Shown: positions 1 to 64,000 of the stretch, piece by piece
Layout of the letters: every line of letters begins with the position of its first letter
Position numbering within the stretch: position 1 is the first letter of the stretch
From: Pezicula radicicola
Lineage: Eukaryota; Ascomycota; Leotiomycetes; Helotiales; Dermateaceae
Reading direction: 5' to 3'
Assembly: GCA_003008705.1 (NCBI GenBank)
Contig: PDUO01000108.1
Span: forward strand, 5,062-69,061
Length of the DNA stretch: 64,000 bases
Notes under the pieces: generated by a model
What the model was told of the DNA's origin: nothing
Seen by the model: only the letters and a program-made list of their open reading frames with translations
Databases searched by the model: none
Position numbers and translations under genes: made by a program

Positions 1-370
1 TATATATATATATTTTTTAAAATCTATTAATTTATATTATAATATTTTTTTTATAAATAATTTAATAAATCTTAATATATAATTATTATAATTACTTTAA
101 TTCTAATTCTAATTAGAAAACTCTTATAAGTCTAAATATAATTATTAATTAACTTTTTTATAATATTAATATCTTACTCTAAAGAAAATAAATATACTAA
201 TATATTAATTATATTATTTAAAAAGTATATTAGATATATAACTTTAGTTTTAAGAGTATAATTATTTAGATCTCTATCTAAATATACTTTATTTAAAAAG
301 AGAATTCTTTATATATTATTAGAGATTATAAGTTAAAGTATATAATTTTTAATAACTATAAGTTTTCTTA
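1..370. repeat. AT-rich tract without genes
   Basis: Almost pure A/T sequence with short TATA-like runs and no coding potential. It resembles the AT-rich islands that repeat-induced point mutation leaves in ascomycete genomes. It adjoins a decayed LINE fragment, which fits a degraded transposon tract. Confidence 0.7.
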
Positions 371-429
371 ATTAGTCTAGCTTTGTGGTTGCGAGCCTGT
401 CGGTAGGCTTCTTAATCTTCTTAGTTTCT

Positions 430-1405
430 TGTCCTCTAATACTATCTTCTCAATCGCCGTGCTGTTATTTGTGCGTTTTTGCACTCCTGTGTCCAGCCTA
501 AGATAGACTTAATGCTTGGTCTTGCTTTTGGGGTTGAGGCTTCGATCGCCTTTGTAATGGCATCGACTAAGTTATGTACCTTGTTGTTAATCTCCTCTTC
601 CGAGTTAAGTAAGATGAGGGGTAGTGGGTTCCTTTCCAATTCTCGCCTCAGGATTTCGTCGTTGGTTCGTTGCTATTGCCACCGCTTAGGTGGGTCGGTG
701 CACTGTACTTCAGTCATAATGGTGGTTACTACCGGCAGGTAGTCTGATTGATGGTCGAGGTCCTCTCTTACGCCGCAGAAAATCATTCTCTCTTGTATCC
801 ATGGCGTGTTAAAAACTAGGTCAATAGTAGCTATTCCTCCTCGTTCATCTAAGGCTTTGGATCTGGGTAGGAGCATAAGTCCCAGCTGGTGTTCATCCAT
901 AAGTTGGATTATCTTGTCTGCTTGGTCATTATATCTCGGGCTACCGTCCCCTCCCCATTAAGGGTAATGGAGGTTGAAGTCGCCTAGGATGACCTGATTC
1001 CCTCCTATCGCTCGCTCTACGGCGTTTCGTAAGAGAGGGATGGTGCTCTGTCCTGTGTTGGTGGTAGGGTTCTATACGTTGTGGATGGACGTTGTCTGTA
1101 CTTCCTCGTGGCGTCCGTGTTCCACAGTAAGGGTGCAAAGGTCTGGAAAATGGAGGGTCATCGTCCATTTGTCTCGCTGGAGCCGCTTATTAATAAAGAA
1201 ACACGTCCCCTTCTCCGGGTGCTCAAGATATGCCAGTTCGAAATATTGGCAGCAGGGATAATGCGTCGTGTTAATGTAGTCATTCCTCCATAGCTCCTAG
1301 AGTGCAATTACATCGAAGTCCTAGATTCTCTCATCTCTAAGCAGGCTGGCCATGACCCTGTTCTTTGACTTCATGACGTTGTACTGCAGTATTGATAGCT
1401 TCGGT
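430..1405 (-). mobile_element. Decayed LINE (Tad-like) retrotransposon, endonuclease part
   Basis: Read on the minus strand, three frames give successive pieces of the endonuclease/exonuclease/phosphatase domain at the start of LINE ORF2. The first piece starts LSILQYNVMKSKNRVMASLL (about 1400-1345). A GDFNLH motif follows near 985, and then IDLVFNTPW with LDHQSDYLP (about 820-730), the usual end of such domains. Several stops (for example in DERI*DFD and IAL*ELW) stand where Gln is expected, which suggests C-to-T mutation. No reverse transcriptase is present, so this is a truncated, dead copy. It ends next to the dehydrogenase pseudogene. Confidence 0.8.
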
Positions 1406-1437
1406 CTGTCACCTATCTACGTGCGATCTCAAAAGCA

Positions 1438-2527
1438 ATGGCAGACCAAACATCACATGATGCTACGTCAGAAACCACCAAGGTATACGTCAAGAGAACC
1501 GACGTAGATTCGTTCGTCCGGGGAGTATTAGAAGGAAACGGAGTATTACCAGAGAACGCAGGAATCACAGCAGGTTGCCTCATGCAAGCCGATCTCCGAG
1601 GCGTCGATACCCACAGTATAAACCGGTTCCCTTTATATATAGCACGCGTCCGCCAAGAAGTCCTAGATCCCAAAGCCATACCTACACTTAAGAAACTTAC
1701 ACCTGTCGTAGCTTAAGTTAATGGCCTTAATTCCTTCGGGTTTCTAGGTGCTTATATAGGAATAGCAACTGCGATTAAGATAGCTAAGGAATTTAGTATC
1801 GGTATAGTTTCTGTCAAGCACTTGAATCATTTCGGTATGTCGGCTTAGTTAGTCTAGCAGGCTCTTGTTGCGGGTATAATAAGTCTCGTCTTTATAAACT
1901 CTTTATCTACGCTGCCTATCTAGGGTAGGGGAAGGAGAAACTTATAGGTGTTTCTCTAATCGCGTGTAGTGCTCTAGGTAGAGAAGGGAAACCTTTTATC
2001 CTTAATATAGCACCGCCTATTGCTACATAAGTCGAAATCTATATAGCCTACAGAAGGGGCGAGAAGATTCCTCTAGAGTAGGTACTAGACGGCGAAGGAG
2101 ACTGAACAGATGATCCTGCCAAAGTTCTCCAAGGTGTCATGTTACCTATAGAAGGACCAAAAGGCTCTGCACTCTCTATTATAATGGATGTCTTCTCTGG
2201 CGTACTCTCAGGGTCCACATTTGCAGGCTATATAACAAACCTATATAATCCTTCTAAACCAGCTAATGTAGGACATTCTTAATCGCTATCAAACCGGATC
2301 TGTTTATAGACTTAAAGGGGTTCAAGGAGCGTATACAGTATCTGTATAATCGTTTAGTAGGGTCTGAGAAGATGGTTGGTGTGGACAGAATTTATTTCCC
2401 TAGTGAGATCGAGCAGTTGGCGCAATTAGAGAGGAAGGAATCGGGGATTCCATACGTGGAGGCTGAGGTCGTGGCGCTTAATAAGGAAGCTGAGTTGGTT
2501 GGAAGTTCAAAGATTCTGGCTTCTTGA
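1438..2527 (+). pseudogene. Ldh2-family malate/L-lactate dehydrogenase pseudogene
   Basis: The start encodes about 92 residues of an Ldh2-type NAD(P)-dependent dehydrogenase, including the motif LRGVDTHSINRFPLY. Family similarity continues across stops (VNGLNSFGFLGAY, VKHLNHFGM, then SALSIIMDVFSGVLSGSTFAGY) to a final segment ending at a TGA at 2525-2527. At least five internal TAA/TAG codons lie where Gln or Trp is expected, and a frame change occurs near 2275. The family oxidises malate, lactate or related hydroxy acids. This copy cannot make the full enzyme. The pattern of stops points to repeat-induced mutation rather than sequencing error. Confidence 0.85.
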
Positions 2528-3877
2528 TTCTGTTGATTTTGTCTCTTTAGAGTAGTGTTTTCTGTTAGCAAGCTCTTCATGAGAGGATGATATAGTTCAT
2601 GTTATGGCGAAAGGGATTAAAATTTTTTTTGCATAAGAGTATTCTAGCACTTAACTTACAGCGATCTCTATATTGATCATTCCATAGTACGAAACCATAC
2701 CCAGTTGGTATATCAATTGAACTGGGCAGCGCTCATTCAATCTTCAAGGAAGTCCGTTACTAAGCGATACTTTTTTCCAACCGACCATCCAGGTGTCTGA
2801 TAAAAGCTAGCATATTCCTCTTTTACTAAACACAACTCACTTCGGAGCTGAATGTGAAAGAAGCTTTTAAAAAAGAGGACTTCTGGAATAAAAAAGAAAA
2901 GGAAAGATTAGCCGGAGGTAGCTAAGCTCAGCCAAGCCGAGCTGAACTTAAGCGACGTCCACTCTGGATGCATGTTATGAACTAACGTGCTGGCACGATG
3001 TCACACCTCGTATTCAATCTTTTTGGATGGGAATAAGGATACTGAGAGGGTCGCAGGAATGTCTTATTTATACTTAATCCTTGTAAGCTTTGTGGCTTTT
3101 CAGTTAAGCTTAGAAACCCTTTAGGCGCAAGGTATGCAATTGACGACGTCTAAAACATCCCCAGGAAAACATTTTCCGCGATATAGGTATTAATGTCATA
3201 ATCTGGCATGAATTTTTGGAATTATTTAGCTTAGAATATTGAAAGCCACAGGTAACTGGGCCAGATGCAATACCAGGGAAATTTAAGCTGTATTCTGGGA
3301 CTTGGATTGCCCACCTATAGGAATCGACCAATATCATCCATTAAGTTTTCTCTACTTGGCGTATTCAAGGCGAGGAACCGAGGCTATGATGTTGTACTCG
3401 ACGCGGAAAGGAGAGAGTGCTCCTACAAACTGGAGTGTGATCTGCGAGGATATATCTAGAATGTCGGGGAAATAACCTTAGAGTTTTACCGGACGCTTAA
3501 TCATTGCAAAGGTAGAACAAAAAGAGCCCCCAACTACACGGGAGAGAAGGAATTGGTAAAAAATTGAAACCAGGGCGGCTAGGTAGTATGAACTGTGAAT
3601 TAGCTCCTAGAACCTTGAGTGTAGGGGCATCATCGTATGAAGTGCACGACGAGAAAGCAGAAATTTTCAGAAATTCAAAAGGATCATTGCCATAGGAGTT
3701 GAGTCCACTGAGCTTTGCTTTTAGTACCAACAACCTTGATAAATCAGGTACTCAAGCCTTTGCGCCAAGGGTATCCTAATGACACTCGGTAGAAAGGGAT
3801 AAGCATGTTTGCTTTTTCTAATATTCATATCTGCTAAAGTAACATGTAACGATCAGGCAGACCGTCGTGCAGTGAAT
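2528..3877. other. Intergenic, no recognisable gene
   Basis: Only short unrelated open frames on both strands, none with a domain or splice structure I recognise. It lies between the Ldh2 pseudogene and the 3' end of the GT32-like gene. Confidence 0.5.
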
Positions 3878-5020
3878 CTACATAGGTAAATCCTCTTCCT
3901 CATCCCTTATTGTCTTATATACCGACCACCTTGTGTGCCTGTATCGAAAGTACAATGTTCCACAAAATGCTCCTACTGCCATGGCCCCCATGATCAACCA
4001 TAACCTCCGGTATAACCAAAGAAGTATAGCCACATCATCACCATGCCACGATGAACCCGGGACATGACCAAAGAATGTATAAGGTGGTTTGTCGTAAAAC
4101 ATTGGGGGTAGTATTGCGACGTAATACTGGTTGGCAGTCGAGGATAGGAATGTAGTATCCTGAGAGACTTGGGTACTAATAGCAGATAAATCCTGAGCTC
4201 TGAACCATGATGCCAACACATTATTGACAAACATTGGACCTGTCGACCAGAAGACTGTTGTATAACCCGTGAAATATTGTCGGTTGTGATCCTGCAAGTC
4301 CATAGCTAGCTTAAACATCAATGGATGACCAGGCCTGCTAGCCATCAAGTCATTGCTGACTCCATACGGTTGTGTCTTCGGTACCCAAGCAGCGACTTCC
4401 AGTAGTGGATCAAGTGGTCTCCTACAGCTGATATCCAGATCTATATAAATACCTCCGTAATGCCACAAAAGAAAATATCGGATGGAATCGACACGTTGGA
4501 TGGGATATGGGTAGCTGTCGTAGGTCGGCAAGAACCAGTTGTAGTTTTCACGTATGAACTCGCGAGCTGTCTCGTCCGTCCAGAAGTAATGTGTGTAGGA
4601 AGGATTGTGTCGCTGGCAGGATTCTCGAGCCCTTGACCATCGTTCTGGGATTTTGGATGTCTTGTAGGTTTGGTGGATTATTCTGGGGATTTGTGCGGTT
4701 GTTGATATAGTATTGTTGTGAGGTAAAGGTGTATCATGGACGATTGAATCATTGAGGGCTTCGACATAGTCTGGTGAGAAGTCTGCGAGTGTAAGATATC
4801 TCTTTCGAAGAGCAGTCGAATAGGCCCAGTGATGCTTGATGTTTGAGTAGAGAAGGATTGAAAGAGAAAGTGAAAGAATGAATATAATGATAGAATATCG
4901 CAGAGCTCTGAAATGAAAGCCTGAGTATACTCTTGATAGTTGCATCTTGTGTCTTGAGTTCAGAAGAATGGATATTGCCAGAAGGAAGTCGTCTACACTG
5001 TGAAGAATGAAAATTCTCAT
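3878..5020 (-). CDS. GT32 mannosyltransferase-like membrane protein (SUR1/CSG1-type)
   Basis: Intronless frame of 380 codons. An inner ATG at 4945 (355 aa) is the likelier start, because it puts a short cytoplasmic tail before a hydrophobic anchor (IIIFILSLSLSILLY). The lumenal part has the family landmarks: IPRIIHQTYKTSKIPERW, then RVDSIRYFLLWHYGGIYIDL followed by D-I-S, so the metal-binding D-x-D is intact, and later SNDLMASRPGHPLM. A second hydrophobic segment lies near the C-terminus (LWLIMGAMAVGAFCGTLYF). In this family SUR1/CSG1 adds mannose to inositol phosphorylceramide in the Golgi. The exact acceptor here is inferred. A MITE sits 40 bp (or 115 bp from the inner ATG) upstream. Confidence 0.85.
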   Translation of the reverse strand: MRIFILHSVDDFLLAISILLNSRHKMQLSRVYSGFHFRALRYSIIIFILSLSLSILLYSNIKHHWAYSTALRKRYLTLADFSPDYVEALNDSIVHDTPLPHNNTISTTAQIPRIIHQTYKTSKIPERWSRARESCQRHNPSYTHYFWTDETAREFIRENYNWFLPTYDSYPYPIQRVDSIRYFLLWHYGGIYIDLDISCRRPLDPLLEVAAWVPKTQPYGVSNDLMASRPGHPLMFKLAMDLQDHNRQYFTGYTTVFWSTGPMFVNNVLASWFRAQDLSAISTQVSQDTTFLSSTANQYYVAILPPMFYDKPPYTFFGHVPGSSWHGDDVAILLWLYRRLWLIMGAMAVGAFCGTLYFRYRHTRWSVYKTIRDEEEDLPM

Positions 5021-5059
5021 AGGGAATCACCTCCCTAGTTGAGTAAGCGATTGTCATCG

Positions 5060-5227
5060 CTAGACTGCGGAATGGGTACTCATGGGTTACCCACGGGTCC
5101 TTGGCACTACCCACTGGGTACCCACGAGCCTAACTAAAGACCCGTGGGTAATGGGTAGTGCTAAGGACCTATGAGTTGGGTTGGGTAGGGTTACCTAACG
5201 GGTCCGGGTACCCATTCCGCAGTCTAG
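5060..5227. mobile_element. 168-bp MITE with 20-bp perfect terminal inverted repeats
   Basis: The left end at 5060 (CTAGACTGCGGAATGGG...) and the right end at 5227 are perfect inverse complements over 20 bp. Both sides are flanked by TCATCG (5054-5059 and 5228-5233), a likely 6-bp target-site duplication. The interior is rich in repeated ACCCRTGGGTA-like palindromes and has no coding capacity. It lies in the 5' region of the GT32-like gene, so it may affect that promoter or leader. The transposon superfamily is not clear from a 6-bp duplication. Confidence 0.8.
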
Positions 5228-5233
5228 TCATCG

Positions 5234-7044
5234 CATAATCAAAATTCTCCGTGCTGATAGCTTAATGGCTAAATTCATACAGAAGTCATTTAGCATTGCC
5301 TAGGGTCTCCAAGTCCATTCTTCCAGAACAAAAAACGCGATGACATCAAGCAGATTATAGTTGGCAAGTTGAGCTTCTGAAGGCATCGCGGACAGAGTTA
5401 CCACGTAGCATTGTTGTGTCTTTACAGTAGTGCTGCAATGATGCTTTCCAGCTATCAATCAATATCTTATGTATGGACGTATTCTGCGTTGTTTTATGAA
5501 TACCAAAACGAGCCTTGCCAGTAACATTCATCCAAAGCACACAGGTAACCAGTCTCATTTATCACATACTTTCTCACGATAGTAACCCCTACTTAAACGA
5601 GTGGAGAGCATTTTTCTAACTTTCATCCCTTGTTCAACAACTAATTAAGCGATGTTACTCCGTTTCACACTAACTCTAAACATTCGTTTCTTTCTAAAGT
5701 GGAGTACTAAGCTGTTCTCGGGTAAAGGTGCCCTCTAGTAGAGAAACTTGGACAAGCTTAAATTAAGCACCAGGATCTGCGGTATGGAGCGTTGAGGCTG
5801 TGCTTTGTCATCCCAACTTATCACATCCACCCGAGCTGTCGAGATTTTGGCCAATGCATTTAGTTGTCATGATGCTACTAGCCACCTAGGCCATTGATAA
5901 TGTACGCTACTTGTTGAATCTAAAGTTCTTGTGGGAGTTGTGCCGATGAGGCTTAGCAAACCTTAAATCAGACTAGTCCAGACAAAAGCCATGAAAGAGT
6001 TGATCTGTTTATCTACCCTCAATGATTATAACTCGTATTAAATGCGAATTTTCTCCATAGCTCCCAGGATTCTTCAGAAGCGATTCGCAACTGAGAACCC
6101 ACGAGACGCAGAGCTCGCTTAAGGTGGAATGTCCATAATGCAGACCTACTTGGCGCACTGCTAAGTTTAGATAACCTTACTCTCCCTACTCAGCCTCAAT
6201 TCATGAAACAGTCGACCAATCATATCGGGGGACCAGCACGTGCACAGTCTTCCTGGGCTTAAGCGCTAATGTGGCTGCGCTTAATATGTTTCCCAAGGTG
6301 GTTTTGGTTAGGTAAGAGGTGAATTGCTTGTGCACCAAGTGGTATTCATGAAGCTTCACGTTTCACCAACAGACCCGGTCTACCAGTATATCGGGTCAAT
6401 TGAGAATTGCAGGATTACAAGCTAGCAAGTAGGGCTCCCCGTTCAGGCTCTTTTTATTTGTGACAGTGATTTACGGGTTGGCTGATAAACTGGTCTTAGC
6501 TAAGCCTTATTCAACTCGAGCCATTTCAGAGCCTCCAAGGTTAGAAAACTTAATGTCCCGTCAATAATTATCATAGTCTATTCTGTATCATTCCTTCATA
6601 AGGTACAGCCAAAAGCGTGCTGCAATAAGGTAGCGGAGAAACGTTTCCCGTTTATATAACCTTAGAAAATATCTTTATATTCTTATATATCTCTTAGTTA
6701 CTAATAATATACACTTCTTAAACTCTACTATCTTAAATATTTCCCTTCTTATCCCTTTAAATTTTGCAACTATAAGTTCTTATACTAAAGCCTAATGCGT
6801 TTCTATATACAACTGCGGTCAGCTAACGTACTATTATCATAGTGCCACTCAGTCCAGTGGGTGAATTACAGGGTTTCATCCCCTGTAGGACACTTCATCT
6901 GACCGGAGCCTTCGTATCCCTTCACCTATGTTGCTGATAGATAGAGGTGCCAAAGGATGCACAACCTAAAACTCAAGTCTTCAGGTAACGAGTTGCTAAA
7001 TTCTAGGTCTAATAGCTACAATTCAGGATATTGATTTCTAGTGC
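5234..7044. other. Intergenic, no recognisable gene
   Basis: No convincing coding frame on either strand. Short open frames (for example 5355-5558 minus) lack family motifs. The stretch at about 6650-6790 is AT-rich. Confidence 0.5.
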
Positions 7045-8617
7045 TTAATCCCGTCCAAATGCCGACCTAGCAGGCGAAGGGATACCGCTCCCAATCATGA
7101 ATCCACTCAAATCTGCAACCTGCTTCGGTATTCTATCCAACCACTGAGCCTGGGGGCTTTCCGCCGGAAAGCCCAAGTATGCAACTCTTAGCGGAAAGAA
7201 CAAGAACACTTGTGCGACATCCTGATGGACTGAGAGGCAATATTCTACGATTTTACACATCTCGGTGGCCACAGCTCGGGTATTCAGTGCTGCCCCAGGC
7301 GAGATGGGTGATTTCCGAGGGGTGTTGGAAGGCGAAGGGAACTCGGACGTGTGACTCTCAAACGGAGTGCCAATTGTTTCAACGCCAAGCTTGAGGAAAA
7401 GGAGTAAAGTTGCATTGTAGGAAAGGATATCATTTGCTTGCGATATGCTTGAAAAGTACATCATTGTTGGATACGGGGATGGATCATCTGTATGCCGCTG
7501 TGTAGGAATCTCTGCGGAGGAGTTCGGGTTGTTTTGTTCCCACGTAGCTCGCCATCGGTATAGTTGGTTGAGATGTTCAAGAATGTTGCTCGAGAGTTTG
7601 TGATGAATAAATGTCCTCCCAGCCGGTTCCAATTTAGGATTTTGGAGCTTTCCTGCGTCTTCTATCATGCCTGGAATGCTGTACAGAATATCTTCCAAGT
7701 TGGAGAGTGCTGTTTTCGATGCAGGTTCGAGTGCCCAAGGCACACTCTTCCATTCAGGTCGTTCCAAGAAACATCGCTTCCCCTTTATCCAATACTCTAA
7801 AAAAATGGGGAGCCTGTTGGATTCAAGAACTTGTCTCTCAACGTGGCCCTGATGCATCCCGGGACCGCGCAGTTCGAGTAGTCGTCCAATCCCCCCCGCG
7901 TGCGTCAACCAGGCGGACCCGGAACTCGGGGAAATGTACTACAGTCCATAGATTAACATCTGTAACTGCATGAGAGAATAATAATAACATACTTCGTAAA
8001 TTTGAAGCATTGTCGCGCTAGATAAGACGGATAATGACCAAGTCTTTTCGGAATCTTGGAGGTCTGTATTAGACACCTCAGAGCTTTGCCATACCTCAGG
8101 GAGCCCTGATTTAGGATATCTCCCTGGTGATGTATACGACCGAAGTAGATGGAGCTAAGCGCGCGAAGGCTGTGTTGGGCTGTTAGAGAAGTCGAGTCCT
8201 TAGCATGAGTCCGCATCCATGGCTCCGGCACAATGGCACGAAGAGAAAGCTTCGAGAGAAGAAAGCTAATGCAAATATCGTCCTGAAATGCGGACAGATT
8301 CAGGCCAGGGAGGATGGCGGAACACGGTTCTCCTCGAGGCTGAGTTACTACAGAGAGTGGAGGTCGTTTCACATTCCGTATAGTTCCTGGCACCTCATTG
8401 ACGAACAGAAAATCCTGCGTATAACCTTCACATTCATAGCCCGCAATTTCGCACCTTTGGCACCCAGGAGCTCTTTCGTCGCATTTAACACGCCGTCGGC
8501 GGCAAGTGCGACAACCTAGCCATCAAAATGGTCAGCTCTATGCCGGTGGATCAAAGAGTGCAACCGATCCAGGGTCCCCGAGTCCGCCGACCTACCTTTG
8601 GACTTTGGACGGCCCAT
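7045..8617 (-). pseudogene. Zn2Cys6 transcription factor with one-base frameshift
   Basis: Proposed exons are 8617-8596, 8515-7993 and 7938-7045. Exon 1 (22 nt) encodes MGRPKSK. Splicing from GTAGGT to CTAG then gives the binuclear zinc cluster [12 protein letters not shown]...[11 protein letters not shown]. The rest matches the fungal regulatory middle region: ALRCLIQ, then [20 protein letters not shown], then LTHAGGIGRLLELRGPG. Between CLIQ and LQDSEKTW (near 8064) the frame shifts by one base: the exons sum to 1439 nt, one short of a multiple of three. This is either a recent null mutation or a sequencing error. With one base more the protein would be 479 aa, normal for the family. The target genes are unknown. 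The nearest intact gene is the aldehyde dehydrogenase to the right. Confidence 0.8.
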
Positions 8618-9442
8618 TCCCTATGGCTACTCGTAACCACGCTACAATTGGGGGGAAAGAACACGAGTGACTGCACTTGGTTGTCCCAAAAGATGAGCTT
8701 TTGTGCGAGATGCGAGTGTTGGTGAGACTTGTTTGCTTAAAATTCGGCGAGCTTATCCCAAAATGTATGGTTTTGTGCGAGAAGCGAGAAGCTACTGTTA
8801 GAAGTCAGAAAACTTAAATCTCGTATTTTCTGGGTTACTCCCTTGGAATTCTTCCGTTTTCTCGGAAAATACCCATTGTCGAATCTTTCCCAGACCTCAC
8901 GATCGCCCACATTTTCTTTTTCGAAATCGCATATCGTCCCCAAGGATGTTACTTTATAGAATTTCCATCGGATATCCCGTTTCCGACAATTAGTATTAGA
9001 CGAAACCGTTTTACCGCAAAAATACTCCTAAACACCGCCTATTATTAGCCTATATAAAGGTCCTATACGAAAACTTTGCATAATGCGCCTTCTTATTCGA
9101 AGGTTAAATTAAATTTGCACTATTTAGATTTTAAGTATTACATATTATTATATTAATACTATAAGGCAAGGCAAATATTAGTGTTTTTAAGTTTTATGAT
9201 TTTTGTATACAGAATTAATAAAAATTAGAGTTTTTTTTATAATATATTCAAGAAAAGGCATTAATTAAAATCAGCTTTAGAGAAATAGAAATTATAAAGA
9301 GTAGGAATTATTATTTAAGTATAATTCTATAAAGCGCTTTAATTTAAGGAGTATTAGTCTTCTAATTTAGGAGTTATTAGAGAAGGGAAAGGTAGTAAAA
9401 CAACTGTTTTTGGTGGGAAAACTCGCTTCAGTCTATTACTAA
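8618..9442. other. Intergenic, AT-rich in its right half
   Basis: 8618-8940 contains short frames without motifs. 8990-9400 is AT-rich with stop-dense sequence, typical of RIP-affected DNA, and leads into the NAPE-PLD relic. Confidence 0.5.
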
Positions 9443-10238
9443 TTGTCTAGTACTGTAAGTCATAATCACTACGATCACCTGAGCTATCCTACCATCATGG
9501 AGATCCGCAAGATGTGCCCCGAAGCCCAATTTTTCGTCCCTAAGGTGAACAAGAAATGGTTTCAAGATTCAGGCATTCAAGCATGTGAAGAATTAGATTG
9601 GTGGGAGGAGAGGGTCTTGAAGCTCCTCCCTATTTCATCAACCAAGACCGCAAAGACGAAGTCAGAGGTAGTAAAGAAGGAAAGAATGTCTGGTTTGGCG
9701 GGTATATCACCTCTCACCCTCCTTCAATCCACTTTTGTTATCAACAAGTAACTGATCGCTACATTAATATATGTTAGAGATCCTGGCTACCGCACGGTTC
9801 CACAGCTTCCTGCTGGCACTGATGACTATGACCCCAAATGCGACTTTCCGCATTGTCCAGCATTTAGACCGATAGGCGAACTCCGCGGTCCCTTTGACCT
9901 CGGCCTGATTCCCATAGGAGCCTACAATCGTCGGTGGATGTGCAGTCCAGTGCACGCGAATCCGTTTGATAGTGTAAATATTTTCCAAAATACCAAGTGC
10001 TGGAGGGCAATGGGGATTCATTGGGGAACGGTACGTATACTTAACCTCGATCTCTCTCAGCACACGCTTGAGTTGGGGTTCCGTATCCGAACAATCGCTG
10101 ACGGTTACCATAACATAGTGGGCGTTGACCTTAAAGGAGGTTATGGAGCCCCCAAAACTGCTGAAGGATGCTCTGAGGCAGAAGGGCATCCCAGAGGAAG
10201 GGGTTTTTGATGATGCTCCAGAGTCGCCACGTGCATAA
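9443..10238 (+). pseudogene. NAPE-PLD-like metallo-beta-lactamase relic
   Basis: The first part carries the zinc motif [16 protein letters not shown] (HxHxDH) and [10 protein letters not shown], typical of N-acyl-phosphatidylethanolamine phospholipase D proteins. From 9779 the family resumes with DPGYRTVP, CPAF, GPFDLGLIPIGAY and SPVHANPFDSVNIF. A GT-AG intron after HWGT (about 10031-10115) joins to WALTLKEVMEPPKLLKDALR and a stop at 10236-10238. The N-terminus and the middle block, which should carry the second histidine cluster and the FGGD metal aspartate, are missing or scrambled (about 9690-9775, with a TAA at 9749). The enzyme would hydrolyse N-acylethanolamine phospholipids. This copy lacks essential metal ligands. 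Confidence 0.8.
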
Positions 10239-10946
10239 TTACTGTCGCCACACATATAGAATAGATTGATAGAGTTGCGTACTTGGGCGTTTATAGAACC
10301 AGAAGAAAAATGCAGACTCAGTCGGCCCTACTGGAGAGCAAGATTGGCATCTTTAGCCTCTACAGTGATACACCAGTGGGCTTGCACCTCTGATTCCTCC
10401 TAAACGTTCACGTGAGCCAGATATCGTAAAGTTTAATACATGAAGGCTTTTCTAGATCTCTTTCCGCTTGTTCAGAATTTCCAACTGTTACATACTTGCG
10501 AATATCCTCACATCATGCTTCCTTCTGTTCACCCGGAAGCCAAATGTCCGAAGATGAGGCGTTGTTATGCGCAGCACGTATGCGGACATAAGATTCTTTC
10601 TCTGAATAGTTGACTAGTATCTTACATATGATCCTTAGCATCTGTGAATGTTGACGGAAAATTCCCATTCCTTGGCATCCGGAAGCGGAGTTGGGCATTG
10701 GCATTATTCAGCATCTGCATAATTTTATACTTCGTGTAAGTATAATGCTTTGAATAATAATAATACTTTAGGAATGCATGGGATTAGGCTTGCGGATACT
10801 AAACTTTGCCTGACGAATATAACTTAAAACGCTGTGTGCCTCCAATTCTGATCAGTCATTTCTCATTCCTCGTTGATTGAACCGCGTAATAATATACACC
10901 AACAACCCAAGCTTTAAGGAACAACTACAGTTTCACAAAGCTAAAG
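10239..10946. other. Intergenic, upstream of the aldehyde dehydrogenase
   Basis: No gene seen. The right end is the promoter and leader of the aldehyde dehydrogenase gene. Confidence 0.5.
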
Positions 10947-12737
10947 ATGCCCCAATTCAAGTATCCCATTCCATCAAAGCCATTCATTCATGGCGAATAC
11001 GTCGAGTCGAAGGGAATCGCCAGGCTAACATTGACCTCCGCCGTCGATAACTCATTGATCACAAATGGTAAGACGGTACACCTCACGTTATACCTCAACC
11101 TCTTGGCTCCCGAGAAAAGTCACACAAAAATATAAGAGATCTCCTCGCTAATCCTTGAATGCTAGACCTTCATTGTGCAAATGCAGCAGATGTAGATGCC
11201 GCTGTTGAATCTTCCCTAGAAGCTTTCAAAAAATGGAAGAAATCAAGAGCTGTAAGCTTAATCTGGTTTTACATCATCTAGAAATTATTACTCATAAAAT
11301 TTGCAGGAGGTGCGCCGACAACTGCTGCTCAAGTATGCAGACCTCATTGAGGCCAACATAGATCATGTGGGTTACTTGGATACGATCGTCAGTGGAAAGC
11401 CAATCTCCGTTTCAGGAACGTGGGAGACAGGTTGTGTAGTTGAACTTTTACGCTGTAAGTGTTATTCGTGTGAGAAATAACATGCGACTAAGAACTATCA
11501 CAGACTACGCTGGATATACGGAAAAATTCACAGGTGAGTTTGCAGACTTGAATGAAGGTGCAATCAGGGTAAGTGAATGTGGTGATCTTATCACATTTTC
11601 ATAGGATGAATTACTAAGATGTTCAGATCACCCGACATGAGCCCCTCGGTGTATGTGCCGCTATCAGCCCCTTCAATGGCCCCCTTCTTTGTTTCGGCAT
11701 GGCAATGGCGCCCGCACTCGCAACAGGCAATACCATGATTGCCAAGTGCTCTGAGCACAACCCTCTCGCGACCATGTACTTGGGAGAGCTGGCCATTGAA
11801 GCGGGAATTCCTCCAGGAGTAGTCAACATCCTCGTTGGAGCCGGTGAGACTGGAGCAGTAATGTCCTCACATATGAAAATTCGACAAATATCATTCACAG
11901 GCAGTCTCGCTGTGGGCCGCAAGGTGAAAGTGGCAGCAGCAATGTCCAACATGAAGCGTGTAACCCTTGAATTAGGTGGCAAGTCTCCGTTGATTATTTT
12001 CCCCGATGCTGACCTGGATGAAGCGGTCGCAGGCGGAATGCAGTTCACATTCCTCAATGGGCAGGGCTGCTCTCTTGCGACAAGAATCTACGTCCATTCG
12101 TCCGTTGCGCCGAAATACGTGGCCATGATGAAGTCTGCAGCGGATGCGTATACAAAAACATTAGGTGCAGATCCACTGAATGCAGCAACTGCTTCTAGTC
12201 CCATTTTCCACCCTGCGCAGTACAAGAGTGTGTTGAGTTTCATCGAGCGTTCGAAGGCGGATGCGGATCTCCTGACTGGAGGCAAGAAGTGGGGAAACAA
12301 AGGACTATATATCGAGCCAACAATCTTCGTTAACCCGATGCCTGGAGCTCATGTGCTCACCGAAGAGGCATTCGGGCCAATCACTGTGGTGGACACCTTT
12401 GACACAGAGGAGGAGGTTGTAGCTAAGGCCAATGATACGGAGTATGCATTGGGTGGTTATTTGTACACGAAAGACGTGGAGAGGATTTTTAGGGTGACTG
12501 CAGCGTTGGAGACAGGGAATATTGCCGTCAACGGGGCAATGCCTTGGCACCCACACAGTCCTTTTGGGGGGCATAAAGGTAATGGGCCCATTTTATTTAA
12601 TGTCAATTCGGCAATTCGTAAAATGTCATAGTGAGCTAATGGATGATGTGTTCCAAATAGCGAGCGGATACGGTTGCCAAAATGGCGAGGAGGTCTTGCA
12701 CCATTTCACACAGCCAAAGACCGTCGCTATCAAGTAA
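10947..12737 (+). CDS. NAD(P)-dependent aldehyde dehydrogenase, 482 aa
   Basis: Six exons fit exactly: 10947-11067, 11166-11251, 11307-11454, 11504-11568, 11627-12578 and 12661-12737 (1449 nt, 482 aa). The family markers appear in order: HEPLGVCAAISPFNGPL, the Rossmann-side FTGSLAVGRKV, the catalytic glutamate in VTLELGGKSP, the catalytic cysteine in FLNGQGCSLATRIYVH, and EEAFGPITVVDTFDTEEE. After the last intron it ends GHKASGYGCQNGEEVLHHFT and QPKTVAIK, the usual C-terminus. No inactivating change is seen. It should oxidise an aldehyde to the carboxylate in the cytosol. The substrate cannot be told from the sequence, though betaine- or benzaldehyde-type dehydrogenases are the closest style. 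Confidence 0.93.
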
Positions 12738-13304
12738 GAATCACTCCCTTGATCTTCCAGATTGTTGTTGCTCACATCCACTGCAGGACTTCTTAAGTTT
12801 TGGAACGCTTTAGTAAGAGCCATTAGCGCTTTATAAGAAATGGAACAGCTTAGCGTTGACATTATATCAGTCTTTACCTCAAAATGCACTCCAGTACCAT
12901 GTCATTCAATTGATTTCGCATTCGCAATGCTATATTCTTCACTTTCGTCAATTATCTCGTAATGTATCCTCGATTAACTATTATAAACGCAACTGTGATC
13001 CAGATTGCAAACTCATTCGTAAGGACAACTGATTTTAGCATTGTACTGAACAGGCTTGGCGGATTTAGCAGGTCCTTTTCTACGCTGGGAAGATGGGCCT
13101 GTCGTTTAAAGGAAGGTGCTACGTCGTAACGAGGATGAGTTCGTGGTGTCTTTGCCGTCTTATTTGCGTCACCACCTGATGTTGCATTTGCAGAGACTGA
13201 CTTGTCAGTATATGTCCCGTCGTTCGGAGGATTCTAACCCACCAATCTCATTTGCAGCCGTCTTCAGTGCATCTTTACGCAATTGAAGTTCATCAGAGTC
13301 GGTC

Positions 13305-13411
13305 TGTTAACCGCCTCTCACGTGTTTTGTCTCACTGTAATCTCCTGTATATATCAGAGTTTTCTCACTTCTAGAGCTCTCTCTTGAATCAATCGATTCT
13401 ACCAGTTGACA
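13305..13411. mobile_element. Possible short solo LTR
   Basis: Begins TGTTAAC and ends GTTGACA, a TG...CA structure with a short terminal inversion. It is flanked by CGGTC and GGGTC, which would be a five-base duplication with one mismatch. Inside is a TATATA box followed by CT-rich sequence, as in LTR promoters. At 107 bp it is short for an LTR and no second copy is in the window, so the call is tentative. Confidence 0.3.
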
Positions 13412-14773
13412 GGGTCAGATCCTGTTGAAGCATGATATCGTTACGAAGCCAAGGACGATACTATACCTGGTTTGCAACTCAACCGAGATTGGTCGGAAAG
13501 GTCGTCCGTAGGGCCCTTGTTGAGGACTACCGTATAATCTGGCATACAATATCCTTGTATGTGGCCCGTGAGAGTCAAATTAGAGCTATTTGGAGTGGTA
13601 TTATATCCAAAGGCTCCTAATTATGCTTAGTAATCAATAACCTTAATCCACTGGTTATGTTTTTGACGCGTTTCTTACTATTATTTTGAAGAGGGTAAAG
13701 AATATGAATATGATGATGACAGCATTGTAGTAGAAACCATGTAAATAGCTTTATGTTTCGTGTATATATATACTACGAGGGTATTATATCCCCTTTTTTC
13801 CTAAGAGTATAGCTTGCCTTGATTGAAGGTTGTATTATATACTAGATTATACGGTATTTGGATTGCGACCTCTATAGCTAAATGTCTCTCATGTGACTCG
13901 ATTATGACTCGTAAGTGGGTGGGTTCTACACGGTGGTCGGTGAAATTGCTGGGTGCTGGCATATTGAGAAGCGTAATGGAATAACTCGGTGGACTTCTAG
14001 ATTGATGGGAAAGGATATCGACGAATGCCAGAAGACGCAGCGGGACGCTGGCTTTATCTGCAGCTTCATTCAGGCTACGCCTCTTGGCTTGTCACCCTGT
14101 TCGATAACATCACAAAGGATGCTAACCAAGTGGGCTGTGTCGGAAAGAGGATTACGCATATGGCTATATCTGGCTTGGGCTGGGTGCAAGTACGAAAAGA
14201 TCGCCTTGCTAGTCTGTGCAGACGCACAGTCATAAAGGTTGTTTAGAGTATACATTTCGGCAGTGGACGGAGAAAGACCTAACGCAAGAACAGGCTTTGC
14301 CCGCCGGATCTAAAATTGGACCGTGATAGTTGATGGAGGACATGGCGCAGGGACGCTAGTCTGTGGAGACGGGGGTGGGATCTCACTAAAGACTGTCGAT
14401 GGATGAGAATGTTAGGCTACAATAGGATCTATAATTGCTATCCATCTGGAGTCACCAGCCAACCTAGAATTTCAACGACCCTAGGATAAGTAGTGTCCTT
14501 GGATAAACGGGCGTCCCAGTTGTAGTAACGCAGCCAAGCATATTCATTCAATTCATTGCTTGGGACAAAGGGATAACTCTAATTAGAGTACTAAAGTTCA
14601 AAACTCGTTTGCTATGCTTCCCCGGCGCTTCTTTAAAGGTGTGGAAAGGGGAAGCAGCTGCCAACCGTATTTATTAGACTACAAATCTACATTATCTTCT
14701 AAACATTGGATTTCCTTATTCTGTGTCAGCTACTTCACTACTATTAGAGTCTTCGGGCTCACCGAAACCTTTA

Positions 14774-14900
14774 CAGGGGTAGCGTCTAGGTAGGAGCGTG
14801 CAGTGCACTATAATCCACATTACGATGCTCCATCTGGATGTGGTACGGCATATTCGCTCGGCATTGACTATGGACACGCTGTGTAGACAGAAGCTACCCC
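14774..14900. repeat. Imperfect 127-bp inverted-repeat element
   Basis: Starts CAGGGGTAGC and ends with its exact complement GCTACCCCTG. Further inside, the arms stay partly complementary (TCT and AGCGTG blocks), and an inner CCACA...TGTGG hairpin is present. CAGGG ends recall hAT elements, but no 8-bp target duplication is visible. A degenerate MITE is possible. Confidence 0.35.
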
Positions 14901-15147
14901 TGATTCCTCTCCTTCGTCTCTGCTTTGGGCAAGTCCGTTAAATTGAAGGTCAAATCGCTGTCGCCGGGTCTAACGTTGCTGATTATTTGTGCCGTTATAA
15001 TTAATAATAAAATTCTCTCTTTTTATTAATAATTTCTATATTTCCTAAGGAGAAATAAAAATAACACTAACATTTAAGGATCTAAATCCTCTAACCTCTA
15101 TTACATTTCTTAACATTGTATATATTGTTAAACTAGACTAATATTAC

Positions 15148-16516
15148 CTAGCCGCTCTTCCCCCAAAATTCATTTACGAAGTCCTCGATGTGTTTCCATA
15201 ACACCTCCGGCAGCTCAAGAGCAGCAAAATGGCCACCCTATTCGCGAAAAGGTTTTTTTAGTTAGCACAACGAAATCCCAACTAAATAGAATGTATCTCG
15301 CGATGACCCACCTTATCATGTGTCCGATACCAGCTCACCTTCCCCGTATAATCAATCCACGCCTTAGGCGGACTCAAGATGTCCTTCTTGAACCAGGAAT
15401 ACCCCAGTGGCACACTAACAGTCTTCCAGCCGTACATGAGCGATCCAAAGTCGTCATCGACGATCAGCCGGTGGTGATACATAGACGTCGGGTAGCAGCC
15501 CGAAAACCAATATAGCGACACGTTGGTTAGAATCATGTCTCGCTCTGGCGTCTTGTCGGACCATTCGATCATCTTCTCGCCAATCCAAGACAACAACCCC
15601 ACTGGACTGCTTCCAATTGCAAAGCCCGCCGTCGCAGGTCGAGTGCCATTGAATTTGATGTACGCAGCTCCCCTCTTGAAGAACTCCACGCCGTCCGTAA
15701 GTGACGTGACCTCGTCAGGAGTATATTTTCCTGCTCTGATATCCGCCTCCACGTCGACGCCAGGCGGAGGCGGTACGTTCAAGATGTTCACGTGGACGAG
15801 CTTGCAGGCTGGATCAATTGTAGCGAGGACCGGTGCCGTGCATCCGCCTAGGTCGCCGCCTTGGACGACGTAGCCCGATTCGGAGAAGCCCAGGGCGTGC
15901 ATCATTTTCGAGAAAAGGCACGCATTGTCGACGTGCGTGAAGTCCCTGTCAGTGGGCGGCGGACTAGAGAATCCAAACCCGATCATGTGGGGCACGATGA
16001 GATGGTAAGGCAAGGATGCTGGGCCCGAGGAGGCGTATTGAGAGCGCAGTTTGAGGAGTAATGGCAGGAATTCGAGGATGGAGCCGGGCCAGCCGTGGAG
16101 CAAGAGGATGGGGATTGCAGACGGGTTCGTGGAGAACAGGGCGAGGAAGTGGATGTCGTACTGTTTGGAGTCGTCATTGGAGACGGTGATCTTGTACTGA
16201 GGAAACGAGTTGAAGGTGGATTCCCACTTTCTCCTGCACAGCTTCAATACAACTGGCTCCGGATAATGAGGCGCGACGGTTCTTACCAGTCGTATCCACT
16301 GTGCCAATACTTCACCATTTCGACTACTACATCTCGTGAGACGCCAAAGTAGCCATCCTCACGAGAATTCTCCCAGGTCGGAGGCGCGATGGGAGAGAGT
16401 TCAAGGAGCATTTTTAGTTTTTCAATCTCGGTATCTGGGACGAAGATGGTAAAGGCTGTGAGATTCGCTGAGGAGGCGACGAGGTGGGGCGGCTTGCCGA
16501 AGGGAATCGAGGCCAT
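15148..16516 (-). CDS. Epoxide hydrolase (EPHX1/microsomal type), about 413 aa
   Basis: Exons 16516-16287, 16233-15312 and 15237-15148 give 1242 nt (413 aa). An earlier in-frame ATG at 16594 would add 26 residues. The N-terminal epoxide hydrolase region ends VEMVKYWHSGYDW|RKWEST. The alpha/beta-hydrolase core has the oxyanion motif LLLHGWPGSILEFL and the nucleophile Asp in VVQGGDLGG. After the second intron the catalytic His lies in KGGHFAALELPE. The protein hydrolyses epoxides to vicinal diols, typically in xenobiotic or secondary metabolism. No disabling change is visible. The P450 gene lies close by on the same strand, and P450s commonly make epoxides, but a shared pathway is only inferred. 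Confidence 0.92.
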
Positions 16517-16790
16517 TGTAGAAGTTGTGCTCAGTGGTGTTGATTTGGATAGGTAGGCCCCCGACTGATTTGATGTTTTAAGCCTGCCATTCATAGAAGT
16601 CTCCTCTAGGCATTTTATATGCCCTTAGGTATCTTCCACAGAGTGGGAGCAACTGGCTTCGGAATACTACATCCGAGGCGCAGCTTGCAAGGTTTTCCCA
16701 GTCAACTTGTTCTCCACAGCTTAGCATGATGGGATATTTCGGCCAAAAGTCTTAAATACTCTGCGTGCAGGGATGAGAACCTATCAAAAG

Positions 16791-16995
16791 TTAAGAAAAT
16801 GTTTTATATCCCACAGTTTGTACATCCTTTAGTCTTCGATCCAACAACTCTCTCGTTTCGTGATAGTCAGTCGATTTATCCATCATGAATAACTCAGTCG
16901 CGGCGTATATAGTAGACAAAGAGGCACGTTTGGTGTACCAGCTTGTGTCGACTTCATGTCGTCGTTGATTGATTTCACGGGGTGTGTTTAGTGAA
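16791..16995 (-). pseudogene. COQ9-like C-terminal fragment
   Basis: The frame contains DTSWYTKRASLSTIYAATEL, then FMMDKSTDYHETRELLDRRL and KDVQTVGY. This matches the lipid-binding C-terminal end of the mitochondrial ubiquinone-biosynthesis protein COQ9 (WYTKR..L..IY...EL, then ...LDRRL.DV). The rest of COQ9 is not found upstream and the match begins abruptly near codon 20, so this is a partial duplicate, not the working gene. It lies in the gap between the epoxide hydrolase and the P450. Confidence 0.7.
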
Positions 16996-17350
16996 AGCAT
17001 AGGTGCACGCCCCTTGTCTCAATCTGCTTTCGGGCTCACAACACCATGACCAAAACACCTTCATTTAAGAAAAGTCATTGCTTTGGGAACATGTCAAAGT
17101 TATCGGTTCAATTCTTTTCACAATGATCATCAAAAGTTGCACTAGAACCCGTCGAGGATAATTGATCCACGTATTCAACACTTGCAAGCAACAGACAAAA
17201 GATTTTTCTATGGGGAAGAAGTCCTTTGGTGTCCAAATTGATCAAACTTTCCTAAAAATTCAAGGTTCTCCAAATGACCTAGGCACGTGAGCATTTTAAT
17301 GCCGCAAACCAACTGCCACCCAGCACCACATTTCCAAAACCGCCAACTCT

Positions 17351-19419
17351 CTATGCTTCCACTTTCCTCGGGATGAGCCTCACGTTGAGAGGCACTTTCA
17401 ACCATAAGCCGTACACCTAGATGTGTTTAGCAGATTGAATATGCTCTGGAATTGGTCTCGGAATATACCTTTTGGTCGGTCCAATTAACCGAGTCTTGTT
17501 GTAACTCGAGGTCGAAATTCCACAGGACGCGAGCGAGAATGAGACGCATCTCTGCGTATGCCAAACTATTGATAAAGCAATGTTAGCAACCCTTGCTGAC
17601 TGATTGAATGTAAGTTCTGAAAGAGGAACACTCACTTTCGTCCAATACAATTCCTCGGCCCAACACTGAACGGCTGCAAAATCTTCCTATCATCACTCTC
17701 ATACCCCTTGATGCCCTTCATCCATCTCTCCGGCAAAAACTTCTCCGCATCCCTAAAGTTCCTCTCACTCGTATAAGCTGTGAACTGCGGGACACCTACC
17801 AAAGTCCCCTCTGGAACAAATTTATCACAAATAACATTTCCACCACTTCGTGTGAGGCGACCAACCGAGACAGGCACCGGTGGGTAGGTGCGTAATCCCT
17901 CTTCGATGATGGCGGTGAGGTACTCGAGTTGATTGAGCTTCAAGACATCGATCTCTTGTTCCTGTGGGAAGGTGTTTCGAATGAGGGTGGTGAGCGTTTG
18001 GAGGTGTTGAGGGTTACGGAGGAGGTGGTAGGTTATGCCTGAGAGAAATGATGCCGCTGTTTATGTATTAGAATAGATTTCTGGGAGGATGAACGGAGAT
18101 AGTCGAGAAGGCTTACTTGTTTCGCTGCCAGCAATGATCAGCAGAGCAGCATTGGTCTCAACCTCAGCAGGTGTCATTCTGTGAATCGTCAGTTCAACCC
18201 CAACAGAAGTTCAAGGAAGCCCTACCCCTTCTCGTCATTATGCTTCAAAATGTAGCTCATGAAGTCCACACGATCCGTATCACCCTGCTGCATCCTCTCC
18301 CTCACTCTCATAGCAGCAAAGGCAAACTCCTCCTTTCTCGCTTGCCCTAAATAACTCGGTTTAAATAATTCGATAATGCGCTTGAAAGGCCACGCATAGT
18401 TCTTGGATACGAATACCCATTGGGCGTCCATAATTGACAACATGATGTTGGTGATCCATGGCTATTGTATGTCAGTGACAGACATGACAGGTGGGACAGC
18501 GCTTCTCTGCACCTACATGGAGGACATCTGATCTCAAGCAACGGAACGAGTCGCCAAATGCAAGCTCACCGAGAATTTCGAAGGTAGTGTAGCTGAAGGC
18601 GGTTAATTCAGGTTCCAGTCTTGAGGTTTGGTTCTGGCCATCCATGCAGAGGGAAGGATAAGAATAATTCACTTATACCACTTCACCATATCAACAACAG
18701 AGGTTTCTGGATTTGCTGCCTCTTTATAAAGCTTTGAGACGAGAAGAGAGACATATTCGTTGATCAGGGATTCTTGAGCACTCAATGCTTTCTCCGAAAA
18801 CATATGAGCTTGAATGCGTCTTTGGCGACGATGATCTTCATCGTTGGCTCCGATCTAGTATTGAATGAGCAAGGAAAACTGCCGTATCGCATATGCAGTG
18901 TAACTTACGATGCTTGTAGCACCATTAGGCGAAATTCTCCTTCTTGTGAAGTCCTTGGGGAGGTTTCGTTGGCCATCAAGAGTTTTGTGCCCGTAGATAT
19001 CTATCATGTTAAGTCATAACTCGGGTAAGATTCTGCCAAGCGACTCACCTGTCCACTTCAATGGATATGTTAGTAAAGTGGCATTTATATTCCATGAAGG
19101 AATGACTCACAGCTTGGCTGTCAATGTACGAGAGTTCTGTTGGGCCAATGCAAACAACATCTCCATACTTTTCATGACAACGCTTCACATATCTTATGAA
19201 AGTCCCGGACAGAACATAATAATCTCTGCCAAGACGGGTAAGTTTGGCATGGAAAGGTCCAGGATAGTGTCGAAGAGGATGGAAGAATTTGGCGTAGATG
19301 ACTCGATAGAAGACGTATAGGAAAGTCTGTGAAAGTTAGCTATAACACATGAGGCTTGTCAGTGTTTGTGAAAGTACCGATGACAGTCCGATGACTACTA
19401 AATTGGACGTATTAAGCAT
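17351..19419 (-). CDS. Cytochrome P450 monooxygenase, 498 aa
   Basis: Eleven exons close in frame: 19419-19378, 19326-19111, 19055-19049, 19000-18909, 18854-18673, 18592-18517, 18461-18226, 18178-18117, 18056-17636, 17565-17469 and 17416-17351 (1497 nt). The N-terminus is a short membrane anchor (MLNTSNLVVIGLSS, TFLYVFYRVIY). Then come FFHPLRHYPGP, DIYGHKTL, NDEDHRRQRRIQAHMFSEKA, the oxygen-binding I-helix motif AGSETT, the K-helix ExxR in EEGLRTYPP, and the heme loop FSVGPRNCIGR with its cysteine ligand. It ends LKVPLNVRLIPRKVEA. All invariant residues are present. It should be an ER-bound monooxygenase of secondary or xenobiotic metabolism; the substrate is unknown. The third exon is only 7 nt. 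Confidence 0.93.
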
Positions 19420-20861
19420 ATTTGGAGCTCGATTTCAAAGTTAGACATATTTGAGAAACAGTCACAATTTAGCTTATAATAAAGGAAAGCTTGATCGGAG
19501 AATATACACCCGAGGTGAATATGCCAGTATTGTGTCACTCTCCTCGGCAGTTGAGTTCCGATAGACGATCGACATAGTTGGAATTTATACACACTTATGC
19601 ACTAGAGGAGGGGAAGTTGTGGACTTTAGCGGATCAGCTTCCGTACGAAAGGGGGTTTGTGTATAAATATAATAAAAACACATTAGAATATAAAAGTATA
19701 ATTTCTCTACCTAGATAGTAAGAAGATATTAGCTTTAACCTATAAAGGGGAATTTAAAACCTTTCTTATTAAAACTAATATTATTAAAGAATAAACTATT
19801 TTAAATACTTTAATATAAAATAATCTAAGTAAAAGAACTAGTAAAGTAATTATAATTAAAGTTTAAATATTATATTTTATAAAAAAAAATTTATTCCCTT
19901 TAGTTTATTTATATAAAAATAACTACTTATATTATTAGATTATAAATTATTTTAATATTTATTCTAAAAGTATATAAATTAAAATAAAAAGTATTAAAAT
20001 TAATTAAATTAATTAATTATAAATTTATTTAAAGATTTAAAATAAATATTACTTTAAATAATTTATATAATAATTATTAGAACCTTAGTATAATATTATT
20101 AAATTCTTATTTTAATACTTTTACTTTAAACTAAATTTATAAAAACTCTTATAAGAATATAACTTTTATTACTTTTAAGTTATTATAATTTTTAAATTTT
20201 TTTTCTTTTTAAAATTATTTTAATTTAAAATCTTAAATCTTTTAATAAAATATAAGTTTTTAATTAAAATAATTAGTTTTAGAAGTTTATTTATAGTTTC
20301 TTATAATGAGTTTAATCTATTACTTAATATATTAATTCTTTATCTTAGTATTTACTACTAGAACTATATTAAATAAATTTTCTCTATATAAAGGTAACTT
20401 ATATATAACTAGAGAATTCTTTATATCTTATTATAGTTATTCTACCTACCCTAGATATCTAATTGTAATACTAGTAAGTCTACTACCCTATCTATTAAGC
20501 TAAGTATCTTAGCTCCTTTAGACGCTAACAGATACTACAGCTGAGCCCACGGCTACCATTACCTATAAAATCAACCCTGTTGCAATTGAGTTTAACCTCT
20601 ATAGTCCTACCGTGTAGTTCAACAAGCTAGGCGCCCTCATCGTGTACTACCATACTAGAGCCACCTCCTTTGGCTCTAGGAAGCTCGGTTTCCTAGCTTA
20701 CTTGCGGGCTTGTTGCATTCCGTAGACTATAGATTGCTGCCGGAGAGCTCGGTTCCTGATATAATGGAGAACCTAAAGGACATATGGACATAGTGAAAAC
20801 TTCTATTGTTCGATAAATAAGACTTTAAGGTTGACTTATATATAAAGTGTCTACAACCGTC
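19420..20861. repeat. AT-rich RIP-like island
   Basis: 19650-20510 is extremely AT-rich with stops in all frames and A/T homopolymers. It looks like heavily RIP-mutated repeat sequence. 20520-20860 is of normal composition but decayed, with no recognisable product. Confidence 0.7.
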
Positions 20862-21608
20862 TCAAACATCGAAGCCATCTTTGTCGGTAGAGCGAGCGCT
20901 AGAGGGTATATAAGCTTCCAGGCTGGTCACCTTCTCACCCCTCGTCCCATTGGCCACGTTGCAATGTATGGAGATTGTTTTGTCGGGGATTAGTACAATA
21001 AGGCGCAACCGCTGAATGCTGTCATCGGCGGTGTGCAACTCAGCGACGTTGAAAAACATTCGGCCCAGATAGAAGATTACTTTGAAGGGGGTAGGAAGCC
21101 GGTTATAAGCCGGCCCTTCAAGGACGGGACCGAAATTCACTTAATGTTTTACTACTACCTCATCCGCAAGGGAGAGTGTAAGTTGGCGTCTGACTTTATT
21201 TTACTCTTGCTGACTAGTCCAGTCCTTAAGTGCACCTTTGGTGTCGCATCTATAGTAGAAGTTGCCTCTTGGCCCAATGTCTATTACCTCTTTCCTCAAT
21301 TCTCCGTCAAAGACACATACCCTCCTATCGTTCTTACACATAGGACAAGCGATCACGCTGTCCCCTACGAGCAGTCGGTTTTCTTCTCCGGGCACTTGTC
21401 CTCTAAAGGGCTTTACAACGAACTTTACTTGCTCGAGTGGAGAGATCATTTCTGGGACCTCGGCGAGGAGGACAATGTTCTCGAGGTCAAGGCGAAGATT
21501 TAGGTATTTTTGGACAAGTTTACATCCCACTGAGGATGGTATAGGTACGATTTTATTCGGGATAAACTCTAGAGCTAAAATCCCGACACTAAACTTAGAA
21601 CTAGTCAA
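20862..21608 (-). pseudogene. Unrecognised broken gene
   Basis: Two long minus-strand frames (21608-21201 and 21140-20862) read through one another with only two stops between them, and both have ordinary protein-like composition. The first includes CPMCKNDRRVCVFDGE, a CxxC-containing patch. I do not recognise the family. The stops fit the RIP pattern of the neighbourhood. Alternatively it is part of an unknown transposon. Confidence 0.4.
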
Positions 21609-21724
21609 TGTATAAGAATTGACTTATACATGCTTTGCCTTTCGTTGGTCTACGCATCCTTGTATACACCCAATGATTCTATTTCAAATATATCACAGTT
21701 AAGACAGATGTATAGTGAAGTCTT

Positions 21725-22335
21725 AAGGGCCTATCCTAGCTAGGGTCTCGTTGATTCCTATAATAGCCGCGCTTGTCCCAGTTAGTATCATAACTAGTAT
21801 TGTAATCGCACGATCCGGCTACTACCGCTGGGCCATCTAGACCGGCAACAGTGTCGCAACCTTAGTATTGGGCCACCTCATTCTCCTAAGCGAAAACAAC
21901 CTGTTATAGCGCGGGGTTCCCATTTCGTCCTCGTCGGCATCTACAACGGCACGATTCTTATAAGCTTAACCACTGTCGTGAAGCCGCCAACAACACTGGC
22001 ACCAGTCGCGGCGAAGATGTACCGTTCGCCTAAGCGACGTATACCTTTCCTCGTTCGCTTGGTATATGTGTCGGCGTTGCAGTTGGCGGCACCGTACTTT
22101 AGAACTACATAGAGAGAGATTTAGGCGCGGTAGGGCTCGAGACGCCCGTTGCCAATAATAGCGAGGCCTTCGTGAGCGTACTACACAGCCCGGTGTAGAT
22201 CGCGAAGTATACGTAGAGGCGTACGTACGGAGTTTTATAAATGTCTGGGAATTGATCATAGGATTAGTAGCGCTAGCGCTAGTTACAAGTAGGCTAATTA
22301 AGAGATCTACGCTGGATTAAGTGCTCGATTCAGCA
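21725..22335 (+). pseudogene. MFS multidrug transporter pseudogene, C-terminal half
   Basis: Translation with stops ignored gives the last transmembrane part of a fungal drug:H+ antiporter. Segments include VSLIPIIAALVPVSIITSIV, SGYYRWAI*TG, then GVAVGGTVL*NYIERDLGAV and FINVWELIIGLVALALV. Stops stand where Gln or Trp is expected (VL*NYI for VLQN, AI*TG for AIWTG), and the frame changes near 21930-22040. The N-terminal half is missing. It is a dead, RIP-type relic. Confidence 0.75.
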
Positions 22336-22766
22336 CATGCTATTACCCGTGGTAATTTGAGAAGCTGGAATGTCAAAACAGATTCGCGGAAGAAGAAAAC
22401 CATCTGAGGATAATGTAGGTCACCTCTAAATTTAGTGCGAGCATAAGTATAGCAAGCCCTCAGAGAGAACGGAGCTGCAAGGAGAATGCGTATACGATTG
22501 CAGGATCAGATGACTTCTCCAATGGTGCATAAGGCTACAGCTGAGAAGCGACAGCTGTGCGAAATACGATTGATCGATGTTTACCCCTCAGGTTGAACAT
22601 AGGCGAGGAGAAGTATGAAAACTTTAGCAAGCTACCTTACATACGAAGTGTATAAAGAAAGCGACCTTGTATTTTGACTATGCTTCGTCTATTACAAGAA
22701 TATGTGAAGTGCGTTATCAAGTTTACTAAGTAATAAATGAGCTCGATTGCTGACTTTCCATGTCCC
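22336..22766. other. Intergenic
   Basis: No feature recognised. It separates the MFS relic from the 3' end of the NmrA-like gene. Confidence 0.4.
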
Positions 22767-23982
22767 TCAAAACAACTTCAAAGAATCTAGAGACTTAAAA
22801 AAGGCATCCCAGTCCTCTTCCTTAACGTACTGGTCCCAAGTCTTCAGATTCGGGACCAACTAAGTGAATGTCAATAATGGAGAGACTTTGTAGAAAGGGA
22901 ATATAAACGTACATCTTGAATTGCAAAATCGGTTCCCTTGATCCAAGCTTCCGGATCATCTCGGTAAAGAGATAGGTTTTCCGCCAAAGTGACAGCAAAA
23001 ACCTCGGGAAAGTTATGCACTGTCTTTAAATGCTGCTTGAAGTTCTCAGTGCTCAGTGGTTTGAATGTTGCGTTGAGTCCAACCGCTGTCAGAAATGCCG
23101 TTAGTACAATTGGATAATTTTCGAAATACTCCTTGAGAGCTACCTTTGTTCCATGATTTGAGAAGCTCAATGGGTGTCACTTTCTGACTGACGACGGAGA
23201 TCGTCTTTGCACGGAACTTCTCTGGATCCTCGATCATGACTTGGACAAGTCTGCCTAGATCCTGTACGGATGTAAAGGGCAATTTGGAGTTGGCGTTGAC
23301 AGGCAAAATTAATTCCCACGATCCATCGGAGAGCTAGACATATAAATAAATTTAGCCAGACCCTTCATGTAATCTTACCCTCAAACGTACCTTTTGGGGT
23401 GCATAAACCTGAGGAGCCTTAACGAAATTCTGGTAATACGGTCCGAGGATGACTTCGGTCAGGACGTTTTGCAATGGCGATGCTTTTATGCGCTTGGCAA
23501 TGTCGTTTTTGCTGTTGAAATGAATAACATTTTGGTACGGAACTTCCTGAACCCTCGCATCTGGTAAGTTGCTCCAGATGAAAGTCTCAAGCGTTTCAAG
23601 AGTGGTGAGCGCAGAATCGAGGATATTGATTCCCTGCTGCGTCTCCTTTTCATTACTTCCGGCTCCAATGAAGTCGGTTACAGCGAAAATGATGTTTGCT
23701 CCCTTGACCGCTTTCTTCAAGGACACCAGGTCGTTCATATCAGCTTCCACGAGCTTGGCTCCGGCCTCTGCGAGCTTCTTTGCCTTGTCGCTCCCCTTGT
23801 TGCGAGTTACTGCCAGTACGGTATACTTGTCGCCGGCCTTCAGAAGCTCAGAAGCAATGCTGCCGCCCTGTCCAAAGAAGAGGGTGTCAATACCGGCGTT
23901 CTCGAGATGTGAGAACATTGATCAAGTAATTGGAACATACTTGAGAGCCTGTCGCTCCGAAAATAACAATTGTCTTTGCCAT
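22767..23982 (-). CDS. NmrA-like NAD(P)-binding protein, 324 aa
   Basis: Five exons fit exactly: 23982-23941, 23867-23391, 23333-23144, 23085-22913 and 22859-22767 (975 nt). The dinucleotide-binding glycine motif spans intron 1 (TIVIFGATGSQ|GGSIASELL). TRNKGSDKAKKLAEAGAKLV, EADMNDLVSLKKAVKGANII and FIWSNLPDA follow, as in NmrA/HSCARG-type atypical short-chain dehydrogenases. The last exon ends EEDWDAFFKSLDSLKLF. NmrA proteins sense NAD(P) redox state or act as reductases and lack the usual YxxxK catalytic pair. Whether this one is regulatory or enzymatic cannot be told. It is intact, among heavily decayed neighbours. Confidence 0.93.
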
Positions 23983-24519
23983 CTTGCCTTGGTGTCTGGT
24001 TTGAACGTGATGACGGCAAAGTGATGATGATAAGGGGCAGATGCGAAAAAGTGAAATGGATTAAGATGATGTGTGTGAGGGTCGACGAATATTCTAAACG
24101 AGATGGTGACTTTATAGGTGATCTGTGGTTACCAGCGTATTTCTGTTTCACCCGGCAAGGCGTTCGTCAGAAAAGATGGGCATCATGCTGTTTATTCAGG
24201 ATTAACACCGTTCCAATGGACAGAGCTTAGTGCGTGATCGGCTTATGAATCATGTCGGAATAGGGCCAAAGTCAGCTTTCCCGGGCCGATCGACCCTCAA
24301 ATTCTAGCCAAAAAATTAAAAATTAAAATAAATTAACTTGTACGCTAATTATGAAGTGTTCCCCGTTCCTTCAACCGAACAAGTCCCGCGTCTGCATGGC
24401 GCATGATAGCGGAACTATTTTCCAAGTCTCTCCGGCTGTTTAGTTAGGATCTTTCCTTCGGTGCAAGGGTGCAGTGGTGTTATTGGTAACCGCTTACAAA
24501 TCTCCAACTCCACGCTCAT
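23983..24519. other. Intergenic
   Basis: Promoter side of the NmrA-like gene. 24310-24350 is AT-rich. No gene recognised. Confidence 0.4.
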
Positions 24520-27175
24520 TGACGAAAATTTGAGGAGAAGATATCCCTGCTAGCTGGACGAAACTTTTGGGAGACATTTCCGGTTCCAAGATTGAGTATC
24601 CCCTCTTTGCGAGTAAGCCCCGTGTAAGGTTCAGCCGAGGGTTCACTCCTTGACTAACGAGGTAATGCACCGAGGTCTCTGTGTGCCTCGCTGCAACATG
24701 GGATGAGAAACTCGTTGCGCAGATAGGCAGCGCATTGGCAGGCGAGACAATCAGCAAAGGAGCATGTGTTGTGTATAGCCCCTGCTACCCCAATATTCTC
24801 CCTGGTCACTAATATAGCAGACTGGCGCCAACTGTAAATCCTCACCGATCTCTACTAGGTGGTAGGAACTTCGAATCCCTCTCCGAAGACCCACTTCTGG
24901 CTGGAAGGCTTGCAACGGCCTACATTGACGGCGTGCAGGCAAAAGGTGTAGGCGCTACAATCAAGCATTTTGCTGTCAATGAGTAGGAGACCAAGAGATA
25001 CTCCATGAATTCCAATGTAAGCCAGCGGGCGCTACGGTATGTTTCACACTCCATGGTATTTTAATGTGAGTAATTCATCAAATACAGTGAAATCTACATG
25101 AAGCCGTTCGAAATTGCCGTTAAAGCTGCTAAACCTTGGGTGGTAATGACATCTACAACTTGCTCAATGGCACACACGCAGACATGTCTAAGTATCTTCT
25201 TCAAGACGTACTTCGTGGGCAGTAGGGGTTTAAAGGCCTCGTCATGAGTGACTGGGGCGGAACAAACTCCACCACAGAGTCCCTGGTAGCTGGATTAGAC
25301 CTCGAGATGCCAGGACCAACCAATCACCGGAAAGTTTCAGATATCAGGGCGGCTATCGAAAGCAGGAAACTATCCGAGCGGACAATCGACGAACGCGTGC
25401 TTGCGGTTCTGAAGCTCGTGAAGCAAGCAGGGAAATTCGAGCATCCTGAAGAGGTTGAAGAACAAAGCCATTAATCGGCCCGAAGACAAAGCCCTGATCC
25501 GCAGAGCCGGAGCACAAGGTGCAGTTCTATTGAAGAATGGGAACAGTATACCGCCACTGTAAGCCGAGAGGGTGAAGTCAATCGCGCTACTGGCTTTGGC
25601 GAAAGAGTGTTTCGCACATGGAGGCGGGTCAGCGGCTGTGAATTGTCATAACAAGATCACTCTGTACAAAGCGTTTAAATCAAGACTCGGTGGTGGCGTC
25701 GATTTGGTCTATGGACAAGGTAATACAACCCTCCTTCCATCAAGTACGTCGCAACACAACTGACTCTGTTTGAAGGTGTTCAAACATTCCGCACGCTTCC
25801 TGTCCTCCAGGACAATATCCTCGACAAAGACAGGAAGCCAGGCTTTGCGCTCAGCCGCTTTCAGAGTAAAGACACTTCCGCAGTGCCCGAAAGCGCAGAG
25901 CCCTGTCCACAAGGGAAGTGGCTGTCCGATGGTGCCCGTTGCGTCGCAGCAACACTTGTAGGGACGTTTCGCCCATCAGTCTCAGGGTCGCACTACCTGG
26001 CTTTCTCGTCCCTGGGGCCCGCCAGTGTAGTGATCAACGGCAATAAAATCTTTAATGTTACCTCGTTTGACGAAGACGCAATGGGATTCTACCTTGGCGG
26101 CTCTTTGCAAGAGCAGGTGCAAATTGAATTCGAGAAAGGAAAGGAATATGAGATCGTTGTAGAGGCTTTCGGGTTGGCAACTGAAGATCGCGTATTTACG
26201 CTCTTTAGAGGTCTCATTGGTGTCCAGCTCGGGCATCCTGCAAGAAGACTACGAAAGGGACATCCTGGCCGAAGCAATTAAAGCTGCAAAGGCGGCCGAG
26301 GTGGCCGTAGTTTTTGTAGGCAACACCACAGCATAGGAAACTAAATGTAGGTTCTGTCTCCAGCCTAAGAATTCTCGTGACTTAACGTTTACACAGGACA
26401 AGATCAAACCTCGATGAATTTGCCTGTCAATGGGTCCCAAGACCGACTCATCTCCGCTGTAGCCGCTGTAAACCCTAAAAGAATCGTCGTTAACAGCACC
26501 GGTGTTGCAATCACCATGCCATGGCTGAGCTCTGTTAAAGCAGTCATACAATCTTGGTTTCCTGGTCAGGAAGCAGGAAACTCGATCCCAGACGTAAGTT
26601 TCGGGACCGTTAACCCTGGTGGAAGGTTACCTATCTCGATCCCAAAGACAATTGAAGATACGCCGGCGTATGGAAACTTCCCCAGCGACATGGAAAGCAT
26701 GCAGGTACATTACAAAGAAGGTATCTACATGGGACACCGCTTCTTTGACAAGCATCCCGAAAAGGTTCAATTTCCATTCGAATTCGGTTTAAGCTATACG
26801 GAATTTGAAATTCAGACCACGGCCCAGAAGCAGAGCGTTCTGTCCAAGGATAAGTCGATTACTGTGCAAGTAGCCGTGAACAACATTGGTGCAGCGGCCG
26901 GGACCCAGGTTGTCCAGGTGTATCTGGTGCCATCGAATGCTGATGATAGACCAGACAAGACGCTTGCGGGCTTTGCAAAGGTCAATCTTGCGCCCGGAGA
27001 AGAAAAGACGGTGATCATCGTGGTCACCTATGAAAGTGCTGCTATTTGGGATGAGAGTGCAAGTCTCTGGAAGGTATTGAAAGGTGATTATAAGTTACTA
27101 GTTGGTAGCTCGTCACAGGACTTTGCTGGTAGTAAGACGTTTATTGTGGAAGAAACGTTTACATATCAGCCATAG
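24520..27175 (+). pseudogene. GH3 beta-glucosidase pseudogene
   Basis: Family segments in order: EKISLLAGRNFWETFPVPRL (24528), TWDEKLVAQIGSALAGE, GGRNFESLSEDPLLAGRLAT, GATIKHFAVNE, then MSDWGGTNSTTESLVAGLDL with the nucleophile Asp. A PA14 insert follows (VGTFRPSVSGSHYLAFSSLG), and finally an open C-terminal frame 26414-27175 with the fibronectin-III-like tail. Stops replace Gln or Trp (AVNE*ETKRYS, LRGQ*GFKGL), frames change near 25470, 25770 and 26240, and another stop lies near 26335. An intron after SQRALR is still visible. The enzyme would release glucose from beta-glucosides. This copy is dead over most of its length. Confidence 0.9.
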
Positions 27176-28945
27176 TCGGAAACAAATTTATTTTCTCGAT
27201 CGGACAATTAAAGGATTCCAGTGACTATGCTTGTGGCCCAGCCTCGTGTAAGTTCGGGCTCGCATCGCAGTCCTGTGCACGGAGATAACGCCAGGAACAT
27301 TTCTCACTTGCTTCAGCGATTTGATAACTATGACTACCTTCGAGGTCCATGAGGATGATCCATTTGTGCTATCTCAGCAAGGTTACTGTGCAGAGATCAG
27401 TGTCTATTTGCACACGAATTATCGACCATCTAATGACTACCTGTTTGATGTTCGTGTAGAGCCATTACTTTGTCTTTTCTCGCGTAATAATAGGTATATA
27501 AATGCTAATAGATAACGAATATTCGGTTATTCGTTACATTAACCTTTTGGGTATTCTGCGGACTATTAGCCGACAGAATGACAACTTTATTGCGTGAAGT
27601 CATGTGCATGCTCAAGACCAAATGAGGAAGACTTCTTTTAGTCGTTTCGCAGATCATAGGACGTTGCTCAATATCTATACCTTTCCGGACATTTCCTTTG
27701 AGCTCTCAGAGTCAGTTTCAGACAGCGGACCGGCAAGGAAACACGTTTCCATTTCCGTATCTATGTCCATGTCCATCAGTGTTTATTCCACCCCCTCTTT
27801 GCCCTGTTCAATGGCTATTTGGGAGTTATATATTAAAGTGTCATCTGCACCGGCCCGCTTTCTCAATAGTCTTTTGTGTTGGGCCCATAAATCACTCTTC
27901 ATTTTGCTCACAGCTGCTCGCTTTGCCGCTTGAGGAGCCCTTCGGGCAATCCTTTCCTTAATATCTTCGGGCTTGTAGTGAACAGGTACAGGGAATGATT
28001 ATTCTATAATATCAGATTGAGTTTCGTGGAGAATCAGCATAGAAACATACAATTTCTGGAATCGAAGGTCGCCAAGAACCTTCATCAGTTGATCTAAACG
28101 TTGAAAATCGACCATGATTTATGACGATTATGGCAACTTCGACGCCATCAAACTCTCCAACCTCATAACCTTGCTTGATAAAGAGTATGAATTCTCCGAC
28201 GTAACCTTTCCCTTTCGTATCTGTCGTATGTCATAATGAACGATTGTTGATTGAGGATATAATAGTTGATCCGTAGAAGTCGAATTAAACAGGGCTTTAT
28301 ATGTGGGAACCGCAAATTCGCAAGCAAATAATACGGCCCCATAATCCGTTCCCTCAAGTTTCAGAAAGAGAATACATCAGTCCTTGATTCACTTTGGGTT
28401 GGGAATCTAAGGAGGCTAGTGGGCACATGGTGCTCCACGTTTTTTATGTTTCAGAAGTCAATTAATAAGGCCTCGAAAAGTCGCAGAACAATGAGTCATC
28501 AAATTACTAATTCTCACTAGCTTTAATCCTTAATCCAATAAAAAAATTATACGCTAATTTATATACGAACTTAATTTAATCTCAATTGTGAGAGAATTGG
28601 TTCTAGTTAAGTACTGCTTGTATACAGTTGCCGCAGCTTTCTGGAGTTCTATAGGTCAATAATGGTGCAAGAATAGGTGCGATTTCCAATGCCAGCCCCA
28701 TGTTATAAGCAGAGAAGTCCTCAAGTTGAAATGGCAATCTGGTAGAGCCCTAACCAGCAAGACGGACATCTCTTCCATTGAGCCCTCTTTTCTCAATCTA
28801 GCTGATTCTTTAGTGGCACTGTAAGGAGGTCACACATCTTATCACTCGGCTCGCCATCTCCTTCGCTCAGTTCACCATCTTTTCCACTCAGTCCGCTATC
28901 TCCTCATCTTATTCATCTCATTTTGAAGCTTCCGCAAAATACACA
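27176..28945. other. Intergenic between two glycosidase pseudogenes
   Basis: No gene recognised. On the minus strand 27960-27790 a short Lys/Arg-rich helix-like frame (KAAKRAAVSKMKSDLWAQHK) resembles pogo-type transposase tails, but too weakly to call. 28530-28570 is AT-rich. Confidence 0.4.
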
Positions 28946-30616
28946 ATGTTTTGGAAGCTTCTTATCTTCTCCTTACTAGCACCCAGAGCCTGTATCAAAG
29001 GGGCAGACAGTGGCTATCGGGCTGCCGCGTATTACGTGGACTGGTCTACTCTCCTTGGCCACTCTCAGCATTTATAGTTCGCCTAATAGTAATAACAGGG
29101 CCACTTACAACAGAAACTTCACCCCACAAGATCTTCCTGCCAAAAAACTTACCCATGTACTCTATGCTTTTGCAAACGTTAACTCTACTACCGGAGAAGT
29201 GTGAGCAATTTCCTCGTCCCTCTCTGACTTCCTCTCGGCTAAGCCTAACATTCATGGACGATAGAGAAAGGCTGATATTGCTATTAGGTACTTAGCAGAT
29301 ACTTGCGCAGATACTGACAAGCGCTTCACTAGAGGCTCTTAGATCGGTGCCGGTAATAACCTCTATGGTTGCCTCAAACAACTCTGTCTTCTCAAACAGC
29401 AGAATCGGAACTTTAAAGTCCTCCTCTCTGTTGGTGGCGCTACTTATTCCTCAAACTTTGCGATCCCGGCAAGTACTTCTTTAGGCCGTTCAATTCACTG
29501 TGGCTTGCTCTGCCGGGCCTTCCTATTACCAGCTGGTGCATCTGGCCGATATGAACGGATATGTTGATTTTTAGAATCTTTTGGCATTTGATTGCGCCGG
29601 GAGCTGGAACTCAGCAACTGCAAATCAAGCAAACCTCTTCTCTTCCGCCAGCGATCCCGCGAGCGCTCCATTTGATACGGAGACCGCGATCAGCTATTAT
29701 ATATCCAAGGGTATCGAACTAAGTAAGATCGTACTTAATATGCCCATTTATGGTCGATCTTTTGAGGCTACCCGTGGTCTCGGGAAGTCATTTAATGGCG
29801 TTGGCACAGGCACTTAGGAGGCAGGCGTTTATGACTTCAAAGCATTGCCACTCAGTGGGGCAATAGAGGTTACTAACAATGCAACGGGATCGAGCTATAG
29901 CTACGATGTTGTGACAGAGGAACTGATCAGCTACGACAATGTCATAGTGGCAAAGCAGAAGGCAGCTTGGATTCGGCAGATGGGTTTAGGTGGTGCGATG
30001 TGGTAGGAGATGGAGTAGCTAATAATAGCTTGATTCGGAACGTAGTTGAGGTTCTTGGTGCTGAGGATGGCTCAGGCTTCGAGAGTTCCCTCAACCAACT
30101 GCTCTACCCAGACATTATCTACGATAACCTCCGAGCCGGAATGCCTGCGTCTGGCTCTGGCTCTGTCTCTGTAACAGTGTCGACCTCTTCTTTCAGCGCA
30201 TCCGAATCATGCTCCTCTACTTCCTTATCAACATCTAGCTTGCCTACGGTTCCCTCATCATCCAGCATAGTAGCATCTAGCGAAGCCTCATCGGGCTCTA
30301 CCTCAATTTCGACCTCAACAGAAGCAGAGCCTTGTTCAATGATGGCCACAACAACTTGGTTACCGTCTCCGCTAGTCACAGTAACGTCAGTAAGTACAGA
30401 GACCGGAAGGGTACTATCGCCTTCCACATTTGCTTCGTCTATCGAGCTGCTTCTCTCGTCGCTCCAGATATCCTTAAGGGCTTGTATGCGAATATCACTA
30501 AACCATTGGCTATATTAAAAAATACTACCAACAATGCACTGTCTGGACTTTCATGTCCACAGTTGGCCAGCATTCATGCTAGCCAGTTTGGAAAATACCT
30601 TGGTTACCAGTTCTAG
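28946..30616 (+). pseudogene. GH18 chitinase pseudogene
   Basis: The start at 28946 gives a signal-peptide-like [15 protein letters not shown] and then [14 protein letters not shown]18 features continue: [89 protein letters not shown] and KQKAAWIRQMGLGGAMW. The DxxDxDxE catalytic strand, which should follow the GGATYSSNF block, is missing by deletion. Many stops (HSQHL*, GTGT*EAG, MW*EME) match RIP of Gln or Trp codons. A Ser/Thr-rich C-terminal region follows at about 30140-30440. The protein would have been a secreted chitinase. Confidence 0.88.
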
Positions 30617-31281
30617 TTGCAACGAGATGGGGGAGTGATTGGGTATAGTTGTTTATGGAGACTTGAGTGATTCGGCCTCCGACGTATTTAGGTAGATCAT
30701 TAGAAGGGACCAGACATCATCAAGATTTCAAATGTAAAGAAAACATTGAATCATTCCTCTGACCATGGTTTTCGGAGCAGCGAGGCGCTGTTGAATTATT
30801 CTTATTACATGTTAGTGTGGTAGTAGATGATAGGTGATATTGAAAAGAGATCACCCTATAGCTCTGTGGCATGATTTGTGAGAAGAATTTCTTCTAGAGG
30901 AATTACCAAAAGACATTGAGAAAACGGGAACAAAGTCTAAAAACATCCGTATGCCATTCACGGACTCATACTCACGCCTTCACGAGCACCTGATCAGTGG
31001 ATTAAGTTTTCAAAGGTCAAAGCCCGGAGATTTAGGTGAAGAAAATTCACTTGATTAATTGAACCACGAGCTGAGAATACTTGTAGTGTATGAGACAACG
31101 GCAAGGAGAACTATCTCTTCGCGACACTCGTAGAAAAACAAATTGGGATTGCTTTTGCTAAACAGTGTCTGCATTGGTCTAATTAGCCAAGCAAAACGAA
31201 CTTGTAGATCCGGTTTGTCATATCATCCCTAATCTTGTTCCAAACTAGCCTACAAGACTCACAGAGACCTAAAGGTCTTTA
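30617..31281. other. Intergenic
   Basis: No feature recognised. It separates the chitinase pseudogene from the 3' end of the flavin oxidase gene. Confidence 0.4.
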
Positions 31282-33293
31282 TCACCGAGGTCGATATTTC
31301 TTTGGCGAGATACCCTGTTTCCCAGGAGAGAGGATTCCATTAGGGTCAATTGAGTCCTAGAAAATCTACGTTAGCATGTGTAATGTTTTGACATTTTCGA
31401 ATCCCTTTTTTTGTTAAGTGAAAACAGAGCAAAAAAAAAGCATGAAAATTTCCACCTTTAGGCTTTCCACGAAGTGCCTGTATGCATTGTTATTGAAATT
31501 GTAGGTATCTTGCACAATATCTATTCGCGTTTGGAGTCAGCCGTTCGGCCTTTTGTAAATTTCCGGGGGATCTAATTACCCATATGATCGAGATGAGAGC
31601 GGTACTTGGTGAAATGATATTCCTTGGCCTTTGCAGCAAGGTCGTTCCAAAGCGTAGCCACACTTTTTACGTGCTGCTCGTCATTTCGATTGAATAGAAT
31701 CATGTGGATCAGGACGGAATGTTTCTGAAACATATGGCCACCAATAAAGATATCGAATCCGTTATCATGGAAAATCTGTCGTGCATCCTTGAACCACTTC
31801 AATGCCAGTTTTCCGTCATGAGGCAGAATTGGGGAGAAGTCGACGTGTGCGCCATAACCGCTACCGTCAGTAGGAAGGTTGAAATCGATTGTTGCGGCGT
31901 GGCGTAAGCTTGGAACTCCGGCGGCTGAAGGCTGCCATTCTACTGGAACCATACCGTTGTCCACTCGTTCACCGTCTTTTCCCTCGAAAAATTTACTTAG
32001 TAACCTGGCACGTGGGCACACACGATCGACAGTTTTCTCCACGGCTACCAGGCGAGACATTACCATGTCCTTGATGCCGTAGAAATGGAAGGTTGCCCTC
32101 CAATATCCGACATTCAACTCGTTCATGATCCCTTGGAGTACATCATGTGGTATGACTCCGGAACCCTGATAATACTTGCGCTTGGGGCCTTTTCTGCAAG
32201 CAGTGGCGATAATGTTGGTTATGAAAGGATCATTCTGAATGATATCGTCTCGGCGTAGCTCCCCAAGGATCTCGATCATATATTCAAGGTCATCGATCTC
32301 ATCCATGTGGAGAACTACCGACATGAAAGTCTCGGGCTGGGGTTGGACCCAGATCGCTAGCTTAGAGACAATCCCCAAATTGCTCTGCAGAAAGAGGCCA
32401 TCGAGTTGTGGACCAAAACTAGCTTTGCAAGAAAAGGCACCCGGAGAATCATCAGCCGCCCACTGCCCAGTGCGGATCATGTGTCCATCAGGGAGCAGAA
32501 CCTCCATCCCGCAGATGTGGGTATGATGGTCTCCCATAGCTGTATAGCCGAATCCGCGATCGAGGGTCTAATTTTGGGTACATTAGACACAATTTTATTC
32601 AAGGCAGAAAGGAGTAATAGTTGGATGGGGGTAGTACATTGCCTAGGACGCTACCCCACGATATGCCTGGGACACTGGGCCATAGGCTGAGCTTCTTGTC
32701 GTGACAATATGAATACAGATCAAAAAACGTTACGCCTGGCTCCACAACAGCGTAAGCTGACTTTTCGTTCACTTCTAAGACGCGGTCCATTCGATGCAAT
32801 GACATGACGACAGATCCCTTAACCCGCGGGGATGGGCCCCCGTATCTTTGGATTGAGGATATTAATAAAACTCCCGACATGATTTGCTGGCAGGCTCACC
32901 CCAAGTTCTTGCCACGAGAGCATGTCCATAGCGGAATACCATTTTCATTCGCCAATTTCAAAATCTTCTGTATCTCTTCGGTACTTTTGGGGCTGAAGGA
33001 AGATTAATCGGTGCCTAGTAATTCAAAAAGTCCCGAAGTGATGCGGCTCACCAAATAGCAGCGGATGGGATATGATTAGTACCCGAAGAGAAAGGGTCCG
33101 AAAAATGAATCAATGCCGTTCCAGTGTAGATCTGATCGGCTCCAACGATAACCCCCAACGCGTCGCAAACGCCATCGAATTGTGACTGAGACAACCCTGG
33201 GGGAAGGACACAAGGGACCGTTGGGCGGCCTTGAGTGTAGACGTTCTCGTGGGCCTCTTGGACATCGTCCCTTCCATAAAATTGAAGTTTCAT
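31282..33293 (-). CDS. VAO-type FAD-linked oxidase (vanillyl-alcohol oxidase family), 556 aa
   Basis: Six exons close in frame: 33293-33052, 32992-32900, 32845-32638, 32567-31580, 31520-31456 and 31356-31282 (1671 nt). The FAD-binding PCMH fold shows PKSTEEIQKILKLANENGIP, the loop CSRGKNLGYGG, VVEPGVTFFDLY and GNTLDRGFGYTAMGDHHTHI followed by CGMEVLLPDG. The cap domain is 31580-32400, and the C-terminus is FVESLK|DSIDPNGILSPGKQG. Length and order match fungal vanillyl-alcohol, eugenol or cresol oxidases, which oxidise para-substituted phenols and often carry covalent FAD. The substrate is inferred only as phenolic. With the tannase at 53 kb it could serve plant phenolic breakdown. Confidence 0.92.
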
Positions 33294-33459
33294 AATTGTT
33301 CTTTTGAGATATTCGTTTATTGATAATCAAGGTGAAGAGGGTACTCTCAGAATTGGATATGATTAGTAGATCAAGCTGAGAAATAGTCTCTGGGAAAGCA
33401 AGTCCCAAATTATGTAGGGGTCCAGCTCCTTTGAGGGTAATGTCCTAAACAATTCCGTA

Positions 33460-33980
33460 TTATTCACCTTGATATCCATAATTTTGTGTGTCCTCTCGGG
33501 AAGTCAGTTGCTGAGTCAAACTTGCCGAGTCGAGCCGATTCGGATCTATAGAACCGAAGAAACGTCGTCGCGCTTCTACCAGTCTGAAGTTATTCCGAAG
33601 GACACTAAGGTGCCTTACCAGACTAACTTGTATTCTGGTGTCGTACATGGCTTCTCTATCCGCTGTGATATTAGTAAGAAGCATGAGAAGTTGCTGAGGA
33701 GCAGGCTTTCTTGCAGGCCTGATTGAAGTATACATCTACTTTTTCTCCTTCTTTGGGATCGGCCGCAAGGATATAGCCACCTCTACAAGACTATTGTTCA
33801 TCTGTGATAAACGTTACATCATCGCCATCTTCTAGCTTAGGGTGTATCTGAAGAATCCCAGCAAGTCGGTCTCCATAGACCGCTCGATGATCTAAGAAAC
33901 CCAGATGTTCTCGGAATCGACCGTCGGCGATGATTAGAAAGATAACATTTTCTCCTACACAGTAGTATTTGGCAATGTCT
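33460..33980 (-). pseudogene. Unrecognised decayed gene
   Basis: A minus-strand translation gives ADGRFREHLGFLDHRAVYGD, RGGYILAADPKEGEKVDVYF and then ARRRFFGSIDPNRLDSA. It is protein-like but interrupted by stops (ITDEQ*SCRGG and others). I do not recognise the family. It lies upstream of the flavin oxidase on the same strand and could be a relic neighbour. Confidence 0.35.
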
Positions 33981-34019
33981 TACGTTTGATATGTGGCTGG
34001 ACAGCACTCCATTAGGCCT

Positions 34020-34195
34020 GTCGAAATGGCAGTTGCAAGACCGTATAGATGCTGAGAGGACCTGGAGCGGATTCGAACCGAAAAGATATCATAGGCTGGA
34101 CAGCTCTTGATGTAGCCACGTTTTGTCAAAACGACTCGTTGATTTCCCTGTTTCAGGATAGCATGGACCAAGCAGGATCAAAGGAACTTATCACC
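34020..34195 (+). pseudogene. Ankyrin-repeat fragment
   Basis: The frame encodes the end of one ankyrin repeat: GADSNRKDIIGWTALDVATF, then CQNDSLISLFQD. The consensus is GADxNxxDxxGxTALHxAxxxGxxxxVxLL. Only this one repeat is seen and no start or full protein exists, so it is a small relic. Confidence 0.55.
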
Positions 34196-35064
34196 AGGTC
34201 TGGCAACCGTCAGGACTACTCCTGTAGTTCTTGTTATCATGTAAGTTGTCTCTTAACAACAGCACATGCATCACCTGATCAAATAATTTAGAATATGTAT
34301 GGCAGCCGTCATAATTATAAGGAGTGTAGATTTTTCAATCTCTATTTCAGGAGTATCATAGATGCAGCTCGAATACATCAGCACGGTCATAGGTTCGAGG
34401 TGATAGAAGGTTAAATTTATGAATGGAACGATGTTCGAAGCCTTTTTCCTTCTTTGGTTTTCGTGTTTGTACGCCACTAATAGGAAATCAGGGCCTAGAT
34501 TAATTAACAATAATTGTCCGCATACTATTAGTGTTGGTTCTAGCATAAGTTACTTTGTAGGCTTGAGTGCGATCACGTGTATAAACGTTTGCGTACATCA
34601 GGTTGTTTGTTTGGCAACATGGCCCTGCCCTAAATTGCTAAAGTTTCGACGAAAACGACGCCATGGTTCGAGGGGGCTGTACAACCAGGTAGATTGCGGC
34701 TTCTAGTGACTAGAAGTCATCAACTAGCCGGTTTAGTCATAGCCACTCAAAAGTGCATCGCGACTACCGCTATAATGATTGGCGCTAACTGTTAACGGCT
34801 GTAGCAGTAAGGCTAGCGGTGATATTGCAAAGGCATAAAATAGGAGAGGTTGTCTTTATTGAAAGAAAATATTGGAATCCCTTTGTACAAGTAAGCGCCT
34901 TGACTCGGCCTTTCCATCAACCTCACAGTGAACCCTCTGGCTGCCTACACAGTTGCATGACCAGAGACAATATTGTCTGCCATGGACCATGTCTCGCCAA
35001 ATTATGTGGTGAGAATGTTATTTTAACTTGTTAAGTTTTGCGCTTACAAGTCTGGTTGATTAGA
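34196..35064. other. Intergenic
   Basis: No supported gene. Short frames at 34419-34706 and 34819-35034 lack motifs. Confidence 0.4.
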
Positions 35065-36434
35065 ATCCGCCCAGTCGTGGACCGCATATATTAATAGCCA
35101 TCTATACATGGGCTGCTTTATCATCTATTGTAGTAATCTTTCGGCTATATACTAGAATCAAAATCAGTAAATACAAGGGTTCGGATGACTGGTGGGTAGC
35201 TGCCGCGTGGGTAAGGAAGATATTACACCACTTCCTAAGATAATAATGGTAAAGCTTAGCAGTTGTTTGTCTTTAGATCGTTTCCCTCATTGAGGAAGGC
35301 CTTGGCATCGCTTGTGAGTACTTCTAGTGTGTGTTTTTAAAGGTTTAAGTAGACTTACCTCTTAGCAAGGCGTTTATTTTGGTAACGGGAGACACATCTA
35401 CGATATTGAACCAGACAATGCTGTTCGCATTGTCAAGGTATGTCTTGGTCCACTAGATCTAGGAATTTATTACTAATATGTACTGTCGCAGATAATCTGG
35501 ATAATGCAAATCGTCTATCCAGTGGCCCTTGGACTTGTTAAAATCTCAATACTCCTCTTTTATTTACGGCTCTTCCCCTCTGACAACTTCCGGAGATTGC
35601 TTTATGGGACTATCGCATTTATCGGTTCTATGACTATTGCAGTTTCCATCTCAATGCTCCTCCAATGCCTCCCCATACATTTCGTCTGGGCTATGCCGAG
35701 CATAGGTGCGAGCCACTGCATAAACACATATGCTCTATTACTTACATCGGCATCTCTGAATTTGATAACCGATATCGCGGTTCTTTGTATGCCTGTGAAG
35801 TATATCTGGTGTATGAAACCTGTGACACAATCTTAGTCGCTTCTAGACTTGATGGCTAATGAGGAGCCCTTGTGTAGCTATGTTATTATCGAAAAAAAAG
35901 AAAGTTCAGACGATAGCTCTTCTCTCCCTGGGATCTATGTAAGTTAATAACGTAGCGTAACATCTGTCAATGTTTCTTAACTAACTTCTATAAAGTGCCT
36001 GCATTGCATCGGCTGTTTGTATTTCCACGTTAAATACATTAAAGTCAAGCCTTGACCCGTCTTGTAGGTGCATTATCTAGATGATCGAGTTTATATCTGT
36101 TCTTAGGCTAGAATTTCGCTCTATTTCTTGTTATCCTACAAGGAGATTTACTAAATTCAGTCTTATACTAGGGGATAGTACTGGCATTTCTATATGGTCT
36201 TCGGTCGAACTCGATTTAATTATTATAACGGCTTCTCTCCCTGCCATGAAGCCCCTTTTTACGAAATTCTTTCAGAGATTTAGAGTGCGGAATGGGGACC
36301 CTGCCCCTGCCCCATGGCCTAACCCGGTTGATAGCACAGATAGAACATTATTAGATCACTCTAGTGTAGGTGGCGGCAGTGCTTCCGTTTGCCCATTCTT
36401 TCCTTTACCCTCCCCTCGGTCAAGGCAAGGTTGA
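35065..36434 (+). pseudogene. Fungal rhodopsin-like (PTH11/SAT4-type) membrane protein relic
   Basis: Segments on the plus strand match the seven-helix fungal rhodopsin-domain family: AIYTWAALSSIVVIFRLYTR with KYKGSDDWWVAAAW, YFGNGRHIYDIEP, KIIWIMQIVYPVALGLVKIS followed by ILLFYLRLFPSDNFRRLLY, LLQCLPIHFVW, DIAVLCMPVKYIW, and late SSVELDLIIITASLPAMKPL. Introns with GT-AG ends can be seen near 35213 and 35438. No start codon fits upstream, a TAG at 35834 replaces a likely Gln, and the frame breaks again by 35945 and 36060. These proteins are plasma-membrane receptors or sensors of unknown ligand. This copy appears inactive. Confidence 0.7.
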
Positions 36435-37205
36435 GGAAGGCTAACCTGTTAATACTGCAGGCAAGGCAAGACAAAGCTTAGTCACATATTAAAGAATTCC
36501 CCCGCCACCAGGTAAGGCGGTACCGCTTGATGTTCTCGAGCATTACCCACAGCTCCAACAATGGCGAGGGCCTGTATAGAGTTATCGTGGCTGTTTTCCC
36601 CTGTTGAAAGAAGTGACATATTTGGGTCCTCTGTGCGAAGCATGCTCTTATAAAGTTCTAGCGTTTGTCAGCGCATCTGCTCGGCCGCCATGTACAAATT
36701 GGTAACCAAGCCATGGTCTAGAGAAAACAGTGTAGAAATCGCTATATGCGCTTCCAGCAACGGTGTGGTAGAGAATTGTGCGGGGGGGTTGACCTGTAAA
36801 TGAATTGTCATATACTTCAAAGAGGTAAGAAATGTGAGACTCGCTGGTGTAGCGATGAATGTTGGCAACGAAGGTAGTCCGTGCAGACTACTGGCGACCT
36901 GAGCGACCGGAAGAGAGTTCAGAAGTGTTAGGACAGGATCGCTGGGCCGATGTGAACCACCATGGCGGCTTTGGTGAGAAAAAAGGCTGTGGTCTGCGGT
37001 AGCATGCGGATTTGAATTTGCCGGTCGACTTGGAGCTGCGTACGAGGTAAGAGGCCCTGTATCCGGCGGTGTGTAGTAGCTTATAGCTCCAGGGTAGCTA
37101 CGCGTTCATATCTGAGTTAGACCCTTCATTAGAGTAAGCCTTGAGATAGCGGAAATTATGCCCGCGAAGCCTCGTTTCCCATCCATGTTCATATTCTCTC
37201 TTGCA
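36435..37205. other. Mostly decayed sequence
   Basis: A minus frame at 36868-36668 (ending ISTLFSLDHGLVTNLYMAAE) is protein-like but unrecognised. Nothing else is supported. It may belong to the same relic as the alpha/beta-hydrolase tail that follows. Confidence 0.35.
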
Positions 37206-37472
37206 CTAAAAGTCTGCGGAGGATGCTCCTTTAGATATCGATTGAATCTTTGCGTCTTCGCGTAGAATTCGCTCGTCGATCAGCGCTTCGTCCCGGAGGA
37301 TATCCAGACCACATATCTGGAAATAAGTTGGCAGGATGCCGTGATGTCCGTCCGGATGATTAAATGGGACGAATAGCGATGAATTGATATCTGGCTTATA
37401 TGCGGCTATTGGGACGATGTTAATATTGACAAAAATCTTTTCTCGTTCCGAGAGTCTCTCCTCTGCTCCCAC
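37206..37472 (-). pseudogene. Alpha/beta-hydrolase-3 fold C-terminal fragment
   Basis: The frame contains SLFVPFNHPDGHHGILPTYF then QICGLDILRDEALIDERILR. This matches the region around the acid residue of fungal hormone-sensitive-lipase-like esterases (P..FQ.CG.DPLRDE). The catalytic serine part and the final histidine (usually GLPHGF) are absent, so this is a truncated relic. Confidence 0.7.
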
Positions 37473-37887
37473 TTACACATGAAAAGCTGGACTACATCTC
37501 GCGGTAGTGGTGAGAGGCCTTTGCTTTGGTCGACACTCATCTACGCGTCTCTGTATTTCTCAGGCATAACGTGTAAGGGAAGTAGATTTGGAACACTCAA
37601 AAACTGGCCCATAATTTCACAGGCGACGTAACCGCATGCGTGCGATCTCAAGATTACACATCAATCGAAAAAGGATGGGAAGCGTAGAAAACAAAATCAA
37701 AGTGCGAGTCGCCAACATAACTCCTTTGATGAAGTCACAAGCCCACTCTACTACCAGTCATTCCTTAAAACTGCTAATATTGTCGCTATTTTGAAGCCGT
37801 ACAGCCAATCCTGGGTGCGGACCCGGAGTATGCGGATTGAACTTCGACATCGGAAGAATCAAAACCCCGCCAGCAGATGAACTTTCC

Positions 37888-38771
37888 TCAAAACAATCCA
37901 TCAAAAGGCTCCATCAAAGTATTCCCCTTCACAGCATCAGGAAACGCATCAAACCCACTGGCAGTACTATGCGCCCACGGCTTAACATCATTCTCCTCCC
38001 TAATCTTCGCCGAGAAGCACTTGGACCAATTACGACGGGGGTAGTTCTTCGTGACATCGACGATAGTATCAGGATGAATGAGCTCAGGGCGGTAGCCCAT
38101 ATTATCTTTGCTAACCATCAGGTCCAGTCCATCAACTCGCCACGCGGGCAATGGAGAGAGTAGAGCAGCGGATATGAAGAGAGCTTACCGAATTGCGTAG
38201 CAAGCTGTATCAGCAACCCAATCGTCGTGATGGTACCCACCTCGGCCGTATCCTGATGTCGGATAATGGCCTCAGCTACACTCTCCGCCTGCTCCATAGG
38301 TGCCTTCTTCTCCTTCAACACATTGAGTGCGAGGAGGCCACCGTAGAATTCAAAAGACATCAACGTGCCATGTGTATGCTTGTCCACAGTGCCAATATCA
38401 TGGAAGAGACAGGTCAACAACCATGTCTCGGGCGTGAATTCCCAGGAGGTGAATTGTTGCGTTGTCATTGCCATGCCTTCAGACTCTTTCGTCAGTACCA
38501 GATCAATTTTGGGGGGTTGAGGACACAGGGGTAGTATACCGTAGTAGAAAACTCGCATGCTGTGGTTGAATGTATGCTCCGGTAGTTCGGCCTTTGCATA
38601 CTCGAGACAGGCTTTCACAAGCGGCGTGTCGGGGAATGCAACCTGTGAGCAGAGCTGGGGGACGGGTGCGTTAACATATTTCGAGCTGCCGAGCCAGGTA
38701 CTAAGTTTGGGGTCGACGGGGAGGGCGGTCCAGCCGTATTGCTTGATTGCTTCTGGGCGGGAGAGTGACAT
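37888..38771 (-). CDS. Cyanamide hydratase (HD-domain), 245 aa
   Basis: Exons 38771-38540, 38476-38189 and 38105-37888 give 738 nt, 245 aa, the normal size for this family. Starts MSLSRPEAIKQYGWTALPVD. The HD metal site is visible as NHSMRVFYYG, LTCLFHDIGTVD (His-Asp pair) and IIRHQDT. The C-terminal part DNMGYRPELIHPDTIVDVTK, NYPRRNWSKCF is also typical. Fungal cyanamide hydratases and yeast DDI2/DDI3 hydrate cyanamide to urea using a metal ion. A TATA-like box lies about 125 bp upstream (38899-38906). The relic of a nitrilase/cyanide hydratase lies 2.2 kb away. Confidence 0.93.
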
Positions 38772-38893
38772 CTTGAGGCTTGGCTGGTTACTTATGAGTG
38801 GAATGGAACAAGAGATTTTGTATGTGATGATTGTTGCCTTTGACTGAATTGTTTCTGTTGGGTTGGGTTGGAGTGACCGAGCCAGGACTAACA

Positions 38894-38906
38894 GCTCTTT
38901 ATATAC
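38894..38906 (-). promoter_or_regulatory. TATA-like box of the cyanamide hydratase gene
   Basis: Minus-strand GTATATAAAGAGC about 125 bp before the ATG at 38771, with pyrimidine-rich leader sequence between. Position and sequence fit a core promoter element; this is inference from sequence only. Confidence 0.4.
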
Positions 38907-40688
38907 GTCCTTTCTACATATGAGACTTGGTATTCTAGTGTGAGCATACAAATCCCGCGACTCGCAATCCGAATCAAACCCCCCTAAGGTCAAGGTCAAA
39001 TGCAAGCTCTTTTTCAAGCATCTCCGTCAGCGTTCACAATGTTGTGGGGTGAAACGCTAAAGCGGAGAATTCCGCGGAAACGCAAAATCAGCCAGTTCCC
39101 CCACTCTCTCTGCTAAACCCCGTCATGCTCGTAGAAGACCATTTCTTTCCTGCATTATTCCCCACGTTTCGCAAGAATGCTCCTAGTACGTCGGGCTTTG
39201 AGTGACATCGAGGACTCTCTCCAATTGCTGTCTGACAGTCTGGCGACTCCGCAGAAATCGAGGGAGGGTCTTGCCATCCCACTTTTGCCACCATTGTTCG
39301 TCTTAAGTCGACTGGCGGAAGGGGAAGGGATCAGGGGACTCGGAATGGAGATGAAAAGGTGCAGAAGTAGGCATTGGAGGTGATGTAAGAGTCTGACTAT
39401 TGTACACGCAAAAGACAGTTCATCCTAATGCTATTTCATAGTATGTTTGAAAATTTCCTCCGATCAAATGTTTTGAAGTGTGACCCTTAAATCCAAGTCA
39501 TGTTCTGTAGTTTGTCTGAAGGACTTGACCTTACTCACCAACTGTTCTGTCTCCGTCTATTGGCGGCGCAGTAGTCAACTACTATAACTAGTATTTTCAA
39601 AGTTATGTTTCACAAATACTAGGACGACTATGATGGTTTTAGGTTTATAGAGGATGTTCATATTTTTAGTCGGGAAAGCAACTTAGTGATTAAATACCCA
39701 TGAAGACTTAACTACGTTACACAGCCACCTTTTTATTTCATTTTTCAACTATAGCAATAATAACTCTTTCTCAGTTTTCCATCTTAATATAGAAATAGCA
39801 CACTAGAAACATCCACCTCATGCCATTTCTGAATCAATTGTGTTGATAACGGTGTGTGTTGATCTAGATTTCGAAGCCGATGGATTAACGACCGAAGCCT
39901 GCACCATATCGGCCGGGCTATGTACTAAACACCCACAACCAGTCACTGAAAATATGTGAGCGAGTCTAAAAGAACTAGGTGGAATTCGCGTTGGCCGCTT
40001 TTGTTTTCTATATAAATACTCAGTAGTGAGGCAGAATGGATTCAAGCCTCGCTTAAGCAAAAGGGGCGTCAGTCACGTGATCTTGGACTCGTGATCTTGG
40101 ACTCGAGATATTCGACCTGCGAAATCCGAAATCCGAGGATATAGTACATAGAGGAAAGATATGTAATCATAGGTCTGGATATAGCGTTTCATTTTTGGCA
40201 AATAGCGATCAAGAGAGGCGATATTACACAGTTAAAAGCTCAGCAAGAAGAGCAAATCCCGAAGCTCGCGTAGATTTGTCGGAATTTTTAGGTGTATGAA
40301 GGTCTTCGTAGAGCGTTATTAGGTAACCCCGAGAATTCAGGGTAAGGAGAACCGATTCCCATTCAACGGTCTACCAACATATTTGTCCTATATCGGAGGA
40401 ACGCTTTTTTATGAGGTAATAGGCTATTTAACGTCGGCATTCGGACAACGGATCATGTGATCAAGATGTACGGAATAGTCCACACTTTAACACTGGCGTG
40501 TTATTGAGGCTGTATTATACCAGAAACAGCATTAGTTAGAGCAGTTTGCAACTTTAGGCGTCTGCTTCGATGGTGGAATAGTGCATAACTACAAATCCCA
40601 TACCTCAACACAGGGATGTAGTATCCCCGGCGAATGCAATCAAGATACCTCGTAGCCTGAGAGTATACTATCGGCGCCTGAAAAACAC
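38907..40688. other. Intergenic
   Basis: No gene supported. Contains a short direct repeat GTGATCTTGGACTC twice at 40077-40104. Short frames (39818-40060 minus) have no motifs. Confidence 0.45.
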
Positions 40689-40944
40689 TTGGAAGCTCCA
40701 GTATTCCACCAGGCCGATAGTGTCATGCCTTCAGAGAATCGTACCACTAGGACTGGGACGTTGAGGATAGCTGCAAGACTACAACCTCTCGAGGATGAAC
40801 CGAGGACTTCCTGGAAGGGATATAAAGAGTGGCGTCTTCCCTTGAATTCTTACTTCATACGAAACATCTTCATCTCATTTCTAATCACTTCAACCACAAA
40901 TACCAACAGCAAAATCAATAGCAGTAGCTCAACTTTTAAACACC

Positions 40945-41337
40945 ATGGTTGTTACAATCAGAAAGTACAAGGCTGCTGCCGTCAACGCCAATCTAGGATG
41001 GTTCAACCTTGAGCTCTCAACCTAAAAGACTATTAAGTACATTAACGAGGCTGGTAAAGCCAGCTGCAAATTTATTGTATTATTAGAGCTTTGTAAGTAC
41101 CCGAGCAAGAATAGTTATTCGGATTTACAATTGATAATAATAGGGATACCCGGTTATCTATACCAGCAACAGAAGGTCACTTACTAAGAGAGGCTTCTAC
41201 TGCTTAAGAAGTATAGGGAGAACTCTCTGCTCTCTAACTCTAACGAGATGCGCTACATCCGCGAAGCAGCTCGCGCTAATAAGATCTTTGTATCTCTTAG
41301 ATACTCTAAGCTCGACCTAGCTAGTTTGTGGATTTGA
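40945..41337 (+). pseudogene. Nitrilase / cyanide hydratase pseudogene, N-terminal part
   Basis: The ATG in CACCATGG at 40945 starts MVVTIRKYKAAAVNANLGWF then NLELST*KTIKYINEAGKA, and FIVLLEL with the position of the catalytic glutamate. An intron (about 41091-41149) joins to [37 protein letters not shown] follows. This is the start of a fungal cyanide hydratase/nitrilase. Stops replace Gln (ST*K, TY*E), Trp-rich YPYWMWK-type positions are altered, and the reading frame ends at 41337, before the catalytic lysine and cysteine. Upstream, a TATA box (GGGATATAAAGAG, about 40818) and a CT/CA-rich leader still look well kept. Confidence 0.85.
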
Positions 41338-41757
41338 TCTCTGACAAGCAGTTCCAATTTGACAACGAACTGACAGCCTGAGTGTTTAGTAAAGATGGGG
41401 ATTAGAGGGCAGCCCTAAGAAGGCGACAATCCTGATGATGTAACATCATTTGTGGTTGTCTCAGCAAATCAATTCCTATGCGCCAACAATCCATTGGATG
41501 ACACTAATTCAACGGAACTGCAACTAGCAGCCGTACGGAGTACTTCTCCATTTGGTCACCAGCACTTGCATGCATAAGCGACAATTCAACGTGGGAGCGA
41601 AAACGCCTAACACGTACCACACCTTATTATTGTATGCTATTCTAGTGATGTCGTTCTTATCAGTCAAATAAAGTCGCACGTTCAATATGACGCTGCTCTT
41701 CTTTACTAATCTATCAGCCTTTTTGTATAGGCAAGATTCTATTTTCCGAGTGTAGCT
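41338..41757. other. Intergenic
   Basis: No feature recognised. It lies between the cyanide hydratase relic and the 3' end of the GH47 gene. Confidence 0.4.
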
Positions 41758-44339
41758 TCACACAGCTATAGGCCTTCTGAATGGGTGCGCCTCAGTATTA
41801 AAAACCCACTCGTCAAGGCTATATTCGGTATCAGGGGCAAACAGGAGCCAGAAATACTTGAGTGTTTCAGCTAGCCAGAAACTCTCCATCTCATCTACCA
41901 GTGAAGGATTCGCTCTAGAGACATCATCAATGGCACTGTGCCCATATTGTGTTTGTGTTTGTTTGATGATTGCCTCAAACATACGCCATCCAGCCAATTG
42001 GTAGGACGAGTCTCCCGTTAGCCGATAGAGATAGAAAACCGACTCAATAGCTTCTGGTCTATGTCAAGTTGTTAGCGTAACAGTTCTAACAGAGCGGAAG
42101 ATTCCACACACCGAAGCAAATATTTCCTATTCCCAATACTCACATACCCTGGTGGCAGTCTCTGCTTTATGACCCACTGCGCAGCCCACTCTCTATTGCT
42201 TACTGGGCTCAAGGGACCCTCTGTAGGTTGTTTCTTCTCAGCTTCCCTCTCGACCTTTGCCGATTTCGCCTCTAGATAATCCTTCATAACACCCTCTCTT
42301 TTCTTCTTCTTCTTCGGATCCACTAATTCATTCCACAGCGTCTCGTTCCACAAGCAGTTCGACGGATCCTGACATGCAACCACCGTGGCTTCTTCGGCCA
42401 TAATTCCAGTTGGGAAACTCTCATAGGCCCAAATACAACCATCAGTCAACTTCCTCGCAATATCGATATCTTGCTCCAAAGAAAACAGGCGCGCCGACAT
42501 GCCGATCATGCCACCTAAAAAGCACGTCAGATGCGTGACTTCAGCTTCGAGAGCGTAATTGTCCGGATCTCCGTCTGAACGCACTTTGCCTGAGAAGAGG
42601 ATGCTCCGTGTATTATCGGGGATCATGGGTCGGTAGATCATGTGCTTTTTGATAGCTGCAAGTGTCTTGAGATGCATTTTCTTGTAGGTTGGCTCATTAC
42701 CGCCGAGGAGAAGGTATTGCTATCATATCAATTTAGTTATACTAGGAGGCGTGTGCGATTGAGGAGGATAAACCTTTTGAAAATATTCGTATGTCGAGTC
42801 CTGCCCTGCGCCCATACTAAAATACTCATATCCGGTATCCCCCCCGCTTTGGAGTCCTTGTGGTATACAGTCAGAGTCACCACCAGTACTATCTGCATTA
42901 TACGGGAGGTTAGAAATGCCTGCCTTTGTGACGTCCGCGAACGAAGTGTATTTTTCTCGCCCGTGGGCTTCTGATTCGAGGTCATTGAGGAGAGGGTGTT
43001 GCTGCCATTTTACATTTAGTTCTCAAGTTCAGATTACTGAAAAGACGGGAGAATAAACCTTTTGCAAATGTTCATGCGTTGAATCCTGTCCGCCCGGGAC
43101 CTCAGTCCCACTTTCGGGCTTTCTCTTGTTGTCGTTAGTCGATATGCCGGCCTCGCTGTGGTCTTCGTGAAGGAGACGAGGAGCGGCGGGGCTACATCCT
43201 CTTGTATTGATACCTTCTGGGAATACGCCATCCAGTGCTGTACCACGATCCTGCCATTCCGACAAGGCATTCGTGATCCGGGCTACGGCGTCGTAATACT
43301 TATTCTCCTTGGTCAGCTGTGCCAGCCGCGTGAACTCCATTGCTAAACTCCCCAGCTCGGCTGTGTTGGCCTTCGTGCTCGCTCGCTGCATTGATGCGAA
43401 TCCCGGGTTCCAGTGGTAATACAGCACGGGCATGCGATTTGGGGTGTCGAATGCTCCCATCAGCACCTCGGCCAGCTCAACAGCTTTATCCAGCAAGTTT
43501 GGATACCTGTGTTCGCTGACATCGTAAGCTGCCACCAGGCCCCCTAGATATCGAATTGTGGTCTCGAAAACCGGGATATCGGAGCGAGACGATATCGTGA
43601 AGTCGATCTTGCTGACAGAATGCGCTGCTTGCTCAAATTCCTCCGTGAGTCCCATAATCCAGAGCGTATCAAGAGCGTCAACTAATGTCGCAGCCCACCC
43701 GGAAAATGGATTCGTGAAATCGCCAGAAACCGGCGAGAGTTGGTCTTGCATCCAGGCATGTTGCGTGTACCCAGTCCATGCACGCTTGAATTCCTCTCTC
43801 ACTTTACGCTGTCGATGCTGCCTTAACGATTTCTGGAATGGGCTTTCTTCTGGGAACTCAAACTGGATGGTTGGGAACGAGATGGGTGTTGCTGTGGGAA
43901 GCAATATTATAGACTCAGACGGGACAGGAAAGTTCTCGGCTACCTTTTGCCAGCGGACTATCACGGGGTCTGGCATACGGAATACGGTTCCGCTGGTTCC
44001 TGTATCTGATACTTGGCCCTTCTCAGCATCTTCCATGTGCGCATCATTTACCGGTAGAGGTTCGTGGTGGAGAATAACAGGTCTTGCAGCAGTCTGTAGT
44101 CCGGCTCTCCTGTCCTCATCGGCAATACTTGATTGTGAACTTCTCCTATTCACGTTTTCACGGATTCGGACAACCCTGTCTTCTCGCGAGCTTTTCCCTG
44201 AGTTCGCGGGGGGTTGCTGAATCGACACATAGCTAGGAGAAGAGATCTGCACCTTGTTCAGGTGCGTAGTTCGAATCAGGAGGCAGATTAGGATGACGGT
44301 GGAGAATAGGAAGAAACGGTATCTCCTGAATCGAATCAT
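41758..44339 (-). CDS. GH47 class I alpha-1,2-mannosidase, about 805 aa
   Basis: Exons 44339-43059, 43001-42774, 42719-42112 and 42058-41758 total 2418 nt. A type II membrane protein: short cytoplasmic MIRFRRYR, then an anchor ([14 protein letters not shown]), a stem, then the catalytic domain from about residue 175. Markers: [123 protein letters not shown] and the end [11 protein letters not shown]. These are the catalytic and calcium-binding regions. The enzyme trims alpha-1,2-mannose from N-glycans in the ER/Golgi. Oddities: a partly duplicated segment ending [10 protein letters not shown] / [10 protein letters not shown] at two successive exon ends, and a Lys-rich insert (PKKKKKREG). Confidence 0.88.
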
Positions 44340-45024
44340 AGTAGTGGCTTATAGGCGACTTACAACGCCGGTTAGGATGAGTTGTAGGACAATGTGAGGA
44401 AACTGAAGCAAGGCTAAAATAGATGCCAGAAATGATGGAATCTTGGAAGAAAGGAAGTACGTTGCGCCTATTGTTTTTGTTGCTAGTGGTGTATGTGCCC
44501 GTATGTGCCGGAAGAAAGATATGGGAAGCAGAAGGCAGAAGCAGGGTATCTAGGAGGAAACACATTTCCAGTAATTATGAGAGACGCGGAGAGACCGGCC
44601 CAAGAAACTACTTAGACAATGTGGGAAGGTTTGCCTAGATATGAAACCAGGATCTCCTAGGACCTTAGGCGGCGGGTCCGAGGTGTGTACGGCTATCTCC
44701 ACCGAACCGTTCTGTCGGAAGGCGGTACATCAAAATTCCCACCTGTTGCAGGGGTCATGGAGCAAGCAGCTGGAGACTAGAGTAGAGTAGCATTAGCGGA
44801 TCTTCGATAGCTACCTCCGGGATTCTCCGGAATATAGAGTGTATTAAATTGGTCGATTCGACTACTCATTCTACATTGATATGTCCTAATCAAGATTTAG
44901 ACCACAAGCCAACCTATTAGCTCGGGAGAACCATGAGAAGGGCCAGAATAATATTTCATGGTTTAGACTAAGAGGCTGATGGCCATGTATTTAGCGGCTC
45001 CATTTGATGCAATATTGCTTCCTG
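44340..45024. other. Intergenic
   Basis: Spacer between GH47 (start) and the acyltransferase gene (end), both on the minus strand. No gene supported. Confidence 0.45.
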
Positions 45025-46420
45025 TCATTCACCTGGGGTCTTGGATACCCAATTCGCCAGCTCATGAGATTTTAGATCCACAAGTTCATAGAACCACTCG
45101 CATAGCCACATCAGTAACAGCCCCAACATTAGTCCAGTGACCGACCACGCCACGTAGAAGCCAGGTGTAGACTGTCGACCGACTAAGCTCCACACGAAAC
45201 CGAACAACCGCCGGCGAAATATGTTGAATACCAAGAAATGGAGAACGTAAAGAGAAAAGGAGATTCGACCTAGATACTGCGCAAACGATGTGGTAAAAGG
45301 GCGTTGTAGGTGACGGCTTTGACTGATTGAATACACCAGCAGAACTGAAGCAGACGATCTCCAGAACCGGCCCATGTTGTCTTCGGTACGGTAAGCCGAG
45401 GGTTCATACTTAGCGAGGAACATGTACCCTGGAGTGCTATCGAAGTTTCTAGGCAAACATATTAAGTAGAGCGCGAGGGTGAATGGGCAGAGAGCCTTCG
45501 CATGTTGGAGAGCAGCAGTAACCCAATATGACATATTGTTGGGTTTCGCGGTCATATGGGCCAATGGCAAGTTATTTTGCCGCTGCAAATCAACATCGCA
45601 TGATTCTGCAATGAAGGCACCTCCGAGAAAGAGAAACACATCCCAGCTACCGAGAAAGAGGAAATATACCATGATACAAAACACAAGAGGCACACGACTG
45701 GCAGTTCGCACAGTAGCAAGTCCCAAATAGAGTACATAAATGACAAAGGAGCCTCTAAACTCGAGAGGCAGCGTCCAGAACTGGATATTATATCCACTCG
45801 CACACACAACGGCTACATCTGTTAGATACCAAGAATCGAGGCATCAGAGAGATGGAGAGGCTTAGGTTTCACTTACTTATAGGGTTGATTATCGAGATCA
45901 AGTACATCCACAGATATCCCATATGCGTCGTCAGGCTATCTTGAGGGCCTGGTAAGCCAGGATGAGACGCATAATACCATCCAAAGCAGGCTGCGAGTTG
46001 AGACGCAACAGCTACAACGGCGGGGGGGGAAAACAAACGAGGACCACGGCGGACCAGAGACCGAGAAAGACCGACGAGTAGCTTGTCAAGCTGCCCGGCC
46101 TTGGACAATCTCACGAGTTTGTAAGAAAGACAAAAGCCCGAGATGACAAAGAAGACCATCACCATGGCATTAAAAGCAAATATGATACGGATGAAGGGCA
46201 GCTGCAGCAGCAGCAGAAGCTTGTTGGATTCGACTGGGTGGCTGTGGTATCCGTAAAATGACCATGAGGAATAGTTTTCAATGTAATGATCGAAGCAGAC
46301 AATGAGCGCAGCAACACCGCGGAGGCCATCGAGCCACGCCGTTGCGCTGGGGCGTGCATTCCAGCGAGTCGCGCCTGGAAGGAGCATCGCAAATAACTTG
46401 GCGCGTTTATGTTTCGCCAT
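45025..46420 (-). CDS. Acyltransferase-3 family membrane protein, 445 aa
   Basis: Exons 46420-45877 and 45818-45025 (1338 nt). Near the N-terminus AWLDGLRGVAALIVCFDHYI holds the family histidine, followed by VMVFFVISGFCLSY and repeated hydrophobic helices. The C-terminal part has QYLGRISFSLYVLHFLVFNI, the other hallmark, and several further membrane segments. Such proteins (OafA/NolL type) move acetyl or other acyl groups onto sugars or lipids across a membrane. Its position between a mannosidase and two glycosyltransferases on the same strand suggests a glycan as acceptor. That is inference from context. Confidence 0.88.
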
Positions 46421-47064
46421 TGATATACACCAGGGTGGTGCAGAGAAGATTAGCTACGTCTGGGACAGCAACTCAACTGCTTCCACCCTGGCACTTTTCT
46501 CTGAGAAGGTATTAGTGAGGTGAGCGTACTTCTAAGAAGGAACGTTGCTAAAGAAAGGTCTATATTTGCCTACATGACTCGCACAACGAGCAAACTTGAA
46601 TTAAAGTTCTCGAACAAAGACGGAAGTTTTAGCCAAGAAAGCGAGTAAGTGAGCTTTGTGTAACTCGGCGATCCACCTTCGGGCTCCGCGAGTTGTAAGA
46701 GAGTTTAGTCGGCGAAAGCAATATACGTCGGCTTCTTAGGTACTAAAAAGCGTGTTATATACTAAAAAGTAACTTTGATTAACACTAACTTTATTCCTAT
46801 AGTAGACTCTTTTATTCTAAATATAAACTCTTTATCTTTTAATTTAATTCATTATCTCTTTACTTTACTTATATTATAAAAATTAATATATTCTTTAAAG
46901 ATTATTTTATAAAAAAAAAACTTATTATAGAATTAATATTTGTAATCTCTATTTCGAATATTATAAATATAGGTAGATGTTAAATACGACTATTCGGGCT
47001 CCTCCACTAGTGTACAGGTTTATATAGCCTAAGCGTTAGACAATATACAAAGGAAGGGATAAAC
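46421..47064. other. Intergenic, AT-rich
   Basis: 46740-46990 is AT-rich and RIP-like. No gene. It separates the acyltransferase start from the 3' end of the next glycosyltransferase. Confidence 0.5.
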
Positions 47065-48120
47065 TCAGTCATCCTTTAACAGAACCCCAGCCTCTATTGC
47101 ATGTTGAACAGCCGGATAAACGGCCCTGGCAAAGTTGCTCTGCTGTGCTAAGACGTAATCCATTGAAATATGTGTGAACGCAGGAGCCTTTTGCCCCCGA
47201 CTAGGACTGAATGCGTGTATAAAATAAGAGCTAGAATAGTCAAATTCCCAACTCTGGAATTTCTCATTGACTGGCCACACGGAATTGGGATCCGTGACAG
47301 CAGCTGAGCTTTTGTCCACAGTCGGCATCTTCGCATCCGAGTGTGGCTCAAACAGGGCTACCACATCACTAGTGAGCCAGCTGCCAGGCGCCATTGCGTT
47401 CTGATCAAGAATCAAAACCTCTTTGCTGATAGCAACGAGTCTCTCAGCTAGGTTAGTGAGAAGTAAATTGCTGTGTGTTGTCCAGCCGCCATCGTACACG
47501 ATATGCTGGTTTTCCATCCATAGGCGAATCAAAGCAGACCCTTTCCGTGACATATAGCATCCACTATTCACTTCGCCACCGAATTGCCGCCCTACAACAC
47601 TCGTAAAACCGCTTTCTCGCAGCGGTTTAGCATCCCGTAACACATGTACATCCCAGTCGAGATATATCCCTCCGTATTCGTACACAACTTGCGTCCGAAC
47701 GAAATCGGACTTGTGCTCCAGTCCTTGGAGTTTTACACCGCTGACACTCGCATGCGTTGGTGCGATGGCCCGCTTGACTGTGACTTTGGGCAGGTTGAGG
47801 ATTACGTGTGCCCATTTGTTCGCTCCTTCTCTTGGCCCGTCTCTTGCTCGAGCAAGAGCATCGTCGGACGCATCGGTATGAAGATAAATTACGTCGGGCT
47901 GGAAGTAGAGACTGGCGGAATAGACTGATATAAAGTGCTTCAATTCAAGTTGAAGGTCACCAGAAGGGTCGGCCATAATGTGGACATAATGAACCTGGTT
48001 CGGAATTGTCTGATCGATTCCATCATGGGTCAACGGGCGCAAGAATATCCAAAAGAGAAAGAGTGATAATAGAGTAGTGGAAATTCCTGCTCGTAGAGAG
48101 GCTCGGTTCATAAATGCCAT
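47065..48120 (-). CDS. DXD glycosyltransferase (GT32-like, Gly_transf_sug), 351 aa
   Basis: Intronless, starting MAFMNRASLRAG with a membrane anchor (ISTTLLSLFLFWIFL), so a type II Golgi protein. The catalytic signature is HKSDFVRTQVVYEYGGIYLD followed by W-D, giving Y-L-D-W-D, the metal-binding DXD. GGEVNSGCYMSRKGSALIRL and a late NEKFQSWEFDYSSSYFIHAF follow. Length is normal. The family transfers sugars (mannose, GlcNAc or galactose) from nucleotide sugars. The specific sugar cannot be read from sequence. It is 190 bp from the GT17 gene on the same strand, which suggests joint function. Confidence 0.88.
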   Translation of the reverse strand: MAFMNRASLRAGISTTLLSLFLFWIFLRPLTHDGIDQTIPNQVHYVHIMADPSGDLQLELKHFISVYSASLYFQPDVIYLHTDASDDALARARDGPREGANKWAHVILNLPKVTVKRAIAPTHASVSGVKLQGLEHKSDFVRTQVVYEYGGIYLDWDVHVLRDAKPLRESGFTSVVGRQFGGEVNSGCYMSRKGSALIRLWMENQHIVYDGGWTTHSNLLLTNLAERLVAISKEVLILDQNAMAPGSWLTSDVVALFEPHSDAKMPTVDKSSAAVTDPNSVWPVNEKFQSWEFDYSSSYFIHAFSPSRGQKAPAFTHISMDYVLAQQSNFARAVYPAVQHAIEAGVLLKDD

Positions 48121-48312
48121 TGGTGACTTCTATTCACTTTGATCGTTGGGGAAAGTAAGATTTTCACGGTTGCTAGAGCAGTCTAATTCATGTCAACAAG
48201 TAGCGCGAAGCCTTTACTTAGTAAAGCCAGGGTGGTGGTCTTGTGGTTATGGGAATGGCTATTATATACAAAATAAGCTTATCTAGGGCCCTTGTCCTCC
48301 TATAATCAAACC

Positions 48313-49416
48313 CTAACCCTCGTAATCCTTGAAACCCGCATTAGGTTGACGACGCCGTAACATGTAGCCGAACCGGTTCGAGTTTGTTTTCAAATAGCTT
48401 GGGATATCCGGATTCGCGGGAACATAATTGTAAACTTCAGACTCTCGATCGAAAAGATCCAGCCCATGCCTGACGCGACGCACAATCTCCGATCTGGCTA
48501 CAAACCGTGGCTGGTTGAATTCCGTATGGGAAAAGGAGGCAATTTTCGTCGCCATCTCGTCTACGGTTGCAAAGCAGGAGCTGCAATGCCAGGCAGCATT
48601 CCATAAATCGGTGTCGGGCGGCGTGTCTTGTCCCCTATAGCCGGTGTCGCGTAGATCGGCTGGTTTTATCGTTTTCTTCCCTCTGTAGCACGTTGCCTGT
48701 GGATGGGACCAGTCTGAACCACGATGTCGCCACTCAAATGAGTAGTAATAAAAGCGGCTGCGAAGAGTGACCAATCGAGGAAACTCGCAATTGCGTAGGG
48801 CCTTCAATGTGCCGGGCTTGGGAACTTCGTCGACATCCGAAACAAGTATAACATCGCCATCTCTTGCTCTCTGAGCACCAACCAGAGTTGGAAATACTTG
48901 TTCGAACATGGCATTCCTTTGAAATCTCTCTCGTTCCCAAGAGCTATTGAAGTGAAGCCCAGTGTCATCAAGTACATGATGGATAATTTGGTGCTGAAAT
49001 TCGCGAAATAAATGCAAGTTATCCTTCACCACAAGGGCTTTCGGGTTGCCAGTAAAAGAAGTCCGAGACTCGAGAACGACGAAATAATCGACATGATGTT
49101 GAAGCTCATTTAGACGAATTTCTAACCAGTCAATCTCGGTGTTGACTATGACAAGGTCGTATATTTTGCGCCGAGAGTGGCGCTGAGGGTATACCTCCCA
49201 CTTTAGAGGCTGGCAGTACTGCACAGCCTCCGAGAAGGGTAAAAACGAGCTATCATGCTGTGAGATTTCCGTATTTCGGCAGAAAAATATCAATGCCGCT
49301 AACGTACTTGTGGCTGCCAGAATCCTGATCCTTCGAGGTGCAAATTGAAAAAAAATCATTGCTGTTTTGGATTGTGTTGACATACGAGGTGAGTTCAGAA
49401 GATGTATCAAAGGCAA
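48313..49416 (-). CDS. GT17 family glycosyltransferase (MGAT3-like), 367 aa
   Basis: Intronless. The N-terminus has a membrane anchor (IRILAATSTLAALIFF); a second ATG at 49383 is a possible start. The domain shows KIYDLVIVNTEIDWLEIRLN, YFVVLESRTSFTGNPKALVV, RERFQRNAMFEQVFP, GDVILVSDVDEVPKPGTLKA (DVDE metal site), FYYYSFEWR and later WHCSSCF, ASFSHTEFN. This is the GT17 pattern of beta-1,4-mannosyl-glycoprotein N-acetylglucosaminyltransferase, which adds bisecting GlcNAc in animals. Fungal members are largely uncharacterised. It is intact and is the last gene of the minus-strand glycan group. Confidence 0.9.
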   Translation of the reverse strand: MPLIHLLNSPRMSTQSKTAMIFFQFAPRRIRILAATSTLAALIFFCRNTEISQHDSSFLPFSEAVQYCQPLKWEVYPQRHSRRKIYDLVIVNTEIDWLEIRLNELQHHVDYFVVLESRTSFTGNPKALVVKDNLHLFREFQHQIIHHVLDDTGLHFNSSWERERFQRNAMFEQVFPTLVGAQRARDGDVILVSDVDEVPKPGTLKALRNCEFPRLVTLRSRFYYYSFEWRHRGSDWSHPQATCYRGKKTIKPADLRDTGYRGQDTPPDTDLWNAAWHCSSCFATVDEMATKIASFSHTEFNQPRFVARSEIVRRVRHGLDLFDRESEVYNYVPANPDIPSYLKTNSNRFGYMLRRRQPNAGFKDYEG

Positions 49417-50667
49417 TTGACACCTAGGATCAGTTTAATTGGAAATGACCGATACTTTCCCCAATAATATTGCAATAGTTTCATTCAGAGCAGGAAACTT
49501 TGATCCTTCAAAATTGAGTCTGTTCTAGCTAAGGAAAGTGGAGTACTTTTGTTATGCAACAGGTCTGATACCCGGTCACTATCTTCTCCTATCCACACTA
49601 GTGCTGTTTACAGCTAGCTGGTCCGGCCTTTACACTTTGTACAGTTCCTATCTACTTTGGTGTTTGGCTAACTAAAGTCACCTGCTGAGATATTGGCAGG
49701 AGCCTCGTACTCGCACCTTGGTACATCTCACCATGTTAACAGTTTTTGCGGCCCTAAATTTTTACCGAATCTCAACCCAAACGGCCCTCAAGTCCAACTT
49801 GGCAAACCTTATCCTCCCGGGCTTTCACCTTGCAATAAGCCCGAAAGGAATTCCAATACTCCGTTCCGTTACCGTAGTGTACACATAGTTGGCAAGATGA
49901 ATGGGTGATCAGCTTATGTGGCGTCTTCTCAAGAGCGGACTGGAAAATATAGGCACGGGCCTACATTTATAGTATAAGCGTTTAACTGTAAAATATCTTA
50001 AATCAATGTCATTAGATGCTTTCAGATACTTTCAGACGTAATTGACTCTTTCCCACCAAAAGGCGACTAAACTGACTCGAGCCACCATTTACATTCGAAA
50101 GTCTTCAGACGCCCCATTATTTCTATACTATAAGCCTTGAAATTTTAGGGGTGCCTCGGTATATACAATTAATTAACAGATAAACCTAATATTCGAGAAT
50201 TACTTGCCAAGCGCTTATTCCTGATTTTAGACGCTTTTTTTATTATTCGAATTCGAATTCCAACTGGTCTAAAAGCCTCTGATCAGTTGACTTCAGCTAT
50301 TATATGTTCTGAGAATCCACGTCTGACGTCTAAAAAGTTGTACCAAACAGGCCCTTATACAACTGAACATATGACGGGTGCTGGGGAATAGTTTTGCCAA
50401 CTGTCAGCCTTGATTTTTGCTATCATTAGTTTCTAGTTGTAATTACTAACTCTTCGCATGGAAATCGGAAATTGCAAGGTCTTATTTCTACCTACCAGCT
50501 ACGCCGGTCTATCCGCAAATAAAAGCTCTCTAGTCTAAACCGTCAAGTGCTTAAAGTCGCTCCAATCCGCCTATGGTTCTGTCTTCGTTGTCATCACAAT
50601 CTCATTCTCTTACATCAATCCCTTATACTTGCTAATACGCCTATCACAAATCTTTCGAATCTTCAAA
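49417..50667. other. Intergenic
   Basis: No gene supported. The right end (50500-50667) is the CT-rich promoter and leader of the secreted-protein gene. Confidence 0.45.
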
Positions 50668-51169
50668 ATGAACACGTTATTCAAAATCCTCTTTGTTACA
50701 CTCTCCGTCGGAAGCGCCATCGCTGCTCCTATTGATGAAGCACCCCACATACGTGAAGGAGAGATCGAGTCTCGACAGAGTGTTAATACTACACAAGCGG
50801 CTGTTGTTCTTTGCCAAGATCGCAATTTCGTAAACTGCGCAACTGTAGTAGCCAATGTAGGCAATTGCGGTTAGTACAAAAGTGTCATTGTTATCCTTTT
50901 CAAGCACGTGCTGACTATACATAGTAAGCATTCGCAACACAGCAGGTCGTTCTTACGACGACTCAGTTAGCTCTTTTCGGGTTCCAGACCCTTTTGTTTG
51001 CACCTTCTATCAGTAAGATTCAACTGAGTTGTACTAAAACTAGAGCTGACAGGATTTTAGGGATGCGGGGTGTTCAGGAAGTAATTCTATGATTGAAGAT
51101 CAAGATATAAATGATCTTTCAGGAACTGGTTTGAACGACAGAATCACTTCTTTTGACTGTTATCAGTAG
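50668..51169 (+). CDS. Small secreted beta/gamma-crystallin-like protein, about 126 aa
   Basis: Three exons: 50668-50869, 50943-51012 and 51061-51169 (381 nt). The start MNTLFKILFVTLSVGSAIAA is a clear signal peptide, followed by a propeptide ending ESR. The mature part reads VVLCQDRNFVNCATVV, then SYDDSVSSFRV, FVCTFYQDAGCSGSN, and LNDRITSFDCYQ at the end. Two similar units, each with an aromatic/Cys strand followed by (N/D)D.(I/V)(S/T)SF, recall Greek-key beta/gamma-crystallin motifs seen in small fungal secreted proteins. Five cysteines remain in the mature chain. Function unknown; a cell-surface or secreted effector-like role is possible. The exact acceptor of intron 1 (50943 or 50946) is uncertain by one codon. 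Confidence 0.75.
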
Positions 51170-52590
51170 TATATTCGTCGATTTATTTGTACACAGACTT
51201 TGGAGGGTAAGGAGGATCTAGGTGCCTTGGTTTTCGAACATTTTTTTCTTGTCTAGTTATTACCTTTCATCCAGTTCTATGATTCAACATCATATCATTT
51301 TGTAAAATAGACTTAATCAATCTTGTGAAGAATCATCTTTGGATCTGATGTGCGAAAGTAGACGGTCGTAATGGCCATCCAGGAGTCTATTTTTTTTACG
51401 CTGGGACTTGCGATCGCAGCAGGCTTGCAGGCACAAGGCTGTGGGAAGCTTTATGGAAGAATCGAGATGGTGCTGCCTGTCGTAGAGCTAGCTTCCTTAA
51501 GCAGAAATAAACGTCGCGTTGCTGGCAATGATTGCGATTGCGGTATTACGAGAAATCGCGGATGCAATCGGAAATTACAGAGAGGCTTTGAATTGTCCAT
51601 GGAAAGTAGAATTGGACTTGGTTCGTTAGATTGTGATTATTGAAACTGGGAGTTGTTTTTGTTTTTGAAAATTTTTGACGAATCTTCAATGTCAACATTA
51701 ATAATCTTCTTCTATAATTCTTCTATCTAATGATCTCGCCATGCCCTTAAACTCGCAAATGCAGTTTGATTGATGATTTGGAAGTGTCTCGATCTCTCAG
51801 CAAGTAAAAGTCAACCAGAAAATGTTATTTTTAGTAAGTACTGTATGTCTAATCTTAGAGTTATCTGTTCTTATTCAGGAGCTGCAAGCTCGGTCAAAGG
51901 CCAAACAGTAAGCTGCTGCTATCGTCACAACTCGAGGCTGGACACCAATTTTCTTTGCAGATCATTCATCAGGACAATACAAAGTTCAACGACAAGAAGA
52001 TGTCTTCTCGGCAGCAAGATAAATTCTGAGCAGCAAGGTCGACAGCGTTTGCTAGGTCAAACTGCAGCACATCTCTTGAAAAGATTCTTCATCCACGACA
52101 CGCTGTCCTGGTACTGCATCACGAGCGCTTGGAACGTCCAGAGAAATTTTGACTCGATCAGAGCTCTTGGAGGCCCTTCTGGCAAGCTCCGCTGCAGCCT
52201 TGATCAAGATTTGCTGATGCCAGCGCGTCATTCAACCAAGCCGGGCGAAGAACCGTGATTCGGACGTCCCCCAACTTTTTAAGGTGACAAGCGTACAGTA
52301 TAGCAGCGGGGCATCCGTAATTGAGGGTGTGCTGTGTCGTGGAAGTATTACGACAAGTCAACCATTCAATGAGCACAATTTAGCAGCCATGAACTTAAGT
52401 GCACAGAAGAAAGTGTTGTTAATGATATATGTACAAAAAAAATAAAGTCCAGCCTGCGGAAGAACGATTGATAACCGTCAGGCCTTTTAGCCACAAAACC
52501 GAAGTATAACGAGTGTTCGGAACCCCGACGAGATCTATCAAATCTTCATTTCCACCCTACACAGCCCACAGGAATATCCGATGAGAATGC
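51170..52590. other. Intergenic with unrecognised frames
   Basis: Short open frames at 51371-51643 (plus), 51770-52258 (plus) and 52376-52158 (minus) have no domain I can name. The minus frame LLYACHLKKLGDVRI-like stretch might be a relic. Nothing firmer is seen. Confidence 0.4.
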
Positions 52591-54456
52591 CTAGTACACT
52601 GGAACCTTGAACGCAGGGAAGGTGTAGGTCCAGCTGTCAATAGAAGCCGTATCGTTGACGCATTCGAACGTGCTGCTGCTGTTGCTGGTCCAAAGAGGGC
52701 GAGTCGGCCATTGACAAAGCATTTGAGTCTCGCCTTCATAAGTGCCGGAGGAAACCGTGGCGTTGAGGCGAGTGGGCTGCACACCGTTCTCAACCCCTAG
52801 GTAACGAGGATGTTAGCAATGGCTCGATAAAGATTGTTTTGGGGGGATTGAGACATATTCTCAGGAGAAAGTCATGAAACTTTCTAGAATGGGAAAGGGA
52901 TTTCTCCTCTAGCACTTACATTCAATCATAATCGCCATGTTGTCCTCTGGGTATGGGCCGGGCTGGAGAGAGTTCGTCCCACAATGGGCTGCGCCAGGGA
53001 TCAGGTAAAACTGGTACCAGTCACTGAGCGCCTCGAGACTCGCATCTGACTGGTTGCCGTACATAATGGAAATAACCGACTGCCAGTAGTGTACCGATGA
53101 GGCGGAAGGAATGCTAGGGTCAGATTCTCCGTGGTAGTGCAACAATTTGCCCCCAGAAGATTGGAAAGGAGTGAGATCTGGCAGGGTAGTTTGCAAGCTG
53201 TCCAAATATCTAACCATACCAATGTCCATCCACTCAACCAGAGTGTCATATGTAACGTTGTTAAGGTCAGAGAGATTGTCGAGATCTACCAACTCAATGA
53301 ATTTGGTGACATACTCGCCGCCAGTAGACGGGATGCTGAGTTCCCATGAGTCAGTGTCCGAATTGTACTCAGTGGCCGCATCTCCTAGCTCAGAGGCAAT
53401 CTGCCATGAGAGGTATGCTCGATCGCCATTGGACTTATGAAGACCGTCGTAGATGGCTTGCGCAACAGCGACTCCTTCAGCACTAACAGTTCCGTTTTGA
53501 GCTGGCTGGTAGCTTGTCGTACTACCCTCTGCACGTTTACTGAAGCCGAAACCAAGAGAAGTACTATTCTCGGCCGCGCAGTAATACGACTCGCCAATAA
53601 TCGAGCTCAAGTTGAAGTTGAGCATGCAAAGATCGGTTCGGGATACGACGCCATCTGTTCTTCCGTCGAGAGGGTCGCAAGCAGTAATAGTGGCATTTAC
53701 AATCTTGTCCAGTTCACAGGGTGGCGGGTAGTAGTCGAGAGTCTGCTCCACCATGGACGAAAACACATGGTGGACTTGTTGTTGCGCGAAACGGAAGGCT
53801 GGAGCACCTGCGATCACACCATCGTACTCCTCACCCCAACGCTGCACTTGACTCATACCCTCTCGTCCACCATCAGAGCATCCCTCAAAATAAGTGTAAA
53901 TCTTCGTATCGGTAGACAAGCCGTAGAAACTGTTTGTAATCGCTTTCCCAACAAGAGTCATCTCACCAAGTGCCTGATATGAAAACATATACGTAGCATC
54001 CCAGTTAATAGTCCCATTTCCATATAGAACCACCTCATCATAACTATAGTCGAAGGCGTCGTAGCCTGCAGAGGTAGCACCACTAACAGCGCCATATGCG
54101 AGGCCTCCAGTCGCGTCGCTCGAGAGAGAGAAGCCTCCTCCACCGCCAACATAGAAACGATTTTCGAAGTCGGAGGGGCTTGGGAAAGCATATTTGATGA
54201 CCACGCTGTTGTCCGTACCGGTATGCGTATAGGTGACTGTCACGTTGCAGTAGGTGTAGGTCGTAGTGCTGCCCTGGCCAGAAGTTGCGTTGTAGACGGC
54301 GCTCGCTGTCACGGCCGATGGGATTAAATCAATACCAAGCAAGGTGCCGTTGGACGGCAGGGCAGCTTGGACATTGGATACTGTGCATACATCAGCCAAG
54401 GAAGCGGCGTTCGCTGTTGCCACCAGAGCAGCAAGAGCTGCGCGTGTTTGACGCAT
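52591..54456 (-). CDS. Tannase / feruloyl esterase, 580 aa
   Basis: Exons 54456-52920 and 52796-52591 (1743 nt). Start MRQTRAALAALVATANAASL, a signal peptide; an upstream in-frame ATG at 54537 is less likely. Family landmarks are FYVGGGGGFSLSSDATGGLA, the nucleophile in YFEGCSDGGREGMSQVQRW (Cys-Ser), the acid Asp in HYHGESDPSIPSASSVHYW, and the paired His-Cys in LIPGAAHCGTNSLQPGPYP. This is the CS-D-HC arrangement typical of fungal tannases and feruloyl esterase B. The intron restores IEW|VENGVQPTRLNATV. The secreted enzyme cleaves gallate or hydroxycinnamate esters of plant material. A MITE begins about 375 bp upstream. Confidence 0.93.
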
Positions 54457-54830
54457 TGGAACGAGTGCAAGAAAGGAGTGTGTCTTTTGGTAGAAGTACA
54501 AGAAACGAGTGTTTGGCTTGGTGAATTTCAAGACCAATGACCAAGAGTTCCGACTTGAAGCTTTACTTACCCAGATTATATATCGTAGCTGCCACTACCA
54601 AAGCTGCTCAAGATGCAACCCAGCCACGAACGTCGTCACCCAGTTGCGCAGCACAGTACCGTACTTACAGCATATTACTCTCCCCTGAAGGTGGAGAGTA
54701 TTTGTGGTAGGGAAAGAAGGAGTGGCTACAAGCCTCGTCAGAGAGGGCATACGAAGGTAGTAGATTAAGATCATCATCATAAAAGAGAACGAGGGCTCCG
54801 GAACTGCTCCGTGAATTAAAGTAGCACTTA

Positions 54831-55143
54831 CGGAAGTTCCCGCCAAAAGTCAGGCTACGAAGCCTGTAGCAGCCTGTAGCTATAACGTCCTCTTATAGGC
54901 TAGTAGCTATGCCCCTTACAGGGGCTTTTGATGCTTAGATGCTAAAAGCAGGCAACTATAGGGCCTTTAAGCGAAACTCTACTACTTAAAGGGTATAGCA
55001 GCTGGTAGGGCAACCATAGTGCTTAATCAGTAAACGAACAAACCTTATAGGCTATTTAAGCGGTATTTATAGGGCATCGCCCGCTGTAAGCCCTATGCTA
55101 TAGGCTTCGTAGCCTGTATTATGACGACTGGCGGGAACCTCTG
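54831..55143. mobile_element. 313-bp MITE with TA target duplication
   Basis: The left end CGGAAGTTCCCGCCA (54831) and the right end TGGCGGGAACCTCTG (55143) are inverted repeats with two mismatches, flanked by TA on both sides (54829-54830 and 55144-55145), as for Tc1/mariner/pogo elements. Further in, the arms again match over AGGCTACGAAGCCT, itself a palindrome. There is no coding capacity. It lies upstream of the tannase gene start. Confidence 0.8.
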
Positions 55144-55892
55144 TAGGGTAAAAAGATTGACTTGGAGTTTGCCGTCCAGACTCCGGACGTCCGTTACGCG
55201 GCAACTGAAGGGAGAATGGTATTTTTAGGTAATGGCCTGCTATGTACCAAGATGGCAGATGATTAAGGATCAGATAGCTTAATTTGAGGCATGGGTAGTG
55301 ACGCGTCCTTCGACGGTGAACCCTTTTCTGACTTTTCTCTTTGCTTGAGTTCGGGTCCCGAAGCCACATTCTCACCCCCTTTCTGTCGCTTAAACTCGGT
55401 TCCGGTAACCGGAGAGGTGGCGTGTGGGGACTTAGGATCTAATCTTGTGGGCACGACTGACATTTCCAAGCTTTAGTTCAGCCCGACAGGCCGACACAGG
55501 GTCACTGCAAACACCGATACCGTAGCATTATACGGAGTATTGGAGCCAAATTACCGGGAAACGGACGTGTCACGTGCGTAGAGCACCTGCTGATAGAGTT
55601 AGTTAAGCTAGAGATTAGCACCCTAGAGGTTATACTCTAAGTAGTTAGAAGATAAAAGCTTTAACTTATTTTATTCTTTATAGTAAAATCTATATACTAG
55701 AGTAAAGTGTAATAACTCTATAAGTCTTATAATACTTAAAGATATTAACTTATATAAGTTTAACTTCAGCAAAGTCGGAAATGGTCAGTACTAAAATCGG
55801 CTACTTTTCGGCCGGTTCCGGCACTAGTCGTATATCGCTAACCGGATATCGGCAAATTAAAAACTCCGCTAACCGAGTATCAGCGGGTCCTA
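55144..55892. other. Intergenic with AT-rich part
   Basis: No gene supported; a minus frame at 55469-55263 is low-complexity and unrecognised. 55610-55760 is AT-rich. From about 55780 short CGGCTA/GTGTCG-type repeats lead into the inverted-repeat block. Confidence 0.4.
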
Positions 55893-56018
55893 GCTCGGCT
55901 AGTGTCGAACTTTGCTCCGATAGTGTCGGAGTCGAACGCCCGCTGCCCTCGCTAAGTAGGGTCTAACTATCGACAATTTTAGGTCACGTGTATTTAGTAT
56001 ATACTAAGCATATACTAA

Positions 56019-56057
56019 TTAGGGTTAGTAGGTTAGGGTTGGTAGGTTAGGGTTAGT
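56019..56057 (+). repeat. Telomere-like TTAGGG interstitial repeats
   Basis: Three 14-bp units beginning TTAGGGTT at 56019, 56033 and 56047 (TTAGGGTTAGTAGG and variants). TTAGGG is the usual telomere unit of filamentous ascomycetes, but here spaced at 14 bp, so it is telomere-like rather than true telomere. Confidence 0.7.
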
Positions 56058-56110
56058 CCAGGGGGTTGGGGGGCGGCGAGAGCCCCCCGCATTAGGAATA
56101 TATCATAAAC

Positions 56111-56190
56111 ATATACATAGTATATGCAGAGTCTATACTTACCATATATATATATACTGTAAGTACAGACTCTGCATATACTATGTATAT
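56111..56190. repeat. 32-bp arm hairpin, AT-rich loop
   Basis: Arms 56111-56142 and 56159-56190 match in inverted orientation at 31 of 32 positions (ATATACATAGTATATGCAGA...), separated by 16 bp of TA repeats. It would form a stable cruciform or a transcript hairpin. It lies inside the larger inverted-repeat block. Confidence 0.75.
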
Positions 56191-56491
56191 ATTTATAAGT
56201 TAGAGATTCGGCTAAATTTCGACACTATCCGAGCTTTTCCGGCGGCCGCTTTCTTGGCACTATCGGAGCAAAGTTCGACACTAGCCGAGCCATAAGCCCG
56301 AGTATCAGCGAGTTAGAAAGTCCGGCTAGCGAATAGTAGATGCGGCGCTTATACTACACGCGTGAGTACCCTCCTAGCCAAATTTAAAACCAGTCTTATA
56401 CAATTTTCTTGGTGATACCAGCCCAAAGCACTTGATGTCATCAACCGCCGCCGTCGTCTCGTTGGTAGGCCTCTAATGCTTCACTTTGTTT

Positions 56492-57131
56492 ATGAGTCTC
56501 CCTCCCGAAATCCGCTTCATCATATGACGACTAAGTCTTTCACCCCGCGTCGTCGAGGTCCTCGCGTCTAACATCTGCATGAGCTTCTATTCGCAAGCCG
56601 CACTTCCAGTTGCGCTGCACGTATGTCGAGAATCGAGGCAGGCGGTGGAGTCACTCTATCCCAGCTGCTTCGAGTCATTTCTGCAGCCTGAAAGAGTGCG
56701 GTTCAATTTCGATGTCGATATTCTCTATTTAGATATCAGTCAAGAAGAGGAGGGCCTCAATCACTTCTTCGGAATTTTGAAAGAAATTGAGCTGACTCGT
56801 CTGAAATATGTCGCGATTGATGAGGAGTATCTTATGGGCGAGGTGGTCGACCTTCATTTGACGAAAGCGGGGTCTAAAGAGAGCGTTGAAGGCTATGACA
56901 GACCTAAAGGAGATAATTGTTGTTTGTGATATCACGATTATGACACCGAACTATTATTATTCTTTACCAAGGATGCAGATCAAGTTTTATGCTGAGCATA
57001 AAACAGGCGAAGCTGAAGAGAGTTGGCCTGCGGACGTGGAGGAACTTCCTGATGTCCAAGAAGAGTATAAGGATTGGAAACTGTCAAATGTTATCAAGAT
57101 GACGGCTGTATATGGATGGCGGGCAGTATGA
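56492..57131 (+). pseudogene. 2EXR-domain protein pseudogene
   Basis: Begins MSLPPEIRFII then a TGA at the Trp position, RLSLSPRVVEV. This is the fungal 2EXR motif (LPxEIRxxIWxxxL). ALPVALHVCRESRQAVESLY, FNFDVDILYLDIS and RLKYVAIDEE follow. Near 56872 a run of four G makes a one-base frameshift; in the other frame the protein continues ALKAMTDLKEIIVVCDITIM to a stop at 57131. The stop at 56525-56527 (TGG to TGA) fits RIP. The family is of unknown function and often expanded in plant-associated fungi. It is a recent pseudogene. Confidence 0.75.
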
Positions 57132-58047
57132 TTTATCTGAAAAATTCAAGCGGATGATGATCTTTGAGGCGATTTGGTAGATTAAGATAATTGACTTTGA
57201 ATACTTCGAAACTACTTATAGAATAAATAGTGAACGCAGGAATCTTGGTTGTGTCTAATCCAATGCAACGCCTGTAAACTCCAGTACAAACCCCAGCCAA
57301 CATTCTCGCGTGCAGCAGATTGTGATCTCCTGAACTGACCGTTCGAGAGACTTGGTAGCCTGAGATAGAGGAGGGGCATTTGTAGACTTTTGAGTTAATA
57401 TTTCTGCTGCTGATTCGCCTTTATTATATCTTTGGTTGTTTCCGTTGCTGTTTCCTCTTCTGAATCTTTTGCTTTGTTGATTGTTATTAGTACCCGTATC
57501 TTTACTTTTATCTTTAGTATGATGAGCTAAGTGATATGCGGTGCTAGTTGTAGTGGGCTTAGTAGTTGTTGCTAAATGGGAGAATATATTGACGAATATA
57601 TGGATCGGAAGCCAATGGAAAGTTGCTTGATTTCGATAGGTAGGAAAATGAGAGTATATATACACAAACGAGAGTGAGTACTAAATTATGCATAAACAAC
57701 TTGCATAACATCGGAGAAACAGTCTAAATATATGGGAAACGCTTAGAAACCGACTGCCTGAATAGTGCCGTCGGCTCATCTGTGGCATGAACTGAATATA
57801 GGCAAGATTTATAATTTCTGAACTGAGTGGCAATACTGGTATATTTGGCAACAGTAGTCTTTGTAGGAGGTTATACATTCGTACACTTTTGAGTTCTGAT
57901 TTTCGGTTCTCTTCTATCTTTTTTTCCTCTGCCTTTTTTATTGTTGCCTGTATGTAGATCTTGTTCTTTGGTATAATAGGATGAGCGGCGTACTGTAGTA
58001 GTTGTCTTTGTAGTCTTTGTAGGTATGTAAGTAGGAGTGGGGGAGCG
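57132..58047. other. Intergenic, unrecognised frames
   Basis: Minus-strand frames at 57665-57255 and 57700-58047 are rich in Thr, Lys or Leu and have no motif I recognise. Confidence 0.35.
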
Positions 58048-58878
58048 CTATACTTTTGCAGGATAGGAAGAAGGTATATTTCTAGGAGAACGTACGTTTT
58101 GAGGGGGATGTGTATTTGGAGGAGGATATACACTTGTAGATTTCATAGCTACAATTTCCGCTTCTCCTTCTCCTTCTCCTTCTCCTTCTCCTTCTCCTTC
58201 TCCTTCTCCTTCTCCACTACTTAGCAGATTCTCACTCTCATCAGAATTACCATCCATGTCTGAGGAGGATTCACTCTCGTATGGATCAGGCTTTAGCAAC
58301 GAGCAGTAAAACCTCTCATCAAACTCGATATATGAACCACTTGACACTTCAGCCGTCCTGAAGAGGAATTGGTTAGCTGAGGAGAGTTGGCTTGTTAACG
58401 TTGCCGGTAGAATTATTAGCATACATTGTTAGGAACACAGCAGTGAGATGGATACATGCCTTTTTGCCGACCATCGTTACACTATTCCTCACTGCCTCAA
58501 ATAATTCTTCTTGTGCTGCAAGATATTCCACGTCTGGGATCCAAACCTCCTTCTGCACGGGCTCTATACAGGCGTCGTCGTGGAATTCCAATACCGAACA
58601 AGAATCCGAGATGTGTCTCGTATCGTAGGATTGTGGTGACCATGTAGGTGGGTATGAAGCTTGGATGCGGCGAGTTGGAGTTGCAGGTAGAAGTCGTTGT
58701 GGAGGGATTCGACGTCGGGAAGGGGAGATAATCCATCTTGATTAGAGGAGCGCCGGTCGTTGGGGACAAAGTCTGCTTTTTGAAGAAGAGTGGAATCTCG
58801 AGGTGAATTGCTGTTGTGTATTGACGAAAGAGCATTAGTTTGGCTTGAGGCGCAATTTGGACTTGTCCTCTCGGTCAA
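58048..58878 (-). pseudogene. Hypothetical low-complexity gene, frame-disrupted
   Basis: A start at 58878 gives MTERTSPNCASSQTNALSSI and continues to about 58590. The neighbouring frame then gives EFHDDACIEPVQKEVWIPDV and EYLAAQEELFEAVRNSVTMV (58585-58440). A third frame gives FRTAEVSSGSYIEFDERFYC and a Gly-Glu repeat (58360-58150). Each looks protein-like and together they could be one gene, but I find no clean splice between the first two. No family recognised. The (Gly-Glu)n stretch comes from a hexanucleotide repeat. Confidence 0.35.
58159..58215. repeat. Hexanucleotide microsatellite (TTCTCC)n
   Basis: About nine copies of TTCTCC in tandem. On the minus strand this encodes Gly-Glu repeats in the hypothetical frame that spans it. 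Confidence 0.9.
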
Positions 58879-59160
58879 AGGGCGGTGTCAGAATTAGCGC
58901 TTACAAATGGGGCTTGGGCACTGGAACATTCGGAAAGTCTATTAGTCTTATATGTGGTGTGGCAACCCCACATCTGAATAGCTTCTTCAATTCAAACAGT
59001 TCAGTCAATTACTCCTGACAGGCGGTGGCGTTGCGTATGCACATGGTGTCGGTGTTGGTATCGGTGCTAGTGAGCATCGTTCGATACCGATCCCAAGCCA
59101 TTGAATGGGACAGTAAATTGGACATTGATATCAAAGATAGTGACGACATTTGGGTTGTTG

Positions 59161-59250
59161 CTGTCGACATTTGAGTCGCTGTCGATATTTGAGTCGCTGT
59201 CGATATTTGAGTCGCTGTCGATATTTGAGTCGCTGTCGATATTTGAGTCG
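59161..59250. repeat. 18-bp tandem repeat, five copies
   Basis: Units of CTGTCGATATTTGAGTCG at 59161, 59179, 59197, 59215 and 59233, the first with one change (CGACAT), and a partial sixth. On the minus strand one frame encodes repeated DSDSNI (frame 59333-59067), a possible but unsupported short protein. All copies are nearly identical, so the array is recent. Confidence 0.9.
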
Positions 59251-59399
59251 CTGTCGTTATATGGCCTGTGCTCAATACACGCTTCACCCAAAGCGATATC
59301 ATAGAGGATGTTTGTGGATGCGAAGCAAGCCATCTGCCGCCTTTCTGTTGTTGTTGATGGTGGTGGTGATTGTGTTGTTGGTTAACATTCTTTTGCATT

Positions 59400-60922
59400 G
59401 TGTTATATCGTATTGTTATTGTTATGGTTAATAACAGAGTATAACGCTTTTAGGTTTAACTTAGTATTCATCCTTAATAGGCACGCACGGTTATAAAGTA
59501 GAGCTATAAACTAGACCCACCTAAGGCTCGCGTGTCGCATAAGGCAAATATAACTTAGAGTACTTTGTGCCTTGTGATTATAGTATCCCTTGCTCCGTCT
59601 TTTTGTAGGTGGTCGGTCATTGCTTACGTGTTCTTAAAAGGTTCCAAATGCCACTCCGCTCGGACCAATTAGAAGACAGGGTTATTGTAGGTCGTTAGAG
59701 GATGGGTTTAATAATTTTTTGGCGGGGGAAGGCCAGCTTTAACTTGGCCTCCCAATCCAAGCCGAACTAACGCCGTCTGTGGTCACTTCTCAGGCCGACG
59801 CAAAACTTCTTATCACTAACAGCAACCACATCCTCACTACTAGGAAGGCCATTTGGAACTCGTATATCCGACTACTCGTCCAGGAATGCTCTTGCTCTAA
59901 TCATGCCCTATTTGGTAGTACTAGCCTCAAATATCATGGATTCAACTCCCAACTAAAAGCTAGGTCTGCTTTTTATGTAGTATTCATTAACTGCACTACC
60001 GGTTCCACTGGAAATATAAAGTCGGTTATTACGCCTTATAGACATTTTATCGCGGCTTTAGAAGCAACTTTGCTTACTAAAAACTTAAATATAAGCTAAC
60101 CTACTAATAGTACTAATAATATAATACTAGACTAAATAATCTATTTTTTAATTTACTAATATATTTTAATTAACTAAAAAATAATTAATTTAGACCAATT
60201 ATTTCTTTCGCTGGAAACCCCTGACAGTCTACTCCACCAGCCCACTGTATAACATTTATTTGGGGGAGAGAGTATGACTGAAGTTCGGCAGTTCTCAAGT
60301 CAACATTTAGTAGGTTCAATCCTCACTTCTTCAGGAGTCGTCCAAGCCCAGAAGATCACTCGGTTGATGGTAAGACCTCAGTCAGCATACGTGCCACAGC
60401 CTTACAACTCTTTTCCCAGATCCCTGTTCCGCAACTTAAGTTTTTTGAAAGTATTACGGAGGCACAGCACATAAAGAGGGGGTATACGCTAGCATGGGGC
60501 CTGTGGCAAGCGAGACAAGCGAAGAACTTCTTACCTGTTAGGGTATTACTTTGAACAAGTTTTCGCTACAAGTAGTTAAGACGATATCGCTTCTAGGGTA
60601 GCTCATGCTAGCTTATATCCCTTCTTTATGTGCTGTACCTCCGTAGTCTGCAGACACGGAAGATCGAAAGTGCATGAATATCAAGTGTTCGGATTGGCAA
60701 GCTCGTTTGCAGAACAACTCAACTTATTTATGACGTTGTGATTTGCTTTAGGATACAGCTTCAACTTTCTGTAGTTGTCGAGAGCTCTCACGGACTTTAA
60801 TCAATACAGGGAATGAGAGCAGTCTTCTAAGAATATTCTGTACTTGTGGCAGGTGTTTGGTGTAGTCAGCTGGCCAAAACCGGCCGTAATTCCCCATACA
60901 ACAAATCCTCTCGACCCAACCA
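59400..60922. other. Intergenic
   Basis: Open frames at 59779-60099 and 60274-60474 (plus) carry no known motif. 60100-60200 is AT-rich. The right end is the promoter side of the first UstYa gene. Confidence 0.4.
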
Positions 60923-61948
60923 TTGGCGACCCAGTTCTATGCACCAATGTTGTCTACTCCAGCAATGAAGAAATGGAAAAGCCTTCTAAAATCTTTAAAC
61001 ACAAAGCACCAACAGGTTGAGGAGGATGAGCTCTTGGGACCCGACGTACTAGCTAGGTCAAAGGATTATGAGAACCACAAAAATTCCCTTCGACGATATA
61101 AAGTAGCTTTTTACAGCCTTTTGGTACTCAATGTTCTGGCAATTATTATTGGCACTGGATCTTTCAAGCACTTTTCCACCTCAGGTCAAAGCCAGCAAAT
61201 GTTGAAGTCATTTTTCCCAGAAAGTAAATTCAATTCTTTAGTAGCAAGTCAAGTGAGAGACGCTGATTTCAACCTAACAGTTCCCAAAAAAGACGTCATA
61301 TTTGAACGAGACGACAGCTTCGGCAATTCTACACCATCGGATTCATATTATACTCCATGGGATGATTTGATGCCAGGTAAGTATCACACTTCAACTATAT
61401 CTTGAGTGGAACATATCCTGACAATAGACAGAGGGTAGAGGGCTCGTCATCGTCGAGGACCCGGAGGTGTATGGGCTGGAAGGTGGATACCCTCTTACTC
61501 CTACATCTTCATCCAGACGAGAGTTGTATGATACATCAGTGTTTCATCAATTGAATTGTCTGGTAAGTATTCCCTGCCAGCAATCTCATTCAAATCGTAA
61601 CTCCACGCAAAACTCATATAATGTCTCCAAATCATGTAGGGCACTCTAAAAGCTCACTTCCGACCAAATGAAACGGCATTTCCTCCTGAGAGTGACGCAG
61701 TGAGGGCACATCATAATCACTGCTTTGACTATTTGCGGCAGTCGATAATGTGTGCTGGAGATATGACGCTTGAGCATGCGGTTGAGATCAATGGTGTCCT
61801 CATTCCAAGTACTGATGGTTGGGGCATTCAACATGAATGTATGGATTGGAGTTCTATCTTTGATGCTGTTATGGAACATCGGCCGGAGAATGGTATCAAT
61901 TCAAAACGGAGAGTATATGATAGACGAGGTTATGATACCTGGGTATGA
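60923..61948 (+). CDS. UstYa-family oxidase-like protein (DUF3328), 297 aa
   Basis: Exons 60923-61376, 61432-61562 and 61640-61948 (894 nt). A single membrane segment (VAFYSLLVLNVLAIIIG) follows a cytoplasmic head. The soluble part has RGLVIVEDPEVYGLEGG, the first motif FHQLNCLGTLKAHF and the second HHNHCFDYLRQSIMCAGDMT, and ends STDGWGIQHECMDWSSIFDA. In the ustiloxin and victorin pathways UstYa-type proteins form macrocyclic bonds in peptide side chains, through a pair of HxxHC motifs. Here the first reads HQLNC, with Asn in place of the second His, while the second is complete. It converges on a second UstYa gene (155 bp between ends). Confidence 0.9.
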
Positions 61949-62103
61949 GACCCGAGTTCACACACTCATAAAACATAGCACTTGTGTTGTGTCACTCACG
62001 TGAGATGAATTGAGCATTTCTACATCATTTACAGTATTTTGACACCACAGGCATGGGAAGATACTGAGCTTTATTTCTCTTCTCCTGATAAAAATTTGCT
62101 TCC

Positions 62104-63110
62104 TTATCCTTCGATGTATCTATCATCATTAGCCCTCCTCTCCGTCACCCAATCACTTAAAGCATTCCAATTGTTGCAAACATGAGTGTTGTTCCAGCCA
62201 TCAGTAGACAATCTTCCCATTGCCTTACGTTTCAGCGTCTCCAGTGTCCCGTCTGCATTACACATGATACTCTGGCGTAAATACTCAAAGCAATGACTGA
62301 GGTGTTCTTCTTCCGTTTGGATCTCAATATCATCCCGCTCGTGATGATGTTGGCCGCTAGTCGTAGGGTTGCCATCAGTGGCAGCAAAGTATCCCTGTCG
62401 AATCATGAACTACACCGATGGTAATTAGCTCTTACTCCGCCTTCCAATTGGCTTTCTATTGCTTACTTACAAGGCAATGAAGTTGATGAAATGCAGCGGT
62501 GCTGTACACGGGAGATTGCGCGGACGAATTAAGCTCAAGCCTTATGAATCCTCTTCCTTCTATCATTACTCGACTTAGGCTTTATGTACTTCAACAATCC
62601 AAAGCCAGGAGAACTCACTTGGAACCAACTCTCTCCAGGCTTGATCTGTCTCATTCGATGAGGGTCCGTAAAATCGATTGTCTTTCTCAAAGACAACCAG
62701 CTGATGTGTGACTATCATTTTATATTAGCTCTACTGTATTCATGATTGGAATAGAAGGAGCACATACATGCAGGAGCCTGCCTTGTTTTAGCAATAAACT
62801 GTTCATTGCCACCACCATACACAGAGAATATGCCGCTTTCAGTCTTCGTTACATGACGCAGTTGATAGAATAAAACTAAAATGGTAACAAGCAAGCAGAC
62901 TGAAAAAAGCGTCAGGAGCGTGATAATGAATAGCAACTTTTTGGTATCGCAGTTCAGGCGTTCTCCAAGCTGTTTCTGGTCCACCTCTCTGTCGTTTGCA
63001 TTGCATCCACCTGGGTCTCCTTCGTCATAATACTCGACATCTACTTCAGAATCGTGGATACGTATATAAGCTGGCTTGCTGTTAGCTTTTTTCTGGAACA
63101 TGATTAACAA
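62104..63110 (-). CDS. UstYa-family oxidase-like protein (DUF3328), 276 aa
   Basis: Exons 63110-62768, 62711-62619, 62559-62471 and 62409-62104 (831 nt). The N-terminal head is acidic (HDSEVDVEYYDEGD) and followed by a membrane helix (LLFIITLLTLFSVCLLVTIL). Then FTHQLVVFEKDNRFYGPSSN, a WRELVPKGRGFIRLE segment, motif one AAFHQLHCL and motif two HLSHCFEYLRQSIMCNADGT, ending STDGWNNTHVCNNW. Both HxxHC motifs are intact. It probably oxidises a peptide inside the secretory pathway. It lies 719 bp from the precursor gene on the same strand, and its partner faces it tail to tail. Confidence 0.92.
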
Positions 63111-63829
63111 AGGAGTAGCCGAATGATCACTCGTGTCCCCGAAGAATGAAGATTATATCTGGAGTAGTATTTCCGGATCGTTCGCCAGCATTGAGTTTTC
63201 GTTGTTATGACTTTTTGAATCGTGTGACCATTTATTAGTCAGGCTTTGCCAAGAAGTGTTATCTATATAACACGTATATAATATTAGTAGGTATGCTATA
63301 CGGAGTACCTAGGCAAAGCTAAATACGGCAATGTTTAAGTTTACCTGGGTCGGCGGCTAGATGCAGATGCACGTACGCGGCGTGGTACGACACGGTACGA
63401 AGAGTTGGGGATACAAGGAATGGAAGAACTTTATACAGGGTGTGTTTTGCAGGGCGGGGTAACGGGAGATGTTTGTTTTATCGAAGGTAGGTCAATTGTA
63501 ATCCTAGGTTTCCTCACGAGTTTTGGAAAGGCAGTGTTAAAGAGCACAAACTGGTGTTCAATTGGCTAAGGATTTTGTTTTTGAAACTTTGGTAACGAAT
63601 GTTGGCCAAGAATGTAAGCAAGTAAGCAATTGAGAAATGTGCCTGAGTATAGCGAACGAATCCCCTGAAATCCAAAATTCTTCCTCATCAACGGAACTGC
63701 ATCCCCAGGAACGAAAATCAACGCCTGCAATAAAGTCAATTGGCAGTTTCTCTTCAGCGAACCCGTTGTATTTTGGATTTGAAGATCACTTACTTCCAAA
63801 GCTGACTAGGAGTTTTCGTCAAGCGCTAA
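63111..63829. other. Spacer between UstYa gene and precursor gene
   Basis: Contains the promoter of the second UstYa gene and the 3' side of the precursor gene. A minus frame at 63799-63566 has no recognisable motif and no copy of the core repeat. Confidence 0.45.
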
Positions 63830-63997
63830 TTACTTTGTCTTGTCGGCTGTGACAGTGCCGAAATCGTCGGCCCAAGCCTTTGCCTCTCTCTTGTCGGTAA
63901 CAGTGCCGAAATCGTCGGCCCACGCAGCAGGCGCACCGAGTACAGTGCCCGTCATGAGGCACATGAGTGGTACGAGAGCAACGTTAATAACCTTCAT
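63830..63997 (-). CDS. Secreted repeat precursor peptide, putative RiPP precursor (55 aa)
   Basis: A 56-codon intronless frame from ATG at 63997 to TAA at 63830-63832. MKVINVALVPLMCLMTGTVL then GAPA is a typical signal peptide. The rest is two copies of a 16-residue unit: AWADDFGTVTDKREAK, then AWADDFGTVT ending ADKTK. The DNA repeats with a 48-bp period. A Lys-Arg site followed by Glu-Ala separates the copies, as in kexin (Kex2)-processed precursors. The two UstYa genes next to it match the layout of dikaritin-type RiPP clusters (ustiloxin, asperipin, phomopsin, victorin). The core WADDFGTVT is not one I know. Alternative: an alpha-pheromone-like peptide, since KR-E-A spacers also occur there; the core lacks the usual Cys and Gly-Gln of those pheromones. 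Confidence 0.85.
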   Translation of the reverse strand: MKVINVALVPLMCLMTGTVLGAPAAWADDFGTVTDKREAKAWADDFGTVTADKTK

Positions 63998-64000
63998 GAT

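What the first reader, a model, noticed from the sequence alone, without database searches (positions are those of the whole stretch)
60923..63997. Candidate new dikaritin-type RiPP cluster: two UstYa genes and a kexin-site precursor
The 55-aa precursor has a signal peptide and two copies of an AWADDFGTVT unit separated by a DKREAK spacer with a Lys-Arg kexin site. It lies beside two UstYa/DUF3328 genes. In known fungal pathways (ustiloxin, phomopsin, asperipin, victorin) this combination makes side-chain cyclised peptides. The core is rich in Asp with one Trp and one Phe and lacks Tyr, so a Trp- or Phe-linked ring would be unusual. Only two core copies are present, which is few.
Basis: partly seen in the sequence, partly recalled or inferred. 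Interest (0 to 1): 0.93.

Follow-up and report, generated by a model that had tools for sequence, protein, structure and literature searches.

The report
Small fungal dikaritin-type peptide cluster
A fungus carries a tiny secreted peptide precursor with two identical copies of a ten-residue core, set among three genes for copper-type oxidases that in known fungi tie such peptides into rings: a believable but otherwise ordinary new member of a known class of fungal peptide natural products.

Summary
A 55-aa ORF at 63830-63997 (-) has a hydrophobic N-terminus, two identical AWADDFGTVT cores and one Lys-Arg between them. U1 and U2 beside it match Pfam UstYa. Past the window end lies a third UstYa gene (65296-66353, window numbering), so the locus reads UstYa - UstYa - precursor - UstYa in 5.4 kb, on an 82-kb contig without tyrosinase or S41 peptidase matches. 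This fits the published anatomy of dikaritin clusters, except that a 2020 survey counted only precursors with three or more repeats. The Tyr-free Trp/Phe core is a minority type, not an exception: 34% of UstYa-linked repeats lack Tyr and 20.5% contain Trp. U1 has HQLNC instead of HxxHC, losing a predicted copper ligand; of 171 aligned rows only U1 shows this change. Mating-type matches lie on other contigs. No precursor homologue was found, and conserved co-occurrence could not be shown. The peptide's chemistry (ring, Trp or Phe link) is untested. Contig C17 of the same genome encodes a Tyr-core, intron-split precursor, with UstYa and tyrosinase matches on that contig. Verdict: new member of a known kind; cluster claim strong, chemistry open.

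The parts
63830..63997 (-). Precursor gene (Kex2-processed repeat protein), 55 aa, no intron, stop codon included. (The third UstYa gene, U3, lies beyond the window at L002 1357-2414 and so cannot be listed here.)
   Evidence: Direct reading; one match in the genome; no Pfam or NCBIfam match at E <= 1
63926..63997 (-). Hydrophobic N-terminus, residues 1-24, likely signal peptide ending APA|A
   Evidence: Sequence, and the hydropathy rule of the scan; no signal-peptide program run
63896..63925 (-). Core copy 1, AWADDFGTVT
63878..63895 (-). Spacer DKREAK with the Lys-Arg Kex2 site (KR codons 63887-63892)
63848..63877 (-). Core copy 2, AWADDFGTVT; three synonymous differences from copy 1; followed by ADKTK and stop
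62104..63101 (-). U2, UstYa/DUF3328 gene, 273 aa, exons 63101-62768, 62711-62619, 62559-62471, 62409-62104; motifs HQLHC and HLSHC
   Evidence: Gene model (other acceptor choices change a few residues); Pfam PF11807 E 4e-34
60947..61948 (+). U1, UstYa/DUF3328 gene, 289 aa, exons 60947-61376, 61432-61562, 61640-61948; motifs HQLNC (altered) and HHNHC
   Evidence: Gene model; Pfam PF11807 E 4.7e-23; motif comparison
61545..61559 (+). Altered first motif of U1, HQLNC (Asn codon 61554-61556); 162 of 171 aligned rows keep both motifs intact
   Evidence: position read

Best explanation
This is a small dikaritin-type RiPP gene cluster. Shown: a short precursor ORF with a hydrophobic N-terminus, two identical cores and one Lys-Arg site, among three genes of the UstYa/DUF3328 family, each with a hydrophobic stretch near its N-terminus (seen by eye). 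Inferred from the family: the precursor enters the ER; the UstYa proteins, anchored with the catalytic domain in the secretory lumen, use a dicopper site and O2 to oxidise core side chains, most likely tying Trp or Phe to another core residue; Kex2 cuts after Lys-Arg, exopeptidases trim Glu-Ala(-Lys) and the basic C-terminal ends, and a modified peptide of about 9-12 residues built on AWADDFGTVT is secreted. U2 and U3 are the likely catalysts. U1, lacking one predicted copper ligand but keeping its other motif residues, is most likely a partner subunit or an enzyme of reduced or altered activity.
For: Precursor anatomy and its rarity; synonymous-only divergence between cores; all three neighbours are PF11807 above cut-off; the third lies just beyond the window. 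UstYa genes are enriched beside such precursors: 1758 of 7878 in a survey of 1461 strains, with the count highest at the next gene (PMC7329392 section 7). The Venturia inaequalis working definition (signal peptide, one or more repeats of at least 10 residues split by kexin sites, close to a DUF3328 gene; PMC9632046 passage) is met. The DUF3328 protein CctR is copper- and O2-dependent, and alanine mutants of its motif lose activity (PMC12435403 passages). The same genome holds a second, Tyr-core Kex2-type precursor on contig C17, which also carries UstYa and tyrosinase matches.
Against: Only two cores, below the three-repeat threshold of the survey and below the average of about five repeats given in PMC10512285 (passage). 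No Tyr in the core, whereas 65.6% of UstYa-linked repeats contain Tyr; Trp is not enriched next to UstYa genes (20.5% against 24.5%). No precursor homologue and no conserved gene neighbourhood found. No shared promoter word among the four genes. U1 has lost one motif His. No expression or mass data.
Confidence: 0.8

Rival explanations
1. A secreted, unmodified Kex2-processed signalling or pheromone-like peptide that merely sits near UstYa genes.
For: About 78% (6120 of 7878) of surveyed Kex2-repeat proteins have no UstYa gene among the 15 nearest genes (PMC7329392 section 7); the EA after the Lys-Arg resembles the Ste13 trimming site of yeast alpha-factor (recalled).
Against: Three UstYa genes lie on both sides of the precursor within 5.4 kb; mating-factor genes, with three exceptions, have no UstYa neighbours (abstract of PMC7329392); both MATalpha matches are on other contigs; the core has no Cys and so no WC..G..C pheromone pattern (pattern recalled).
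Confidence: 0.08
2. A decaying, no longer working cluster: two leftover repeats, one UstYa with an altered motif, next to an AT-rich RIP-like block and gene fragments.
For: U1 HQLNC; AT-rich block at 16-22% GC from about 71 kb to the contig end, with a (CpA+TpG)/(ApC+GpT) ratio of 0.49 in the first 1-kb bin and 0.00-0.01 after it; the 1-kb bins at 60, 63 (the precursor's bin) and 64 kb are marginally RIP-like by the thresholds I used (TpA/ApT 0.96-1.29, ratio 0.96-1.02). Ketoacyl-synthase fragment at 68675-68935.
Against: All three UstYa genes have open frames with GT-AG introns; core copies differ only synonymously; the bins at 61, 62 and 65 kb, which hold most of the UstYa coding, show no RIP signature (TpA/ApT 0.64-0.69), and window 1-56000 as a whole stands at 0.90 and 1.15.
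Confidence: 0.09
3. The UstYa genes serve another pathway (for example a lost polyketide or non-ribosomal cluster, as CctR does for cyclochlorotine), and the precursor is unrelated.
For: UstYa proteins also act outside RiPP pathways (PMC12435403 passages); a ketoacyl-synthase fragment lies 2.3 kb right of U3.
Against: The synthase piece is an 87-aa fragment, and no intact synthase was noticed among the ORFs looked at, though PKS and NRPS families were not searched on the contig; the precursor lies between U2 and U3, with U3 divergent from it.
Confidence: 0.03

Closest known systems
Asperipin-2a cluster (Aspergillus flavus)
   Same: Small cluster (four genes expressed to make it), Kex2 repeat precursor beside a DUF3328 gene; the passages read name no tyrosinase for it (PMC7329392; PMC10512285)
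   Different: One UstYa gene there, three here; its core is Tyr-rich with Tyr-ether links (core recalled; links), here Tyr-free; it has a reductase (PMC12048977 passage), none noticed here and none searched for by family
Ustiloxin and phomopsin clusters
   Same: Signal peptide, repeated cores, Kex2 sites, several UstYa genes (2 and 5)
   Different: Tyr-Ile linked YxIx cores, tyrosinase needed, 16 repeats in ustiloxin; here two Tyr-free cores and no tyrosinase match on the contig
Victorin (Cochliobolus victoriae)
   Same: A ring that uses Phe (Phe-Leu link as stated in PMC9233826); its core is Tyr-free (recalled)
   Different: Different core (recalled), chlorinated and extensively modified
Dikaritin clusters of Venturia inaequalis (nine reported)
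   Same: Same defining anatomy, repeats of at least 10 aa and kexin sites close to a DUF3328 gene (PMC9632046 passages)
   Different: No sequence comparison made here; the supplementary sequences were not read

Membership tests
Dikaritins | DUF3328/UstYa protein encoded next to the precursor (class-defining enzyme) | tested here: met
   Three genes, PF11807 E 4.7e-23, 4e-34, 2e-42
Dikaritins | Precursor with signal peptide and repeated cores separated by Kex2 sites | tested here: met
   Two 10-aa identical cores, one KR, hydrophobic N-terminus; meets the Venturia criterion. Signal peptide by hydropathy only
Dikaritins | Three or more tandem repeats of >=8 aa (operational cut-off of the 2020 survey, not a biological definition) | tested here: not met
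   Two repeats only; cut-off in PMC7329392 section 13. Core pattern search of the genome found no further exact copy
Dikaritins | Two HxxHC motifs in the UstYa proteins | tested here: met
   Met by U2 (HQLHC/HLSHC) and U3 (HTLHC/HNSHC); not met by U1 (HQLNC/HHNHC)
Dikaritins | Aromatic (usually Tyr) residue in the core for side-chain linkage | tested here: inconclusive
   No Tyr; Trp and Phe present. 65.6% of UstYa-linked repeats have Tyr, 20.5% Trp
Dikaritins | Side-chain macrocycle in the product | not testable with these tools
   Needs LC-MS/NMR
Ustiloxin/phomopsin subgroup | YxIx core and cluster tyrosinase | tested here: not met
   Core has no Tyr; no PF00264 match on contig C15 among 54 genome matches
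Ascomycete alpha-type mating pheromone | Cys-bearing WC..G..C core (recalled) | tested here: not met
   Core AWADDFGTVT has no Cys
   Two MATalpha matches, on C20 and C68, none on C15; C15 is only 82 kb long

The most novel reading that the evidence does not exclude
A Tyr-free dikaritin in which UstYa dicopper enzymes link the core Trp (or Phe) to an Asp, Thr or Val side chain, made by a hetero-oligomer of three UstYa proteins of which one (U1, HQLNC) has lost a copper ligand and serves as a non-catalytic or retuned partner subunit. That would be a Trp- or Phe-centred ring chemistry and a pseudo-enzyme arrangement within this enzyme family.
Probability: 0.2. Interest if true: 0.65.

Novelty: new member of a known kind. 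Interest (0 to 1): 0.42.

Why it matters
Very few dikaritins are known as compounds (five were listed in 2022; PMC10512285 passage) against 1758 UstYa-linked precursors in one survey, and that survey could not see precursors with fewer than three repeats. This locus is a compact four-gene test case for what UstYa enzymes do with a Trp/Phe/Asp core that has no Tyr, and for whether a UstYa protein with an altered copper motif works as a partner subunit. It also shows that two-repeat precursors, and (contig C17) precursors with about one repeat per exon, can escape simple scans.

Tried and rejected
Precursor homologues: 3 candidates, none at E <= 1. Conserved neighbourhood: the 48 U3 hits and the 120 listed of 347 U1/U2 hits share no contig length (compared by eye). 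Where one species appears in both lists and tags are shown, they are not neighbours (for example Sporothrix curviconia _000753 and _005557). Absence proves little, since 227 hits were not listed and small precursors often go unannotated. More core copies: the degenerate core pattern found the two known copies plus two 1-mismatch hits (C1, C101). About one is expected by chance by my own estimate; no ORF of 40 aa or more listed for the C101 locus carries the core, and the C1 locus was only screened in scripts.

Pheromone rival by DNA pattern: 12 scattered matches against 4 for the reversed control, no repeated cluster; not decisive. Shared promoter words in upstream regions of 650-700 bases: none of 8 bases in all four, 9 in three or four, or 10 in three.

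Kex2 precursors near other UstYa genes: the strict one-exon scan found none besides this one (204,094 bases, overlapping loci counted more than once). A looser scan also listed low-complexity or chance hits (L033, L037, two more frames of the window) and repeats in L032 on C17, which proved to be an intron-split precursor. The tandem-repeat run over 30 sequences (174,349 bases, periods of 24 or more) showed no other array with a Lys/Arg-Arg site. These loci are the best 30 of 70 UstYa matches with about 1.5 kb on each side, so this is no census. Solved structures: no PDB chain matches the three-protein profile at E <= 1. An AlphaFold2 model of the best-scoring U1 relative P0049 (45% identical over 196 aa; pLDDT 71.8, pTM 0.62) puts both motifs in helices 149-170 and 192-209; coordinates were not inspected, so the ligand geometry rests on the CctR paper.

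Species: not identified; the highest identity among U3 relatives is 57%, so no close relative is in that set. Papers: PMC7329392 abstract, sections 7 and 13 and passages; PMC12435403, PMC12048977, PMC9632046, PMC10512285, PMC12186524, PMC9233826, PMC7099791 passages only; all others search listing only. The core letters AWADDFG/WADDFGT occur in no held paper.

Full report
What is there. Reading the window and its frames gives, on the minus strand at 63830-63997, an intron-free 55-residue ORF: a hydrophobic N-terminus of about 24 residues ending APA|A, then AWADDFGTVT, DKREAK, AWADDFGTVT, ADKTK. The two 30-nt core copies lie 48 nt apart and differ at three third-codon positions, all synonymous; three random substitutions would all be synonymous with P about 0.013-0.018. 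In the window plus the extension L002 it is the only ATG ORF with a repeat of seven or more residues split by KR/RR, and none appeared in 100 Markov shuffles of 64 kb. The protein search of the 61-Mb genome gave no second match, and the core pattern gave only two further hits, each with one mismatch; the one that was read is no precursor.

The neighbours. U1 (60947-61948, +, 289 aa) and U2 (62104-63101, -, 273 aa) splice with GT-AG introns and match Pfam UstYa (E 4.7e-23 and 4e-34). In it, at 65296-66353 in continued window numbering (L002 1357-2414), lies a third UstYa gene, U3 (+, 262 aa, six exons; motifs HTLHC and HNSHC; E 2e-42). The precursor thus lies between U2 and U3, and U3 is divergent from it. 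Right of U3 I saw an 87-aa ketoacyl-synthase piece (68675-68935), a rhodopsin-domain ORF (70784-71098), then an AT-rich block from about 71 kb to the contig end with 16-22% GC; the (CpA+TpG)/(ApC+GpT) ratio is 0.49 in its first bin and 0.00-0.01 beyond, as after RIP. The bins at 60, 63 and 64 kb are marginally RIP-like too; those at 61, 62 and 65 kb are not. Left of U1, the ORFs 58051-58428 and 59743-60096 gave only weak Pfam matches below cut-off, the ORF 56528-56926 was not tested, and the nearest clear gene found is a tannase at 52912-54594. No tyrosinase or S41 peptidase match of the genome lies on this contig (0 of 54 and 0 of 6). Methyltransferases, transporters, reductases and synthases were not searched by family.

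The altered copper motif. In an alignment of U1-U3 with the 168 retrieved relatives, 162 of 171 rows keep both HxxHC motifs. U1 alone has HxxNC in the first motif. One other row has HDC/HSC, two have a changed first His of the second motif, and five lack or misalign residues of the second motif. The 168 are the listed best hits (48, and 120 of 347), so the set is not a fair sample of the family. In CctR the four His are predicted to lie in a plane and to hold two coppers at the dimer interface, and alanine mutants of the motif's His and Cys lose all activity (PMC12435403 passages). U1 keeps the other motif residues and two further cysteines shared by U1, U2 and U3 (C225 and C254 in U1 numbering). 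I infer a partner subunit or altered enzyme; simple decay is not excluded. In the same genome a six-frame motif scan showed one more UstYa-like first motif with a changed second His (FHQLQCL, locus L016), not followed up.

What it most likely does. The anatomy is that of dikaritins: Kex2-cut repeated cores made by the secretory route and oxidised by UstYa enzymes. In a survey of 1461 strains, 1758 of 7878 Kex2-repeat proteins had a UstYa gene among the 15 nearest genes, with the count highest at the very next gene (PMC7329392 section 7). That survey asked for three or more repeats (section 13), so a two-repeat precursor would be missed. Of UstYa-linked repeats 65.6% had Tyr and 20.5% Trp, and Trp was no commoner there than in precursors without UstYa neighbours (24.5%): the Tyr-free, Trp-bearing core is a minority type, not an exception. 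Rings on Phe have precedent (victorin, PMC9233826 passage; asperipin-2a Tyr-O to Phe-C-beta, PMC12186524 passage). A Trp-linked fungal product reported in 2025 (asperigimycins) is recalled only; that name occurs in none of the 19 papers listed.

Comparative evidence. The precursor has no homologue at E <= 1. The best-scoring relatives of U3, U1 and U2 in a BLAST against the retrieved set are 55%, 45% and 36% identical (P0001, P0049, P0051). No contig length is shared between the two protein searches. This neither supports nor refutes a conserved cluster, because small precursors are often unannotated and the neighbourhoods could not be read. The mating-locus test was negative: two MATalpha matches, on contigs C20 and C68, though this contig is only 82 kb long.

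A control from the same genome. The genome has 70 exon-level UstYa matches at E <= 0.01. Contig C17, which also carries UstYa and tyrosinase matches, encodes a precursor-like series of exons: a hydrophobic MLFWKCLLVVALCGAVTAK start and four DYVGGIDVDKR units, about one per exon (no full gene model was built). It suggests that this fungus also has the more usual Tyr-core type, and shows that one-exon scans miss some precursors.

Verdict. It is a new member of a known kind. The interesting open points are the ring chemistry of a Tyr-free Trp/Phe/Asp core and the role of a UstYa protein with an altered copper motif; neither can be settled from sequence.

Noticed in passing
G000:C17:27617-28608 (L048, also L032), minus strand: A second Kex2-type precursor with about one DYVGGIDVDKR repeat per short exon (four copies seen), on a contig with UstYa matches (26583, 32091) and tyrosinase matches (29655-30395, 34843-35599): looks like a Tyr-core dikaritin cluster.
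   Followed up: partly
L002 4736-4996 (-), window numbering 68675-68935: Fragment of a ketoacyl-synthase domain (PF00109 E 1e-10), apparently a relic, 2.3 kb right of U3.
   Followed up: partly
window numbering about 71000-76989 (L002/L003): AT-rich block, 16-22% GC, CpA+TpG nearly absent beyond 72 kb, running to the contig end: a strongly RIP-like block beside the cluster.
   Followed up: partly
L016 (G000:C115:179423-182785): Another UstYa-type first motif with a changed second His, FHQLQCL, in a six-frame motif scan; altered copper motifs may recur in this genome.
   Followed up: no
window about 59160-59256 and 58160-58215: Tandem repeat of an 18-nt unit and a CTTCTC-type repeat: low-complexity stretch left of U1.
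   Followed up: no
window 35477-35833 and L002 6845-7159: Two fungal rhodopsin-domain ORFs (PF20684) on the same contig, one left and one right of the cluster.
   Followed up: no
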